Shown here: positions 1-60,239 of the stretch, one piece after another
Numbering within the stretch: the first letter of the stretch is position 1
Layout: the number at the start of each line of letters is the position of its first letter
Assembly (NCBI GenBank): GCA_938021675.1
Contig: CALIFY010000031.1
Span: forward strand, 1 to 60,239
Direction: 5' to 3'
DNA length: 60,239 nt
Origin: an uncultured Acidimicrobiales bacterium
GTDB lineage: Bacteria > Actinomycetota > Acidimicrobiia > Acidimicrobiales > SZUA-35
Notes under the pieces: generated by a model
What the model saw: only the letters and a program-made list of their open reading frames with translations
Databases searched by the model: none
What the model was told of the DNA's origin: nothing
Position numbers and translations under genes: made by a program

Positions 1-1047
1 GTTCGGTCGGAACTCGAAACGGTAACCGAGGCCGAGCGCAGCCAGAAGATTCAACCGGAAGTTGACTGGACGTTTCGCAGTTTCGCTCGGGTTGCGAAGC
101 CGGTACTCGCCGTCGTGGCCGGCTTCGGCCTACTCGGATACTCCATCGGAATGGTGTTCGGTGGCACCCACGTCGCGCAGGCCGAATTCGTGTACACGCT
201 CGACGAGTCGATACCCGATGGCTTTCTTCGAGAAGACCGGCGGATCCTCACCCAGCTCGTGACGTTCGAGAGTGACGCCGTCTTGGCCCCCGTCGCCGAC
301 GATTTCAGTCTGTCCGTCGATCAGCTCCGAGCAAAGACGAACGTTGAGATACTTGAGCTGTCAGAAGTGCTCCGCCTCGACGTGTCCGACGATGACCCCG
401 CACAGGCTCTCGCTATCAACCAGGCCGTCGTCGATCAATACCTGCAGGTGACCTTGGCCGCCGAACCAGCCGGATCGGGTCGAGAGCTGGAGGCACAGAG
501 AGAAGACGTCTTGGATCGCCTCGACGACGCTCGAACAGACCAGCGGCAACTCCAGCAGCGGGACCTAGAACTTGAACTACGGCAACAGCAACTCGAACGG
601 ACGGTAGACCAACAGAACCTCCGGGTCGATCGGCTCCAGGATTCGATCGATGGCGCTATCGCCGATGGCGCATCGGCCATCAGCCGGTCGTCGCTCAGCA
701 CCAGCTTGGCCGAGGTCCAACAGGAACTCGACATCGTGGAGGCCGAACTCGTTCAGGTCCGAGCCGACCGGCTCGACTTGGCCGTCGGCGACACCGCAGA
801 TGCCGGCCGCAACGCTGAACTGGAACGGCTGGAATCGATGCTGACCACCATCGATTCCGAACTTTCGAAACGAGAACTCGCACCGCTTGTCGCCTCGCCG
901 CTGCGATCGCTCGGCGACGAGATCGTTGTCGAGCGGTCAAGACACCTGACCGGGATGCAAGGTCTCGCCCTCGGATTGATGGCATCCGTGCCGGTGGCCG
1001 CGTTGGCCGCATACCGCTCCCGTACTCGCCAGCGGTGGAATGGCTGA
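1..1047 (+). CDS. Wzz-like polysaccharide chain-length/export protein (5' partial)
   Basis: The frame is open from the first base, so the start lies outside the window and 348 residues are visible. A hydrophobic segment at about residues 31-53 is followed by an extracellular region dominated by Gln/Arg/Leu/Glu-rich coiled coil (about residues 150-215 and 235-285), then a second hydrophobic segment near the C-terminus (about 312-336) ending in a basic tail. Two membrane segments flanking a coiled coil is the architecture of Wzz/polysaccharide co-polymerases, which set chain length in Wzy-dependent polymer export. No tyrosine-kinase domain follows. The stop overlaps the next gene by 8 bases, and the neighbours (flippase, polymerase, transferases) support the role. 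The family call rests on topology and context, not on a catalytic motif. Confidence 0.7.
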   Translation, partial: VRSELETVTEAERSQKIQPEVDWTFRSFARVAKPVLAVVAGFGLLGYSIGMVFGGTHVAQAEFVYTLDESIPDGFLREDRRILTQLVTFESDAVLAPVADDFSLSVDQLRAKTNVEILELSEVLRLDVSDDDPAQALAINQAVVDQYLQVTLAAEPAGSGRELEAQREDVLDRLDDARTDQRQLQQRDLELELRQQQLERTVDQQNLRVDRLQDSIDGAIADGASAISRSSLSTSLAEVQQELDIVEAELVQVRADRLDLAVGDTADAGRNAELERLESMLTTIDSELSKRELAPLVASPLRSLGDEIVVERSRHLTGMQGLALGLMASVPVAALAAYRSRTRQRWNG

Positions 1048-2725
1048 AACGGCCACCGGCCAAGGCCGACGGCAGCAGGCGGACTCCATCGCTGTCGTAG
1101 CGGTTGAACGGCACCAGCCGTCGGTCGCCGACGATGCGCAGGGAAGCGGGTTGATAGGCGACTCAGCCCGCATCGCCATCGCCTCGGCCCTAAGCCGAAT
1201 CACCGGCTTGGCCCGAATCATGGTTTCCGCTGCCGTGCTCGGGCCAACGGTGCTCGGCGACCTGTTCGTCGCCGTCAACGTGCTCCCCCTCGTGCTCTAC
1301 GACGTATTGGCCGGGTCGGCCATCTCATCGGTCCTCGTGCCCCCTCTCGTTCGGTACCTGCGAGCCGGCGACCGCGCCGCGGCCGGTCGCCTGGCCGCCA
1401 ACTCGCTGGGCGTCATCGTCGTCTCCATGGCCGTAGTGGCCGGCATTGCCGTAGCGGCCAGGTCGGTCATCGCCGGGGTGCTGACGTCCGGCGTCGACGA
1501 CGCCCTCCGGTCGGATGCGATGGCGACTGCCGCCCTGTTGGCCGCGGTGATACTCCCCCAGTTGGTCCTCTACGCGGCGATCGGCGTCTTCGTTTCGGTC
1601 CAACATGCCAACCGCAACTTCCTACTCCCTTCGGTGGCACCGGTCATTGAGAATCTGGGGCTGGTAGCCACCGTCGTCATCGTGTTCCTCCGATTCGGTC
1701 GGGGGTGGGAGGTAGACACCGCCCCCCGTGATCTCATGTTGCTACTGGCTCTCGGGTCCGGGTGTTCGGTCGCAGCCCATGCAATCGTCCAATACGCCGG
1801 TGCCCGTCGATCCGCTGGTCGGTCGCTTAGACCATCGCTGCACTGGCGGCACCCAGACCTCATCGCGCTGGCCCGACCGACCGCCGATTCGTTCATCTGG
1901 TCAAGCGTCATCGCCGCCCGCCAATTCGCGCTCGTGGTAGCGGCCGGGTTCGCCGGCGCCGGCGGCGTTCAAGCCTTCCAGCTCGCCATGCTCGCCTACT
2001 TCGTGCCGCTGGCTCTCATCGGCCGACCGATCGCATCAGCCGCACTCCCTCGCCTCGTCGGTACCGACCGCTCCCAACAGCTGAGCAAGAGCACAAGATT
2101 GGGATACCGGCGGGCGGTACGCCTGGCGTCCTGGCTGGCCGTCCCGGCCGGATTGGGCCTGCTCGTCATGTCTCGTCCGCTGGCCACAGTGGTCGCCCGC
2201 GGTGACTTCGCCGACCCGGCGGCAGTCACCTTGATCACCGCAGCGTTAGCCGGTCTGGCCATCGGAGCGGCGTCCGAAGCGTTGTTCGAAGTGGCCAGGC
2301 AGACATCGATGGCCAGTGGTTCGGCGGTCGCCCTTCGGCGATCGACCCTCGTCCGGGCTGTGGTGTCGATCGTCGGGATTCCGGTGACGGTCGCCGCCCT
2401 CGACGGGCCGGCCCTGCTCGTCGGGCTCGGCCTCGTCGTCACCGTTTCCGACCTGACGGCCCTACTCACCATTCACCGCCCGCTCCGAGCAACACGCTCA
2501 GTCGATGCCGACCCCCGGCACTGGCCCCGGCTCCTACTCTCGGCCATCGTCGCCGCCGGTCCGACGATCCTGATCGATCGAGCCGCCACTGACTGGTCGG
2601 CAGCAAGCCGGGTGGCGGTCTCCAGCGTCGTGCTTGTCGGACTGTTCGCCGCCTCGGCCTGGGTTACGACCGATCAGGGCCGGCTGCTCAGCGTCCTCGA
2701 AAACGAACCAGGAACTTCGGAATGA
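1040..2725 (+). CDS. MurJ/MviN-type lipid-linked oligosaccharide flippase (Wzx role)
   Basis: The product is 561 residues with about 13-14 hydrophobic segments. After a polar N-terminus of about 35 residues comes a MurJ/MviN-like start (ALSRITGLARIMVSAAVLG) and the region LADLFVAVN-like 'LGDLFVAVNVLPLVLYDVL', typical of the MOP-superfamily MurJ branch. MurJ flips lipid II. Here, placed between a Wzz-like gene and a Wzy polymerase, the likelier substrate is an undecaprenyl-linked exopolysaccharide repeat unit. The ATG lies inside the end of the upstream gene (8-base overlap), and its stop overlaps the next start in an ATGA, so translation is probably coupled. A role in peptidoglycan synthesis cannot be excluded from sequence alone. 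Confidence 0.8.
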   Translation: MAETATGQGRRQQADSIAVVAVERHQPSVADDAQGSGLIGDSARIAIASALSRITGLARIMVSAAVLGPTVLGDLFVAVNVLPLVLYDVLAGSAISSVLVPPLVRYLRAGDRAAAGRLAANSLGVIVVSMAVVAGIAVAARSVIAGVLTSGVDDALRSDAMATAALLAAVILPQLVLYAAIGVFVSVQHANRNFLLPSVAPVIENLGLVATVVIVFLRFGRGWEVDTAPRDLMLLLALGSGCSVAAHAIVQYAGARRSAGRSLRPSLHWRHPDLIALARPTADSFIWSSVIAARQFALVVAAGFAGAGGVQAFQLAMLAYFVPLALIGRPIASAALPRLVGTDRSQQLSKSTRLGYRRAVRLASWLAVPAGLGLLVMSRPLATVVARGDFADPAAVTLITAALAGLAIGAASEALFEVARQTSMASGSAVALRRSTLVRAVVSIVGIPVTVAALDGPALLVGLGLVVTVSDLTALLTIHRPLRATRSVDADPRHWPRLLLSAIVAAGPTILIDRAATDWSAASRVAVSSVVLVGLFAASAWVTTDQGRLLSVLENEPGTSE

Positions 2726-5196
2726 CCGCCTTCGTGCTCCCCCAGCAACCGATGACCGTCGCAACGGCTGGCGCCGGTCGAGCCACTTCGCTGACGCCAT
2801 CGAACCCAGCCGTTGCTCTTGTCGCCCTTTATGTGGCCCTCATGCCATTGGTTGCCGGCATCCCGAGAGGAACGCCGGTACCTCTGCTGCGACCGAGCGA
2901 GCTGCTGTTACTCATAGCCGGCGGGGCGGCGGCTGCGACGGCGATAGGCCCGGCCATCGACGGCGCCCGCTGGCGACTACGGATCGGCCCGGTCGAATGG
3001 TCGATGCTCGGGCTGGTCATCACCGGTTCTGTCATTCCAGTGCTTTGGGTGATCGCCCGGACCGGCACCATCGGTGGCGGCGACACACTGGCCGCCTTCC
3101 CATTCGTAAAGTACGCCGCCTTGTTTCTCCTGGTCCGGCTGTCGGTCCGGACCATCGACGACGTACTGTTCGTCCGCCGGGCGGTTATCACCTCCGGACT
3201 CGTCATCGCCGGCCTCGCCGTAGCTCAAGCGCTCGGGGTTGGACCGATCATCGACGTGCTCGGCCAGTTCTTCGTGAGCAACGCCGAGGACGTCGTCGAC
3301 GGGGGTCGGGCCACCACCACGATCGGTTCGTCGATCGCCACCGGCGCCTACCTCAGCCTGTCCGCAGCTACCTCGCTCTCGGCCGCGCTCTCGGCCGCGC
3401 TGAACTCGACCAGCGACAACATCGGTACCATATGCCGATGGGCGCTCATCACCGCGGCACTGGTGGTTGGAGCGTTGGCCAGCGGACAGGCGGGCACCAT
3501 AGTGGCGCTGGCCGTGGCGTTGATCGTTGTCGCTATCGGCCACCGACGGTTGGGCGCCGTCACCGCAACCGCCGTTCCCGTCGGCCTTCTGGCCATGCTG
3601 GCCTTGTGGCCCGTGGTCGCCGCCCGGCTGGCAGACGTCGACCGCGGCACCGGTCTCCCATCGAGCTGGTTGGTCCGCTGGAACAACGTGTCCACCCTGT
3701 ACTTTCCCGATCTGGCCGACTGGGGTTGGGTCCTCGGCGTCGGTCCGGACACCACCCGAACCCCGCCAGATGTCTGGCGCCAAATCGTCTATTTGGAGAG
3801 CGGTTACCTGTGGCTCCTGTGGGTCGGAGGAATCCCATTACTCATAGCCGCTGGATATTTCTTGTGGACGGCCTGGCGCCAGATCGGCTCGACCACCGCG
3901 GTGACCGGCGACCACGACCGAGCGTGGCTGGCGATGCGGGTCACGGCCCGAGCGGCGGTGGCCATGATGGTGGCGCTGACGATCATCGATCCCCACCTGA
4001 CGCTGCGGGCGAGCGCCGACCTGTTCTACGTGCTGGTTGCCGTCGGGCTCACGGGCCACGGCCTGGCCAGGCGGGCACCGAGCACCGTCGACGGGTGGCG
4101 GGACCGACTCGGCGCGTCGCTCACCATCGACTCGACAGACCGGATGGTCATCGCCGACGTACCGGTCGAGGCCCGACCGGCGATCGACTCTCCCGCTGGC
4201 GACGCGCCGGAAGCATCGCTTCTCCTCGCGGTGACGCGGTCCGGTAGAACGGTCGCTTCGACCAGACTCGATCTGAACCGCCGCCGCCAACAACTCCACG
4301 GTCAACTGGCGAACCCCATCTCTTCGACCGACCCGCACGCTGCCGCTCTGACGTGGCGGTCGATTGCCCTCTGCGCGACCTCGCTCCGTCTGGCTTCGCT
4401 GACCGACGCGACCGGCGATCGGTTCGACCGACCCGACATACGACGAGCGGGGCGCCTCGCCGACCAGCTCTGCGCCTACGACCGCAACGCCGCCGGCAAG
4501 GCCGTCGACCGGCTCACCATCGAGGACCAGACCACCCCATGGCGACAGCAAACGAGCGGCTATCCGGCCGTCCGGCTGGAGACCGACATGACCATCCCAC
4601 GATGGAAACGGGCGTCCGATGTGGTGCTCGGTGCGGTCGCTCTCGTCCTCGCCGCGCCGGTCATGGCCACCGCCGCGTTGTTGGTCCGCCGGTCGGGGGC
4701 CGGCCCGGTCATCTACCGCCAGCTCAGGATCGGAAGCGGTGGCCTCCCGTTCCAAATCAACAAGTTCCGCACGATGTATCTCGGCAACGACGACAGCGCC
4801 ATGCGAGAACAAAACCGGCGGGAGTTACGTGGCGAATCCGGCGCGGCCAAAGAGGCGGGCGACGCCAGAATTACCCCCATCGGTCGACACCTACGCCGCC
4901 TCTCGCTCGACGAGCTGCCGCAGCTCGTCAACGTGCTTCGAGGTGAAATGTCGCTGGTCGGGCCCCGCCCGTCACTGCTGTGGGAGGTCGAATTGTTCGA
5001 ACCGACGTACCGAAAGCGACTACGAGCCAGACCAGGGCTCACCGGGCTCTGGCAGGTAAGCGGTCGAGCCGACGTCTCGATGAGCGAGATGCTGATCCTC
5101 GACCTCGACTATTTGGAACGCATCGGCCCCACGGTCGATCTTCACTGTTTGGTCGGCACGGCCACCTCGGTCCTGTCGGGACGGGGGGCACGATGA
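2722..5196 (+). CDS. Fusion of O-antigen polymerase/ligase-like domain with a polyprenyl-phosphate sugar transferase
   Basis: This 824-residue protein has three parts. Residues 1 to about 450 form about 10-12 membrane segments with the look of Wzy/O-antigen ligase proteins. Residues about 455-622 are a soluble linker of no recognised family. Residues 623-824 are a complete bacterial sugar transferase (PF02397/WbaP-type): a membrane segment after RWKRASDVVLG, then INKFRTM, LSLDELPQLVNVLRGEMSLV, GPRP and ARPGLTGLWQVSGR. The transferase would load the first sugar-phosphate onto undecaprenyl phosphate, and the Wzy part would polymerise or ligate the repeat unit. Start ATG overlaps the upstream stop (ATGA), and the stop overlaps the next start. 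An in-frame ATG at 4588, six bases after GGAG, sits exactly where a free-standing transferase would begin. Confidence 0.88.
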   Translation: MTAFVLPQQPMTVATAGAGRATSLTPSNPAVALVALYVALMPLVAGIPRGTPVPLLRPSELLLLIAGGAAAATAIGPAIDGARWRLRIGPVEWSMLGLVITGSVIPVLWVIARTGTIGGGDTLAAFPFVKYAALFLLVRLSVRTIDDVLFVRRAVITSGLVIAGLAVAQALGVGPIIDVLGQFFVSNAEDVVDGGRATTTIGSSIATGAYLSLSAATSLSAALSAALNSTSDNIGTICRWALITAALVVGALASGQAGTIVALAVALIVVAIGHRRLGAVTATAVPVGLLAMLALWPVVAARLADVDRGTGLPSSWLVRWNNVSTLYFPDLADWGWVLGVGPDTTRTPPDVWRQIVYLESGYLWLLWVGGIPLLIAAGYFLWTAWRQIGSTTAVTGDHDRAWLAMRVTARAAVAMMVALTIIDPHLTLRASADLFYVLVAVGLTGHGLARRAPSTVDGWRDRLGASLTIDSTDRMVIADVPVEARPAIDSPAGDAPEASLLLAVTRSGRTVASTRLDLNRRRQQLHGQLANPISSTDPHAAALTWRSIALCATSLRLASLTDATGDRFDRPDIRRAGRLADQLCAYDRNAAGKAVDRLTIEDQTTPWRQQTSGYPAVRLETDMTIPRWKRASDVVLGAVALVLAAPVMATAALLVRRSGAGPVIYRQLRIGSGGLPFQINKFRTMYLGNDDSAMREQNRRELRGESGAAKEAGDARITPIGRHLRRLSLDELPQLVNVLRGEMSLVGPRPSLLWEVELFEPTYRKRLRARPGLTGLWQVSGRADVSMSEMLILDLDYLERIGPTVDLHCLVGTATSVLSGRGAR
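4578..4590 (+). promoter_or_regulatory. Possible internal ribosome binding site and start inside the Wzy-transferase fusion
   Basis: GGAG at 4578-4581 is followed after six bases by ATG at 4588-4590, in frame with the fusion. Translation from here would give a 202-residue protein starting MTIPRWKRASD, the usual N-terminal form of short PF02397 sugar transferases. Whether it is used is inference; an in-frame ATG with an SD-like string also arises by chance. Confidence 0.35.
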
Positions 5197-6140
5197 AGAC
5201 AAAGAAGGCTGAGACCACGGCATTCGTGGCCACGATCGGGGGTCATATCAGGGAGCTGGTTGAGCTTGCCAAAAGGATCCCAGCCGACGGCCCGACCGTG
5301 TGGATCACCAACGACAGCCCGCAGACCCGCGACCTCCTGGCCGATCGAGACACCATCTTTGTCCCGTTCGTCGCTGAGCGAGATGTTGCCGGTGTGCTCC
5401 GATCGACCCTGGATGCCCGACGGTTGTATCAGGTCAACGGCGTCGGCCGGGTCATTAGCACCGGCTCGGCCATCGCCCTCGGATACCTTCCGGTTGCCGC
5501 CGCCCTCGGCATCGAGGCTCACTACATCGAGAGTTCAACCCGCATTCGCAATCCATCGGTGACCGGGCGGCTCCTCGCCCGCACCCCGGGGGTTCGCTGC
5601 TGGTGGCAATACGGCGACACCCCGCCCAGATTCCAACGAGGTGCCGGGGTCTACGACCGCTACCGGTCGGTCGAACAGGACGGACCGACCTCGATTCGCC
5701 GGATGGTGGTGACGGTCGGTACGACCGACCGTGACTTCCGTCGGCTCATCGAACGATTGACAACGATCGTTCCGACCGGGACCGACGTCTTGTGGCAGAC
5801 CGGGGCCAGCGATGTTACGGGGCTCGGAATCGATGGGCGCCCGATGGTGCCCGCCTCGGAGCTCGCAGCCGCCGTTGCCGAGGCCGACGTTGTCGTAAGC
5901 CACGCCGGGACCGGTTCGTTGGCTCTGGCGCTCGACGCCGGTCATGCCCCGTTGTTCATCCCTCGGAGATCGACCTACGACGAACAGATAGACGACCATC
6001 AGATCGAGCTTGCGGACTGGGCCGCCGAAGCAGGGTTGGCCATATCGGTTGAGGCCGACCAGATCGAGTATCACCACCTCGAAGCGGCCGCTCGGAAACG
6101 GATTATGACATCACCAGTAGGAGAGTTGGTACTGCAATGA
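5193..6140 (+). CDS. Alg14/Alg13-type (PssD-PssE-like) fused glycosyltransferase
   Basis: The product is 315 residues. The N-terminal half (GGHIRELVELAKRI) resembles the Alg14/PssD membrane-anchoring subunit. The C-terminal half has the Alg13/GT28 nucleotide-sugar binding signature VVSHAGTGSLALALDAG, followed by IPRR and an EQIDDHQ segment. In many bacteria these are two proteins (PssD/EpsE, PssE/EpsF) that together add a sugar to a polyprenyl-linked acceptor; here they form one chain. I chose the ATG at 5193 because it overlaps the upstream stop by ATGA and yields a normal N-terminus. The frame is open further upstream, but that part lies within the sugar transferase gene. Sugar specificity cannot be read from the sequence. 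Confidence 0.82.
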   Translation: MKTKKAETTAFVATIGGHIRELVELAKRIPADGPTVWITNDSPQTRDLLADRDTIFVPFVAERDVAGVLRSTLDARRLYQVNGVGRVISTGSAIALGYLPVAAALGIEAHYIESSTRIRNPSVTGRLLARTPGVRCWWQYGDTPPRFQRGAGVYDRYRSVEQDGPTSIRRMVVTVGTTDRDFRRLIERLTTIVPTGTDVLWQTGASDVTGLGIDGRPMVPASELAAAVAEADVVVSHAGTGSLALALDAGHAPLFIPRRSTYDEQIDDHQIELADWAAEAGLAISVEADQIEYHHLEAAARKRIMTSPVGELVLQ

Positions 6141-7273
6141 CCTCACACGAGCCCGTGGCCCCCAACATGGCGTTGGCGCCAGCTTCGAACGATCACTCCC
6201 CCGATCGCTCCCCCGATCACTATTACCCGGATCGGGATCCGAAGAACCGGGCGGCGATCAAAGCAGCGCGCCATCTCTCGGCGGTTCCGGCCGCGCCCGA
6301 AACCGATCGGGGAACCGTCACCCTATTCAACGGTGCCCGGTGGCGAGAAGCGGTCGAGGCAAGTTTTGACGTCACGATACGGTGCTTCACCCCGACCTCT
6401 GACCCCGATGGGCATGCCTACTACTCGCTGGTGTCGGACATCCGCGGCGATCGAGTCGTATGCACTCCGTTCAGCGACGTCTGCGACCCACTTCTTTCTG
6501 CAGCGGGGTGGCGAGAATTCGCCGCCCACCTCAGATCGTTCGAGCTTCCGACGACAATCCGGCCGTTCACCAACCCAGCGGCGGTGGCCGACGACTCCTT
6601 CGAGGTCCGTCGCGAGCTGCTCTGGCACGGCATCGACCTCACCGGTGGGGCCGAGGCCATCTGGGACGGACTCAAAACCAAACTGCGGACATCGATCCGT
6701 CGAGCCGACAAGTCTGGTATTTCGCTGCGTTGGTCGACCGAGCCGGCCGACGTCGAGGTCTTCCACCGGATGCATGTCAACCTCCGAAAGTCGAAATACC
6801 GGTTGCTCGCCCAACCCCTGTCGTTCTTCATGAACCTGAAGGACGGGTTCGGCGACGACATGGCGTTACTGATCGCTGAACAGCACGGTTCGCCCCTGGC
6901 GGCAATGATCTTCTTCGTCAGCGAAGACGTCTGCTACTACAAGTTCAGCGCCTCTTACCCGGCCAAATACCGACCGAACGCTGCCATGATCATGGAGGCC
7001 TGCCGGCAGGGCGCCGATCGCGGTGTCAACTTGCTCGACATGGGACGAAGCGACATCGAACAGACCGGTCTCGTGCAATTTAAGCAGCAGTTTGGCTCAA
7101 TCGAGCGACCGTTGACGACGCTGCACTATTCGCCGGCCAACGGAGCCGACAACCATCGGGGGGCTGCGGTAAGCCAAACCCTTGGCGACATGACTCAGCT
7201 ACTCACCGATCCGACCGTTCCAGACGAGGTAACCGCCGAAGCCGGCCGTTTGCTGTACCGGTACTTCTCTTGA
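6137..7273 (+). CDS. FemAB/GNAT-fold acyltransferase (BioF2-like, PF13480 type)
   Basis: The product is 378 residues. A variable polar N-terminus of about 60 residues precedes two GNAT-like halves. The second contains LKTKLRTSIRRADKSG, HVNLRKSKYRLLAQP, SPLAAMIFFVSEDVCYYKFSA and NLLDMGRSDIEQTGLVQFK, the conserved layout of FemAB-type and PEP-CTERM/XrtA-associated acyltransferases found in polysaccharide clusters. It overlaps the upstream glycosyltransferase by ATGA and is the last gene of the cassette. It likely adds an aminoacyl or acyl group to the polymer or its lipid-linked precursor. The acyl donor is not predictable here. Confidence 0.75.
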   Translation: MTSHEPVAPNMALAPASNDHSPDRSPDHYYPDRDPKNRAAIKAARHLSAVPAAPETDRGTVTLFNGARWREAVEASFDVTIRCFTPTSDPDGHAYYSLVSDIRGDRVVCTPFSDVCDPLLSAAGWREFAAHLRSFELPTTIRPFTNPAAVADDSFEVRRELLWHGIDLTGGAEAIWDGLKTKLRTSIRRADKSGISLRWSTEPADVEVFHRMHVNLRKSKYRLLAQPLSFFMNLKDGFGDDMALLIAEQHGSPLAAMIFFVSEDVCYYKFSASYPAKYRPNAAMIMEACRQGADRGVNLLDMGRSDIEQTGLVQFKQQFGSIERPLTTLHYSPANGADNHRGAAVSQTLGDMTQLLTDPTVPDEVTAEAGRLLYRYFS

Positions 7274-7304
7274 TGGTCCGTCCGACCAAGGACTCGCCGA
7301 CGGT

Positions 7305-8171
7305 CTAGCTGACGTAGCTTTCCCACGTCCGTTCTTCGAGGTGGAATCGAACTTCCCCGACGTACTCGTTGGCCGGAGTATCCCACCACCGGCCGGAGAA
7401 CCAGGCGCCGACGCAGCCGAACTCGTCGCCGATTTCGTATGGAAGGTCACCCTCGACGTTGAGCCACACCATCGATCCCTCAAAACAGGCCCGCAGCCAC
7501 GCCATGGCGTAGTCGACACCGTAGGCACTCGATTCGATTGTCGATGGATAGGTCCCTCGGTGGACGGTACCTTTCACCTGAAGCAACCCGTAGCTTTGGG
7601 GGCACGGGGCATCGAGCCCAATCAGATCGCAAAGCTGACCATCGTCCGTCTCGTCTCCAGCACGGCTTGACCGCCACGAGCTCTCGGTCACCGCCCTGGC
7701 TTTCGTGACGTCCTCATCAAAGCCCCATTTGCAGGCACCCCACCGGAGGATCTGTTCGGTGGTGCCAGCAAAGTCCCCGGTGATTCGAGGGGCCAATGCA
7801 TCGTTCCAAAAGGAGTCCGCACCGTCGATCTCCACCGGAGGAATGGTGACGACAGTGCTGTTCATGGTGTTGTTTTCCGGTCGGTTCTCGGTCGACGGTT
7901 CATCGGTCACCAACTGAGCGCACCGTTCACCATCGGGCAACGCACTTCCCGGGGGCAACGTTTCGAAGTAGACCTCCGGTATCGAGGATGTCTCTGCGAT
8001 TGTCGAATCGGCATCGTCGGTGGTTGTCGCCGTGGTCGAATCATCCGATGGTGTCGATACCGAAGTTGAGCCGGCCGCGGTCGGCTCCGATCCTTGGCTG
8101 GCTGCACCGGAGGTGCATGCAGCGAGAAGCAGCATCATGGTCATGATGGTCGGGCGAAAACGATGACCCAC
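7305..8171 (-). CDS. Lipoprotein with lysozyme/lytic-transglycosylase-like domain
   Basis: I chose the GTG at 8171, which gives 288 residues and a short signal peptide ending in the lipobox LLAAC. The longer open frame upstream runs into the neighbouring gene. After a Ser/Thr-rich linker of about 80 residues, the C-terminal domain has the SLT-like pair VTESSW (candidate catalytic Glu) and SYGLLQVKG, plus a conserved Trp-rich end (WFSGRWW). Such proteins cleave or bind peptidoglycan at the outer face of the membrane. Four Cys in the domain could form disulfides. It is tail-to-tail with the polysaccharide cassette and lies downstream of the PspC/LiaF-like gene on the same strand, which suggests envelope maintenance. 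Confidence 0.68.
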   Translation of the reverse strand: MGHRFRPTIMTMMLLLAACTSGAASQGSEPTAAGSTSVSTPSDDSTTATTTDDADSTIAETSSIPEVYFETLPPGSALPDGERCAQLVTDEPSTENRPENNTMNSTVVTIPPVEIDGADSFWNDALAPRITGDFAGTTEQILRWGACKWGFDEDVTKARAVTESSWRSSRAGDETDDGQLCDLIGLDAPCPQSYGLLQVKGTVHRGTYPSTIESSAYGVDYAMAWLRACFEGSMVWLNVEGDLPYEIGDEFGCVGAWFSGRWWDTPANEYVGEVRFHLEERTWESYVS

Positions 8172-8259
8172 ACAACGTTGATCGGCAACCCGTGGCCTGC
8201 AATGAATGAACCGACACCCGGCCAGTGGAGCACACCGGGGTCCCGACGGGACGATCCGG

Positions 8260-9684
8260 TTAGTTTCTGGAATCAGAGCCGGCAGCGGGGATGGTCGATG
8301 CCGGAGTCTCGGGCGTTTCCGGAGACTCAACCGGATCAACCGGATCAACCGGATCAACCGGGTCGACCGGATCAACCAGATCGAGGGAATCGACCGGCCT
8401 GAACACCTCGCGTTCGACCGAGATATCGCCAACGTCGACCCGAATATCGAGCTCTACCAACGCATCGGGTTCACCAGAGGTCAGCGTCGAGTTGACCCCA
8501 CCGGCGGAGTCCTCAAAGACCGAGATCTCTCCGAGATCGACCTCTCCAACGATGTCGACCGGCAAACCCTCGGGCACGAATACGAGGACCTCGCCAACAT
8601 CGAGACCGATCGACACCTCGACCGGCTCGCCATCGAAGGCAGCCGGTTCGAGCGCCGTCAGATCCAGCACAACCTCACCAACATCCTCGGATATCGAGGT
8701 TGGAATGTCGACTGGCTCACCTGGACGGTAGGTGCTCGACCGGTCCATGCCTGGATCGAACGTGGCTTCGGTACTGGCGATAAACGCTATGAGGCCAACG
8801 AACCCCCAAAAACCTATGAACAAGAATGCGGCGACGAAGATCGCCTTCCCCCGGTGCCGTTTCTTTGGCACCGGAGTACCGGGCGGTAGTCCAACCGATG
8901 GCGGCGGAACTGCCGCCGGTTCGAACGGCGAGGCGTGGTGGGAGACTGCGACACCGCCGGCCGAGGCCGCCCCCGGGTACGTCGGATCTGGCCACTGGTC
9001 TCCGGTGACCGTGGTTGAACCGGATGACCAGGCTTCGTCGTCAGCGTCCTCTTCCTGGTTGAGCAGCCACAATCCACCGCCGACGAGAGCGACGGGAACC
9101 AGAACACGAGACACCGTCCCGCCGCTAAAGAACAGCGCCACCAGCACGCCGACGGCCACCAGGCCGAGGGCGAGTTCGCGGGTCGAGATCGACCGCTTCG
9201 TTCTCGGGGCCGCTACCGGCGGCCAGTACTTGGCCCTAGGCATAATCAACCAGGCCAACAGGTAGATGAGCAATCCAAACCCGGTCACAAAGGTGAAGAA
9301 CACGATGGCGAGCCGGATGAGAGATACATCGATGCCGTAGTGATGCCCGAGGCCCGATGCCACACCTCCAAGACGGGTGTACGGATCGCGAACCAGCTGA
9401 CGGGCTACCGGAGGTGGCGGTACATGACTACCGGGCGGCACACCACCACCAGGAGGTACCCGACCACCGGGCGGCACACCACCACTAGGAGGTGCATGAC
9501 CACCAGGCGGCACACCACCACCAGGAGGCGGCGGGGCGGAGACACTGGGCGGCACACCGACACTCATCGCCGGAGTCGTGGTATCAGCCGACGTGGACGA
9601 AGAACCCGGAAACCGCGGTGGGGCAGGAGCCTGCGTGGGTTCCGTGGTGGATTCCCTCGGCTGGTCGGTGGATTCGTCGCTCAT
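8260..9684 (-). CDS. PspC-domain membrane protein with LiaF-like C-terminal domain
   Basis: With the ATG at 9684 (AGGA seven bases upstream) the protein has 474 residues. The alternative ATG at 9702 adds six. Order: a Pro/Gly-rich tail of about 95 residues with GGVPPGG-type repeats; a PspC domain (LVRDPYTRLGGVASGLGHHY then two membrane segments); two more membrane segments; a third hydrophobic stretch; and a beta-rich domain with repeated VDVGEV/VDLGEI motifs, like the LiaF/DUF2154 family. It ends in a VDP repeat array. LiaF proteins restrain LiaS-type kinases, and here a PspC-bearing kinase and a LuxR regulator are divergently transcribed, which suggests a three-component envelope-stress system. 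That regulatory link is inference. Confidence 0.78.
   Translation of the reverse strand: MSDESTDQPRESTTEPTQAPAPPRFPGSSSTSADTTTPAMSVGVPPSVSAPPPPGGGVPPGGHAPPSGGVPPGGRVPPGGGVPPGSHVPPPPVARQLVRDPYTRLGGVASGLGHHYGIDVSLIRLAIVFFTFVTGFGLLIYLLAWLIMPRAKYWPPVAAPRTKRSISTRELALGLVAVGVLVALFFSGGTVSRVLVPVALVGGGLWLLNQEEDADDEAWSSGSTTVTGDQWPDPTYPGAASAGGVAVSHHASPFEPAAVPPPSVGLPPGTPVPKKRHRGKAIFVAAFLFIGFWGFVGLIAFIASTEATFDPGMDRSSTYRPGEPVDIPTSISEDVGEVVLDLTALEPAAFDGEPVEVSIGLDVGEVLVFVPEGLPVDIVGEVDLGEISVFEDSAGGVNSTLTSGEPDALVELDIRVDVGDISVEREVFRPVDSLDLVDPVDPVDPVDPVDPVESPETPETPASTIPAAGSDSRN
8330..8383 (+). repeat. 9-bp tandem repeat (six units) in the PspC/LiaF-like gene
   Basis: Units of ACCGGATCA (four exact, two diverged) run head to tail and encode the VDP/DPV tripeptide array near the C-terminus of the minus-strand protein. 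The unit is a multiple of three, so copy-number change keeps the frame. Confidence 0.9.
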
Positions 9685-9742
9685 TTCATCATCCTGGCCC
9701 ATGATGGTGGTACGGCCCATCGGGCTTTTCCCCGATCCGACC

Positions 9743-9789
9743 CTACCCCTATCCGGGGCCCTCAGGGTTGTCTCAGGGGTAGCCCCTGA
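9743..9789. promoter_or_regulatory. Dyad and direct-repeat cluster between divergent PspC/LiaF and kinase genes
   Basis: CTACCCCT (9743-9750) and AGGGGTAG (9775-9782) form an 8-bp inverted repeat. Inside and overlapping it lie an 11-bp-spaced direct repeat CTCAGGG (9761 and 9772) and a tight palindrome TCAGGGG-TAG-CCCCTGA (9773-9789). The cluster sits 35 bases before the chosen kinase start. It is a good candidate operator for the LuxR-type regulator encoded downstream, but no binding motif is known to me for this family member. Confidence 0.5.
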
Positions 9790-9823
9790 TGCAGACGGGT
9801 GGTTCGGCTGCAATCATAGAGAG

Positions 9824-11026
9824 GTGTCCCTCCACCTGTCGGCCTCGGCTGACCATTGGCAGCTGCCCCCGATCGACCCGGACGAGCGTTGGGTCGGAGG
9901 CGTCGCCGCGGCCATCGCCCGAGAACTCGGTGTTCAACCCACAGTAATTCGCATCGCCTTCGCCTTCTTGGCACTGGCCGGCGGGTGGGGCCTCATCATC
10001 TATGCCGTCGCCTGGTTGGCCCTCACCGTATTGAACACCCGCAGATTCGCGCCATACAACCCGAAACCGAAGGGGCTCAGCGCCCTCCATCGTCATGCCG
10101 CCATCGCCATGGTCGTCCTGGGGATCGTTCTCAGCCTCCGAACCCTCGGCTTCGGCTTTATCGATGAGATCGTGTTTCCCGGAGGCTTCGTCCTCACCGG
10201 GTTCTTGATCGCTTGGTCGCGCCAACAGGAGGAAGGCGGGGTGTCCGCCGTCGTCCGAATCGTCGCCGGTGTGGTGGTGGCGCTCGGTGGCCTCATCGCG
10301 GTAGCCGCCACCTCGCTAAGCTTCGGCGATGCCATTCGACTGCTGATTATCGTTGTCGCAGTCGTCGGGGGGATCACCGTCGTTGTCGCCCCATCGATCG
10401 CCAGGATCGGCCAGGACTTCGACGCCGAACGCCAGGAGCGCGTCCGAGCCGACGAACGGGCCAGGATGGCGGCCCATCTACACGACTCCGTGCTCCAGAC
10501 ACTCACCCTCATCCAACGAAACGCCAACGACCCACAGCGGACCGCCCAGATCGCCCGCAAACAAGAGCGGGAGCTTCGAGGCTGGCTCTACGGTAACGAA
10601 CCGACGCAACCGGGGACGACGAGGCTTGAACCGGCCCTTCACGAGGTGGCGTCAAAGGTTGAGGAGGACCATGGGATAAAGGTAGAAGTCGTCACGGTCG
10701 GCGACACGGCCGACATCGATCCGGCCATGATTCATGGGTTGGTCGGAGCGACCCAAGAAGCGGCAACAAACGCGGCGAAGCACGCCGGCGTGGCCAAGAT
10801 CGACATCTTTGCTGAACGCAAGTCCAACTCCATCGACGTTTTTGTCCGGGATGCCGGTGCCGGCTTCGACCTCTCCCAGATCGATGAAGACCGCCAGGGC
10901 ATTCGAAAGTCGATCATCGACCGAATGGAGAGACACGGCGGACATGCCTCCATACACTCCGAACATGGTGCCGGCACCGAAGTCGAGCTCCATCTCCCCC
11001 TCACAGAAGCGAGTTCCACATCATGA
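9824..11026 (+). CDS. PspC-fused sensor histidine kinase (NarX/HisKA_3 type)
   Basis: I chose the GTG at 9824 (400 residues); more upstream starts would run through the divergent promoter region. Residues about 18-70 form a PspC domain (DERWVGGVAAAIARELG then a membrane segment), followed by about four further hydrophobic segments and a short coiled linker. The HisKA_3 motif MAAHLHDSVLQTL places the phosphoacceptor His at about residue 220. A HATPase_c domain follows with GATQEAATNAAKHAG (N box) and VRDAGAGFD (G box). The stop overlaps the response regulator start by ATGA. With no large periplasmic domain, it probably senses membrane state or a partner such as the divergent PspC/LiaF-like protein. 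Confidence 0.88.
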   Translation: MSLHLSASADHWQLPPIDPDERWVGGVAAAIARELGVQPTVIRIAFAFLALAGGWGLIIYAVAWLALTVLNTRRFAPYNPKPKGLSALHRHAAIAMVVLGIVLSLRTLGFGFIDEIVFPGGFVLTGFLIAWSRQQEEGGVSAVVRIVAGVVVALGGLIAVAATSLSFGDAIRLLIIVVAVVGGITVVVAPSIARIGQDFDAERQERVRADERARMAAHLHDSVLQTLTLIQRNANDPQRTAQIARKQERELRGWLYGNEPTQPGTTRLEPALHEVASKVEEDHGIKVEVVTVGDTADIDPAMIHGLVGATQEAATNAAKHAGVAKIDIFAERKSNSIDVFVRDAGAGFDLSQIDEDRQGIRKSIIDRMERHGGHASIHSEHGAGTEVELHLPLTEASSTS

Positions 11027-11655
11027 TCCGTGTCGTCCTGGTCGATGATCACGCTCTCGTACGTTCGGGGGTCAAGAGCGAGCTGGAGCGGGAAGTCGAC
11101 GTCGTAGCCGAAGCTGGAGACGTCGGCGAGGCGATCGACCGAATCGTTGCCACCAAACCGGATGTCGTCGTATGCGACGTACATCTGCCCGATGGCACGG
11201 CGGCAGACGTGATCGCCGGAGCGGTTGAGCGAGGTGTCACGTCCCGTTTCCTCGCCCTGTCGGTTTCCGACGCGGCCGAAGACGTGATCCAAGTCATCCG
11301 CAGCGGTGCCCGGGGGTACGTTACCAAGGCCATCGAGGGTGATGAGCTGATCGATGCAGTGAAGCGGATCAACGACGGCGACGCCGTGTTCTCGCCCCGG
11401 CTGGCCGGATTCGTTCTCGACGCCTTCTCGGCCGACCTCGAATCACCATCGGACCCAGAGCTCGACCAACTCACCGCTCGAGAGCAAGAGGTGATGCGGC
11501 TCTTGGCCCGTGGTTATGCATACAAGGAGATCGCCAGACGATTGACCATCTCGATCAAGACGGTAGAAACGCACGCATCGGCCGTACTGCGAAAGCTCCA
11601 GCTGTCCAGCAGAAACGAGTTGGCCCGATGGGCGGCCAACAGGCGAATCGTCTAA
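11023..11655 (+). CDS. NarL/LuxR-family response regulator
   Basis: The product is 210 residues. The receiver domain has the acidic pair at D8/D9, the phosphorylation site in VVVCDVHLPDG (D52) and the conserved Lys in YVTKAIEGDE. The C-terminal LuxR helix-turn-helix covers LTAREQEVMRLLARGYAYKE through the recognition helix region SIKTVETHASAVLRKL. Translational overlap with the PspC-kinase gene makes the pair a cognate two-component system. Likely targets are the divergent PspC/LiaF-like gene and its own operon, through repeats at 9743-9789. Confidence 0.93.
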   Translation: MIRVVLVDDHALVRSGVKSELEREVDVVAEAGDVGEAIDRIVATKPDVVVCDVHLPDGTAADVIAGAVERGVTSRFLALSVSDAAEDVIQVIRSGARGYVTKAIEGDELIDAVKRINDGDAVFSPRLAGFVLDAFSADLESPSDPELDQLTAREQEVMRLLARGYAYKEIARRLTISIKTVETHASAVLRKLQLSSRNELARWAANRRIV

Positions 11656-11683
11656 AGACTACGACACCGCAAGATCGCTCGGC

Positions 11684-12421
11684 TCACACCGGAAACGTCT
11701 GAAGCCGCATCGGGCTTCCGGTTGGCAAATTTCGAATCGTGACCAATACATGGGTCAGGATCTGGGCCGCCTGGTCGAGAGAGCCGATGCCATCTTCCCA
11801 GTGGATGCTCCAGTTCGGGTCGTACTCAGCAAAGCCAAGGTCGAGCATCTGGTTCCGGCCCTCATCATCGAGCTGCATGTCAACCGGCACCAGCCCTTCA
11901 CCTTGCACCTCAAGGGTGAGGGTCCCACTTTGGACCAGCCATTGAACGTAGAACGACGTCTGGACTTGCTCGACGACCCCGGCCATCGTCTCCCCCGCGT
12001 CGAGCGCTTCTCCTATGACCGCCGTCAGGTGGAGCGGTAAATGGGCCGCCTCCGGTAAATCGAACTCGGCGGTGCGTAGCAGGCTCACAGCCGACGGAAT
12101 CATCTCATTCCGTTGTGGATCGAACGCCACGAGGCCGAGCTCTCCCGCCACCTCCTCGACCAACTTGCGCACATCATTGGTTGCGTTTGGTGACACGCTG
12201 AACGAGATGGACGCCCCGACCGCCTGACGGACAAGCGGAGTTTCAAGAATCGGCGACGACTCGAACGCCGGATAACTCTGCTCGATCGCCTCAACGAACT
12301 GGATGATGGACGGCGCCGGAGGATCTTCGCCCCCAGCGGCCATCAGCCGCTGATACTCCGACGTTGCGTGCGCATTCGACAGCGGCGACGGACCATGCCA
12401 GATGGTGAAAAAGTAACTCAT
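11684..12421 (-). CDS. Conserved-looking hypothetical protein, soluble, about 245 residues
   Basis: I do not recognise a family. With the ATG at 12421 the N-terminus reads MSYFFTIWHGP. No signal peptide or membrane helix is evident. The sequence mixes acidic helices (TNDVRKLVEEVAGELG) with strands, and ends in a WSIHWEDG segment and a hydrophobic amphipathic helix (AAQILTHVLVTIRNLP). Wobble-position GC and codon use match neighbouring genes, so it is probably real. It follows the acyl-CoA dehydrogenase on the same strand after 42 bases and faces the response regulator tail to tail. Confidence 0.65.
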   Translation of the reverse strand: MSYFFTIWHGPSPLSNAHATSEYQRLMAAGGEDPPAPSIIQFVEAIEQSYPAFESSPILETPLVRQAVGASISFSVSPNATNDVRKLVEEVAGELGLVAFDPQRNEMIPSAVSLLRTAEFDLPEAAHLPLHLTAVIGEALDAGETMAGVVEQVQTSFYVQWLVQSGTLTLEVQGEGLVPVDMQLDDEGRNQMLDLGFAEYDPNWSIHWEDGIGSLDQAAQILTHVLVTIRNLPTGSPMRLQTFPV

Positions 12422-12463
12422 GCCAGCTCCAACCGCCATCCAAGTTCGCCACGTTCGCCCGAT

Positions 12464-13690
12464 TCAGCTCCGAGCGACCTCATTCCACGGCACGTTCTTA
12501 TCGATGCGGGGCTCTCCTGGAAGACCCAAGACCTGCTCACCCAAGATGTTTCGCATGATTTCACTGGTGCCACCTTCGATCGAATTGGCCCGCACCCTTA
12601 AGAACGCATGCCCGAGACCGCTTTCGGTCCCCGTGACCGAGAGATCCTCGGGACGACGGAAAGTGTAGTCGCAACCGACCATTCCGACTGCGCCTCGAAG
12701 TGTGACAGCGGTATTCAGGATCGATTGATTCAGTTCTGCAGCGGCCAATTTTGCCACCGAGCCTTCTGGACCAGGGTTTCCAGCTCGTCGATTGGCTGAG
12801 GCTCGAATGTTGGTCAATCGTAGTACCTCGGCGTCGATCCATAGCCGCATCACCTGGTCTCGACGGTCTGCGGTCTGTTGATCGGACTGAAGCGACCGCC
12901 ATTCTTCAACCAGCGACGCGATCACCCCCGATCCACGTTTCGGGGACCCGCCACCGCCGATAGCGGTCCGCTCATTCATCAGAGTGGTGAGAGACACCCG
13001 CCACCCCTCACCGACCTCTCCGATCCGATCGGCATCGGGCACTCGGACGTCGGTCAGGTACACCTCGTTGAACTCGGCTTCGCCGGTAATCTGCCGCAAC
13101 GGCCGTACCTCAACCCCGGGGCGTGCCATGTCCAACGCGAAATACGTCATTCCCTTGTGTTTTGTTACCTCCGGGTCTGTACGGGTCACCAACATGCCCC
13201 AACGGGCCACGTGGGCCAGGGTGTTCCAGACCTTTTGGCCGTTCACCACCCACTCGTCCCCGTCTCGGATAGCGCTGGTGCCGAGGCCGGCGAAGTCGCT
13301 CCCGGCTCCGGGTTCACTGAACAGCTGACACCATTTTTCTTCTCCGGAAAACATCGGACGAAGCAACCGGCGCTTCTGTTCATCAGAACCGTGGGTGACG
13401 ATGGTCGGGCCCGCCAGGTGAAGGAAGAACGTTGACGGATCCGCTGGTGCCGCACCGGCGGTCCGTAGCTGATCTTCAACCATCTGTTGCAGCTGTGGAC
13501 GGACGCCTAGCCCGCCAAACCCTTTCGGAAAGTGAACCCAAGCCAATCCGTAGTCGTATCGGAACCCTCGAAATTCGATGGAAGAGCAGCCCGTCGGCGG
13601 ATGGTCGTGTAGGAGGCGACCTAGCGCGTCGGCCACCGTGTGGGTTTCGAGGTCTTCGGTGGTTGTCGGCCTCGTCAGCGCATCGGTCAT
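12464..13690 (-). CDS. Acyl-CoA dehydrogenase family protein
   Basis: The product is 408 residues, the usual length for FAD-dependent acyl-CoA dehydrogenases, which introduce a C2-C3 double bond into acyl-CoA thioesters. Visible signatures are FSEPGAGSDFAGLGTSA (FAD/substrate-binding loop), the C-terminal signature EGGTSEIMRNILGEQVLGLP with the Glu near the catalytic position, and NGQKVWNTLAHVARWG. It belongs to the broader subfamily common in steroid, branched-chain or aromatic acid catabolism of actinobacteria; the substrate is not predictable. It lies 33 bases downstream of engB on the same strand, so co-transcription is likely although the functions are unrelated. Confidence 0.92.
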   Translation of the reverse strand: MTDALTRPTTTEDLETHTVADALGRLLHDHPPTGCSSIEFRGFRYDYGLAWVHFPKGFGGLGVRPQLQQMVEDQLRTAGAAPADPSTFFLHLAGPTIVTHGSDEQKRRLLRPMFSGEEKWCQLFSEPGAGSDFAGLGTSAIRDGDEWVVNGQKVWNTLAHVARWGMLVTRTDPEVTKHKGMTYFALDMARPGVEVRPLRQITGEAEFNEVYLTDVRVPDADRIGEVGEGWRVSLTTLMNERTAIGGGGSPKRGSGVIASLVEEWRSLQSDQQTADRRDQVMRLWIDAEVLRLTNIRASANRRAGNPGPEGSVAKLAAAELNQSILNTAVTLRGAVGMVGCDYTFRRPEDLSVTGTESGLGHAFLRVRANSIEGGTSEIMRNILGEQVLGLPGEPRIDKNVPWNEVARS

Positions 13691-13723
13691 AGAGTCATGA
13701 TGGACGAGCGGACCCGAAGGCGT

Positions 13724-14338
13724 CTAGACGAGATCGAGCCACGACCGGATCAGAGATCGGAGTCGGTCGATCCCGACCCCCTTGACCGAGCTGACCCACA
13801 CGACGTCGCCTTGTTCTAGCCGGCAGCCCTCGGCGACATCACGCTTGCGCCGCTGCCTCGTCGACGACTTCACCTTGTCGTGCTTCGTAGCGACGACGGT
13901 ATGGGGGATGTCGTATCCCCGTAGCCAGTCGAGCATCTGTACATCGAGTTTGGTTGGGCCGATCTCGCCATCGACCAGCACGATGACCATCGCCAGCTGC
14001 TCCCGTTCCAGGAGGTAGGTCTCGATCATCTCCTGCCACCCAGCCCGCATGTGCTTTGGCGCTGCCGCGTAGCCGTAACCCGGAAGGTCCATTACCGTCG
14101 CTTTTAGCCTTCCGTCGCTCCGATCCGGCTTACCATCGAGCGAAAATAGGTTGAGCAGACGAGTGCGCCCTGGCGTGTTGCTCACGTTGGCCAGCTTCTT
14201 GCGATTGCTGATGGCGTTGACCAGCGACGACTTTCCTACATTGGAACGCCCCACGATGGCCACTTCGGCCACCGTCGGAGGAAGTCGCTCAACGTGATCA
14301 CCTGACAAGACGAATTCGAGGGAGAGTGGACCAGCCAT
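13724..14338 (-). CDS. engB: Ribosome biogenesis GTPase EngB (YihA/YsxC)
   Basis: The product is 204 residues, standard for the family. G-motifs are visible: G1 GRSNVGKSSLVN, G2/G3 with the Thr in NTPGRTRLL and MDLPGYGYA (DxxG), and G4 as ATKHDK in place of the usual TKxDK. The protein binds GTP and assists late assembly of the large ribosomal subunit. Its start is seven bases from the stop of the upstream lactate-dehydrogenase-like gene, implying one transcript. Confidence 0.96.
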   Translation of the reverse strand: MAGPLSLEFVLSGDHVERLPPTVAEVAIVGRSNVGKSSLVNAISNRKKLANVSNTPGRTRLLNLFSLDGKPDRSDGRLKATVMDLPGYGYAAAPKHMRAGWQEMIETYLLEREQLAMVIVLVDGEIGPTKLDVQMLDWLRGYDIPHTVVATKHDKVKSSTRQRRKRDVAEGCRLEQGDVVWVSSVKGVGIDRLRSLIRSWLDLV

Positions 14339-14345
14339 CGCCGCC

Positions 14346-15566
14346 TCAGCGCCAAGTCACGAGGTCGTTTGAGATGTCGGTGACCTGTTGGCAACCGCAG
14401 AGCGCCATCGTTCGCTCCATACCTTCGCGAAGGAAGGACAGCACGTGGTCCACTCCGGGCTCGCCGGCGGCGCCCAGCGCGTAGAGGTACGCTCGGCCGG
14501 CCATCACTGCGTTGGCCCCCAGCGCCACCGCTTTGACAACGTCGCTGCCCCGCCGAACCCCACCATCGGCAATGATCTCGATCTCTCCCCCAACCTCATC
14601 GGCAACCGGTTCGACCAGCTCGATAATCGACGGTGCCCCATCGAGCTGGCGACCTCCATGGTTGGATAAGGCGATGGCGTCGGCTCCGTGCTCAACAGCC
14701 AGGCGAGCGTCCTCCACCGTCTGAATCCCCTTGAGTACGATCGGCCCGGACCAGACCGAACGAAGCCAGGCGACCTCATCCCACGACAGGGCTGGGTCGA
14801 ACTGAGAGTTTATGTATTCGCTTAGCGTTACCGCCGATGCGGAACCGTCGTCGGCGGCGTTGTCGCCGGTGACGCTGGCGAACGTGATCGGCTCGGATCG
14901 GAGAAAGTCCAGGGTCCATTCCGGATGGAGAATGCCGTCGACGATCGTGTCGAGACCGATCTTTGGCGGCAGGGTGTAGCCGCGGCGAACGTCTCGCTCG
15001 CGACGGCCGAGCACCGGCGCATCGACGGTCAACATGATGGCCTCGTAGCCGGCCGCAGCCGCTCGTTCAAGAAGGTCTTGCACCAGCCTCCGGTCGCGCC
15101 AGGTGTATACCTGGAACCACTTCGGTCCTGAGGAGACGGCGGCAACCTCCTCGATGGAACGGGTTCCCATCGTCGACAACCCATAGGGTATGCCCGCTCG
15201 GGCCGCGGCCCTGGCGACGGCCAACTCTCCCTCTGAATGTGCAATCCGGGTAAATCCGGTGGGGGCCAAGACCAGCGGCATCGGAACCGACCGACCGAGC
15301 AACGTCGTTGCGGTATCGACCGTCGAGACGTCGCGAAGCACCCGGGGACGGAACTCGACCCTTCCGTAGCCCGACACGTTGTGGGACAGGGTCCGCTCAT
15401 CCTCGGCGCCACCATCGATGTAGTCGAAGATCCCCCCGGGGAGCCGACGACGGGCCAAGGCCCGCAGATCGCCGACGTCAGCCGCCGAAGACAACCGACG
15501 CGTCGTGCGGTCCAGCTCGATCGGTTTGAACCGGACAACCGACCGAACCGTCTTGATCATCCCCAT
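14346..15566 (-). CDS. lldD: FMN-dependent alpha-hydroxy acid dehydrogenase (LldD-like)
   Basis: The product is 406 residues from the ATG at 15566 (a TTG lies just before it). The TIM-barrel signatures of the L-lactate dehydrogenase/glycolate oxidase family are present: FDYIDGGAEDE near the N-terminus, the active-site SNHGGRQLDG with catalytic His and Arg, and the phosphate-binding DGGVRRGSDVVKAVALGA. The family oxidises L-2-hydroxy acids to 2-oxo acids using FMN, passing electrons to the respiratory chain or oxygen. Lactate is the best guess, but the close relative MftD (mycofactocin) shares this architecture; no other mft gene is visible here. Confidence 0.87.
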   Translation of the reverse strand: MGMIKTVRSVVRFKPIELDRTTRRLSSAADVGDLRALARRRLPGGIFDYIDGGAEDERTLSHNVSGYGRVEFRPRVLRDVSTVDTATTLLGRSVPMPLVLAPTGFTRIAHSEGELAVARAAARAGIPYGLSTMGTRSIEEVAAVSSGPKWFQVYTWRDRRLVQDLLERAAAAGYEAIMLTVDAPVLGRRERDVRRGYTLPPKIGLDTIVDGILHPEWTLDFLRSEPITFASVTGDNAADDGSASAVTLSEYINSQFDPALSWDEVAWLRSVWSGPIVLKGIQTVEDARLAVEHGADAIALSNHGGRQLDGAPSIIELVEPVADEVGGEIEIIADGGVRRGSDVVKAVALGANAVMAGRAYLYALGAAGEPGVDHVLSFLREGMERTMALCGCQQVTDISNDLVTWR

Positions 15567-15610
15567 CAACTGAGTGTACCCACCGGACCGAACCCGACCC
15601 GTTCACAATG

Positions 15611-16750
15611 TCAGGACTCGACGGTGGCCTTCGCCCCACCGAGCCCAGGGGTTCGCGGCGCCGATGCGATCTCCGGATCCGACGTCGCCACCGGGACCGG
15701 TCGATCGCTCGACGTACGCTCGCCGGATTTCGGTTTGCCGGATTTCGGTTTGCCGGATTCGGGTTTGCCGGGCGTTGGTTCGGCGGGCGTCGTGGTGCTC
15801 GACGATGACCGGGGGCCATCGGACGGACGGTCTTGCACCACGATCTTGCGGAGCTCGCCGGTGCTCTTTGTCACCATCTCGTTGATCGTCCACGCTCGGC
15901 GGCCGCGTTCAACCCCAAGCCGCTGGCCGATCAAATAATTCACCGCGCCCCCGATCAGCAACACCTGTGCCGCCAACCAAATCCAGGTGAGGGCCAACAA
16001 GCCAGCACCGACGGCGGCTCGAACCTCGTTCGCATTCGACGTCAGATCGACGTATCGGGCAAAGCCGAAGCTGAGAAGCCACCACAGTACGGCAGCCACA
16101 ACGGCCCCGGGAAGGTCAAACCGCCACCGGTGCCGTTCAGCCGGGCCGTAGTGGTACACGATCGACGCCCACAGGATGAGCACCACCACCGCGACGACGC
16201 CCCGCAGCACCGATTCGACGACGCCATCGGCCAGGTTGCCCCACACATAGATCTCGATCAACACCAGCGGCACGGAAATCAAGATGCTTCCGATGCCGAC
16301 GATGACCGCGACCACTCTGGTGTGATACCAGGGCCGGCGATCCTCGATGTCGTAGATGTCTTCCAACGCTCGGATCAGGCCGGCAAACCCCCGACTGATC
16401 GTCCAGACGGTGAACGCCGCCGACACGACGGTCAAGCCGGTGTTGGTCTGGGTGAACAGGCCGCTGACCGTATCGCTGACCGTATCGCTCTCATCGGTGA
16501 AGACTTGGGCGATGAACTCTTCGACCGAGGTTTGTATCCGGGGTTGAAAGAGGCCTTCGTCCGGGCTGACGAGCCGATCGAGCGGGCCGAGAACGCCCAG
16601 CAAGGAGAGGACGAGCGCCGGCAACGAGATTACGATCCAGAACGTCACGCTGGCAGCCAAGTCGCCGACTCGACCGTGATACCAGCGAAGCGCAACGTCG
16701 ACCACGAACCGCCAAACGGCGGCAATCGTGACGGACGAGGATGCGCTCAT
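15611..16750 (-). CDS. YihY/BrkB family inner-membrane protein
   Basis: The product is 379 residues with about six membrane segments. It includes family features such as the N-terminal region DLAASVTFWIVISLPALVLS, SRGFAGLIRALEDIYDIEDR and the C-terminal helix WIWLAAQVLLIGGAVNYLIG. YihY proteins are widespread membrane proteins of unsettled function (once misnamed RNase BN). The last ~70 residues are a charged tail with a GKPKS repeat. The gene ends 44 bases before the lldD-like start on the same strand. Confidence 0.9.
   Translation of the reverse strand: MSASSSVTIAAVWRFVVDVALRWYHGRVGDLAASVTFWIVISLPALVLSLLGVLGPLDRLVSPDEGLFQPRIQTSVEEFIAQVFTDESDTVSDTVSGLFTQTNTGLTVVSAAFTVWTISRGFAGLIRALEDIYDIEDRRPWYHTRVVAVIVGIGSILISVPLVLIEIYVWGNLADGVVESVLRGVVAVVVLILWASIVYHYGPAERHRWRFDLPGAVVAAVLWWLLSFGFARYVDLTSNANEVRAAVGAGLLALTWIWLAAQVLLIGGAVNYLIGQRLGVERGRRAWTINEMVTKSTGELRKIVVQDRPSDGPRSSSSTTTPAEPTPGKPESGKPKSGKPKSGERTSSDRPVPVATSDPEIASAPRTPGLGGAKATVES
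15722..15781 (+). repeat. 15-bp tandem repeat in the YihY-like gene tail
   Basis: GCCGGATTTCGGTTT occurs twice exactly (15722-15736, 15737-15751), then once with a change and once more diverged. In the minus-strand protein it encodes the pentapeptide GKPKS/GKPES. The unit length keeps the reading frame. Confidence 0.9.
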
Positions 16751-16932
16751 CGTTCTCTACCTTCCGATCCCATACCACGAGACCTGCTTGACCCCTTCCA
16801 GGGTACGCAAGGGAAGCGGTCAACGGGCAGCAAGCGGTCATCGCCGGGCGACGACACGCTAGAAATAGCGGCCGCAGCCTCCCAGATCCCGATTCTGGCC
16901 CCCGGTATTGGTTATTCTGGCCTAGGTCTTGC

Positions 16933-16939
16933 TTATAGA
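16933..16939 (+). promoter_or_regulatory. Possible -10 element upstream of the dienelactone hydrolase gene
   Basis: TTATAGA at 16933-16939 lies about nine bases before the ATG at 16948, which would give a nearly leaderless mRNA. No good -35 box stands at the right distance, and no Shine-Dalgarno is present. Weak evidence. Confidence 0.3.
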
Positions 16940-16947
16940 GTGCGGTA

Positions 16948-17631
16948 ATGCCGCCCGAGCCCCACTCGCCGTTTACCAACCGAAAAGCGGGCGAGGCATT
17001 CCTGATCGACCCGTCCGGTGGGGCGGGACCAGGGGTGCTCGTGCTTCATTCGTGGTGGGGTTTGACCCCTTGGGCGAGGGATTTTTGCGGTCGATTGGCA
17101 ACACTCGGCTATACCGTGCTCGCCCCCGACCTCTTCGACGGCGTCCAACCGGTCACAGAGGCTGAGGGTGAGGCAATCCTGGCCGAATCCAACCCCGACG
17201 AACTTTCCGGGCTCGTTATGTCATCGGCCCAAACTCTGAGAGCAGCATCACGCAATGCCGAACATCCGATCGCCATCGTCGGCTTCTCGATGGGGGCATC
17301 GCTCGGCCTGTGGCTATCGGCCCGCCTTACGCAGGAGGTCGGTGCGGTCGTCGCCTTCTATGGCACACAGTCCATCGACTTCGACGAGGCCACCGCCACA
17401 TACCAAGGTCATTTCGCCGAGGACGATCACATGGTGAGCGAAGAGGACCGAGTCGTTACCGAATCGTTCATTCGACTGGGCGGCCGGGAGACCGAATTCC
17501 ACCTGTACCCCGGCACGAAACACTGGTTCTTCGAAGGCGGCAAAAACTTTGACGCTGATGCCTCGAGCTTGGCCTGGGATCGAATGACCGCGTTCCTCGG
17601 TGCTACCGTCGGCACAGATCTCTCCGATTGA
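16948..17631 (+). CDS. Dienelactone hydrolase family alpha/beta hydrolase
   Basis: The product is 227 residues, normal for the family. The oxyanion-side motif VLVLHSWWGLTPWARDF and the nucleophile elbow IVGFSMGASLG are present. In this family the nucleophile is often Cys; here the elbow carries Ser. A candidate Asp lies in FAEDDHMV, and the catalytic His is in the typical C-terminal LYPGTKHWFFE. Substrate is unknown; dienelactone itself is unlikely without other catechol genes. The MATE gene starts four bases after its stop. Confidence 0.87.
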   Translation: MPPEPHSPFTNRKAGEAFLIDPSGGAGPGVLVLHSWWGLTPWARDFCGRLATLGYTVLAPDLFDGVQPVTEAEGEAILAESNPDELSGLVMSSAQTLRAASRNAEHPIAIVGFSMGASLGLWLSARLTQEVGAVVAFYGTQSIDFDEATATYQGHFAEDDHMVSEEDRVVTESFIRLGGRETEFHLYPGTKHWFFEGGKNFDADASSLAWDRMTAFLGATVGTDLSD

Positions 17632-17635
17632 CCGG

Positions 17636-18970
17636 ATGCCACTCCGCTCTCCCCACGATCGGGAGATCGCCCGCCTCGCCATCCCTGCCCTCGGCACCCT
17701 GGTGGCCGAGCCGTTGTACATCTTGGCCGACACCGCCATCGTCGGTCGATTGGGCACCGACGAATTGGCGGGCGTTGCCTTAGCCTCGACCGTCCTGCTC
17801 ACCGTCCATTCGCTGCTCATCTTCCTGGCCTATGGCACGACGTCGACCGTCGCCCGCCTGCTCGGAGCGGAGCACGAACGGGAAGCGGCTCGGCAGTCGA
17901 TGCAGGGATTGTGGCTCGCCATTCTGCTCGGCCTCGGCGCCGTTTCGGTTCTGGTGGTGGCCGGCGACCCCTTACTCATCTTGCTCGGCGGATCGGGCCA
18001 AGCGCTGACCGCGGCCAGTCGCTACCTGACGATCAGCCTCGCCGGTTTGCCGTTCCTGCTAGTAAATCTGGCCGGAGCCGGGAGTTTCCACGGCCGGCAA
18101 GACACCAAAACGCCCCTACTTATCGCGGTGGGCGGGGCGGCGTTCAACCTGGTCCTCGAACTGATCCTGATCCCTGGACTCGGATTCGGTGTGGGGGCAT
18201 CGGCGCTCTCGACCGTCGTGGCTCAAGTGCTCACCGGCAGCTTCTTCGCCTGGCGGGTGTTTACCTGGACGCGACCGCTGGGCAGCACCCTCGCGGTCGA
18301 TCCGGCATCGCTGGTCCGTCTCATGCGGGCCGGACGACCGCTGATCGTGCGGTCGGTGGCGCTTCGCGGTTCGTTCACTCTCGGTACCGCGGTGGCGGCC
18401 AGGATCGGGGTCGCCGAACTGGCCGCCCACCAGATCGCGCTCCAGCTATGGTCGACGCTGGCCTTGACCCTCGATGCTGTGGCGATCGCTGGTCAGGCCT
18501 TGACCGGGAAATGGCTCGGGGCCGGCGATGCCGTTCGAGCCAAGCGAACCGCGGCTCGGATGATCGAACTTGACGTCGCCGTCGGCGTGGTCGCCGCCGT
18601 CGCGGTGATCGTCGTCCGGTCACCGTTGGCCTCCCTGTTCAGCACCGATCCAGCCGTCGTCGCCTCGACGGCGTTCGTCCTGATCTGGGTGGCGCTCTCC
18701 CAGCCGGTCAACGGTTACGTGTTCGCCCTCGACGGAATACTTATCGGTGCCGGCGATGTGTCCTATCTCGGCTGGACAATGGCCGCTGCGGCCGCAGTGT
18801 TTGTTGCCGGAGCGGTTGTGCTGATCGTCGCCGGGCTCGGCCTTGGGTGGCTTTGGGCCCTATTCACGCTCTTTATGGGGCTCCGCGCTATCGCATTACG
18901 ACTTCGGTGGCAGAGCAACCGGTGGCTGGTCCTCGGCGTCGCCGACCCGGCCGGGGGTAAGAGCCAATAG
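17636..18970 (+). CDS. MATE family multidrug/toxin efflux transporter (DinF-like)
   Basis: The product is 444 residues from the ATG at 17636, with 12 predicted membrane segments in two homologous halves. The N-terminal stretch IARLAIPALGTLVAEPLYIL with ADTAIVGRLGTDELAG is the classic MATE signature, and the second half begins similarly (GRPLIVRSVALRGSF, then ELAAHQIALQLW). MATE proteins export cationic drugs or metabolites using proton or sodium gradients. It is probably co-transcribed with the hydrolase upstream. A 13-bp imperfect repeat starts at its stop codon. Confidence 0.93.
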   Translation: MPLRSPHDREIARLAIPALGTLVAEPLYILADTAIVGRLGTDELAGVALASTVLLTVHSLLIFLAYGTTSTVARLLGAEHEREAARQSMQGLWLAILLGLGAVSVLVVAGDPLLILLGGSGQALTAASRYLTISLAGLPFLLVNLAGAGSFHGRQDTKTPLLIAVGGAAFNLVLELILIPGLGFGVGASALSTVVAQVLTGSFFAWRVFTWTRPLGSTLAVDPASLVRLMRAGRPLIVRSVALRGSFTLGTAVAARIGVAELAAHQIALQLWSTLALTLDAVAIAGQALTGKWLGAGDAVRAKRTAARMIELDVAVGVVAAVAVIVVRSPLASLFSTDPAVVASTAFVLIWVALSQPVNGYVFALDGILIGAGDVSYLGWTMAAAAAVFVAGAVVLIVAGLGLGWLWALFTLFMGLRAIALRLRWQSNRWLVLGVADPAGGKSQ

Positions 18971-18992
18971 CGACGGCCGATAGTCGCAGCCG
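18967..18992 (+). repeat. Imperfect 13-bp tandem duplication spanning the MATE stop codon
   Basis: ATAGCGACGGCCG (18967-18979) contains the TAG stop and is followed by ATAGTCGCAGCCG (18980-18992). Nine of 13 positions match. A second TAG is thereby created 13 bases downstream in another frame. The similarity alone is modest; see the finding on stop-codon repeats. Confidence 0.45.
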
Positions 18993-19012
18993 GTTCCGAC
19001 CGCTGATCATCG

Positions 19013-20413
19013 CTACGGGGCGACCTCCAGCGTGATCTCGACCCGTCGATTCTTGGCTCGTCCCTCGTCTGTTTCGCTGTTGTCGATCGGTTCGGCTTCA
19101 CCTCGACCGACCGCCTCGATGCGGGATTCGTCGATGCCGCGTTGCGTCACGTATCCGGCGACGGCATCGGCCCGTTCTTGGCTGAGTTGTAAGTTGTAGG
19201 CCGGGTCGCCTCGATCGTCGGTATGCCCCTCCACCAAGGCGGATATGAACGGATCTCGGGTCAACACGCCGACGCCATAGTTGAGGATCTGCCCAAACTC
19301 GGGCGAAATCGCAACCGAGCCGGTGTCGAACACCGCGGTCCCGCTCAGCGAAGCGGAGAACAGCCGACCATCGAGCCGGACTTCATAGGACGCAAACGCC
19401 GAAAGCGCCGAGATCAGCCGACCCCCGTTTCCCATCCAAAGCACTGGGTACACGCCGGGGTCAACGGTTGTGGCATCGACGACATCATTCACGCCGTAGA
19501 GGTCCACCGCGGCCGCCACCAAGTCGCGTCGAATCTCCTCGGTCGGCAACACCCCACTGATCGCTACGCGCTCCCCTTCGGCGGCCACCACCAGAATCGG
19601 ATCCTTCAATCCGGTGATCTCCACCTGATCGACTTCCACCGGCAAGCCGCTTGCTTCAACCGCCGCCCGCTGCAACCGTTCGACCGCGGCCCGGGAGGGC
19701 GCCGAACCGGTGACCACCACCTTCCCATCGGCCAGTTGGATCTGCCCTTCGACCAGAGCCTGAAGCAGCACGACCACCTGTGGACTGGCAGCCAGCCAGT
19801 CGGCGCCGCCTGCGGTAGCGTCGATCGTAAGATCCCAGCGAACGGACGGTGAGTATGCGATCTCCGACGCTAGCTGAAGGCGATCGGCCAGTGTTTGGTC
19901 CGGCACCCGACCGACGACGACAACTTCGCCATCGCTGAGCCTCGCTTCGACGAACGCTCCCGAGGAAGCCGTCGGTTCGTTGGCACTCTGGGGGTTCTCA
20001 GCGGATTCGCCACCAGTTGATTCACCGCTGTTCGATTCACCGCTGTTCGATTCACCGCCTGCGGGGCTCTGGTCGGGTGAGGACTCATCGGCGGTAACCG
20101 ATCCTGTCGTGCGGCTACCGGCAGACAACCCGGGGCCCAGCAGCACCACGATGTAGGCGATGGCGGCCAACACCACCATGACCAGGGCCGCCACCAAGAC
20201 CAGTACCGTCAGGCGGTTGTCTCGCTCCTGGTTGGCCGCGCCCGGATGTTGCGGTCTGACGATCCGAGCCGCCCCGGTCCGAGCCCGTTTTTTCTGATGA
20301 GGAGGCGGGATGGACTCGCTTCGTTCCGGGTCGACGGGGCGGACGAGCTTGGCGCTCGGAGCGTCGGCCGGCGGAAGCGGACGCCGGCGGGGAGGTCGAT
20401 GGCCGTCAGCCAT
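19013..20413 (-). CDS. Membrane-anchored BON/OmpA-domain protein (ArfA-like architecture)
   Basis: I chose the ATG at 20413 (MADGHRPPR), giving 466 residues. Order: a basic Pro/Arg-rich cytoplasmic N-terminus (about 85 residues), one membrane helix (LVLVAALVMVVLAAIAYIVV), a Gly/Ser/Asn/Glu repeat linker, three BON-like units (VEARLSDGEVVVVGRVP; DGKVVVTGSAPSRAAVERL; GERVAISGVLPTEEIRRDL), and a C-terminal OmpA-like peptidoglycan-binding domain (VEGHTDDRGDPAYNLQLS, GRGEAEPI, AKNRRVEI). Mycobacterial ArfA has the same TM-BON-OmpA plan. It probably links the membrane to peptidoglycan. It lies downstream of the sigma factor/SH3 pair on the same strand and may belong to that response. Confidence 0.85.
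   Translation of the reverse strand: MADGHRPPRRRPLPPADAPSAKLVRPVDPERSESIPPPHQKKRARTGAARIVRPQHPGAANQERDNRLTVLVLVAALVMVVLAAIAYIVVLLGPGLSAGSRTTGSVTADESSPDQSPAGGESNSGESNSGESTGGESAENPQSANEPTASSGAFVEARLSDGEVVVVGRVPDQTLADRLQLASEIAYSPSVRWDLTIDATAGGADWLAASPQVVVLLQALVEGQIQLADGKVVVTGSAPSRAAVERLQRAAVEASGLPVEVDQVEITGLKDPILVVAAEGERVAISGVLPTEEIRRDLVAAAVDLYGVNDVVDATTVDPGVYPVLWMGNGGRLISALSAFASYEVRLDGRLFSASLSGTAVFDTGSVAISPEFGQILNYGVGVLTRDPFISALVEGHTDDRGDPAYNLQLSQERADAVAGYVTQRGIDESRIEAVGRGEAEPIDNSETDEGRAKNRRVEITLEVAP
20006..20065 (+). repeat. 15-bp tandem repeat in the BON/OmpA gene linker
   Basis: TTCACCGCTGTTCGA is present twice exactly (20021-20035, 20036-20050) with a diverged unit on each side. It encodes the pentapeptide GESNS in the linker after the membrane helix. 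Confidence 0.88.
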
Positions 20414-20562
20414 CGACGGGAAGGCCAGAAAAGACGAATCTGGCGATGATCGGCAGAGCGGAATAGTGGTGCATAACCTCGACACAGGTTCTGCGCCCGC
20501 GACAAGCAACGTAGTCGATCGACAATGGTGTTGTCTGATCGGGGGCCGGGCGATCGACGCCG

Positions 20563-22107
20563 TCAGGGCCGCCAAGCTTCGAGAACGATACCGACGATCT
20601 CCGGACCGGTAGGCGTCTGCTCTAGATACACGTGAGACCGAAGCCAGCCCGGCTGATACGGCGGCGTCTCAACCGAAATGGCGACCGATGTCAGATCACC
20701 GAAGAACGCTCCGGCTGCGTCGACATCGAATACCAGTTCCGGTCTTGGGTCGACCGTCGCATCGGCCCAGTTAGCCACTTGGTGATACTCAAGAAGTGAA
20801 CCAGTAAACGGCTCGGAGGAGCCTTCGGGAGTCAGCAGAATCCGAGGTTCATTCCAGGTCGATACCGCGTTGAAATCTCCATCATCCAACTTGGGTGCCG
20901 AGGTGAGCCCGATAGCGAGTGGCGCCCGGGTGGTAAACGGGAGTTCAAGCGATTCGGTCGACCCGGCGGAAGCGGCGAACAGCGCGTTGCGCACCCGGTG
21001 CCCGATATCGAGCCGCTCGGCATCGTTTGGCGACGCCGCCAAACCAAGAAAATATTCGTTGACCCACCCTTGCGTGCCGTCTTCGGTAATGATCTGACGC
21101 CAGACGGCGTCACCGACCGAGGCCGGAGCTGAATTTACCCGGATGATGCCCCCACGCCCCGGTGATAGGACGGCCACCGAGGCATTCTCTCGGCCCGGAC
21201 CGGCGCGGACCACCAGGCCACCATCTGGATCATCTTGGGCGACCCGGACCACCGTATAAGACCTACGATCGCCGATCGATTCATAGGACAGGGCCTGTGC
21301 GGCGTACTCGCCGGTACCGGGCACGCGAACGATAAGCCACACCTGTTCGGTCCCCACGACGGGCAGCGTCGACTCGAACGACGCTCCCGCCGCTGAAGTC
21401 GTCGTGGCGGCAAGCACCCGACCGTCGAGCACCGAACGGACCTCGACCACCAACTCACCGCCGGCGGTTACCTGTCCGGCTGCAATCACCGAGTTCGTGT
21501 TCTGATCGAACCGGGACTTCTCAGCGTCGAGTCGGATTGGTCCGGTGGTCGCCGTCACCACGATGCCAGCTGCGGTATCGACCTCGGAGGCGAACGGAAG
21601 GCCGGTCAGATCAGCGAACCGTTGCTTCGCCTCAACAGCGTCCTCAATAGGTTCGCTCTCCGTCCTGGACTCGTTCCCGGTCTCGTTCTCCGTCTCGTTG
21701 TCGCCGGGTCGTCGCCGTTCGGTACCGGCATCACCTACCTCGGCATCATCTTCTTGGCCGGCGTCGGTGGACGCTTCGGCAACCGGTGTCGTAACCATCA
21801 CCGCGTCCGGGTCGTCGGTCGCAGCCTCGACAAGATCGACATCGCCGCGCTGCAACACAACTCCCATCGCCACGATGGCGGCGATAGCTACGAACGCTGT
21901 GGTTATGGTGGCCAAGGGTCGGAGCCAGTTCGAAAACGGCCGTTCGGTCGTCGTCGCCTCAGCCACCGCGGTAGCGAGGGAGGCGTATGCGTTCTTCGAC
22001 GGCTCGACCCGATCAGCCTGAGCTGACAAACCCGCCGAGAGACGTTCGGTCAACGCTTCGAATCGCTGGTCGTCGAATCCGAGGTCTTCGGGCCGATTAG
22101 CGCTCAT
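20563..22107 (-). CDS. Single-pass membrane protein with bacterial SH3 domain, partner of the adjacent sigma factor
   Basis: The product is 514 residues. A cytoplasmic N-terminus of about 60 residues is followed by one membrane helix (LATITTAFVAIAAIVAMGVV), an acidic Glu/Asn/Thr linker, a beta-rich region, an SH3-like domain (VVRAGPGRENASVAVLSPG to TQGWVNEYFLGL) and a C-terminal domain of no recognised family. It overlaps the sigma factor stop by ATGA, the position of an anti-sigma factor. No zinc-binding ZAS motif (HxxxCxxC) is present, so an anti-sigma role is inferred from position and topology only. The SH3 domain suggests contact with cell-wall material. Confidence 0.65.
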   Translation of the reverse strand: MSANRPEDLGFDDQRFEALTERLSAGLSAQADRVEPSKNAYASLATAVAEATTTERPFSNWLRPLATITTAFVAIAAIVAMGVVLQRGDVDLVEAATDDPDAVMVTTPVAEASTDAGQEDDAEVGDAGTERRRPGDNETENETGNESRTESEPIEDAVEAKQRFADLTGLPFASEVDTAAGIVVTATTGPIRLDAEKSRFDQNTNSVIAAGQVTAGGELVVEVRSVLDGRVLAATTTSAAGASFESTLPVVGTEQVWLIVRVPGTGEYAAQALSYESIGDRRSYTVVRVAQDDPDGGLVVRAGPGRENASVAVLSPGRGGIIRVNSAPASVGDAVWRQIITEDGTQGWVNEYFLGLAASPNDAERLDIGHRVRNALFAASAGSTESLELPFTTRAPLAIGLTSAPKLDDGDFNAVSTWNEPRILLTPEGSSEPFTGSLLEYHQVANWADATVDPRPELVFDVDAAGAFFGDLTSVAISVETPPYQPGWLRSHVYLEQTPTGPEIVGIVLEAWRP

Positions 22108-22661
22108 CGGCCCATCCCTCCCCCGGTCTCGCCAAGCATCCCTTCGAGCTTGAGTAACCCTCGGTGGGCATGCGATTTGACCGAACCGCGAGCGATTCCG
22201 AGCGTCTCGGCGATCTCCGCCTCAGACAGGTCGAGGTAGTAGCGCAGAATGATCACCGACGCCTGTTTATCGGAAAGCTGGCGGACGGCGGCAAGAATCC
22301 GCTGACGCTCGGCGGCGGCAACGCCGGATTCCTCAGCTGAGGCGACATACCTGGCCTCTCCATCCTGCTTGGCGGCATGATCGCGCCGTACCCGCCGCTT
22401 CCTAAGGGCGGTCCGTGCACCATTGAGCACCATCTTGCGAAGGTACGGACCTTCCCGCCCAGGTTCGATCCGATAGTTCCCGCCGAGCAGCTTGACGAAT
22501 GCGTCCTGCACCACCTCTTCAGCCGAGCCAACGTCGTCGACGTACATCGATGCCAGCTTGACGAGTTGTCGAAAATGCTGATCATACAAATAGGGAAGTG
22601 ACGAAGTGGTCGCTCGGAGGTCTACGTTGGTATGAGCACCATCCATCGCTGTCACCGTCAC
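22104..22661 (-). CDS. ECF-type RNA polymerase sigma factor (SigE-like sigma-70 family)
   Basis: The product is 185 residues. Region 2 reads LYDQHFRQLVKLASMYVDDV and AEEVVQDAFVKLL. Region 4 contains LSDKQASVIILRYYLDLSEA, EIAETLGIARGSVKSHAHRG and LLKLEGML, the helix-turn-helix that binds the -35 element. This is the SigE-like ECF group common in actinobacteria. The start could also be the ATG at 22646. It forms a coupled pair with the downstream SH3 membrane protein. A TATGGT string about 30 bases upstream in the gap to gatB could be its -10, but the support is weak. Confidence 0.92.
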   Translation of the reverse strand: MTVTAMDGAHTNVDLRATTSSLPYLYDQHFRQLVKLASMYVDDVGSAEEVVQDAFVKLLGGNYRIEPGREGPYLRKMVLNGARTALRKRRVRRDHAAKQDGEARYVASAEESGVAAAERQRILAAVRQLSDKQASVIILRYYLDLSEAEIAETLGIARGSVKSHAHRGLLKLEGMLGETGGGMGR

Positions 22662-22727
22662 ACCCCACAGACGCTCAAGAGAGGCCTCGGGTTTACCATA
22701 GGGTCCGAAAAGGTTCGTCGCGAGCCG

Positions 22728-24167
22728 CTAGATCTCAGCTTTGAGGCTGAGCAACCGGTTGACGACTTTGCCATCGGCCTGGCCTTGAGTCGCCTTCATG
22801 ACCTGACCGGTGAAGAAGCCTTGCATCTTCTTTCGCTCCTTGTCGTCTCCGTCGGTGAAACGACCCCACTGTTCGGCGTGTTGGGCGATGATCCCATCGA
22901 GGAGTGACTCCAACTCGTCGGTGTCCATGGCTTCGAAACCTCGGGCCTCGGCCACGTCGGCTGCGCTGCGGCCGGTATCGACCATCTCGGCCAACACCTG
23001 TTTTGCCTGGGTAGCGGTCAAGGCACCGCCGGTTTCCATGGTTACCAGCTCGGCGAGGCGAACCGGTTCGAGACGCTCAGCTCCTTCCACCGCCAGGTTG
23101 TTCGCCACGTGGGTCATGACCCGGCTGCAGTCGGCGCCGGCTTCGATAGTGGCCAGAGCCAACCCATCCAGATCACGAGTCACGGCCAGGGCCGCCATCT
23201 GCGGTTCGGCCCCCACCGCCTGAAGTGACTCACGCCGCTCCTTTGGCAGCGCCGGCAGGGCGCGGCGGATCTCATCGATCCACTCCGGTGATGGGTCGAT
23301 GGGCACGAGGTCGGGATCGGCAAAATACCGGTAGTCTTCGGCCTCTTCCTTCGAGCGTCCGGCTCGGGTCCGACCACCCTCTTCGTCCCAATGGCGGGTC
23401 TCCTGGCGAGGAGCGTCACCGGCGTCGTAGAGATCGACGTGGCGACGGGCCTCGTAGACGATGGCTCGGCCGACGGAGCGCAGGGAGTTTACGTTCTTGA
23501 TTTCGCATCGGGTCCGCAGTTCGTCGGCACCGACGGGCCGGACCGACACGTTGGCGTCGACCCGAAGCGACCCCTCTTCCATCTTGCCGTCACTGGCTCC
23601 GATGGCGACCAGTATCGACCGGAGCTCCTCGACGTATTCCTTGGCCTGCTCCGGTCCTCGGATGTCTGGTCTGCTGACGATCTCGATGAGGGGCACTCCG
23701 GCCCTGTTGTAGTCGACCAACGAGTACCCGGCATCGTGGATCCGACCGGATGCCCCGATGTGGGTGCTTTTCCCGGTGTCTTCTTCCATATGGGCCCGCT
23801 CGATGCCGATTCGGGCCCCCGACGCGAGGTCGAGATAGCCATCGGCATTGAGCGGCTGGTCGTACTGGCTTATCTGGTAGTCCTTCGGCATGTCTGGATA
23901 GAAATAGTTCTTCCGGGCGAACACGCAACGTTGCACGGTGCAGTTGAGGGCCAGGCCGATCCGGATCGACAACGCCACCGCCTGTTCGTTTACCACCGGC
24001 AGCGTGCCCGGCAGGCCAAGGCAGACCGGATGGACGTTGGTGTTCGGCTCGCCTCCGAACTCGTTACGGGCCGGAGAGAACATTTTGGTCGCGGTCGAAA
24101 GCTCGGCGTGAACCTCCAAGCCGATCACCATCTCCCAACCCTTCGGCAACTGGTTCGGCTCGCTCAC
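22728..24167 (-). CDS. gatB: Aspartyl/glutamyl-tRNA amidotransferase subunit B
   Basis: The product is 479 residues, full family length. Characteristic motifs are VIGLEVHAEL near the N-terminus, PVCLGLPGTLPVVN, RKNYFYPDMPKDYQISQYDQP, HMEEDTGKSTH, VDYNRAGVPLIEIVS and the C-terminal YqeY-like tRNA-binding domain ending KVVNRLLSLK. GatB activates the misacylated Glu-tRNA(Gln) or Asp-tRNA(Asn) with ATP and accepts ammonia from GatA. The start overlaps the gatA stop (ATGA). Presence of GatCAB predicts indirect Gln and/or Asn tRNA charging in this organism. Confidence 0.98.
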   Translation of the reverse strand: MSEPNQLPKGWEMVIGLEVHAELSTATKMFSPARNEFGGEPNTNVHPVCLGLPGTLPVVNEQAVALSIRIGLALNCTVQRCVFARKNYFYPDMPKDYQISQYDQPLNADGYLDLASGARIGIERAHMEEDTGKSTHIGASGRIHDAGYSLVDYNRAGVPLIEIVSRPDIRGPEQAKEYVEELRSILVAIGASDGKMEEGSLRVDANVSVRPVGADELRTRCEIKNVNSLRSVGRAIVYEARRHVDLYDAGDAPRQETRHWDEEGGRTRAGRSKEEAEDYRYFADPDLVPIDPSPEWIDEIRRALPALPKERRESLQAVGAEPQMAALAVTRDLDGLALATIEAGADCSRVMTHVANNLAVEGAERLEPVRLAELVTMETGGALTATQAKQVLAEMVDTGRSAADVAEARGFEAMDTDELESLLDGIIAQHAEQWGRFTDGDDKERKKMQGFFTGQVMKATQGQADGKVVNRLLSLKAEI

Positions 24168-25648
24168 GACACGCTCCCCTCAAGACTCCGTTCCAATACC
24201 GCGGCCGCTCTGAACAGATCAGACTCGCCAAGCATCGGGGCCAGGACTTGAACGCCGACCGGCAACCCTTCGGCCCCCGTGCCGTAGGGAACGGAGATTG
24301 CCGGCTGGCCGGTCAAGTTGGACGGAATGGTACAGACGTCGTTGTAGTACATGGTCAGCGGGTCGGCTTTCGCCCCGAATCGGAAGGCCTCGCACGGCGA
24401 GGTGGGCGTGAGCAGCACATCGAACCGTTGATAGACCTGCTCGAATTCTTGGATCATGATCGTGCGTACCCGTTGCGCCTTCCCATAGAACGCGTCGTAG
24501 TAGCCGGCCGACAGGGCGTACGTGCCGAGCATGATACGGCGCTTCACCTCGTCGCCGAATCCGGCGGTTCGCGATGCTGCCATCATCGACGCCGTGTTCT
24601 GGCCGGGCTGTCGCAGTCCGTACCGAACGCCGTCGTAGCGAGCGAGGTTCGACGACGCTTCGGCCGGGGCGATCATGTAGTAGGCGGATAGCCCGGCGAT
24701 GACCGACGGAATCGACACCTCATCGACCTTGGCGCCGGCGTCGGCCAACGCCTCGGCGGCCCGACTGGTGCGTTCCACCACCGCCGGTTCGAAGCCTTCC
24801 AAGTCTTGGCGGCACAGTTCGGAGATAACCCCGACCCGCAACCCTTCGACGCCGTCTGTCAGGTGGGGGCCAACCGGTTCGTAGGCGGTTGCGATCGAGG
24901 TGGCGTCCCGGGGATCGTGACCGGCGATCACGTCGAATGCCAGCGCGGCGTCGGCGACCGAGCGGGTGAACGGGCCGATCTGATCGAGCGAGGAGGCGAA
25001 CGCCACCAGCCCATACCGGCTTACCCGGCCGTAGGTCGGCTTCATCCCAACCACTCCGCACAGCGAGGCCGGCTGGCGAATCGAGCCGCCGGTGTCGCTG
25101 CCGAACGACAACGGAGCAAAGCCGGCGGCCACCGCGGCGGCCGAACCGCCCGACGATCCTCCGGGGACCCGGTCGGTGTCGTGAGGGTTGCGGGTCGGCC
25201 CGAATGCCGAGTTTTCCGTTGAAGACCCCATGGCGAACTCGTCGAGGTTGGTTTTTCCGACGACGATCGCCCCGGCCGCGCTCAGCCGTTCGACGACGGT
25301 GGCGTCGTAGGGGGGAATCCACTGCTCCAGCATCTTCGACGAGCAGGTGGTGGTCACCCCCCGGGTACACATGTTGTCCTTGAGGGCCACCGGGACGCCG
25401 GCCAGCGGGCCGGGATCCTCTCCGGATTCGATCTTCTGGTCGATAACGGTCGCCGCTTCCCTGGCTCGATCGGCCACCACGGTAGTGAAGGCGTGAATCT
25501 CGTCGTCGAGCTCACCGATACGGGAAAGGTGGTCTTCGACGATCGAACTCGCCGAACGGTCGCCGTTTCGGACCGCCGACGCGACGTCGGCCACCGATAC
25601 ATCGGTGGCCTGACCGTCGGCCACCACATGGCCGGACTCGGCGCTCAC
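24164..25648 (-). CDS. gatA: Aspartyl/glutamyl-tRNA amidotransferase subunit A
   Basis: The product is 494 residues. The amidase signature is intact: catalytic Lys in GVPVALKDNMC, the Ser pair in VPGGSSGGSAAAVAAGFAPL and SFGSDTGGSIRQPASLCGVV. C-terminal features NLTGQPAISVPYG and LPVGVQVLAP are also typical. GatA hydrolyses Gln to release ammonia for the tRNA-bound Glu or Asp. It sits between gatC and gatB with four-base overlaps on both sides. Confidence 0.98.
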   Translation of the reverse strand: MSAESGHVVADGQATDVSVADVASAVRNGDRSASSIVEDHLSRIGELDDEIHAFTTVVADRAREAATVIDQKIESGEDPGPLAGVPVALKDNMCTRGVTTTCSSKMLEQWIPPYDATVVERLSAAGAIVVGKTNLDEFAMGSSTENSAFGPTRNPHDTDRVPGGSSGGSAAAVAAGFAPLSFGSDTGGSIRQPASLCGVVGMKPTYGRVSRYGLVAFASSLDQIGPFTRSVADAALAFDVIAGHDPRDATSIATAYEPVGPHLTDGVEGLRVGVISELCRQDLEGFEPAVVERTSRAAEALADAGAKVDEVSIPSVIAGLSAYYMIAPAEASSNLARYDGVRYGLRQPGQNTASMMAASRTAGFGDEVKRRIMLGTYALSAGYYDAFYGKAQRVRTIMIQEFEQVYQRFDVLLTPTSPCEAFRFGAKADPLTMYYNDVCTIPSNLTGQPAISVPYGTGAEGLPVGVQVLAPMLGESDLFRAAAVLERSLEGSVS

Positions 25649-25977
25649 AACGCCTCCCCGAGCGCCGGCGGGACCTTGAACCGGCCGTCTTCGATTTCTG
25701 GTCCGGCGGCCAACGCTTCGGCCCGAACGTCGTCGTCGTTCTCGACGGTGTCGGCCCGGAACACGTTTGTCAGCCCGTAGGGGTGGGCGGTCGGTGGCAC
25801 GTCGGCGACGTCGAAGGCATCGAGCCGGCCGCCCAGATCGAGGACGGCGTCGAGCTGGCCGGTGAAGCGGTCGAGCTCTTCATCGCTCAGTTCCAGCATG
25901 GCCAGCTGCGCCACCTTGGCCACATCTTTCCTCGTCAGGGGTTGGCGTTCAACGGACGGCGTGTCTTGGTCGGGCAC
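25645..25977 (-). CDS. gatC: Aspartyl/glutamyl-tRNA amidotransferase subunit C
   Basis: I chose the GTG at 25977, giving 110 residues. The open frame runs further upstream, but that part does not resemble GatC. The family motif LTRKDVAKVAQLAMLELSDEE and the Pro-rich region DVPPTAHPYGLTNVFRADT are clear. GatC is the small stabilising subunit between GatA and GatB. It is first in the gatCAB operon. Confidence 0.95.
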   Translation of the reverse strand: MPDQDTPSVERQPLTRKDVAKVAQLAMLELSDEELDRFTGQLDAVLDLGGRLDAFDVADVPPTAHPYGLTNVFRADTVENDDDVRAEALAAGPEIEDGRFKVPPALGEAL

Positions 25978-26627
25978 CGCACCAGCGTATCCAGCAGCCC
26001 GTCTTCCCCTCACCGATTTGCCCCCGCCAGTCGTCCACTCCCGAGGTGGCGACCGCCAGAGAAACGCTTCCGAGAACTGCTCCCTTGTTCCGGAAACCGA
26101 TGGCAGACAGAAACTCTCTGCACCCGGTCGGGTGGCTCCGAGGCGAACGTGGGCGGCATTCCTGCATTTCACGCCGCCTCGGAGACTTCCCGATCAGACT
26201 GTGCCCCGTACTTCTAGCCGAAGCATGGGCCAACAAACTATGGCCATTTAGATCAACAAAACCGACCGAATTCTAGATGTCACAACGGAAGCGCAGCACA
26301 CTCAGACATGGGTATGAAAAGTGCCTTTTCCCATGGCCTCCAGAGACATCCACCTCTTTCTTGATGTTCGACGTCTACCGACGTGATACGAAAGCCGTAA
26401 AACCTCGACCCTTCGACGACAGGAAAGAATGAGTACACATGAAAGGAGTAGAAGCAACCGACAGGGCACGAGTCGAGACACCCACTAAGCCCGAGCACAA
26501 CTCGGTGACGACCGTCACGTCGATGTCGAGATCAAAGATGACACCGAACGGTGCTGGACAACCCCGAACCAGGCCCATCCGACCAGCGCTCTCACATCGA
26601 GCCGGTGCTACCGGATACGCTCGACGG
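25978..26627. other. 650-bp stretch with no convincing gene
   Basis: Open frames here are short, lack family resemblance and have composition unlike the neighbours. Part of it (about 26200-26450) is less GC-rich than the flanks. It must hold the divergent promoters for gatCAB (-) and the SCP2 gene (+). A small dyad GTGAC-GACC-GTCAC lies near 26505-26520. I see no tRNA cloverleaf and no known riboswitch. A short ATG frame at 26439 preceded by a GAAAGGAG-like string in its own coding bases extends the SCP2 frame upstream but reads unlike protein. Confidence 0.5.
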
Positions 26628-27053
26628 GTGACCAGCTACGACTTCCTGTCCCCCGAGTGGATCACGGCCGCTCGCGCCCTGAGAGACGAATACCGCGACC
26701 GACTCCCGCCAAGCACCATCGAGGCTCGGGTCAACGTCGTGGTCAACGAGGTGCCACACGGACAAGCCGACACGGTGAAGGGACACATCGATACCGCAAC
26801 CGGGCGCACGGTCATCGAAGAAGGCCATATCGACGACGCCGACGTCACCATCACCATCGACTACGCTACGGCACGGGCAGCGTTCGTAACCCGCGATCAA
26901 CAAGAGCTCATGCAGGCCTTCCTCGCCGGCAAAATCCTCGTCGACGGCGACGCCACCCAACTACTGGCCCTCCAGTCCGCACCACCCGAAGTAGACCCGG
27001 CAGCAATCGAGATGTACGAACGACTCGACGCCATGACAAACAAAGACAACTGA
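26628..27053 (+). CDS. Small SCP2 sterol-carrier-like domain protein
   Basis: I chose the GTG at 26628 (MTSYDFLSPEW), giving 141 residues; the same frame extends 63 codons upstream with poor protein character. The body matches the SCP2 fold: NVVVNEVPHG, HIDTATGRTVIEEGHIDDAD, VTITIDYATARAAFV and AFLAGKILVDGDATQLLAL, the last being the typical SCP2 C-terminal motif. SCP2 domains bind lipids or sterol-like molecules in a hydrophobic tunnel. Function in this organism is unknown. The DUF4184 gene starts 12 bases after its stop. Confidence 0.83.
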   Translation: MTSYDFLSPEWITAARALRDEYRDRLPPSTIEARVNVVVNEVPHGQADTVKGHIDTATGRTVIEEGHIDDADVTITIDYATARAAFVTRDQQELMQAFLAGKILVDGDATQLLALQSAPPEVDPAAIEMYERLDAMTNKDN

Positions 27054-27065
27054 GCATTCGGTGTC

Positions 27066-27851
27066 ATGCCGCTAACCTTCCCGGCCCATCAGGCGCCGGT
27101 GCTGCCGCTGAAAATCTGGCGGCCGTCATGGTTCGACGGCATTGCGCTCGTCGTTGGAGCTGCGGCACCCGATCTTCACTACGCCGTCGACCGGTGGCTA
27201 CCGGGTCAAGGCCATCATCTCACCGGTCTATTGATATTTTCGATTCCGTTCACGGTGATCTATTCGGTCGTCTTGCGGCGATGGGCCGTCGATGGTCTTT
27301 TTGGTTCCTTGCCCGATCTTGGGCCGCTCCGCCTCCGAAGCTACCGGGTACTCGGCCGACGGCGACCGACGTTCACGCTGACCCTCGCCTCGGCGACGCT
27401 CGCCGCTGGAACCCACGTCTTCATCGATGGTTTCACCCATCAAAATCGGTTCGGGTCGAACTGGTTCGATTTGAACTCGGTGTGGTTTGAGGCCCCCAAC
27501 GGACCGTTTACGGGCGCCCGCCTCCTCCAGTATCTGGGGCACTCGCTGGGGTCGGTCGTAGCTATCGGTCTCTTTCTCCTCATCGTGGGCCGCGACCACC
27601 TCGACCGTTGGTACGGAGCCGATCAGGTGACTGCCGCCCGTTCGGCTCCGATCCACGGGTCGAGCCGACGTATCGCTGCGATGACGACGTTGGCGGGGGT
27701 CGGCATCGGCCTGTTGTGGAGCATGGCAGCCGACAACCGCGGGTTCATCACCGTCTTCGCCTCCGGCTTCGGCCTGGCCTGCGGATTGCTGGTGGCCGGA
27801 ATCATCGTCGGAGCGATGAGCAGAACCACACGAGACTTCACCCCGAGTTGA
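27066..27851 (+). CDS. DUF4184 family integral membrane protein
   Basis: The product is 261 residues with about six membrane segments. The N-terminus MPLTFPAHQAPVLPLK and the nearby GAAAPDLHYAV are the defining features of DUF4184, related to phospholipase-type membrane metal hydrolases (YdjM/DUF457-like). Conserved His and Asp in AHQAP, APDLHY, GTHVFIDGFTH and YLGHSLGS may bind metal. The biochemical function of the family is not established. It probably forms a two-gene operon with the SCP2 gene. Confidence 0.82.
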   Translation: MPLTFPAHQAPVLPLKIWRPSWFDGIALVVGAAAPDLHYAVDRWLPGQGHHLTGLLIFSIPFTVIYSVVLRRWAVDGLFGSLPDLGPLRLRSYRVLGRRRPTFTLTLASATLAAGTHVFIDGFTHQNRFGSNWFDLNSVWFEAPNGPFTGARLLQYLGHSLGSVVAIGLFLLIVGRDHLDRWYGADQVTAARSAPIHGSSRRIAAMTTLAGVGIGLLWSMAADNRGFITVFASGFGLACGLLVAGIIVGAMSRTTRDFTPS

Positions 27852-27858
27852 CGGCGGC

Positions 27859-30069
27859 CTACTGGTCGCTGGAGAGAATCTCGATCTGGGATCCCATGCG
27901 TATCGACTCCCCGGCAACCGGTCGGGTGGCCAACACTTCAGACCCGACCGCTCCGTTGATAACCACTTGGAAACCGGCGCTCCTCAGCTCTTCGATCGCC
28001 GCCGTGACCTGTTGTCCGGCCACATCGGGCACGGTGACAAACGGCTTCCCCAGCGACACCATCACCGTCACCGTCCCGCCACGGGACAGTTCGCCGCCCG
28101 CCGCCGGGTCGGACCCGATGATCTGTCCTTCCGGCACACTCTCCGAATAGTCCTCGGTGGTTGTCAGCTCCAGGTCAACCGAATCGAGCGCAGATCGGGC
28201 CTGCTCGACGGTCAAGCCGGCCACGGTGGGGATCTCGCGAGGGGACGGACCGGAACTGACCACCAGTTCGACTTCGGTTCCGGTGACAAACTCGGTGCCC
28301 GGTTGGGTTTGTACCCCATCGATCGTGGCCTCAAGCACCACCCCGGCCTCGACGGTTTCGTCGAACCGCTCGGTTTCGGAACCGATCGTCAGCTTGGCCA
28401 GGCGAACCTCGGCCACGACCTCATCCCGAGTCCGACCGACCATCTCGGGCACCGACCGCAGCTCCGGGCCGAGGGAGACGGTGAGCGTCACGTCTCCGCC
28501 ACGCCCGAGCCGCGAACCCGGCTCCGGCACCTGATCGAGAATTGCGCCGGCATCGGTGCCGTCCCGATATTCCTCTTCGACGACGAGCCTCCAACCGTTG
28601 GGTTCGATGACCGCCTCCACCGCGTCCGGTGCCAACTCCGAGTAGTCCTCCACGGCGAACGTCGGCAACCCCACCGGGATGGCCTCGACCTCGGGGCGGC
28701 GGGACTCTCCGACCAGCCGCCCGACCACCAGTCCGCCGACGGCCAGGAGCCCGAACACCATCGCGACGAGCAGCCATTTGCCAATCCGCCGTTTCGACTG
28801 GGGCGCCACATCGATGAAGACGTCATTGGTGTGTTCGCCGAGCGGGGTCTGGTCGGTCTCCGATGACGGCTCCTGCACGCCCTCTGCGGATTCGGCGGTC
28901 AGATCGATCTCGACAGGTGTCAGCCCGTCGTCGGTTTCGTCATCGAAGTACTCTGATGCAGCGGGCTCGGCCAACCCATCGATCCCGGCGGCATCGTCGA
29001 TCTCGGCGGCATCGTCGATCTCGGCGGCATCGTCGATCTCGGCGGCCTGGTCGCCGCTTGCCGAACCCGATGGAATCGCCAGGTTGGAGTCATCGCCCTC
29101 GATGATCAGGTCACCATGGTCGTTGAACCGTACATTCGGTTTCCACGACTCGGCGGTGCCATCGGGTCCGACGCCGTCGGTGTGCGAGGCGCTCGTCACA
29201 TCGACAAGGGTCAATGGCTCGGGGTCGGGAAGATGGCGACAGGCTTCAAGAAAACAATCGAGTAGCTCGCTGGCCGACGCCCGGTGGGACGGGTTGGCCA
29301 ACCCGCCGAGCCGTAACGGTTCGGCCAGCTCGCCGAACGAATCGTCGATCGGGATGTCCTCCGACTGTCGAAGAATCATCGTGCCGAGCGCGTTCTCCTG
29401 TACCAGGGGCACCGAACCGGTAAGCGCTTCGACCAGACACACCGTGAGCGAATAGACGTCGACCAAACCGTCGACCGGGCCGGGGGTCGCCTGCTCGGGG
29501 GCGGCGTATCGAGCGGTCCCGATCAGCACCCCTTCCGGTTCGGTCCACGCTGCCTCGGCCACCGCCCGGGCGATACCGAAGTCGGCGACGTGAATCCGGC
29601 CGTCGTTCCCGAACAACAGGTTGGCCGGTTTTATGTCTCGATGGACAAGTCCCTGATCGTGGGCGGCGGCCAGCCCCTGGGTGGCCTGGAGCCCGATGAA
29701 TGCCGCTTGCGACAACGTCAGCGTGCCACCGACGTCCAAAACGTGACGCAAACTACCGCCGACCAACAATTCGGACACGATGTAGGCGCCACCATCGGCG
29801 CCATCGGCATCGTCGCTCCAGTCGAACACGGTGACGATGTTCGGGTGACTGAGCCGGGCCGCCAACTGCGCTTCGGCCCGAAACAATTTCCGGAACCGCA
29901 AATCCTCCGAGAGGTCGGAACGGAGCTGTTTGACCGCCACGGACCGACCGAGCCGAAGGTCGCTGGCAGCGAACACCTCAGCCGAAGCGCCGGTACCGAT
30001 GCGGGACGTAAGCTCGTATCGATCACCGATAATCCGGCCGACCACCTGGTCGAGGTTGGCTCTCGACAT
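27859..30069 (-). CDS. PASTA-domain Ser/Thr protein kinase (PknB-like)
   Basis: From the ATG at 30069 the protein has 736 residues. The kinase domain spans about 12-275: glycine loop IGTGASAEVF, VAVK (K47), VHRDIKPANLLF, ADFGIARA and GTARYAAPEQ. A long acidic linker with an EIDDAA repeat leads to a membrane helix (LLVAMVFGLLAVGGLVVG). Four extracellular PASTA repeats follow, the last three beginning RSVPEMVG, REIPTVAG and VTVPDVAG. PASTA kinases sense muropeptides or lipid II and regulate cell wall growth and division. Here the gene is not in the usual division cluster; it is divergent from a small membrane-anchored protein at 30117. Confidence 0.95.
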   Translation of the reverse strand: MSRANLDQVVGRIIGDRYELTSRIGTGASAEVFAASDLRLGRSVAVKQLRSDLSEDLRFRKLFRAEAQLAARLSHPNIVTVFDWSDDADGADGGAYIVSELLVGGSLRHVLDVGGTLTLSQAAFIGLQATQGLAAAHDQGLVHRDIKPANLLFGNDGRIHVADFGIARAVAEAAWTEPEGVLIGTARYAAPEQATPGPVDGLVDVYSLTVCLVEALTGSVPLVQENALGTMILRQSEDIPIDDSFGELAEPLRLGGLANPSHRASASELLDCFLEACRHLPDPEPLTLVDVTSASHTDGVGPDGTAESWKPNVRFNDHGDLIIEGDDSNLAIPSGSASGDQAAEIDDAAEIDDAAEIDDAAGIDGLAEPAASEYFDDETDDGLTPVEIDLTAESAEGVQEPSSETDQTPLGEHTNDVFIDVAPQSKRRIGKWLLVAMVFGLLAVGGLVVGRLVGESRRPEVEAIPVGLPTFAVEDYSELAPDAVEAVIEPNGWRLVVEEEYRDGTDAGAILDQVPEPGSRLGRGGDVTLTVSLGPELRSVPEMVGRTRDEVVAEVRLAKLTIGSETERFDETVEAGVVLEATIDGVQTQPGTEFVTGTEVELVVSSGPSPREIPTVAGLTVEQARSALDSVDLELTTTEDYSESVPEGQIIGSDPAAGGELSRGGTVTVMVSLGKPFVTVPDVAGQQVTAAIEELRSAGFQVVINGAVGSEVLATRPVAGESIRMGSQIEILSSDQ
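28987..29040 (+). repeat. 18-bp tandem repeat, three exact copies, in the PASTA kinase linker
   Basis: GGCGGCATCGTCGATCTC is repeated exactly at 28987, 29005 and 29023, with a partial fourth copy after. On the coding strand it gives the hexapeptide EIDDAA. Perfect identity between copies points to recent slippage or gene conversion. Confidence 0.92.
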
Positions 30070-30116
30070 GCTTCGAGCGTAGTGCGAGTGGTGTTCGCCT
30101 TGGCAGAATACGACCA

Positions 30117-30710
30117 ATGATTTCCAGAACCCAGCAATGGCTACTCATCGGTGGGCTGGTAGTTGTCGCCATCGGTGCCCTAACGCTTGGCGCCATCTAC
30201 CAAGATGACGACAAACTCGACGGTGCGGTCATCGTTGGCCTCGACGACGATGCGCCACCGGTCACAACCGCGCTCGGCGAACCTGCGGGATCGGGAGCGA
30301 TCGAGCTCGGAGACAGTCAGGAAAACGGAGAAGAAGGCGGCGGGGAGAGCGACGATTCGTTGGCCAGCGGGCCGATCGAACGATTTTTGCCACGGGCCGG
30401 CGAGGCCAGCGCCTGTAGCGAACGGGTAGGAGTTGATCTACTCGACGGATTCGGGGCCAAGCTGACCATCAATGACGTGACCATCGCTCCCGAAGACATG
30501 AACGTCAACCTCGACGACAACGGCGAGATCACCAGCGAAATCACCGCGTCACGATCCCTCGGCCACTACACATTCCAACCGGACGACAATTGTCCCAACG
30601 GCCGGTTTCTCCGCCCGGTCGACAATGTCCTCCAAGTCTGCGTTTTTCGCCTCGACGACCAAAGCCAACGTTGCACCGTTGTCGAAGAGCGAGTCTTCGA
30701 CGCTCTCTGA
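30117..30710 (+). CDS. Small membrane-anchored protein with four-Cys extracytoplasmic domain, unknown function
   Basis: The product is 197 residues; no family recognised. An N-terminal helix (WLLIGGLVVVAIGALTLGAI) anchors it, followed by an acidic Gly/Glu/Ser linker of about 60 residues and a domain of about 100 residues with four Cys (ASACSERVG, DDNCPNGRF, VLQVCVF, SQRCTVVE) that could form two disulfides. The start lies 47 bases from the divergent PASTA kinase start, so the two share a promoter region, which suggests but does not prove a common pathway. Confidence 0.7.
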   Translation: MISRTQQWLLIGGLVVVAIGALTLGAIYQDDDKLDGAVIVGLDDDAPPVTTALGEPAGSGAIELGDSQENGEEGGGESDDSLASGPIERFLPRAGEASACSERVGVDLLDGFGAKLTINDVTIAPEDMNVNLDDNGEITSEITASRSLGHYTFQPDDNCPNGRFLRPVDNVLQVCVFRLDDQSQRCTVVEERVFDAL

Positions 30711-30797
30711 CATCTCCCCCTCCGCCCGTCTGCCTCGGATACGCACGTCGACCGACCCGCCGACCCTCGCCGTTCGAGGTTGCCGTCGGTCGTGCCG

Positions 30798-33850
<3,053 letters not shown>

Positions 33851-33865
33851 GGCCGGGCCAACCGC

Positions 33866-34651
33866 TCAGTCGACGACGGTAGGGTCGGGGATCAACGTCC
33901 GGCACAAAAACTCGAACGACTGCCACCCGACAACCGGGTTCTCAGCCCATTCGGCAACCTTCTTTGCCCCTTCGTCGGAAATCGGTACCCGCTGCGGCAC
34001 CTTGACATGAACTTCGGCGACCCGTTCGGCCATCACGAAGAATCCCACGGCCTCGGCCACCGAACCACCAGCGGTCAACAGTCCGTGGTTGCGGAGAATG
34101 CACAGTCGGGTCGTTCCCATCGCCGATGCGATCCGCTGACCGGTGGCGAAATCCATCACATTCAGTTCCTCACCGTCGAATATCGACTGGCTGAACACGA
34201 ATGAGCACGCCTCTTGGCTGACCGGCTCGAACGGAGCGACAGCGGCCGACCATGGGGTGCCATACGCCGTGTGGGTATGAGCCACGCACACGGTATCGGG
34301 CCGTGCGTCGTGGATCGGCATGTGAATGTGGAACGCGGTGGTGTTGATCTCGGCCGACCCGGCCCCGCGCCCGTCGACGGCGGGTCCATCGACCACCGAT
34401 CCGTCGGGCCCGACGAGCACGAGATCGGCCACCGTCGCCTGGTCGAAGGGCACGCCATAGCGAAGCAACCAGAAATGGTCGAGACGCTCGGGGTCGCGGG
34501 CGCTGATGTGCCCATCACCGGACTGCCCCCAACGGAGGGCCCCGAAGAGCCGGTATCCGAGGGCACACTGGCGTTGTCGATACCGACGTTGCTCGACCGG
34601 GTCTTCGACGTTTGGCTCAACACCATCGCGTCGCAGCGGGGGGTAGCTCAC
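33866..34651 (-). CDS. Class II aldolase/adducin family protein
   Basis: I chose the GTG at 34651, six bases after a strong GGAGGG; the open frame continues upstream without resemblance to the family. The 261-residue product has GDGHISARDPE, zinc-ligand region VAHTHTAYGTPWSA, a distal LRNHGLLTAGGSVAEAVGF and candidate His in EVHVKVPQ. Family members are zinc-dependent aldolases, epimerases or dehydratases such as L-fuculose-phosphate aldolase and MtnB. The specificity is not clear. The divergent neighbour is a homocysteine methyltransferase-like gene. Confidence 0.87.
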   Translation of the reverse strand: MSYPPLRRDGVEPNVEDPVEQRRYRQRQCALGYRLFGALRWGQSGDGHISARDPERLDHFWLLRYGVPFDQATVADLVLVGPDGSVVDGPAVDGRGAGSAEINTTAFHIHMPIHDARPDTVCVAHTHTAYGTPWSAAVAPFEPVSQEACSFVFSQSIFDGEELNVMDFATGQRIASAMGTTRLCILRNHGLLTAGGSVAEAVGFFVMAERVAEVHVKVPQRVPISDEGAKKVAEWAENPVVGWQSFEFLCRTLIPDPTVVD

Positions 34652-34800
34652 GTGTTGCCCTCCGTTCGTGTTCTTCCGGCTAATTCTCGTCTCGTACAAC
34701 GGAGCCGGAGATTCCACTGCGCAGTGTAGAACATGCCGAGAACCGCCCGCCGTAGCTCTCGGGACATCCGTCGGCCTCGGTGGACGCGCCCTCAGTGGAC

Positions 34801-34830
34801 AAGTGAGACCAGCATTTGGAGAAGTGAGAC
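34801..34830 (+). promoter_or_regulatory. Direct repeats AAGTGAGAC upstream of the homocysteine methyltransferase gene
   Basis: AAGTGAGAC occurs at 34801-34809 and 34822-34830, a 21-base period or two helical turns. The pair lies in the 228-base divergent region between the aldolase and methyltransferase genes, about 50 bases before the latter's ATG. This is a plausible activator or repressor site; no known box matches. Confidence 0.4.
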
Positions 34831-34867
34831 ATGGCACGCCTGTGGTTTGCTGTGACCGAAGCACGCC

Positions 34868-34873
34868 TATCCT
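34868..34873 (+). promoter_or_regulatory. Possible -10 element for the homocysteine methyltransferase gene
   Basis: TATCCT ends seven bases before the ATG at 34880, with a weak TTTGCT 16 bases upstream. It would start transcription at or next to the ATG (leaderless mRNA), consistent with the absence of a Shine-Dalgarno sequence. Confidence 0.35.
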
Positions 34874-34879
34874 CGAAGT

Positions 34880-35896
34880 ATGACCGTTCTCGACACGCTT
34901 CTGTCCCGCCGCGGGTACGCCCTGATCGATGGGGCGACCGGAACGGAGCTGTTCCGCCGAGGGCTCGAATCGGGAGATCCGCCCGAGGCGTGGAACATCG
35001 ACGAGCCGGAAAAGATCAAGTCGGCATATCGGGCCTATGTCGACGCCGGATCCGACCTGTTCCTGACGAACAGTTTCGGCGGCACCCACTACCGGCTTGC
35101 TCTTCACAAACTCGAAGACCAGGTGTTCGAGCTGAACGAAGCGGCGGCCAGACTCGGCCGCGAGGTCGCCGAGTCAACCATGGCCAACCACCCCGACCGA
35201 ATGGTCGTCGTGGCCGGTTCGATGGGACCGACCGGTGAACTGCTAGAACCGATGGGTTCGATGTCCCCTACCGCATGCGCCGCGGCGTTTGAGCAACAGG
35301 CCGAGGGCCTCGCGGCCGGCGGCGCCGACGTACTATGGATCGAGACGATGTCATCGCTCGAAGAGCTTGAGTCGGCGGCCATAGGGGCCCGGCGAGCCTG
35401 CGACCTACCGGTGTGCGCCACCATGAGCTTCGACACCGCCGGCCGTACCATGATGGGGGTGACCGGCACCATGGCCGGTGAGCTAGCGACCCGCCTCGGG
35501 CTCGACGCCATCGGCGCAAACTGTGGCAACAACCTGGCCGACACCGAGGCGGCCATCCGTCAGATGCACGAGGTGAACCCCGAGCTGGTGTTGATCAGCA
35601 AGGGCAACGCCGGCATCCCGGAGTGGCACGGTTCCGAGCTGCACTACACCGGGACTCCGGAGGTGATGGCGGCCTATGCGGTCCGAGCCAGAGAGGCCGG
35701 AGCCAGCTTGATCGGTGCGTGCTGCGGCAGCGAGCCGGAGCACATCACCCTCATGCGGTCGGTCCTCGACGGCGATCAACCGGTGCCGGAGGTCGAAGCG
35801 GTGACCGCCACCACCCAACTGGTTGCGAAAAAGCGTGGCGGCCGCCGTCGAGGCAGACGAGCCGGCGACGTTGCATCTGCACCGGCAGATGACTGA
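34880..35896 (+). CDS. Betaine-homocysteine S-methyltransferase-like protein
   Basis: The product is 338 residues. The homocysteine S-methyltransferase fold is recognised by LIDGATGTELFRRGLE at the N-terminus, LTNSFGGTHYRLALH, and the zinc ligands in GANCG and GACCGSEPEHI. This family moves a methyl group from betaine, S-methylmethionine or a corrinoid protein to homocysteine, yielding methionine. The N-terminal form is closer to BHMT/MtbA-like members than to MetH. The last ~20 residues are an Arg-rich tail (KKRGGRRRGRRAG), unusual for the family and possibly nucleic-acid or membrane binding. Confidence 0.88.
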   Translation: MTVLDTLLSRRGYALIDGATGTELFRRGLESGDPPEAWNIDEPEKIKSAYRAYVDAGSDLFLTNSFGGTHYRLALHKLEDQVFELNEAAARLGREVAESTMANHPDRMVVVAGSMGPTGELLEPMGSMSPTACAAAFEQQAEGLAAGGADVLWIETMSSLEELESAAIGARRACDLPVCATMSFDTAGRTMMGVTGTMAGELATRLGLDAIGANCGNNLADTEAAIRQMHEVNPELVLISKGNAGIPEWHGSELHYTGTPEVMAAYAVRAREAGASLIGACCGSEPEHITLMRSVLDGDQPVPEVEAVTATTQLVAKKRGGRRRGRRAGDVASAPADD

Positions 35897-35922
35897 ATGA
35901 GCGGCCCCGGCCATCACACTGG

Positions 35923-36912
35923 TTAGCGGGGTGCTGCCGCCTTGTGGAGGCGATCCAGCACCGCGTCCAGCAGTCGACCATCGGACGGTGGTAGGACGAC
36001 AAGCCGGTCAACCCCCTCCCGGTCGGCGTCACGAAAAGTTGCATACAGTTCGGCCGCATACCCGCCTGCATCGGCCGGTAGTTTCCAGGCCGGCTCATGA
36101 TCGACGGCGATCGGCGCCATAACCCCCACCGTCTCACCGTTGGTGGGGTCGTCGGTCATCGCAGCGGTGAGCGCTCGCCGAAGGTCGGCCTGGTCGTCGA
36201 CCACCGTCACCACCGCTCGGGGGGCGTAGTGCGAGGCCAACATCCCGGACGCTCTCGCCGGCCCCGACCGTCCATCGAGTATCGGCCCGACGACGAACTC
36301 AAGCTCCACCGTCGAGATCCCCCCTGGTCGTAACAAGACCGGGGCACCCCCCGACGCTTCCCCCGTTCCCGACACGTCGACGATGGTCGACTCAACCCCG
36401 ATCGCCGAACGGCCACCATCGAGCACAATGTTCACCACGTCGCCAAGGTCATCTACGACATGGCGGGCCGTCGTCGGGCTCACAGAACCGAACCGGTTGG
36501 CCGACGGGGCGGCGATACCGCCACCGAACCGCTCCAGTAACTCCATCGCCACCGGCTGATCCGGCACTCGAAGCGCCACCGTGCCAAGTCCCCCGGTCGT
36601 CTCGGGGGCGACGGCGTCGGTACGGTCGACCACGAGGGTGAGCGGACCCGGCCAGAAAGCCTCAGCCAGCGCCAGCGCCTGAGGCGTGACCCGGGCCGCG
36701 TATCGGTCGAGATTGGCCAGGTCGGAGATATGCACGATGAGCGGATGGCCGACCGGTCGGCCCTTGGCCGCGAAAATCTGGGCCACCGCGTCACTCCGAC
36801 CAGCGTCGGCTCCGAGCCCGTAGACGGTTTCGGTTGGGAACGCCACCAGCTCGCCGTCAGCGAGGGCGGCGACCGCCTCGTCGAGCCGTTCAGGGGGCAG
36901 GACCGTGGTCAC
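35923..36912 (-). CDS. sua5: L-threonylcarbamoyladenylate synthase, long Sua5 form
   Basis: The product is 329 residues from a GTG. The YrdC/TsaC domain (GELVAFPTETVYGLGADA, KGRPVGHPLIVHISDL, PSANRFGSVSPT, VESTIVD) is followed by a C-terminal Sua5 domain (GMLASHYAPRA). It makes threonylcarbamoyl-AMP for t6A at position 37 of ANN-decoding tRNAs. The start overlaps the mnmA stop (GTGA), so both are translated from one message. In many actinobacteria sua5 sits next to wecA/atp; here it has moved to a tRNA thiolation operon. Confidence 0.95.
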   Translation of the reverse strand: MTTVLPPERLDEAVAALADGELVAFPTETVYGLGADAGRSDAVAQIFAAKGRPVGHPLIVHISDLANLDRYAARVTPQALALAEAFWPGPLTLVVDRTDAVAPETTGGLGTVALRVPDQPVAMELLERFGGGIAAPSANRFGSVSPTTARHVVDDLGDVVNIVLDGGRSAIGVESTIVDVSGTGEASGGAPVLLRPGGISTVELEFVVGPILDGRSGPARASGMLASHYAPRAVVTVVDDQADLRRALTAAMTDDPTNGETVGVMAPIAVDHEPAWKLPADAGGYAAELYATFRDADREGVDRLVVLPPSDGRLLDAVLDRLHKAAAPR

Positions 36913-37967
36913 CGGTTCGGTCGGTGACGGCCGGCGGTACCGCCTCCAACAACATCATCGCCTCGATACAGCACGACGGCCTGCCCGGGCGCCACCCGGC
37001 GTTGCGGGTCAAGCCAGCGGAGCTGATCTTCATCGCCGCCGACGACCAACGCCGCCGGTTGCGGCCGACCGTGGGCCGAGCACTGCACCAAAAATTCACC
37101 GGGCAACGGCTCGTGCGACCAAGCAAGATCATCGATCGTTTGGTGATCGACGAGAAGCTCCTCTTGATGACCGACGGTCACCGTCGCTCCGCCGTGGTCG
37201 ATGTCGACCACGTACCTCCGTTCGGCATCACCACCGAGATCCAAACCCTTTCGCTGGCCGTAGGTGACGAGCTCGATCGAATCCACCGAGCCGACCTCAC
37301 GGCCATCACCGTCGACGACCCGAGCCGCCCGCAATGGGATCCGATCACCGAGAAATACTTGCCGGCCTCCTTGGGAGTGGATGAAGCACACATCTTGGCT
37401 GTCCGGTTTGTTTGCGGTGCGCAGACCGAGCTCACCGGCGAGACGACGGACATCGTCTTTGGCAAGATCGCCGACCGGGAACGACAGCCGAGCGAGCTGG
37501 GTCTGATCGAGCATGTGCAACACGTAGGACTGATCCTTGGCCGCATCAGCGCCCCGAGCGATACGACGGATTCCATGATCGTCGGTTGAGATTCTGGCGT
37601 GGTGACCGGTGGCGATACGGTCGAAGCCGAGGGCGTCAGCGCGGCGGAAGAGTTTGTCGAACTTGATGTGTCGGTTACATTCGATGCAAGGATTCGGGGT
37701 CCGACCGCTTTGGTGGTCGGCGACATAGGGGTCGACGACGAACCGGTCGAACTCATCGCCAAAGTTGAACACGTGATGATCGATGCCGAGCTGTTGGGCC
37801 ACCCGTCGGGCGTCGTCGACATCGGACACCGAGCAACACCCGGAGTCGCTCTCCCCTCCCCACAATTTGAGGGTCACGCCGACGACGGTATGCCCTCGAT
37901 CGACGAGGAGCGCGGCGGCGACCGAGGAGTCGACACCGCCGGACATCGCAACCAAAATCTCTGCCAT
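36909..37967 (-). CDS. mnmA: tRNA-specific 2-thiouridylase MnmA
   Basis: From the ATG at 37967 the protein has 352 residues. The PP-loop VAMSGGVDSSVAAALLVDRG binds ATP. The two catalytic Cys are in RTPNPCIECNRHIKF and DVCFIHSQG, and GCCSVSDVDDARRVA is typical. MnmA installs the sulfur of s2U34 on tRNA-Lys, Glu and Gln. It lies four bases downstream of the cysteine desulfurase gene that would supply the persulfide, a direct functional pairing. Confidence 0.97.
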   Translation of the reverse strand: MAEILVAMSGGVDSSVAAALLVDRGHTVVGVTLKLWGGESDSGCCSVSDVDDARRVAQQLGIDHHVFNFGDEFDRFVVDPYVADHQSGRTPNPCIECNRHIKFDKLFRRADALGFDRIATGHHARISTDDHGIRRIARGADAAKDQSYVLHMLDQTQLARLSFPVGDLAKDDVRRLAGELGLRTANKPDSQDVCFIHSQGGRQVFLGDRIPLRAARVVDGDGREVGSVDSIELVTYGQRKGLDLGGDAERRYVVDIDHGGATVTVGHQEELLVDHQTIDDLAWSHEPLPGEFLVQCSAHGRPQPAALVVGGDEDQLRWLDPQRRVAPGQAVVLYRGDDVVGGGTAGRHRPNR

Positions 37968-37971
37968 CAGG

Positions 37972-39108
37972 TCAGCCTCTCGCTCGTAGCCGCGCAACAG
38001 CCGGCGGGACCGCAGCCAGCGCAGCGTCGACATCATCATCGGTCGATGCGTAGCCGAGTGACAATCGGAGTGAGCCGAACGCCAGCGCCCGATCGAAACC
38101 CATCGCCGAAAGCACGTGGCTCGGCTCCATCGCCCCACTCGAACACGACGACGCGGCCGACGCCATGACGTCGTGCTTTTCCAACAAGAAGAGCAGCGCT
38201 TCGCTCTCGATGCCCTCGAAACAAAGGTGGCACATGTTTGCCGTCTTTATCGAGCGGTCGGTGCTTACCACCCCCGTCTCGATCACCCCATCCACCGCAG
38301 CTCGGATGCCGTCGGCCAGCCGATCCCGTCGAGCCGCTACGGCGGGAACCCGAATCGGGCGTTCCGCCACCGTTTCAGCGGCGGCAACGGCCATGGCCGC
38401 GATGCCGGCGACGTTGTGGGTCCCACCCCGCCGGCCTCGTTCTTGACCACCACCATGGAGCAGCGGACGGAGCTGACTGGCCCGATCCCGAACCACCAGC
38501 GCACCGACTCCTTTGGGGCCGCCAAACTTGTGAGCGCTGACCGAGATCAGGTCGACGTCGGCCAGAACCTCAGCAAGGTCAAGCCAGCAAAGGGCCTGAA
38601 CGGCGTCGGTGTGAATCAAGGCCTGGGGCGCTCGTTCTCGGGTGAGGGCCACCACCTCATCGATGGGTTGCACGATCCCGGTCTCGTTGTTGACCGCCAT
38701 GACCGAGACGACGGCCACTCGATCGTCGAGGGCGTCGGCCAGGCGATCGAGATCGATCCGTCCGTCGGGGCCAACCGCTACCACCCGCCCACCGTGATAT
38801 TCGACCGGATCGAGGATGGCGTGATGCTCTATGGCCGAACACACCGCAACACCACCGGATTCGACCGCGCCGCGGATCGCGAGGTTGTCGGCCTCTGTGC
38901 CGCCCGACGTGAACACGATGTGGCCCGGCGTCGACCCGAGAACGTCGGCCATGGTCTCCCGGGCCTCATCGATAACCCGGTTCGCTGACCGGGCCATCCG
39001 ATGGGCACCCGACGGATTTCCGTAGCCGTCGACGAGAAGCGGCACCATAACCTCAAGCGCGCCAGGGCGGATCGCCGTGGTCGCCGCGTTGTCGAGGTAG
39101 TGGGTCAC
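37972..39108 (-). CDS. iscS: Cysteine desulfurase (IscS/NifS family)
   Basis: The product is 378 residues from a GTG. The N-terminal YLDNAATTAIRPG, TSGGTEADNLAI, PLP Lys in SVSAHKFGGPKGVGALV and the active-site Cys loop ASSCSSGAMEPSHVL are present. The enzyme removes sulfur from cysteine to give an enzyme persulfide. The short gap to mnmA indicates a role in tRNA 2-thiolation, and Fe-S cluster assembly may also be served (a NifU-C protein is at 41055). Confidence 0.95.
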   Translation of the reverse strand: MTHYLDNAATTAIRPGALEVMVPLLVDGYGNPSGAHRMARSANRVIDEARETMADVLGSTPGHIVFTSGGTEADNLAIRGAVESGGVAVCSAIEHHAILDPVEYHGGRVVAVGPDGRIDLDRLADALDDRVAVVSVMAVNNETGIVQPIDEVVALTRERAPQALIHTDAVQALCWLDLAEVLADVDLISVSAHKFGGPKGVGALVVRDRASQLRPLLHGGGQERGRRGGTHNVAGIAAMAVAAAETVAERPIRVPAVAARRDRLADGIRAAVDGVIETGVVSTDRSIKTANMCHLCFEGIESEALLFLLEKHDVMASAASSCSSGAMEPSHVLSAMGFDRALAFGSLRLSLGYASTDDDVDAALAAVPPAVARLRARG

Positions 39109-39125
39109 CTGACCAGGCTAGCGAC

Positions 39126-39461
39126 TTACCGACCAGGCGCCGGGCGGTGCAGCACCGCGTTGACGGCAACGACGATCACATGATCATCGCCATCGAGGCG
39201 AGCCTCGCCGTCGACGATCAGACTGTGCCCATCGTCGTCGACCGAGGGCCACAGCACCGTCACCGCCGGTCGTCTCTCACAATTCGACCGGCTGGTTCGT
39301 CCCGCCTTGGCCCGCAGCTGAACTTGACCATCGGCGGCTGCCACCTCAAACGCCAGGTGGGCGGCGTGCGGACGGCTGTCGACCACCGAGGTAAGAAGAA
39401 ACCCGGGTCCTCTAGCCAGAATCTCCGACGGCAGCTCGGCAACCTCAACTCGGACGCTCAT
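39126..39461 (-). CDS. Small FMN-binding split-barrel (pyridoxamine phosphate oxidase-like) protein
   Basis: I chose the ATG at 39461, preceded by AGAGGAACGAGC; 111 residues. The pattern FLLTSVVDSRPHAAHLAFEV, RAKAGRTSRSNCERRPAVTV and DGEARLDGDDHVIVVAVNAV fits the PPOX/F420-dependent split-barrel fold (short single-domain type). These bind FMN, F420 or heme. The function is unknown. It is 17 bases upstream of iscS on the same strand and so first in the iscS-mnmA-sua5 operon. Confidence 0.72.
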   Translation of the reverse strand: MSVRVEVAELPSEILARGPGFLLTSVVDSRPHAAHLAFEVAAADGQVQLRAKAGRTSRSNCERRPAVTVLWPSVDDDGHSLIVDGEARLDGDDHVIVVAVNAVLHRPAPGR

Positions 39462-39579
39462 GCTCGTTCCTCTCATCGCACAACCGGCGGCGGTAGATCG
39501 CTATTCGCCGGCCCATCGGCTGCATACTACTTCCCTGACCTCTCCCTCTCCGATCGATAGCGACCGCACCAAAGCATCC

Positions 39580-40359
39580 GTGGACCAAGACGAGCAGACC
39601 GATCGCATAGACCTGCACCGGGCCGACGCATACGGCCGCTCCTTTACCGACGTGTACGACCGTTGGTACGACGGTGTGACCGATGCCGATGCCACCGCTC
39701 GCTTCGTCGCCGACCGGTGTGGCCGTGGGCCGATAGTCGAACTCGGCGTCGGGAGCGGCCGATTGGCCGTTCCGCTTGTCGAGGCCGGTGTCGAGGTAGT
39801 CGGACTCGACGCATCGCCGACGATGCTGGCCCGCTGTCCCCCGACGGTGGCCGGATCAAGCGGTTCGCCACCGATTCACCGCGTCCTTGCCGACATGCGG
39901 GCGTTGCCACTTCGGGGACCGCTGCCCGGTGTACTCATCGCCTTCAACACGCTCTTCAACCTCGCTGACGAGCACGCCCAACGTCAACTGCTGGCCGAGG
40001 TGACGGGCATACTGGCACCCGATGGTGTCGTCATCATCGAAGCGCTCGATGGCACCGTATTGGCCGACGAGTCGAGCCAGGTGCCATCGATCGGGGTTCG
40101 TGACCGGACACACGACCAGCTGGTGGTCACCGCAACGACGGTCGACACCACAACCCAGACCATGCTCGGTCAGCACCTTGAGATCGATGACACCGGGATC
40201 ACCGCCCGCCCGTGGCTTCTCCGTTGGCTAACACCAAATCAGCTCGACGAACTAGCCACCGACGCCGGCTTGGTGTTGGCCGAACGGTTCGGGGATTGGG
40301 ATCGTCGAGCATTCGACAAAACATGCGATGTCCACGTATCCGTCTACGTCGCCCGATAG
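39580..40359 (+). CDS. Class I SAM-dependent methyltransferase
   Basis: I chose the GTG at 39580 (259 residues), because the frame further upstream overlaps the divergent split-barrel gene and reads as non-protein. The Rossmann motif I IVELGVGSGRLAVPLVEAG, the acidic end of strand 2 GLDASPTMLARC and ADMRALPL are clear. The N-terminal YGRSFTDVYDRWYDGVTDA is typical of methyltransferases acting on small molecules. Substrate unknown. It is monocistronic, ending before a strong hairpin at 40445-40470. Confidence 0.85.
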   Translation: MDQDEQTDRIDLHRADAYGRSFTDVYDRWYDGVTDADATARFVADRCGRGPIVELGVGSGRLAVPLVEAGVEVVGLDASPTMLARCPPTVAGSSGSPPIHRVLADMRALPLRGPLPGVLIAFNTLFNLADEHAQRQLLAEVTGILAPDGVVIIEALDGTVLADESSQVPSIGVRDRTHDQLVVTATTVDTTTQTMLGQHLEIDDTGITARPWLLRWLTPNQLDELATDAGLVLAERFGDWDRRAFDKTCDVHVSVYVAR

Positions 40360-40444
40360 CCCCAGCAGCCAACGCGCTCCACGGCCAGCGACACCGAGCG
40401 AACCTAATGGTTCAACACGCACCGCGTTGGGTAAAGTCTTCGTT

Positions 40445-40470
40445 GGCCGGATCCGGGCGAGGATCCGGCC
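40445..40470 (+). terminator. Perfect 10-bp stem hairpin after the methyltransferase gene
   Basis: GGCCGGATCC, six-base loop GGGCGA, GGATCCGGCC, followed by TTGTCT. The stem is perfect and GC-rich, so it is a good terminator or 3' stabiliser for the methyltransferase message. It could also lie in the mscL leader if the promoter is upstream. A poly-U tract is short, as usual in high-GC actinobacteria. Confidence 0.6.
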
Positions 40471-40478
40471 TTGTCTGA

Positions 40479-40496
40479 GGTGCCCAGGGCGGCACC
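40479..40496 (+). promoter_or_regulatory. Second hairpin in the mscL leader, just before its ribosome binding site
   Basis: GGTGCC, six-base loop CAGGGC, GGCACC, ending about four bases before AAGGAG of mscL. It could influence translation initiation. Context does not match a known riboswitch class. Confidence 0.4.
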
Positions 40497-40511
40497 CAAA
40501 AGGAGATACTA

Positions 40512-40922
40512 GTGATACAAGAGTTCAAGGATTTCATCAACAAAGGAAACGTGTTCGAGGCGGCGGTCGGACTCATCATGGCCCTGGCCTTCCAGCCGGT
40601 CGTGCAGGGTTTGGTCGACAACATCATCATGCCGATCGTTGCCCGCATCTTCGGTCAGCCAGACTTCTCAAGCATCCGGATCGGCCTCGGCGGGTCACAA
40701 GAGGTGACATTGGATGATGGGTCGGTCGTTTTCCAGGAACCGACGATCGAGATCGGCACCTGGATCACCACGGTGATCAGCTTTGTCCTGCTGGCAATCG
40801 TGATCTTCTTCATGGTCAAGGCTTACAACCGGGCCACGAACAAGGTCGAAGAGGCCGGTGGTCCAAGTGAGGTCGATCTCCTCACTGAAATCAGGGACAA
40901 CCTGCAGGCACAGCGTCGATAG
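40512..40922 (+). CDS. mscL: Large-conductance mechanosensitive channel MscL
   Basis: The product is 136 residues from a GTG preceded by AAGGAG. The N-terminal FKDFINKGNVFEAAVGLIMA and the first helix are characteristic, as is the second helix (TTVISFVLLAIVIFFMVKAY) and the C-terminal coiled coil (VDLLTEIRDNLQAQRR). MscL is a homopentameric channel that opens under membrane tension to release solutes on osmotic downshock. The stop codon lies inside a 17-bp tandem duplication. Confidence 0.96.
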   Translation: MIQEFKDFINKGNVFEAAVGLIMALAFQPVVQGLVDNIIMPIVARIFGQPDFSSIRIGLGGSQEVTLDDGSVVFQEPTIEIGTWITTVISFVLLAIVIFFMVKAYNRATNKVEEAGGPSEVDLLTEIRDNLQAQRR

Positions 40923-40950
40923 CCGAGTGATGGCGATAGCCGAATGATGT
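40917..40950 (+). repeat. 17-bp tandem duplication containing the mscL stop codon
   Basis: CGATAGCCGAGTGATGG (40917-40933) and CGATAGCCGAATGATGT (40934-40950) match at 15 of 17 positions. The first copy includes the TAG stop. Because 17 is not a multiple of three, the copies place stops in all three frames. Confidence 0.88.
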
Positions 40951-40982
40951 TGGAGGCGGGCCGGCAACGGTCCGCCCCCGGC

Positions 40983-41014
40983 GCGTTTCACCATCGATGC
41001 GTTTCACCATCGAT
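40983..41014 (+). repeat. 16-bp exact tandem duplication between mscL and the NifU-C gene
   Basis: GCGTTTCACCATCGAT occurs twice head to tail (40983-40998, 40999-41014) with no difference. It lies in the 132-base convergent gap. Confidence 0.92.
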
Positions 41015-41054
41015 GAGAACGTGGCACGCCGTCGGTTGCAGCGGCAAACCCCGG

Positions 41055-41426
41055 CTACAACGAGACCGCGGTGCCGTCGTCGGCGCCAACCAGGGTCTCA
41101 CCAACGTGGCGAACCTCGGTCACACCCGGGACCCGTTGCTTCAGAATACGCTCCAAACCCTCCTTGAGGGTCTGGGTTGAGGCCGGGCATGAGACGCAGG
41201 CACCGACGAGTTCGACCGATACCACCCCGCTGTCTTCTTCGACTCCGCGGAGGAAAATGTCGCCCTGGTCGGCTTGAACAGCCGGCCGAATGACCTTAAC
41301 CACGTTGGCGACCGCGTCATACATGTCACCCCCGGAGGTGTCCGTCTTGGTGTCGCCTCCGGTCGTACCAGCTGGCGATTCGATCGAATCGGAGTCGGTA
41401 GCAGCGATTGGTGAGTTGTCGGGCAT
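41055..41426 (-). CDS. NifU C-terminal-domain protein (Fe-S scaffold/carrier)
   Basis: The product is 123 residues from the ATG at 41426 (a GTG at 41435 is possible). After a Ser/Thr/Asp-rich N-terminus of about 35 residues, the NifU-C domain contains VANVVKVIRPAVQADQGDIF and the Cys pair in VGACVSCPASTQTLKEGLE that holds a cluster. Such proteins (NfuA type) deliver [4Fe-4S] or [2Fe-2S] clusters to apo-enzymes. The cysteine desulfurase at 37972 could be its sulfur source. Confidence 0.92.
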   Translation of the reverse strand: MPDNSPIAATDSDSIESPAGTTGGDTKTDTSGGDMYDAVANVVKVIRPAVQADQGDIFLRGVEEDSGVVSVELVGACVSCPASTQTLKEGLERILKQRVPGVTEVRHVGETLVGADDGTAVSL

Positions 41427-41459
41427 GGTCTCCACGCTATCGGCCTACGCTTTGTACAT

Positions 41460-41666
41460 ATGAAACCGTCGTGGGCGGCCCAAACATTCCAGGGGCCACG
41501 GGTTCACGTCCTGGCCCACCAAGGCGGATGGGATGAGATCCTGCTCGTCGTTGGGCCATTGGTCATCGTCGGCCTCCTTTTGTGGATGGCAAACAGGCGG
41601 GTAGCGGCCCAGCTGGATGCGTCCGGCAAGGCCGGGGAACGGTCGGCCGACTCGCCCGACCGCTGA
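41460..41666 (+). CDS. 68-residue single-helix membrane microprotein translationally coupled to an MFS gene
   Basis: The ORF is MKPSWAAQ... with one membrane helix (ILLVVGPLVIVGLLLWMA) followed by a basic then polar C-terminus. Its TGA shares bases with the ATG of the MFS gene (TGATG at 41664), a strong sign of real translation and coupling. No family recognised. It could be a transporter accessory subunit. Its ATG is 33 bases from the divergent NifU-C start. Confidence 0.68.
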   Translation: MKPSWAAQTFQGPRVHVLAHQGGWDEILLVVGPLVIVGLLLWMANRRVAAQLDASGKAGERSADSPDR

Positions 41667-43216
41667 TGGCGACGATCGACCGAACACGCCTGGTCGGCGA
41701 GGAAGAACTCGACCAGCTCCGCACCGAACGCCGTGACCTGCTCGTCGAAGCGGCGGACGGGCCGGACAGTTGGATCAGTACCGATGGCCCGTTCAAGGCG
41801 TATCGTCGCCGACTCACCGTTGAGCCGGTCGTAACGGCGGGCAACGGCTCAAGCCCCCAGTACCGGGTCAACGAGCGGACCGAGTACAAGCTCGATCTGC
41901 CGCTTTGGTGGCCATACCTTTGGCCGCTGATGCGGTACGGCCTGGCCCAAACCGACCGAACGCCACGCCGGCGGTTCTGGTGGCCAAAAGACGTCGTTTC
42001 GACCGAGACCACCCGGATGATCGCCTTCTTGGGAACCATCGGCACCATGGCCGGATACATGGGGGTACTCATCGGGCAGACGATCACCTTCGCCTCCGAG
42101 GACTTCGGGGTCGCCGACGACGTCCAGGCGAACACGCTGGCCCTGGTACGCGTCGGTGTACTGCTCCCCGCCGGTGTCCTGTGGTGGGCCGACAGGCGAG
42201 GCCGACGACCGCTGATCCTCGCCTTCACCTTCGCCGCCATCGTGTTCACCGCCCTCGGGGCGATCGCTCCCAGCATGTTTGCACTCGGTGCCTCTCAGGC
42301 CGTGGCCCGGGGGCTCACCACCGGGTTGTTCACCTTGATCACGCTGGCCTCCACCGAACAAGTTCCGGCCGGCGCCCGCGCCCTCAGCATCAGCTTCATG
42401 ACGCTCACCGCAGGCTTCGGGGCCGCCCTGGTCATCTGGGTTCTCCCCATCGCCGACCGTTTCGACGGGGCCTGGCGCACGGTGTATCTCGTACCGCTTC
42501 TCTTCATCCCACTGTTGTGGTGGATCAGCCGCAACCTGCCGGAGACCCGTCGCTTCACGATGGCCGACTCCCACCGGTCGCCTGGTGTCATCAACTGGTA
42601 CCGGTTCGCGTTGATCGGCGGTGCGGCGTTCGTCGGCGCGTTGTTCCTCTCGCCCGCTTCCCAGTTACGGAACGAGTTTCTCCGAGATGAGCAGGGCTTC
42701 TCGGCCACCGACATCTCGCTGTTTCAGCTTTCGGTGTCGATTCCGGCGACGGTGGCGATCCCCGTGGCGGGAGTTCTGGCCGATCGATTCGGTCGCCGCT
42801 GGCTTGGAGCCATCGCCATGGGGGGTAGCGCGGTGATGTCGGCCTTGTCGTACCAGTCGGACGGGTGGCGGTTGTGGGTCGCCGCCTGCTTGTCGGTGAC
42901 GTTGGCGTCGGCCGCCGTCCCGGCGCTGCGGGGCTACCAGACCGAGCTCTTCCCAACCAGGGCCCGAGGCAGGGTCGGAGGCCTTATCGACCTGCTGGTG
43001 GTGTTGGGCAGTGTCATAGGTTTCGTGGTGGTCGGCCAGTTGTCGGTTCGATGGGGCGATCTCGGCGACGCCATCTCCTCGATGGCATGGGCGCCGCTGC
43101 TCGTCGCCGGTCTGGTGTTGCTCGCCTTCCCCGAAACGGCGAATCGAGAGCTTGAGGAGTTCAATCCCGGTGACCCGACCCTGGGGGACCGATCACGGCA
43201 GGTCAAAGACCCCTGA
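41666..43216 (+). CDS. Major facilitator superfamily transporter
   Basis: I chose the ATG at 41666 (516 residues), coupled to the upstream microprotein. A cytosolic N-terminus of about 115 residues, long for the family, precedes 12 membrane segments. MFS loop motifs are visible: WWADRRGRRPLIL between helices 2 and 3, ADRFGRRWLGA in the second half, LFPTRARGRVGGL before a late helix. The motifs resemble the sugar-porter/metabolite:H+ branch. The substrate is unknown. The 3' end overlaps the convergent hydrolase gene by 14 bases. Confidence 0.9.
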   Translation: MATIDRTRLVGEEELDQLRTERRDLLVEAADGPDSWISTDGPFKAYRRRLTVEPVVTAGNGSSPQYRVNERTEYKLDLPLWWPYLWPLMRYGLAQTDRTPRRRFWWPKDVVSTETTRMIAFLGTIGTMAGYMGVLIGQTITFASEDFGVADDVQANTLALVRVGVLLPAGVLWWADRRGRRPLILAFTFAAIVFTALGAIAPSMFALGASQAVARGLTTGLFTLITLASTEQVPAGARALSISFMTLTAGFGAALVIWVLPIADRFDGAWRTVYLVPLLFIPLLWWISRNLPETRRFTMADSHRSPGVINWYRFALIGGAAFVGALFLSPASQLRNEFLRDEQGFSATDISLFQLSVSIPATVAIPVAGVLADRFGRRWLGAIAMGGSAVMSALSYQSDGWRLWVAACLSVTLASAAVPALRGYQTELFPTRARGRVGGLIDLLVVLGSVIGFVVVGQLSVRWGDLGDAISSMAWAPLLVAGLVLLAFPETANRELEEFNPGDPTLGDRSRQVKDP

Positions 43217-43793
43217 GCCAGCTGTCGACGAGGTCGACGATTTGTGGGTCGAGGCCGGCCGGTGGGTCATGGTTGGCCTCGAACCAATGCTCGGTCAGCG
43301 GCCCGGCGATCGACGGGAGGTGTTCGGCGAACTCGTCCGGGGAGCCAAACGGATCACGACGGCCCTGGATCAACAGAACCGGACAATCGATCGCTTCGAA
43401 ATGGTCAACCCTGAGCTTGTCCGGTTTGGCCGGTGGGTGCAGGGGGTAGCTGAGCATGGCGAGGCCCGCCGGCTCGATCCGGCCCTCAGCCGCCGCCACC
43501 GATGCGGCACGACCCCCCATCGACCGCCCGCCGGCGACGATGCGATCGGCGGCAACCCCCCACGTACCGGCCGCTTCTTCTACCGCCTGTTCGACGGCAT
43601 CGACCAGTACGGGCATTCGGTCAGGAAACCGGCGACCCGGTCCCTTTGCTCGATACGGAAAGTTGATCCGTCCAACCGGGATGTCGAGCGAGTTCTCCAG
43701 TGCGACAAACAGACGGTGGTCACGGTCGCCGCCGGCGCCGTGAAACAGTACCAGCCCGGCCGCCCCCGAACCGCTGGCCGACGTGCTGGTCAC
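43203..43793 (-). CDS. Alpha/beta hydrolase, dienelactone-hydrolase/KAT-like short form
   Basis: The product is 196 residues from a GTG. The N-terminal LVLFHGAGGDRDHRLF, nucleophile elbow GGRSMGGRAAS, a later GRRDPFGSPDEF (acid) and HWFEANHDPP (His region) fit the TEX30/KANL3 family of small alpha/beta hydrolases. The substrate is unknown. Its start overlaps the stop of the J-domain gene upstream (GTGA), so the two are coupled. Confidence 0.85.
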   Translation of the reverse strand: MTSTSASGSGAAGLVLFHGAGGDRDHRLFVALENSLDIPVGRINFPYRAKGPGRRFPDRMPVLVDAVEQAVEEAAGTWGVAADRIVAGGRSMGGRAASVAAAEGRIEPAGLAMLSYPLHPPAKPDKLRVDHFEAIDCPVLLIQGRRDPFGSPDEFAEHLPSIAGPLTEHWFEANHDPPAGLDPQIVDLVDSWLRGL

Positions 43794-44515
43794 GAGGCGA
43801 GCAGGATCCGACGGGCTTCCGTCAGCTCAGCGATGCGACCGGCCGCATCGGTACTCTGGCCGCCGTGGTCGGGGTGGGCGTCTCGAAGCAGCGACCGAAA
43901 CTTGCGTTGCACCACCCGCTTCGATGGGGCGTCGTCGTCGAGACCAAGGGTTTCCAACGCCCAGGCGACCGGGTCGTTCCAGGCCCGCAGGTCGGCAAGG
44001 TCGGCGGTTCGTCCTCCCATGACGAACGATATGAAGCCGGCATCGACCGGCCGTCCCCACACCAACGACGCCAAAATCGCTTCGAACACCGGCCCCCGGG
44101 CCGCCAGCGGGAGTGACGCCGCAGCGTAGATTGCTCCGAGGGCCAGCTGTACCGGTCGGCCGAGTTCGTCCTCGAAATCGAACGCCAGCGTGTCGCCTTC
44201 GGTAACCAACCGCTGAGGGCTTGTCGTCAGGCCAACCCGATCGACCTGGAAACGATGCCGGACCCGCGGCTGGACCACCTGTTGTCCGGCGGCCAACGTT
44301 TCGAGCACGGAGACGAGATCTTCCCGAAGTTCGGGCTCGACTCGGGGGGCGGTATGGGCCACGATGCCGGCCAGCAACACGCCACCGGCGCCCGGGGCCG
44401 GGTCGATCGGAAGGTTTCGGCTGCCAAGCGCCACCCGCCGAGTCGGGGCGATCGGGCGCGAGTGGCAGATTTCGATTTCGGCCACGATCACGTACCCCAC
44501 GGTATCGCAGCTCAC
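43790..44515 (-). CDS. Protein with C-terminal J domain (DnaJ-like), otherwise unknown
   Basis: The product is 241 residues from a GTG. The last ~55 residues form a J domain: VQRKFRSLLRDAHPDHGG with the HPD motif that stimulates DnaK ATPase. The first ~180 residues are of no recognised family and contain no membrane helix. J domain at the C-terminus is the reverse of classical DnaJ. It is coupled to an alpha/beta hydrolase gene, suggesting a dedicated chaperone link, an inference. Confidence 0.75.
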   Translation of the reverse strand: MSCDTVGYVIVAEIEICHSRPIAPTRRVALGSRNLPIDPAPGAGGVLLAGIVAHTAPRVEPELREDLVSVLETLAAGQQVVQPRVRHRFQVDRVGLTTSPQRLVTEGDTLAFDFEDELGRPVQLALGAIYAAASLPLAARGPVFEAILASLVWGRPVDAGFISFVMGGRTADLADLRAWNDPVAWALETLGLDDDAPSKRVVQRKFRSLLRDAHPDHGGQSTDAAGRIAELTEARRILLAS

Positions 44516-44613
44516 GCCAACGACGACTGATCGCAGCGGGGAGACGGGTCGGGAACACGCCCTCGACCGCCGGAACCGGTTTGTTCAGCCGCCACGCTCT
44601 ACCATGCACCGTG

Positions 44614-45438
44614 ATGAGCGAGTTCGACATTGATCACTACCGAGTCCGCCCTGGGCAGAAGCTCGATCTCTCTGCCTTGGACACCAGGGACACCCCTTTT
44701 TGGGATCCGAAGGACAAAGATGGCGGCCGAGCCCACCTGTCCGAGCTAAACGAACGGCTAGAGGCTCTCCAAGAACTGCTCTGGGCCCAGGGTCGCGAGC
44801 GGGTACTGGTCGTCATCCAGGCCATGGACGCGGGCGGGAAGGATGGGACGGTGCGGCACGTCTTCGAAGGCGTGAATCCCACCGGTGTCCGAGTGGCGTC
44901 GTTCAAACGGCCGACGGACAAGGAACTGGCCCACGACTACCTCTGGCGGATCCATGCCAAGGTCCCGGGCAACGGCGAGCTCGTCGTCTTCAACCGTAGC
45001 CACTATGAAGATGTACTGGTCGTCCGGGTCATGGAGTTGGTGGCCGAAAAACGGTGGCGGAAGCGCTACGACCAGATCGTGGCCTTCGAACAGATGCTGG
45101 CCGACGAGGGCACAACCATCATCAAACTCTTCCTTCACATCTCGAAAGACGAGCAACGGGAACGGCTCCAGGCTCGGCTCGACGAACCGGACAAGAACTG
45201 GAAGTTCGAACAGGGCGACCTCGTTCCTCGGGCCCGCTGGAAACAGTATCAAGAGGCGTTCGAAGAGGCGTTGTCGAACACCAGTACCGAAGACGCGCCG
45301 TGGTATGTGATTCCGGCCGACCGGAAATGGTACCGAAACTTGGCGGTGTCGGAGATCCTGATCCAAACGTTAGAGGGCCTGAACATGACGTTCCCAAAAG
45401 CGGCCGAAGGCCTAGAAGACGTCGTCATTCCCGAGTAA
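44614..45438 (+). CDS. ppk2: Polyphosphate kinase 2 family protein (PPK2)
   Basis: From the ATG at 44614 the protein has 274 residues (a GTG lies three bases earlier). Walker A QAMDAGGKDGTVRHVFEGVN, FKRPTDKELAHDYLWRIHA and FNRSHYEDVLVVRV are diagnostic. PPK2 enzymes transfer phosphate between polyphosphate and nucleoside mono- or diphosphates. The length and single domain fit the one-domain class; NMP or NDP preference cannot be stated. Monocistronic. Confidence 0.95.
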   Translation: MSEFDIDHYRVRPGQKLDLSALDTRDTPFWDPKDKDGGRAHLSELNERLEALQELLWAQGRERVLVVIQAMDAGGKDGTVRHVFEGVNPTGVRVASFKRPTDKELAHDYLWRIHAKVPGNGELVVFNRSHYEDVLVVRVMELVAEKRWRKRYDQIVAFEQMLADEGTTIIKLFLHISKDEQRERLQARLDEPDKNWKFEQGDLVPRARWKQYQEAFEEALSNTSTEDAPWYVIPADRKWYRNLAVSEILIQTLEGLNMTFPKAAEGLEDVVIPE

Positions 45439-45468
45439 GCCCGCCGGCCAACGCTCGATCGGAACGTA

Positions 45469-46440
45469 TCAGTCGAATTTGTCCGGCCGGTGGCGACCCT
45501 CGATGAGTCGAGTCGTGCCCGACCGGCCCCTCATGACAAGCGACTGCGTCGTTATTCGGTCGGCGCCAAAGTGGATACCCCGCAGCAGCGGTCCGCTGGT
45601 GACGCCGGTAGCGGCAAAGAAGCAGTTGTCGGTGCCGACCAGGTCATCGAGACCCACTATTTTGTCGACATCGTAGCCAGCGTCGATGAGCGCATTCCGC
45701 TCCTCGTCATCGCGAGGCCAGAGCCGTCCCTGCAGATCTCCCCCCATGCATCGCAGCGCCGCGGCGGAAATTACCCCTTCCGGGGTACCTCCGATGCCGA
45801 ACAAGATATCGATGCCGGAGTCTGGCCAGGCGGTGGCGATGGCTCCAGCCACATCCCCATCGCGGATAAGGGTTATCCGGGCCCCGGTTTCGCGGATCTC
45901 GGCGATGATGTCGGCGTGGCGAGGCCGGTCGAGAACCATGGCGTTTAGGTTTCGGACATCCATCCGCTTGGCCTTGGCCAACGCTGTCAGATTCTTCTCA
46001 ATCGGTAGGCGGATATCCACGATGCCGGCACCCTCGGGGCCGACGGCGATCTTCTCCATATAGACGGCGGGCCCCGGATCGTACATCGACCCCTTCTCGG
46101 CGACAGCGATCACTGCGATCGCTCCCGCTCCACCATCGGCGGTCAGCGTTGTGCCGTCGATCGGATCGACTGCGATGTCGGTATGGGGCGGTTGACCGTT
46201 GCCGATACGTTCCCCGTTGTAGAGCATCGGGGCTTCGTCCTTCTCTCCTTCTCCGATGATGACCGTGCCATCCATCTCGACTCCGTCGAGCACCGACCGC
46301 ATGGCATCGACTGCGGCTTGATCTGCGCCGATCTTGTCTCCACGGCCCATCCAACGGGCCGCGGCCATGGCGGCCGCTTCCGTGGTTCGGACCAACTCCA
46401 ACGCCAGGTTGCGGTCGGGCGAGATCCACTGCGAAATCAT
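45469..46440 (-). CDS. glpX: Fructose-1,6-bisphosphatase class II (GlpX)
   Basis: From the ATG at 46440 the protein has 323 residues. Motifs EAAAMAAARWMGRGDK, VIIGEGEKDEAPMLYNGE and DPIDGTTLTADGGAGA (metal and phosphate binding) are typical of the lithium-sensitive phosphatase fold, and GIGGTPEGVISAAALRCMGG of GlpX. It dephosphorylates fructose 1,6-bisphosphate in gluconeogenesis. This is the only such enzyme found in many actinobacteria. Confidence 0.97.
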   Translation of the reverse strand: MISQWISPDRNLALELVRTTEAAAMAAARWMGRGDKIGADQAAVDAMRSVLDGVEMDGTVIIGEGEKDEAPMLYNGERIGNGQPPHTDIAVDPIDGTTLTADGGAGAIAVIAVAEKGSMYDPGPAVYMEKIAVGPEGAGIVDIRLPIEKNLTALAKAKRMDVRNLNAMVLDRPRHADIIAEIRETGARITLIRDGDVAGAIATAWPDSGIDILFGIGGTPEGVISAAALRCMGGDLQGRLWPRDDEERNALIDAGYDVDKIVGLDDLVGTDNCFFAATGVTSGPLLRGIHFGADRITTQSLVMRGRSGTTRLIEGRHRPDKFD

Positions 46441-46514
46441 GGCCACACAGTAGCTGGTCAACCCCGGTCACAAGCAAGGTAGAGGTCGCAGTTCATGCTG
46501 GTTTCCGGTTGTTC

Positions 46515-46536
46515 GCGCCCCTTCTCGTGGGGTGCG
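46515..46536 (+). promoter_or_regulatory. Hairpin upstream of the 46601 gene
   Basis: GCGCCCC, loop TTCTCGT, GGGGTGC forms a 7-bp stem with one G-T pair in the 160-base divergent region between glpX and the next gene. A possible operator or transcription roadblock; orientation-neutral. Confidence 0.3.
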
Positions 46537-46547
46537 ATGACACTTGT

Positions 46548-46575
46548 TTGACATCGGTTTTCGTCAGCATAACGA
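46548..46575 (+). promoter_or_regulatory. Possible promoter with exact TTGACA box
   Basis: TTGACA at 46548-46553 is a perfect -35 consensus. The best -10 (CATAAC or TAACGA near 46568-46575) is poor and spaced 14-16 bases. It would start transcription near 46580, between the far TTG and the GTG at 46601, which favours the GTG as true start. Confidence 0.3.
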
Positions 46576-46600
46576 TGCCGATAGGGCTACTGTCCTGAAG

Positions 46601-47917
46601 GTGAGATCAGCTGCATTGTTCCTGGCGCTCCTAGCTGCTGGTGTGCTGATCGCGCTGCTCTTCATCTGGTCTGACGATTCCTTGCTGGTCCTTACGGCGT
46701 CGATAGTCGCCTTGTTTACCTTGTTCGCGTTGTTCGAGTTCAGGCCGTGGGAGAAGAGGTTCGGTTCTCGTTCGGCCACCAAACGAGAGGCACTCGACGA
46801 AACGACCAACGATGCCGACGAAAAGGACGCTGGTCATTCCACTCGAGTCCGGCACCAAACCACCGACACACCAAGTTCAAACACACTAAGTTCGGACGCA
46901 CTGGGTTCGGACGCACTGGGTTCGGATGCACCGAGTGCCGACATCGACCCGACCGTACCGGATAGCCCGACGGCGACGAACTCCTTTTTACGACAGATGC
47001 CAACGGTCGGTGGAGGTTCGGCTACCGCTACCGGTTCGCGAATCCAGCGGTTCGACGAACGCCCGGTCGACGAACGACCGGGCGATGACGGCGATGGCGA
47101 CACGGAACGGGCTCGCACCCAAATCTGGCGGGTCAAGTTCGATGCTACGAGTGACGACCGGGGTCTATCCGGTGTGCCGGTCGGCGGTCGACGGCTACAC
47201 CACTGGTCATGGTCACAGATTGAAGATATCGGAGCCGATCTTTGCGAGGAGATGGCCGGTACAAAACCGGCGTCGAGATTGGCGCTCCAGCTCGACCTCT
47301 CAAGCCCGTTGGCGCCGGGACAGTCGACGGTCGCCTACGTTGGATTTGGCCCCCATCAGCAACCGGATGACGTCATCGATGACGCCTTCGAGGCGTGGCG
47401 AAGTTCAAAGATCCCGCAGTCTCGGGTATATGAGTTGAGCGCCGAAGAACAGTTGACGATGCTGGCCGATCACTTCGGGGCGGCGGAGGTCATCGGCCAC
47501 GGGTGGTCATCACGGATCGGGATCGACACAAACGATCCTGGTCTGATGCTCGATACGGTCTGCGATGAGCTTGAGGAGGGCGGGGCGCTGTGCCGAGTCG
47601 ACCACCGCGTCGAGCCCGATGAGCTTCTCGATCTGTTCGACACCCTGTTCCAGGTCAGAGCACTCGACGTGTTGCTACAAACCGAGGCAGACGACATAGA
47701 GACCGCCGTCGGCGACCGGACCGGATTTCCGCTCGTACAGGCGGCCCACCGTTCGTTCGAATGGATCGCTGAAGACCGGGACCACCACCCGGCATACATC
47801 GACCGCGGCGGCGCCGATTATCTGGTCGGGCTCGTCCCGCTCGAAGTTGCCGACGACTGGGACGGACAGACCGTCGGTGACGGAATGGGATGGGTTACTC
47901 TACGGCCGCCGACGTAA
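46601..47917 (+). CDS. Membrane-anchored protein of unknown function with soluble C-terminal domain
   Basis: From the GTG at 46601 the protein has 438 residues; no family recognised. Two membrane helices (AALFLALLAAGVLIALLF; LLVLTASIVALFTLFALF) form a hairpin, then a low-complexity linker with SSDALG-type repeats to about residue 175, then a cytosolic domain of about 260 residues with features SWSQIEDIGADLCEEM, VAYVGFGPHQQPDDVIDDAF and GWSSRIGIDTNDP. Codon use and GC match real genes. It abuts atpC tail to tail with no spacer. Confidence 0.68.
   Translation: MRSAALFLALLAAGVLIALLFIWSDDSLLVLTASIVALFTLFALFEFRPWEKRFGSRSATKREALDETTNDADEKDAGHSTRVRHQTTDTPSSNTLSSDALGSDALGSDAPSADIDPTVPDSPTATNSFLRQMPTVGGGSATATGSRIQRFDERPVDERPGDDGDGDTERARTQIWRVKFDATSDDRGLSGVPVGGRRLHHWSWSQIEDIGADLCEEMAGTKPASRLALQLDLSSPLAPGQSTVAYVGFGPHQQPDDVIDDAFEAWRSSKIPQSRVYELSAEEQLTMLADHFGAAEVIGHGWSSRIGIDTNDPGLMLDTVCDELEEGGALCRVDHRVEPDELLDLFDTLFQVRALDVLLQTEADDIETAVGDRTGFPLVQAAHRSFEWIAEDRDHHPAYIDRGGADYLVGLVPLEVADDWDGQTVGDGMGWVTLRPPT
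46874..46933 (+). repeat. 15-bp tandem repeat (four units) in the 46601 gene linker
   Basis: Units of the type GGTTCGGACGCACTG run at 46874, 46889, 46904 and 46919, increasing in divergence towards both ends. They encode the pentapeptide GSDAL/SSNTL. The frame is preserved by unit length. Confidence 0.88.
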
Positions 47918-48325
47918 TCAGTGAGATCCGGCGGTATCGCGCTCGCCGGCGGTGACGAGTCGAACCTCGGCCCAGTCCCGGTCGGCCTTGGCGTAGGCGT
48001 CTTCGGGGTTCGCCTCCAACGCCGCCTCGGCGTCGGCCAGGTCGGAGCGAGCGGCGACCACGTCGATGTCGGCGGCCGGTACGGCGGCGTCGGATAGTAC
48101 CGTCACCGTCGACCCGGTCACCGAGACGAATCCACCTCGAACCGCGAACCGTTTGACGTCGCCACCATCTTCGAAGACCCGCGCCTCGCAGGTCAGCAAC
48201 GAGCCGATAAACGGTTCGTGGCCGGTAAGGAACGCAATGTCGCCACCACCCCGGGTACGAGCGATGACTTGGGTCGCCTGCCCGGAGTACAGGATGTCCT
48301 CGGGCGATACGAACTCAATCTGCAT
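47918..48325 (-). CDS. atpC: ATP synthase F1 subunit epsilon
   Basis: From the ATG at 48325 the protein has 135 residues. The N-terminal beta sandwich (MQIEFVSPEDILYSGQATQV, GGGDIAFLTGHEPFIGSL) and the two-helix C-terminus (DLADAEAALEANPEDAYA) are typical. Epsilon belongs to the central stalk and can inhibit ATP hydrolysis. It is the last gene of the atp operon, 66 bases after atpD. Confidence 0.95.
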   Translation of the reverse strand: MQIEFVSPEDILYSGQATQVIARTRGGGDIAFLTGHEPFIGSLLTCEARVFEDGGDVKRFAVRGGFVSVTGSTVTVLSDAAVPAADIDVVAARSDLADAEAALEANPEDAYAKADRDWAEVRLVTAGERDTAGSH

Positions 48326-48391
48326 CGTCAACTCGATACTCCTTTTACCACGGGCTGCCGGCGGCGAGGTTCGCTGCAATCCATCTGACTG

Positions 48392-50796
<2,405 letters not shown>

Positions 50797-50890
50797 TAGT
50801 TGTCCTCGGTTGTCTTGGTCATACTGTTCGGCTTTCTACCGTCCACTCGTTTGGCCACCGACAAGGGCAGGAAGGCCCGGTCTGGGCTGA

Positions 50891-52510
50891 TCACGAATCG
50901 ACTCGGGAGACATCTTCTTCGGGCAGGGTGTTCGACGCATCGACCATCTTGGTCGTTGCGTCGGCCTGGGCTTCGGCATCCGGTTCTGACGACGATGATT
51001 CCGAGCCGACGAACTGGTCGGCGAAGGCGGCGATCGCCGCTTCCAGAGCCTCTTCGTCCGGAACGATTCCTTGGGAGCGGATACTGTCGAGCACGTCGGA
51101 GTGACGGCTATGGAACCATTCGAGCAACTCGGACTCGAATCGGATCACGTCGGCGACCGCCACCGCATCCAGGTACCCACGGGTACCTGCGTAGAGGGCC
51201 ACAACCTGCTCCTCGACTGGCACCGGCGCGTTGATGCCTTGCTTAAGGAGTTCGGTCAGCCGGTACCCGCGATCGAGCTGGGCCTGCGACACCGCGTCGA
51301 GGTCTGAGCCGAACGCCGCGAACGCAGCCAAATCTCGGAACTGCTGTAGGTCGGATTTGAGCGTGCCGACCGCGTTCTTCATGGCCTTGATCTGGGCTGC
51401 GGAGCCAACTCGGGACACGGAAATACCGACGTCGACCGCCGGTCGGATACCCGACTTGAACATGTCGTCCTGCAGGAAGATCTGACCATCGGTGATCGAA
51501 ATCACGTTGGTCGGGATGTACGCCGACACGTCGCCGGCCTTTGTTTCGATCACCGGCAGTGCGGTGAGCGATCCGGCTCCACGATCATCAGACAGCTTGG
51601 CTGCACGCTCCAACAGGCGGCTGTGGAGGTAGAAGACGTCTCCGGGGTACGCTTCGCGGCCCGGCGGGCGTCGGAGCAAGAGCGACACTTGCCGGTACGC
51701 CTCAGCCTGCTTCGAAAGGTCGTCATAGATGACGAGGGCATGCTGGCCGTTCTCCATCCAGTGCTGGCCCATCGCGCAGCCGGCGTACGGAGCCAGGAAC
51801 TTGAACGGTGCTGGGTCGGAGGCCGGAGCCACGACGACGACGGTGTAGTCCATCGCTCCGTGTTCCCGCAACAAGTTGACCGTCTGGGCCACCGTCGAGC
51901 CTTTTTGCCCGACCGCTACATAGATGCACTTCATCCCGAGCCCTTTTTGGGCCAGGATGGTGTCGATTGCGACCGTCGTCTTTCCGGTCTTTCGGTCGCC
52001 GATGATCAGCTCACGCTGGCCCCGCCCGATCGGGATCAATGAATCGATGGCCTTGATGCCGGTCTGAACCGGCTCGTGGACCGGCTGGCGGCCGAGGATT
52101 CCGGGAGCCTGGATTTCCATCCGCCGTGGTGCGACGTCTGACAGTGGACCGTTGCCGTCGACCGGCTCGCCGAGCATGTTGACCACTCGACCGACCACGC
52201 CATCGCCTACCGGCACGGAAAGAATCTCGCCGGTGGCTTCCACCGATTGGCCTTCTTCAATGGCATCTACGCCACCGAGGACAACCGCTCCAATCGTGTC
52301 CTCATCGAGGTTGAGGGCCAACCCGATCGTGCCGTCTTGAAAGCGCAGCATCTCATTGACCGACGCGTTCGGAAGGCCGCTTACCCTGGCGATGCCGTCA
52401 CCGACCTCGGCTACCCGGCCAACGGTCGAGCTCCGGACGTCGGTGTCTAGCGCATCGAGGTTGCGCTGAAGGGCAGAGGTGATTTCATTCGGATCGAAGG
52501 ACAGTGCCAT
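50891..52510 (-). CDS. atpA: ATP synthase F1 subunit alpha
   Basis: The product is 539 residues, with a Glu/Asp/Ser-rich C-terminal extension of about 35 residues beyond the usual end (as in other actinobacteria). Walker [36 protein letters not shown] and the signature [17 protein letters not shown] are present. It forms the non-catalytic nucleotide sites. A 20-bp repeat lies just upstream. Confidence 0.99.
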
Positions 52511-52565
52511 CTGGGATTCTCTCTCTTGGTCTTCTTCGAGTTCGGGCGGACGGGCGGCGTCTCTA

Positions 52566-52618
52566 GTGCCGACAGCGCTGATCTTGTGCCGACAGCGCTG
52601 ATGTTCTGCCGGCAGTGT
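52566..52618 (+). repeat. 20-bp tandem repeat directly after the atpH stop codon
   Basis: GTGCCGACAGCGCTGATCTT (52566-52585) and GTGCCGACAGCGCTGATGTT (52586-52605) differ at one base. A decayed third unit (about 13 of 20 matching) continues to the atpH stop at 52619. Each unit holds the palindrome CAGCGCTG. It fills half of the 108-base atpH-atpA gap and would sit in the atp message. Confidence 0.9.
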
Positions 52619-53146
52619 TTAGAGCGCGTCTTTCATCTGGTTAAGTCTTGTTCGAATCGATCCGTCGATGACGGTGTCGCCAATGGTGGTAACGGCACCG
52701 CCGATGACCTCGGGGTCGACGACATTCTGTAGTTCGACAGGCCCGCCGGCGTTGGCGCTCAACGCTTGACCGAGCCTGATCCGTTGTTCTTCGGTGAGCG
52801 CGACGGCGCTGCGAACCACCGCCACTCGGTGTCCGGTAGACGCTGCGGCGGCGTGAACGAAACCGTCCACGATGGCCGTGAGATCGCCCCCTCGACCGGC
52901 GACGACGATCATGCCCACCAGTGCTCGGGTTACGTCTGTGGCCTTGCCGCCGAGAATGTCGTCGACGATCTGGACTCGATTTGTCGCCGGCATGAGGTTG
53001 TTGCTCAGCGCGGCCCGGAGTCGGTCGTCGCCTTCGACGGCACGAGCGACATCGGTCAGCTGAGACCGGGTTACCTCAAGATTGCCTTCGGCTCGAGCCA
53101 CCGCCAAGATGGCGTCGCTATAGCCACTAATTCGGTCGCTACTCAT
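52619..53146 (-). CDS. atpH: ATP synthase subunit delta
   Basis: The product is 175 residues, the normal free-standing length. Visible parts are the N-terminal helical domain (ISGYSDAILAVARAEGN), LVGMIVVAGRGGDLTAIVDG and the C-terminal PEVIGGAVTTIGDTVIDGSI. It links the b stalk to F1. Unlike mycobacteria, where delta is fused to a b-type domain, it is separate here; the second b subunit is its own gene just upstream. Confidence 0.95.
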   Translation of the reverse strand: MSSDRISGYSDAILAVARAEGNLEVTRSQLTDVARAVEGDDRLRAALSNNLMPATNRVQIVDDILGGKATDVTRALVGMIVVAGRGGDLTAIVDGFVHAAAASTGHRVAVVRSAVALTEEQRIRLGQALSANAGGPVELQNVVDPEVIGGAVTTIGDTVIDGSIRTRLNQMKDAL

Positions 53147-53189
53147 GACTCCACTCCTCGAGCTGTGACTGTGGTCGATCGTGTCGACG

Positions 53190-53720
53190 TCACATCTGCC
53201 CCACTTCGTTGATGTAGTTCTCGATCAGCTGGTTCTGAGCCTTCGGATCGAGGCCGTCTACCACGACTGCTTCTGCGCCTCTGCGGGTCAATTCCGATAT
53301 CTCGGCCGCGAGATCGGCTTGGGCCTGTCGTTTCCGGTTGGCAACCTCTGCCCGGCCTCGCTCGCGGGTCGACTCGGCTTCGGCCTCGGCTCGGGCCACG
53401 AGATCGACCTTGAGCTTCTGGGCGGTTGTCGCCGCTTCGACCCGGATGCGTTCCTCTTCGTCGGCGAGATCTGGTAGATCTGCAGAACTCGAGGTCAGTG
53501 CCGCTTCGGCTTCGGCCCTCGCCTGTTTTGCCTCGTTCAGCTCTTGTTCGATCCGGGACGTGCGATCGGCGAGCGCCTCTTTCACGATGGGGCCAACCTT
53601 CCAGATCAGCAGCCCAGCGACGACGAAGAACGCGATACTTCCCCAGTAGACCTCTCGGAGGTCACCGACAAAGTGCGGCCCGTTCTTTTCTTGTGCAGCA
53701 ACTATGTAAAGCAAATCCAT
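53190..53720 (-). CDS. Second ATP synthase F0 b-type subunit (b-prime)
   Basis: The product is 176 residues. One N-terminal membrane helix (SIAFFVVAGLLIWKVGPIV) is followed by a long charged coiled coil (LNEAKQARAEAEAAL, RAEAEAESTRERGRAEVANR), the plan of F0 subunit b. It lies 22 bases after the first b gene and has little sequence identity to it, so this is a heterodimer-type b/b-prime arrangement and not a recent duplicate. A peripheral stalk role is inferred. Gene symbol left blank because naming (atpF2, atpX, atpG) varies. Confidence 0.85.
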   Translation of the reverse strand: MDLLYIVAAQEKNGPHFVGDLREVYWGSIAFFVVAGLLIWKVGPIVKEALADRTSRIEQELNEAKQARAEAEAALTSSSADLPDLADEEERIRVEAATTAQKLKVDLVARAEAEAESTRERGRAEVANRKRQAQADLAAEISELTRRGAEAVVVDGLDPKAQNQLIENYINEVGQM

Positions 53721-53742
53721 CTCATTGCCTCTTCTTGGGCCG

Positions 53743-54273
53743 CTAGTTCGGACTGTTCAGAATCTGGTTGACGACCGGTCGTGCCCGACCGAGATCGACG
53801 GTGCCGTTCATGACCTTTGACGCAGCACCGACCGCAAGGTCGGCCACCTGCGGGCGGAGCGCCTGCATCGCCTGCTCGCGTTCGGTCTGAATCTCGGTTT
53901 CCGCGATTTCGCGCATCGCAGCAACCTCACGCTCAGCTCGGGCGACGAGACGCTCGCGCTCTGCGTCGGCCTCTGATCTGGCCTGCTCGATGATCGAAGC
54001 CGCCTCGGCTCGGACACCTGCGAGCTGATCTTCCAGCTCTGTCGATGCCGATACCGCTTGGGCCTTCGCCGCATCTGCAGCGTCTCGGTCTGCTTGAATC
54101 GTGGCCGCCCGATCGTTCATCGCTCGCTGCACCGGTGGCAGAAGCACGTAACGGATCAGCGCCCACAGCAGGAAGAACGAGATGGCCCCCCAGAACAGTT
54201 CGTTCCAGACGGGAATGATCGGGTTCGAGGGTTCCTCTGCGATTTCCTCGGCTGCGAGGAGTGCGTAGTACAT
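53743..54273 (-). CDS. atpF: ATP synthase F0 subunit b
   Basis: The product is 176 residues. An N-terminal segment with NPIIPVWNELFWGAISFFLL (membrane helix, conserved Pro/Trp region typical of actinobacterial b) leads to a coiled coil with EQARSEADAERERLVARAER. It forms the peripheral stalk with the second b-type protein. It starts eight bases after the atpE stop. Confidence 0.95.
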   Translation of the reverse strand: MYYALLAAEEIAEEPSNPIIPVWNELFWGAISFFLLWALIRYVLLPPVQRAMNDRAATIQADRDAADAAKAQAVSASTELEDQLAGVRAEAASIIEQARSEADAERERLVARAEREVAAMREIAETEIQTEREQAMQALRPQVADLAVGAASKVMNGTVDLGRARPVVNQILNSPN

Positions 54274-54281
54274 CGCTAGCC

Positions 54282-54623
<342 letters not shown>

Positions 54624-54652
54624 TTACGTCAAGGGTCTTACTGGCGGATCGA

Positions 54653-55408
54653 TCAGTGGGCGGGGTTCAACGACGAGTCGATGAATACGGCGGTGAGAAG
54701 TGCGAACACGAAGGCCTGCAGGAACGAGACGAACATCTCGAATGCAGTTAATAGGACAAGCATGATGAAGCTGAAGGGCAGCACTATCACCAACGGCGAG
54801 AGGGTGAACAGTGTGATGCACAACACGCCGAAGGTGACGAGGAGGATGTGCCCAGCCAACATGTTGGCGAAGAGCCTGACGGCCAGAGCGAACGGCCGGA
54901 TGATGAACACCGTAAGGAACTCGATGAGGCCAACCAGCGGTCGAAGGCCGACCGGCACGAACGACGGCCAAATGGTTTCCTTCAGGAAACTGAATCCGTG
55001 ATGTTTGAACCCGACGCCGACGTAGGTCACCAGCGAGACGATGGCGAGAATGAGCGGGTTGGCCATCCTGGCGTTGGCCGGCATCTGGAAGGTCGGGATG
55101 ACCTCGAAGAAGTTTCCGATGAACACGAAGAGGAAGATGCTGAGCAGCAGCGGCATGTACCGCATCCCGGCCGGACCGATCGAGGGCATGATGATCTGCT
55201 GCTCGACAAACTCGACCGTGAGTTCAACCACGTTCTGCATGCCGCGCGGCACCAGATCCTTGCGGGCGAAGTGAAACATCAGGACGGGCACGATCAAAGC
55301 GATCAGGCTGATGATGCCGATCTTGTTGAGACCGTAGAACGTGCCCTCGCCGAAGTAGCTCGGCCACTTCACCAAGTTGTCAATGGACGGGAATTCGAGG
55401 CCGAACAC
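54653..55408 (-). CDS. atpB: ATP synthase F0 subunit a
   Basis: The product is 251 residues with about five to six membrane segments. The essential Arg is in FALAVRLFANMLAGHILL, and the C-terminal helices contain LTAFEMFVSFLQAFVFALL with the conserved Glu/Gln. It forms the proton half-channels against the c ring. Confidence 0.97.
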   Translation of the reverse strand: MFGLEFPSIDNLVKWPSYFGEGTFYGLNKIGIISLIALIVPVLMFHFARKDLVPRGMQNVVELTVEFVEQQIIMPSIGPAGMRYMPLLLSIFLFVFIGNFFEVIPTFQMPANARMANPLILAIVSLVTYVGVGFKHHGFSFLKETIWPSFVPVGLRPLVGLIEFLTVFIIRPFALAVRLFANMLAGHILLVTFGVLCITLFTLSPLVIVLPFSFIMLVLLTAFEMFVSFLQAFVFALLTAVFIDSSLNPAH

Positions 55409-55450
55409 TGCGTAGGCTCCTTGCGCCAGAAGTATTTTCGGGTGAGTCGA

Positions 55451-56020
55451 TCAGTCGGTTTCGTAACTACGTACGGTTTCGGGTTTCAGGATTGCTTCGG
55501 ATTTCATCACGGAGTCGAATCGGTCTGGCCGATACCCGGCCGCCGGTTGCGGCCGTTGTCCCAGTCGGCCTGCATTCGCTGCCGCTGATGGTTTCAGCCC
55601 GGGGTGAGCGAACGACGCCGAAACATGGCGGAGCTCCCATACCAACAAGCCGAGATGGGTTGCAATAATGGTGATGCCCAGTGGAATCATGCGAAGCCAG
55701 GAGGTATCCCTCACCAACCACACCGCCAGGAAGACGAGGGCCAGCCGCACAACATAACCGCCGAGCGCCACAGAGGGTACCAAGCCAAGAGAGATCCGAG
55801 CGGCTCCAGCCAATAAATAGGCCGAAGCGAGGAAATTGGCGAGCACGACGAGCATGCCGTACCCGATGGATAGCGCCACTTCTCGCCCACCGACCACCAG
55901 GGCGACACCGACCACGATCGGCAAGATCAACATTCCTCGCCGAACCATGTCACGGGCTACCTGCGCTCCAGGCGCCGGACCGGGGACGGGGCTGGCCATG
56001 GCCGCTGCGACGTCGGTCAT
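55451..56020 (-). CDS. atpI: AtpI-family membrane protein of the ATP synthase operon
   Basis: The product is 189 residues with four membrane segments (about residues 28-120) and an Ala/Pro-rich C-terminal tail. The pattern MVRRGMLILPIVVGVALVV and SIGYGMLVVLANFLASAYLL matches the ATP synthase I (PF03899) family. AtpI assists c-ring assembly in some bacteria. It sits between AtpZ-like and atpB genes. Confidence 0.8.
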   Translation of the reverse strand: MTDVAAAMASPVPGPAPGAQVARDMVRRGMLILPIVVGVALVVGGREVALSIGYGMLVVLANFLASAYLLAGAARISLGLVPSVALGGYVVRLALVFLAVWLVRDTSWLRMIPLGITIIATHLGLLVWELRHVSASFAHPGLKPSAAANAGRLGQRPQPAAGYRPDRFDSVMKSEAILKPETVRSYETD

Positions 56021-56084
56021 GCGTCGAACACCTCACGGGGTGGACGACATTCGTGTCGCCCCCATTGGCGTGTGTGGGCAGAGA

Positions 56085-56369
56085 TCATCGCGGTTCCGAT
56101 GCCTGTCCATCGCCACCACGGGTGGCTTGACGAATGGCCGCCGTTTCGGCTTCGATCTGCGCGATGTCGCGACGGTAACGGAAGTAAATACTGCATACCG
56201 CTCCGGCGAATCCAGCGATGACGAAGCCGACGGTGAGCCACGGTGTCGTACCCAGCTGACTATCTATCCAAAGTCCAAGAAGCGAGAGCAGCACGGGGCC
56301 GAGCACAAGCTCGTATCCACCGCTGCCCTGACTTATCTCTCGACCCAGATTGGGTTTCTCGGCGTTCAC
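56085..56369 (-). CDS. AtpZ/AtpI-like small membrane protein (PF09527 type)
   Basis: I chose the GTG at 56369, five bases after GAGGG, giving 94 residues. Two membrane segments (YELVLGPVLLSLLGLWIDSQ; WLTVGFVIAGFAGAVCSIY) with a conserved short loop GT and the GLWIDSQLGTTPW motif are typical of the first small gene of atp operons. It may take part in magnesium or assembly functions. It is the first gene of the operon here. Confidence 0.8.
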   Translation of the reverse strand: MNAEKPNLGREISQGSGGYELVLGPVLLSLLGLWIDSQLGTTPWLTVGFVIAGFAGAVCSIYFRYRRDIAQIEAETAAIRQATRGGDGQASEPR

Positions 56370-56669
56370 CGGACCCTCACACCTTGTATCCGCTGGCGGC
56401 AACATGCGCCAGCTGCCCGTCCGACGATCGGTGCGGGCTTCTCCGTCTTCGGAACGGCCACCCAGCGGGCCGTGTACCGATCGAAACGATAGGTAATGCC
56501 TAAGACTAACCGCAACCTGCCATCGGTCACCCGCCAGCCATCGTCCGCCGACGCCACCGTTTTGCCCTACTGCTCAGTTGGTAAATCTCCAATTCAGGTC
56601 ATCCCGACCAAAAATCCAGATCGCACCGTTCACGCAATCGCAACGTTGGTGAGCCGAGATCCGCCAAAA
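56370..56669 (-). other. 300-bp region between wecA and the atp operon
   Basis: No convincing gene. It should hold the atp operon promoter, read leftwards. Candidate elements on the minus strand are a TATCGT string near 56490 and a dyad TTGG-agattta-CCAA near 56580-56597. Neither has a well-spaced partner box, so I do not assign a promoter. GC is lower than in the flanking genes. Confidence 0.4.
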
Positions 56670-58019
56670 TTAGCGGCGAGAGCCGGCCCTCGGTTTGCCC
56701 CGCGGTAGGGCCCGACGGAGCGCCGCGGTCCGTTCCGGCGCCACCTCGAGCGGCCGACGGCGAGGGGGGCGACTCTGGACAGGGCCCGTCCCGGCGTTGG
56801 GGTCAGGATCGAGGAAGCCGGCGGCAGCGATCGCAGCCGGAGAGCCCGGGGCAAACTCGGGGCCCGTTTGGTCATCCGACATCGACGGTACAGGTGCTGC
56901 CCACAGTGACCGGTGGCCCTGAAGCCGAAGCCCGGGATGGAATAGGGTGTAGAGCACCAGCGCCAACGCCCCTACCCCCATCGGGACGATCCCGTCGCCA
57001 CGGCCCTCGTTGTACGTTGGATAGAGCACGAACGCCGACAGCAACGCAGTCCACGACCAGAGAATCCCGACCGACCGTCGGTGCCCATGCCCAAGGCGGA
57101 CCAGCCGGTGGTGGAGGTGATCCTTGTCGGCGGTAGCCAGACCCTTTCGGTGGGTGGCGCGACGCACGATGGCAAAGGCGGTATCAACGACCGGCACGCC
57201 AAGGATCATCAGCGGGATAGCGAGCGGGGCGTAGAAGAAAAACGTTTGGCCACTGAAGGGATCAGGGGTTCGTCCGCCGACGGCCATGGTCGATGCGGCC
57301 ATCAACGTCCCGAGCAGCAGGCTGCCGGCGTCACCCATGAAAATCCGGGCCGGGTAGATGTTCCACGGAAGAAATCCGACGCAGATTCCCACCACCAATG
57401 CGGCGATGAGCGGACCGATATTGCCCGGCAGTAGCAGCTCAACCTGACCGAGTCGGAACCCGTAGAGGAGGAACGCACCGGCACCGATGCAGATGATTCC
57501 TCCGGCCAACCCATCGAGACCGTCGATGAAGTTGACCGCGTTCGCCATTCCCAGCACCCACACCACCGATAACAGCAATGCCAGGTCGTATGGCAGAACG
57601 AACACGTCGAGAAACGGAATCCGGAACCAGATAATGCTCACCCCACCGATGCCGAGCAGCAGTCCTCCGAAACTCATTCCAGCGGTCTTCGCTGGCGCCG
57701 AGATGTCCCGGGCATCGTCGAGCAAGCCAACCACGCAGGCGACCGTCGCACCGGCCAGCACCGCGATCGGTTCGGTGGTGCTGGTAAACACGGCCTCGAA
57801 CAAACCCGAAAGCCATGCAACAACGAAACCGAACACGAATCCGATGTACATCGCCAACCCGCCGAGAAGCGGGGTCGGCTGCTCGTGCATGCGACGGGAA
57901 TCAGGCTCGACCAACAAGCCTGTCGATCGAGCGAGGAGGCGAACGAGTGGAACGAGTGCCAGGGTCACCGCCGCAGCGACGGCAGCGATGACGAGGTACG
58001 ACGTTAGAGCGGGCCTCAT
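56670..58019 (-). CDS. wecA: UDP-GlcNAc (or related) undecaprenyl-phosphate sugar-1-phosphate transferase, WecA/TagO/MraY family
   Basis: The product is 449 residues with about 11 membrane segments. Family motifs are LLDDARDISAPAKTAGM, NAVNFIDGLDGLAGGI, MGDAGSLLLGTLMA and DHLHHRLVRLGHGHRRSV. It attaches a sugar-1-phosphate to polyprenyl phosphate, the first step of arabinogalactan, teichoic acid or surface polysaccharide linker synthesis. A C-terminal basic extension of about 95 residues (RPPRRRPLEVAPERT) is longer than usual. Position between glyA and the atp genes is conserved in actinobacteria. Confidence 0.93.
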   Translation of the reverse strand: MRPALTSYLVIAAVAAAVTLALVPLVRLLARSTGLLVEPDSRRMHEQPTPLLGGLAMYIGFVFGFVVAWLSGLFEAVFTSTTEPIAVLAGATVACVVGLLDDARDISAPAKTAGMSFGGLLLGIGGVSIIWFRIPFLDVFVLPYDLALLLSVVWVLGMANAVNFIDGLDGLAGGIICIGAGAFLLYGFRLGQVELLLPGNIGPLIAALVVGICVGFLPWNIYPARIFMGDAGSLLLGTLMAASTMAVGGRTPDPFSGQTFFFYAPLAIPLMILGVPVVDTAFAIVRRATHRKGLATADKDHLHHRLVRLGHGHRRSVGILWSWTALLSAFVLYPTYNEGRGDGIVPMGVGALALVLYTLFHPGLRLQGHRSLWAAPVPSMSDDQTGPEFAPGSPAAIAAAGFLDPDPNAGTGPVQSRPPRRRPLEVAPERTAALRRALPRGKPRAGSRR

Positions 58020-58100
58020 CTTCGCTTCCGACGCTACACCGCGAAAGCCACCACCCGGTGCGATCCAAGCCGTATATGTCGGCCGCTCAGCAGCGGGGAC

Positions 58101-58152
58101 CGTGTGTTACCACCGTGCGTTACGACCGTGTGTTACGACCGGGCGTTACGAC
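58101..58152 (+). repeat. 13-bp tandem repeat (four units) containing the glyA stop codon
   Basis: Units CGTGTGTTACCAC, CGTGCGTTACGAC, CGTGTGTTACGAC and CGGGCGTTACGAC run head to tail; a decayed fifth may follow to 58165. Read on the minus strand every unit contains TAA, and the unit at 58140-58152 supplies the actual glyA stop. As 13 is one more than a multiple of three, successive units put TAA in each of the three frames. Confidence 0.93.
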
Positions 58153-59393
58153 TGTGGGTACGGAGCGAAGGGGGCACAAAGTTGGCGCACCTCTTCGCGG
58201 ATGTTTGCCACCGCCGAAGGGTCGGTGCGATTGCGAAGTGTTGCCGCCGTCAACCGAGCAATCTCGACCATCTCCGGCTCGGTCATACCCTGGGTGGTTA
58301 CCGCCGGCGTCCCGATCCGCAGGCCTGAGGTCACGAACGGTGACCTCGGGTCGTTGGGGATGGAGTTGCGGTTGAGGGTGATACCTGCCTCGTCGAGCAC
58401 TATCTGAGCTTCCTTGCCGGTCAGCTCGGCATCGAAGGGCCGAAGGTCGATGAGAAGGAGATGGTTATCGGTGCCTCCAGACACCAAGCGGAACCCTTCC
58501 TCCCCCATTGCACTGGCTAGCGCCGAGGCGTTCGCGACGACCTGAGCTGCGTAGGCCTTAAACTCGTCGGTCGCCGATTCGGCGAACCCGATGGCTTTGG
58601 CTGCGATGGCGTGCTCCTGCGGACCACCCTGTTGGCCGGGGAAGATCGCTTTGTCGATCGCCGCCGCCAGATCTGATGTGGTGAGGATGCACCCGCCGCG
58701 GGGGCCCCGCATGGTCTTATGGGTGGTAAAGGTGACGACGTCGGCGATACCGACCGGGTTTGGGTGAACTCCGCCGGCGATCAGACCAGCGATGTGGGCT
58801 GCGTCGAACATCAACAAGGCCCCAACCGAGTCGGCAGCCTTACGGAACGGCTCGGGGTCGATGGTTCGGGGATAGGCGGTGGCACCGGTCACCACTAGTT
58901 TCGGGCGATGTTCGTTGGCTAAGGCCAGTACCTGGTCGAGATCTATGCGCTCGTCACTCTCGGTCACGCCGTAGCCGACAAAGTTGTACATCAGACCCGA
59001 AGCGTTTACTGGGGAGCCATGGGTGAGGTGACCACCGTGATCCAGGCTCAAGCCGAGCACCGTGTCACCCGGTTCGAGAAGAGCCTGATACACGGCCATA
59101 TTGGCGTTGGCTCCGGAATGGGGCTGCACATTTGCGTGTTCGGCGCCGAACAACTCGCATACTCGTTGCCTGGCGAGATCCTCGACCTGGTCGACGACCT
59201 GATTGCCACCGTAATAGCGGCGCCCTGGATAGCCCTCGGAGTACTTGTTGGTAAACACCGAGCCGGTTGCGGTCATCACCGCCGGCGAAGCGAAGTTTTC
59301 TGAGGCGATGAGTTGGAGGGCGGTATTCTGCCGATCCGTTTCGGCCTTCGTGAGGCGGAGTACCTCTTCATCTTGCAGGGTTGGCCACGGCAT
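58146..59393 (-). CDS. glyA: Serine hydroxymethyltransferase
   Basis: The product is 415 residues. [53 protein letters not shown] and the PLP Lys in [18 protein letters not shown] are diagnostic. It converts serine and tetrahydrofolate to glycine and 5,10-methylene-THF. It is between rpiB and wecA on one strand, spaced 42 and 126 bases. Its last coding bases run into the 13-bp repeat. Confidence 0.98.
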
Positions 59394-59435
59394 GAGTCGT
59401 CTTATCTCCTCGTTGGCTGTTGACGGGGCAGGGCA

Positions 59436-59879
59436 TTACGAACGCTGTTCGAGTTTCGAGATCTTTTCTACACGCCTGGTATGGCGACCGCCTTCAAAAT
59501 CGGCGGCCATGAACGCATCGACGGCGTCCAAGGCAACCTGGGGACCGACGAAGCGCGCACCGATGCACAGCACGTTGGCGTCGTTGTGCTGCCGGGCCAG
59601 CCGAGCAGAGGTCACATCGTGAACGGTCGCGGCGCGGACACCAACGATCTTGTTCGCGGCGATGCAGATTCCGATTCCACTTCCGCAGAGGGCTATGCCG
59701 GTTTCGACGTCGCCGCTGGCCACCGCCTGACCGACGGCGGCACCAAAGTCCGGATAGTCGACCGAAGTCGTGTCATCGGCTCCGAGATCGACGATGTCAT
59801 GTCCTGCGGCGTGGAGATGATCGACGATGTCTTGTTTGAGCTGAAATCCAGCGTGGTCGGAGCCGACTGCGATACGCAT
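59436..59879 (-). CDS. rpiB: Ribose-5-phosphate isomerase B
   Basis: From the ATG at 59879 the protein has 147 residues, the usual size. MRIAVGSDHAGFQLKQ, DLGADDTTSVDYPDFG, the active-site region IALCGSGIGICIAANK with the catalytic Cys and VGVRAATVHDVTSARLARQHNDANVLCIGAR-type region (HNDANVL) are clear. It interconverts ribose and ribulose 5-phosphates. Probably co-transcribed with glyA. Confidence 0.96.
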   Translation of the reverse strand: MRIAVGSDHAGFQLKQDIVDHLHAAGHDIVDLGADDTTSVDYPDFGAAVGQAVASGDVETGIALCGSGIGICIAANKIVGVRAATVHDVTSARLARQHNDANVLCIGARFVGPQVALDAVDAFMAADFEGGRHTRRVEKISKLEQRS

Positions 59880-60085
59880 GACGATCAAGGGTACTCAAAC
59901 CGACCGGCGACGAGAGCCGCCACCTCCACCGATCGGGAGCCCTTAGCATCACCCACCATCTTTCTCGAAGTCTTTTCGACCCCGTCATCGGCGAGTCGTT
60001 CACCTAGGCCGAGCTTTAGTTTCAACCGACTACAGTCACCGTCCAAAGAATGAACGATTTCTACCAATATGGGAAGTTGGAAAGA

Positions 60086-60239
60086 ATGGACTCCACAAGG
60101 CATGCCAAGAGAAGAGCAATCCGCAACGCAGTCACCACAGGGATAAATAGCTTGGCCTTATTCAATCCCCAACGGGCAACTCGACTTACCAACTCCTACT
60201 ACCGCGCGATGCACAAAAATCTCATCCATCCATGGCTAT
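60086..60239 (+). CDS. Truncated open frame at the right edge, unknown
   Basis: An ATG at 60086 opens a frame that runs off the window (51 codons): it starts MDSTRHAKRRAIRNA and is rich in Asn, Tyr, Arg and Leu. The local GC is clearly below the rest of the window and codon use differs (AAT, ATA, TTA appear). The opposite-strand open frame across the same bases looks less protein-like. Function cannot be judged. Confidence 0.4.
   Translation, partial: MDSTRHAKRRAIRNAVTTGINSLALFNPQRATRLTNSYYRAMHKNLIHPWL

Follow-up and report, generated by a model that had tools for sequence, protein, structure and literature searches.

In the usual picture, initiation is a cytoplasmic step of its own, away from the polymerase. 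Bifunctional phosphoglycosyl transferases (PGTs; bifunctional class, Bi-PGT) are presented as a recognised class in the excerpt of PMC10942596, and in that of PMC6133551 the PglB protein of Neisseria gonorrhoeae is printed as a PGT with a C-terminal 'aminotransferase' domain. As for the Wzy proteins, the excerpt of PMC12004945 gives them 10 to 14 transmembrane segments, together with RXnG motifs in two large loops. The regulation of which glycan pathway draws on the limited undecaprenyl phosphate is raised as an open question in the abstract of PMC12802240.

The gene compared here lies in the window, i.e. the whole stretch of 60,239 nucleotides that was analysed, which is an entire contig of the 4.4-Mb draft genome of an uncultured Acidimicrobiales bacterium. 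On the forward strand, positions 2722 to 5196 form one open frame without internal stop over 824 codons, whose product combines a Wzy-like domain (2722–4086, residues 1–455), a linker with a predicted GNAT-like fold (4087–4587, residues 456–622, with a folded core at about 470–600) and an initiating monotopic PGT domain of family PF02397 (4588–5193, residues 623–824). The GC proportion at the third codon position is nearly equal in the three parts (0.80, 0.80 and 0.77, respectively), so that the frame looks coding throughout. An earlier note on this DNA had described an 824-residue frame joining a polymerase-like domain, a linker and a complete PF02397 transferase, and this layout is borne out by the open frame and, for the transferase, by Pfam.

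The PF02397 match covers residues 629–818 of the protein and positions 1–178 of the 179 of the profile (Pfam, E 7e-54), so the catalytic domain is complete. At E up to 1, the only other Pfam matches of the fusion protein are PF23714 and PF14233, both under cut-off, and a PHROGs search gave no useful match. The best NCBIfam match of the PGT part is the C-terminal portion of the EPS polyprenyl glycosylphosphotransferases (E 6e-70), which remains under the whole-protein cut-off of that family. In the alignment of the nine linker-type fusions presented below, the Lys-Arg pair (K629, R630), the proline of the re-entrant helix (P646) and the Asp-Glu dyad (D730, E731) are invariant, and they correspond to the PglC and WbaP motifs given in the excerpts of PMC10942596 and PMC6133551, the residue preceding the proline being Ala and not Ser. 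The domain is a putative transferase of sugar-1-phosphate onto polyprenyl phosphate. The second domain on the same chain, which defines the bifunctional class, is present in one frame in nine genomes as the Wzy-like domain, with a presumed polymerase function. Concerning the WbaP-type large PGTs, PF13727 is absent from the fusion protein at E up to 1 in Pfam, and about 12 hydrophobic segments and a GNAT-like linker stand in place of a four-helix bundle and PF13727.

The same protein, with identities of 44–55%, was found in eight other Acidimicrobiales genomes (L112 to L119: CAMYLA010000021, JANQPB010000022, JAHELU010000074, JAOTYQ010000088, JAHEJM010000112, JAOUGG010000158, CALAJQ010000004 and JAHDEJ010000028), all of them MAGs of Acidimicrobiales, Acidimicrobiia or Acidimicrobiaceae. 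Among 60 relatives, a match over the full length and within a single open frame is present in at least seven other genomes (48–55% identity); the eighth fusion, from genome G305 of another family, reaches 43% over residues 19–583 and 44% over the whole alignment. A single-sequence search with the first 602 residues retrieved no relatives, and an alignment query recovered the eight contigs. The recurrence in related genomes raised by the earlier note thus amounts to nine linker-type fusions in all (the eight named public assemblies and the window's genome), which are spread over four genera, in two families of the order. The linker-type fusion is rare, being present in 8 of the 39 genomes of the window's family, and its absences are soft where scoring was limited to the few best candidates of each genome (the G305 search and the order sample).

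Five genes of the window follow each other in series on the forward strand, with overlaps of 4 to 8 bases between neighbours. They code for a Wzz-like chain-length (PCP-type) protein (1–1047), whose 5' end is cut by the contig start and which overlaps the next gene by 8 bases; a MurJ-like lipid-linked-sugar flippase (1040–2725; PF03023, E 2e-32) with a putative Wzx role; the fusion; a GT28-type glycosyltransferase of PssD/PssE- and WelK-like type (5193–6140; PF04101, E 2e-10, above cut-off); and, as the last of the overlapping set, a FemAB/GNAT-type protein (6137–7273; PF13480, E 3e-12, above cut-off). NCBIfam-type matches under cut-off were obtained for the GT28 gene, scanned from 5199 (NF046028, E 8e-29; NF041548, E 7e-18), and for the FemAB/GNAT-type protein (TIGR03019, E 7e-17). 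The flippase stop overlaps the fusion ATG as ATGA at 2722, the fusion stop overlaps the GT28 ATG in the same way at 5193, and a third ATGA lies at 6137; these overlaps, read from the junction letters since automatic ORF picking was unreliable in this GC-rich DNA, suggest that the translation of the window genes may be coupled.

The order Wzz-like, MurJ-like flippase, Wzy-linker-PGT, GT28 and FemAB is shared, all five genes being present in seven of the nine operons; one contig (L098, identical to L117) ends inside the PGT, and no GT28 match was found in the fusion operon of L099 (L119). Wzz-like homologues stand beside all eight other linker-type fusions. 'Wzz-like' is a working label, as no chain-length family was reached above cut-off: among ten such proteins scanned, PF02706 was found in three (E 0.013–0.26) and NCBIfam chain-length models in six (best E 3e-8, in L172), all under cut-off, the homologues of L120 and L126 being among those with weak Wzz or chain-length matches. 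The Wzz-like protein of the window and that of L037 matched no chain-length model, and the N-terminal parts of two Wzz-like-PGT fusions (L181 and L188) matched TuaF only, weakly.

Concerning the Wzy-like part, the domain search proposed by the earlier note was run on the whole protein and, besides the complete PF02397, no Pfam family, PF04932 included, was matched within residues 1–455 at E up to 1. In an alignment of 24 rows, Wzy_C was matched by two, weakly (best E 0.0012), and the profile of the Wzy part aligned with that of six Wzy_C proteins of the same genome with an hhalign probability of 78.6% (E 1.7e-5, 225 columns). A profile of the Wzy part and linker gave no match, by sequence, to solved structures. 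The invariant polar residues of the 24-row alignment are R49, R57, K130, R139, R196, Q256 and R302, and R319, N322, E359, D423, H425, R429 and D433 are invariant as well. Averaged hydropathy, with peaks merged by hand, gives about 12 membrane segments, a count of 12 that omits a peak at columns 1–20 attributed to the N-termini of split relatives and that becomes 13 with it. The loops rich in Lys and Arg (79–94, 223–235 and 383–404) and the long acidic loops (168–205 and 299–365) fit a topology with both termini inside and two external loops. With the C-terminus of the Wzy part inside, linker and PGT would be cytoplasmic, the side required for a PGT, and hydropathy and charge together suggest this placement. 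The pattern R319-X15-G335, a short motif searched after the fact, occurs in all nine fusions and in 15 of the 24 rows, and agrees weakly with the Wzy label. On the Wzy_C matches, residues 1–455 are labelled here a putative Wzy-like polymerase of a divergent subfamily that Pfam misses in this protein, and they may polymerise repeat units. The PGT part matches six other places in the genome of the window and the Wzy_C model also matches six, so that each of the two activities probably has other sources in the cell.

Taken together, these data lead us to read the window protein as a bifunctional monotopic PGT whose partner is the Wzy of the same pathway, and which would tether the initiation of repeat units to the polymerisation apparatus; we give this reading, in which activity and coupling are deduced, a probability of about two in three. 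The Wzy part would cross the membrane with about 12 helices, exposing its large loops on the outer side and keeping its C-terminus in the cytoplasm, and the GNAT-like cytoplasmic domain would connect it to the PGT. Judging by the protein families, the PGT would load, on the inner leaflet, the first sugar-phosphate onto undecaprenyl phosphate, other transferases, e.g. GT28, would then extend the lipid-linked unit, and the MurJ-like protein would flip it before polymerisation by Wzy under Wzz-like control. The tether would put initiation beside the polymerase and beside the flippase (whose gene overlaps here and which two relatives carry on the same chain), and commitment of the carrier lipid would be confined to places where both flipping and polymerisation of units can follow. 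The fusion may thereby leave fewer dead-end lipid-linked intermediates, and the enzymes would be made one to one. Dimers are reported for WbaP and EpsZ; dimerisation of the Wzy part or of the linker could set the dimer state of the PGT.

The main rival is a neutral fusion of operon neighbours, in which the stop between two overlapping genes was lost and the two halves act independently, with no coupling. The evidence bearing on it comes from an architecture survey of 57 regions besides the window (L174, which had no match, was omitted), in which Wzy and Wzz-like parts were assigned by tblastn to the proteins of the window, L120 and L131. The order Wzz-MurJ-Wzy-PGT with separate and adjacent Wzy and PGT genes was found in six loci, hosted by Saccharopolyspora (L120, L121), Actinomycetospora (L123), Mycolicibacterium (L126) and Pseudonocardiales MAGs (L127, L129). 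Their Wzy and PGT genes mostly overlap and some of the PGT starts are preceded by a sequence like that of Shine-Dalgarno (SD); the FemAB-like gene lies on the opposite strand in L127 and L129. With six further loci, these make up the 12 loci of the alignment query that are not of linker type: L131, a Dehalococcoidia MAG, has a MurJ-Wzy fusion with an adjacent PGT, in L130 (Pseudonocardia) the PGT gene lies some kilobases off, on the opposite strand, L128 ends before a PGT could appear, and no PGT was seen in L122, L124 and L125.

Fused architectures in the 57 regions comprise eight further linker-type fusions, three Wzy-PGT fusions with a short link and no linker domain (L175, L177 and L178; frames of 785–791 codons), one MurJ-Wzy-PGT and five Wzz-like-PGT. 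The MurJ-Wzy-PGT of L106 is a single frame of 1,423 codons in which a pentapeptide-repeat stretch separates flippase and polymerase, and one of the eight linker-type fusions (L095, i.e. L113) joins MurJ, Wzy, linker and PGT, in this order, within a single frame of 1,366 codons. Each MurJ-containing triple fusion is known from a single genome. In L173, MurJ, an unassigned stretch that resembles a kinase by eye, Wzy and GT4 share a frame that counts at least 1,636 codons and is still open where the contig ends. Five genomes belonging to the same family as the window's (L111, L181, L183, L187 and L188) have the PGT fused behind a Wzz-like protein instead. The PF02397 and MurJ parts were confirmed by Pfam in the ten proteins scanned.

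Several of these arrangements fit a neutral origin: the genes of the split orthologues adjoin and in most cases overlap, relatives such as L120 to L129 keep the operon unfused, and other operon neighbours also join (MurJ-Wzy in L131 and L173). The Wzz-like-PGT gene, too, joins genes that neighbour each other in sister genomes, and we rejected it as a fusion reaching beyond neighbours, both genes being adjacent and separate in L182, L185, L186 and L190. Since the fused genes are neighbours in some relative, a fusion may only record gene order. Against this, the linker type has been kept over nine genomes at 44–55% identity together with a folded domain that the split orthologues lack, and fusions with this PGT have originated repeatedly. 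In a PGT tree of 36 rows, the nine linker-type fusions and the PGT of G173, a genome discussed below, form one clade (99/98), and the Wzy-PGT fusion requires three changes, at least two of them forced by well-supported branches; this tree, the larger of two, does not contain L004, L005 and L100, the PGTs of L039 and L040 are in neither tree, and the own-genome paralogues L006 and L007 are missing from one PGT set. On balance, a neutral fusion without coupling seems to us unlikely, at a little under one chance in four, and the tethering of initiation to polymerisation is retained as the preferred reading.

The linker is the part of the protein best served by structure prediction, which the earlier note had proposed: modelled alone it folds well (mean pLDDT 85.7; the blocks lie at 84–98, apart from a loop at 63 and a C-terminal tail along which the values fall), whereas the full-length 824-residue model is weak (mean pLDDT 61.9, the PGT being mostly below 50), gave no Foldseek match at E 0.001 or better, and was not used for the Wzy part. 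With the linker model, Foldseek placed GNAT acetyltransferases on top with probabilities near 1, yet without any E below 1e-3, and the best VIA-align hit had a middling Z of 8.6 (rmsd 2.8 over 86 residues), all 50 rows shown being of GNAT type by title or by recall. This fold would agree with an active acyltransferase working on sugar or protein, the enzyme then being trifunctional, and one of ten linkers does match a GNAT family, at a non-significant E of 0.24. No Pfam family, however, does better than E 0.06 on the ten linkers. Motif A, which binds acetyl-CoA in GNAT proteins, reads R/Q-x-x-G-x-G/A, and it is missing in all ten at the expected turn between strand 4 and helix 3. The same pattern occurs at other positions in the linkers of L114, L116 and L118. 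With motif A absent from its place, the linker is read as probably a non-catalytic GNAT-like cytoplasmic domain, and an active acyltransferase is improbable.

As for the origin of the linker, its profile was found in at least four genomes in a sample of 397 from the order (G173 and three with fusions), a count that is a lower bound as scoring was confined to the few best candidates of each genome; the linker of L096 (L116), under the tblastn threshold, was placed by alignment at 27% identity. In G173, linker and PGT form a gene of their own of 416 codons on a 6-kb contig. This gene adjoins a frame that resembles glutamine synthetase by eye. The free linker-PGT gene of this one genome suggests that the linker belongs with the PGT and that the module begins before the linker; the gene may be ancestral or a later split from a fusion (tree support 90/53). 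Two other sources of the linker were rejected. One is a small gene formerly situated between those of Wzy and PGT. The gene lying between a distant Wzy and a separate PGT in the clusters of L037 to L040 is not the linker: as read in L037 and L038, its product has about 700 residues, looks secreted and is beta-helical by eye; between the Wzy and PGT genes of L120, L121, L123, L126, L127 and L129 there is no room for a linker. A copy of the downstream FemAB protein was dismissed in the absence of a profile match (probability 0.1%).

The earlier note had further proposed that the gene might yield both the fusion and a free short PGT starting at 4588. The ATG is indeed there, on the forward strand, with GGAG at 4578–4581 and six bases between them (4578–4590), at the usual start of a short PGT. 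This signal is not conserved: within 10 codons of the boundary, an SD-preceded start codon occurs in the window only, i.e. in one of nine fusions. Starts without SD lie near the boundary in L093 (GTG, +2), L096 (TTG and ATG, +3 and +8) and L097 (GTG, +10), and the remaining five fusions have no start within 10 codons. From codon -40 to +29, SD-preceded starts elsewhere were found only in L093 (TTG, -38) and L098 (GTG, -19). A similar 4-mer precedes 20 of the 187 internal in-frame ATGs in 32 ORFs of the window, start and SD pairs are expected by chance at 0.059 per 11 codons, and the occurrence of one at the PGT boundary is only mildly unlikely by chance. Of the 32 gene starts assumed, which were taken from the longest ORFs and are in many cases probably wrong, only 7 have such a 4-mer in front, so that SD use is poorly calibrated in this window. 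The free-standing relative of G173, moreover, starts upstream of the linker. Two products from this gene are therefore very improbable.

An assembly or sequencing error that joined two genes, conceivable in draft metagenome contigs (the eight named fusion contigs being MAGs and the other fused cases draft genomes) and with 8% contamination in the fusion genomes G001 and G023, is already refuted for the linker-type fusion by the same junction and linker in nine genomes with different assembly accessions, by the same protein and operon in eight of them besides the window's and by the continuous third-position GC, the split genes, which the earlier note would have taken as a sign of such an error, being unfused orthologues and not a broken copy.

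Beyond the protein itself, the initiating PGT may be a physical subunit of the Wzx/Wzy/Wzz assembly throughout this operon family, a contact that would have been made covalent independently as PGT-Wzy, flippase-Wzy-PGT and PGT-Wzz-like, with the pseudo-GNAT regulating the PGT in the linker clade; taken jointly, this is a tentative proposal, which we hold at somewhat under even odds. If it is true, one chain of about 1,350–1,420 residues carries initiation, flipping and polymerisation in two genomes, and a pseudo-GNAT domain recruited in the linker-type clade takes the place of the DUF of large PGTs. The occurrence, in sister lineages of one operon, of PGT fusions to Wzy, flippase plus Wzy and Wzz-like proteins is evidence of a comparative kind for an initiator that may be part of the export-polymerisation complex. 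The fusions further supply one-chain constructs for a direct test of this idea, for which the cultured split orthologues (Saccharopolyspora, Actinomycetospora) are a tractable comparison.

Among the titles and abstracts retrieved by searches of an open-access library, none reports a Wzy-PGT, flippase-Wzy-PGT or Wzz-PGT fusion; the main survey of PGT fusions, reportedly that of O'Toole et al. 2021, falls outside this coverage and could include such architectures. The bifunctional PGT class is known, and the Wzy, flippase plus Wzy and Wzz-like partners are apparently new in that no report of them was found. New as well are the linker that looks GNAT-like but has no acetyl-CoA motif, the separate Wzy and PGT neighbours in cultured actinomycetes and the recurrent PGT fusion.

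Compared with the described systems, the window protein resembles the Bi-PGTs, e.g. PglB as it is presented in the excerpts cited, in having a complete monotopic PGT domain and a further domain on one chain, but its partner is a polytopic Wzy-like polymerase (with the flippase in two genomes), and a folded domain lies between. It shares with the small PglC-like PGTs a PGT domain that has about 200 residues and carries the motifs of that group, whereas in the nine fusion genes this domain is not free-standing. Like Wzy O-antigen/EPS polymerases and WaaL (Wzy_C, PF04932), it is predicted to have about 12 transmembrane segments and two long loops, with conserved Arg, the profile match to Wzy_C falling in the C-terminal half of the Wzy part; unlike known Wzy and WaaL proteins, it is of a divergent subfamily missed by Pfam here and is joined to the initiating enzyme. 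Finally, the order of membrane domain, cytoplasmic domain and C-terminal PGT is that of the large PGTs (WbaP, WcaJ and EpsZ), with a polymerase-like part of about 12 predicted helices instead of a four-helix bundle and a predicted GNAT-like domain instead of the PF13727 DUF.

On contig JANQPB010000022, whose source genome belongs to the same genus as the window, a MurJ-like flippase, the Wzy polymerase, the linker and the initiating phosphoglycosyl transferase (PGT) share a single 1,366-codon frame with no stops (L095 5537-9634, equivalent to L113 6267-10364, forward strand). A 1,423-codon MurJ-Wzy-PGT frame is also present at L106 (5847-10115, reverse strand), where a pentapeptide-repeat stretch connects flippase and polymerase; it has no linker domain, and its PGT falls outside the linker-type clade of the PGT tree.

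Flippase and polymerase also share one frame in a Dehalococcoidia MAG (L131 6159-9347, forward), the PGT being a separate gene that is sister to the linker-type PGTs (support 90/77 on the PGT tree), perhaps through transfer between phyla. At L173 (2-4909, reverse), a frame that is cut by the contig end and spans at least 1,636 codons encodes, in this order, a MurJ-like part, an unassigned stretch resembling a kinase by eye, a Wzy-like part and a GT4 glycosyltransferase.

In five genomes, all of the window's family, a complete PF02397 PGT is fused instead to the Wzz-like protein (L111 7984-9663, L183 8291-10057 and L187 8362-10053, reverse; L181 249-1802 and L188 1846-3486, forward).

As for loci with separate genes, the Wzy frame of Actinomycetospora straminea (L123 8001-9467, forward) enters the PGT gene by more than 200 bases in a different reading frame, as a real overlap or a frameshift. 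A protein of about 700 residues, by eye secreted and beta-helix-like, lies between distant Wzy and separate PGT at L037 (3762-5852) and L038 (4123-6225), both forward.

Within the window operon, the GT28 protein (5193-6140, forward) gives tandem, below-cut-off matches to PssD- and PssE-type models, so it may be a further fusion of normally separate partners.
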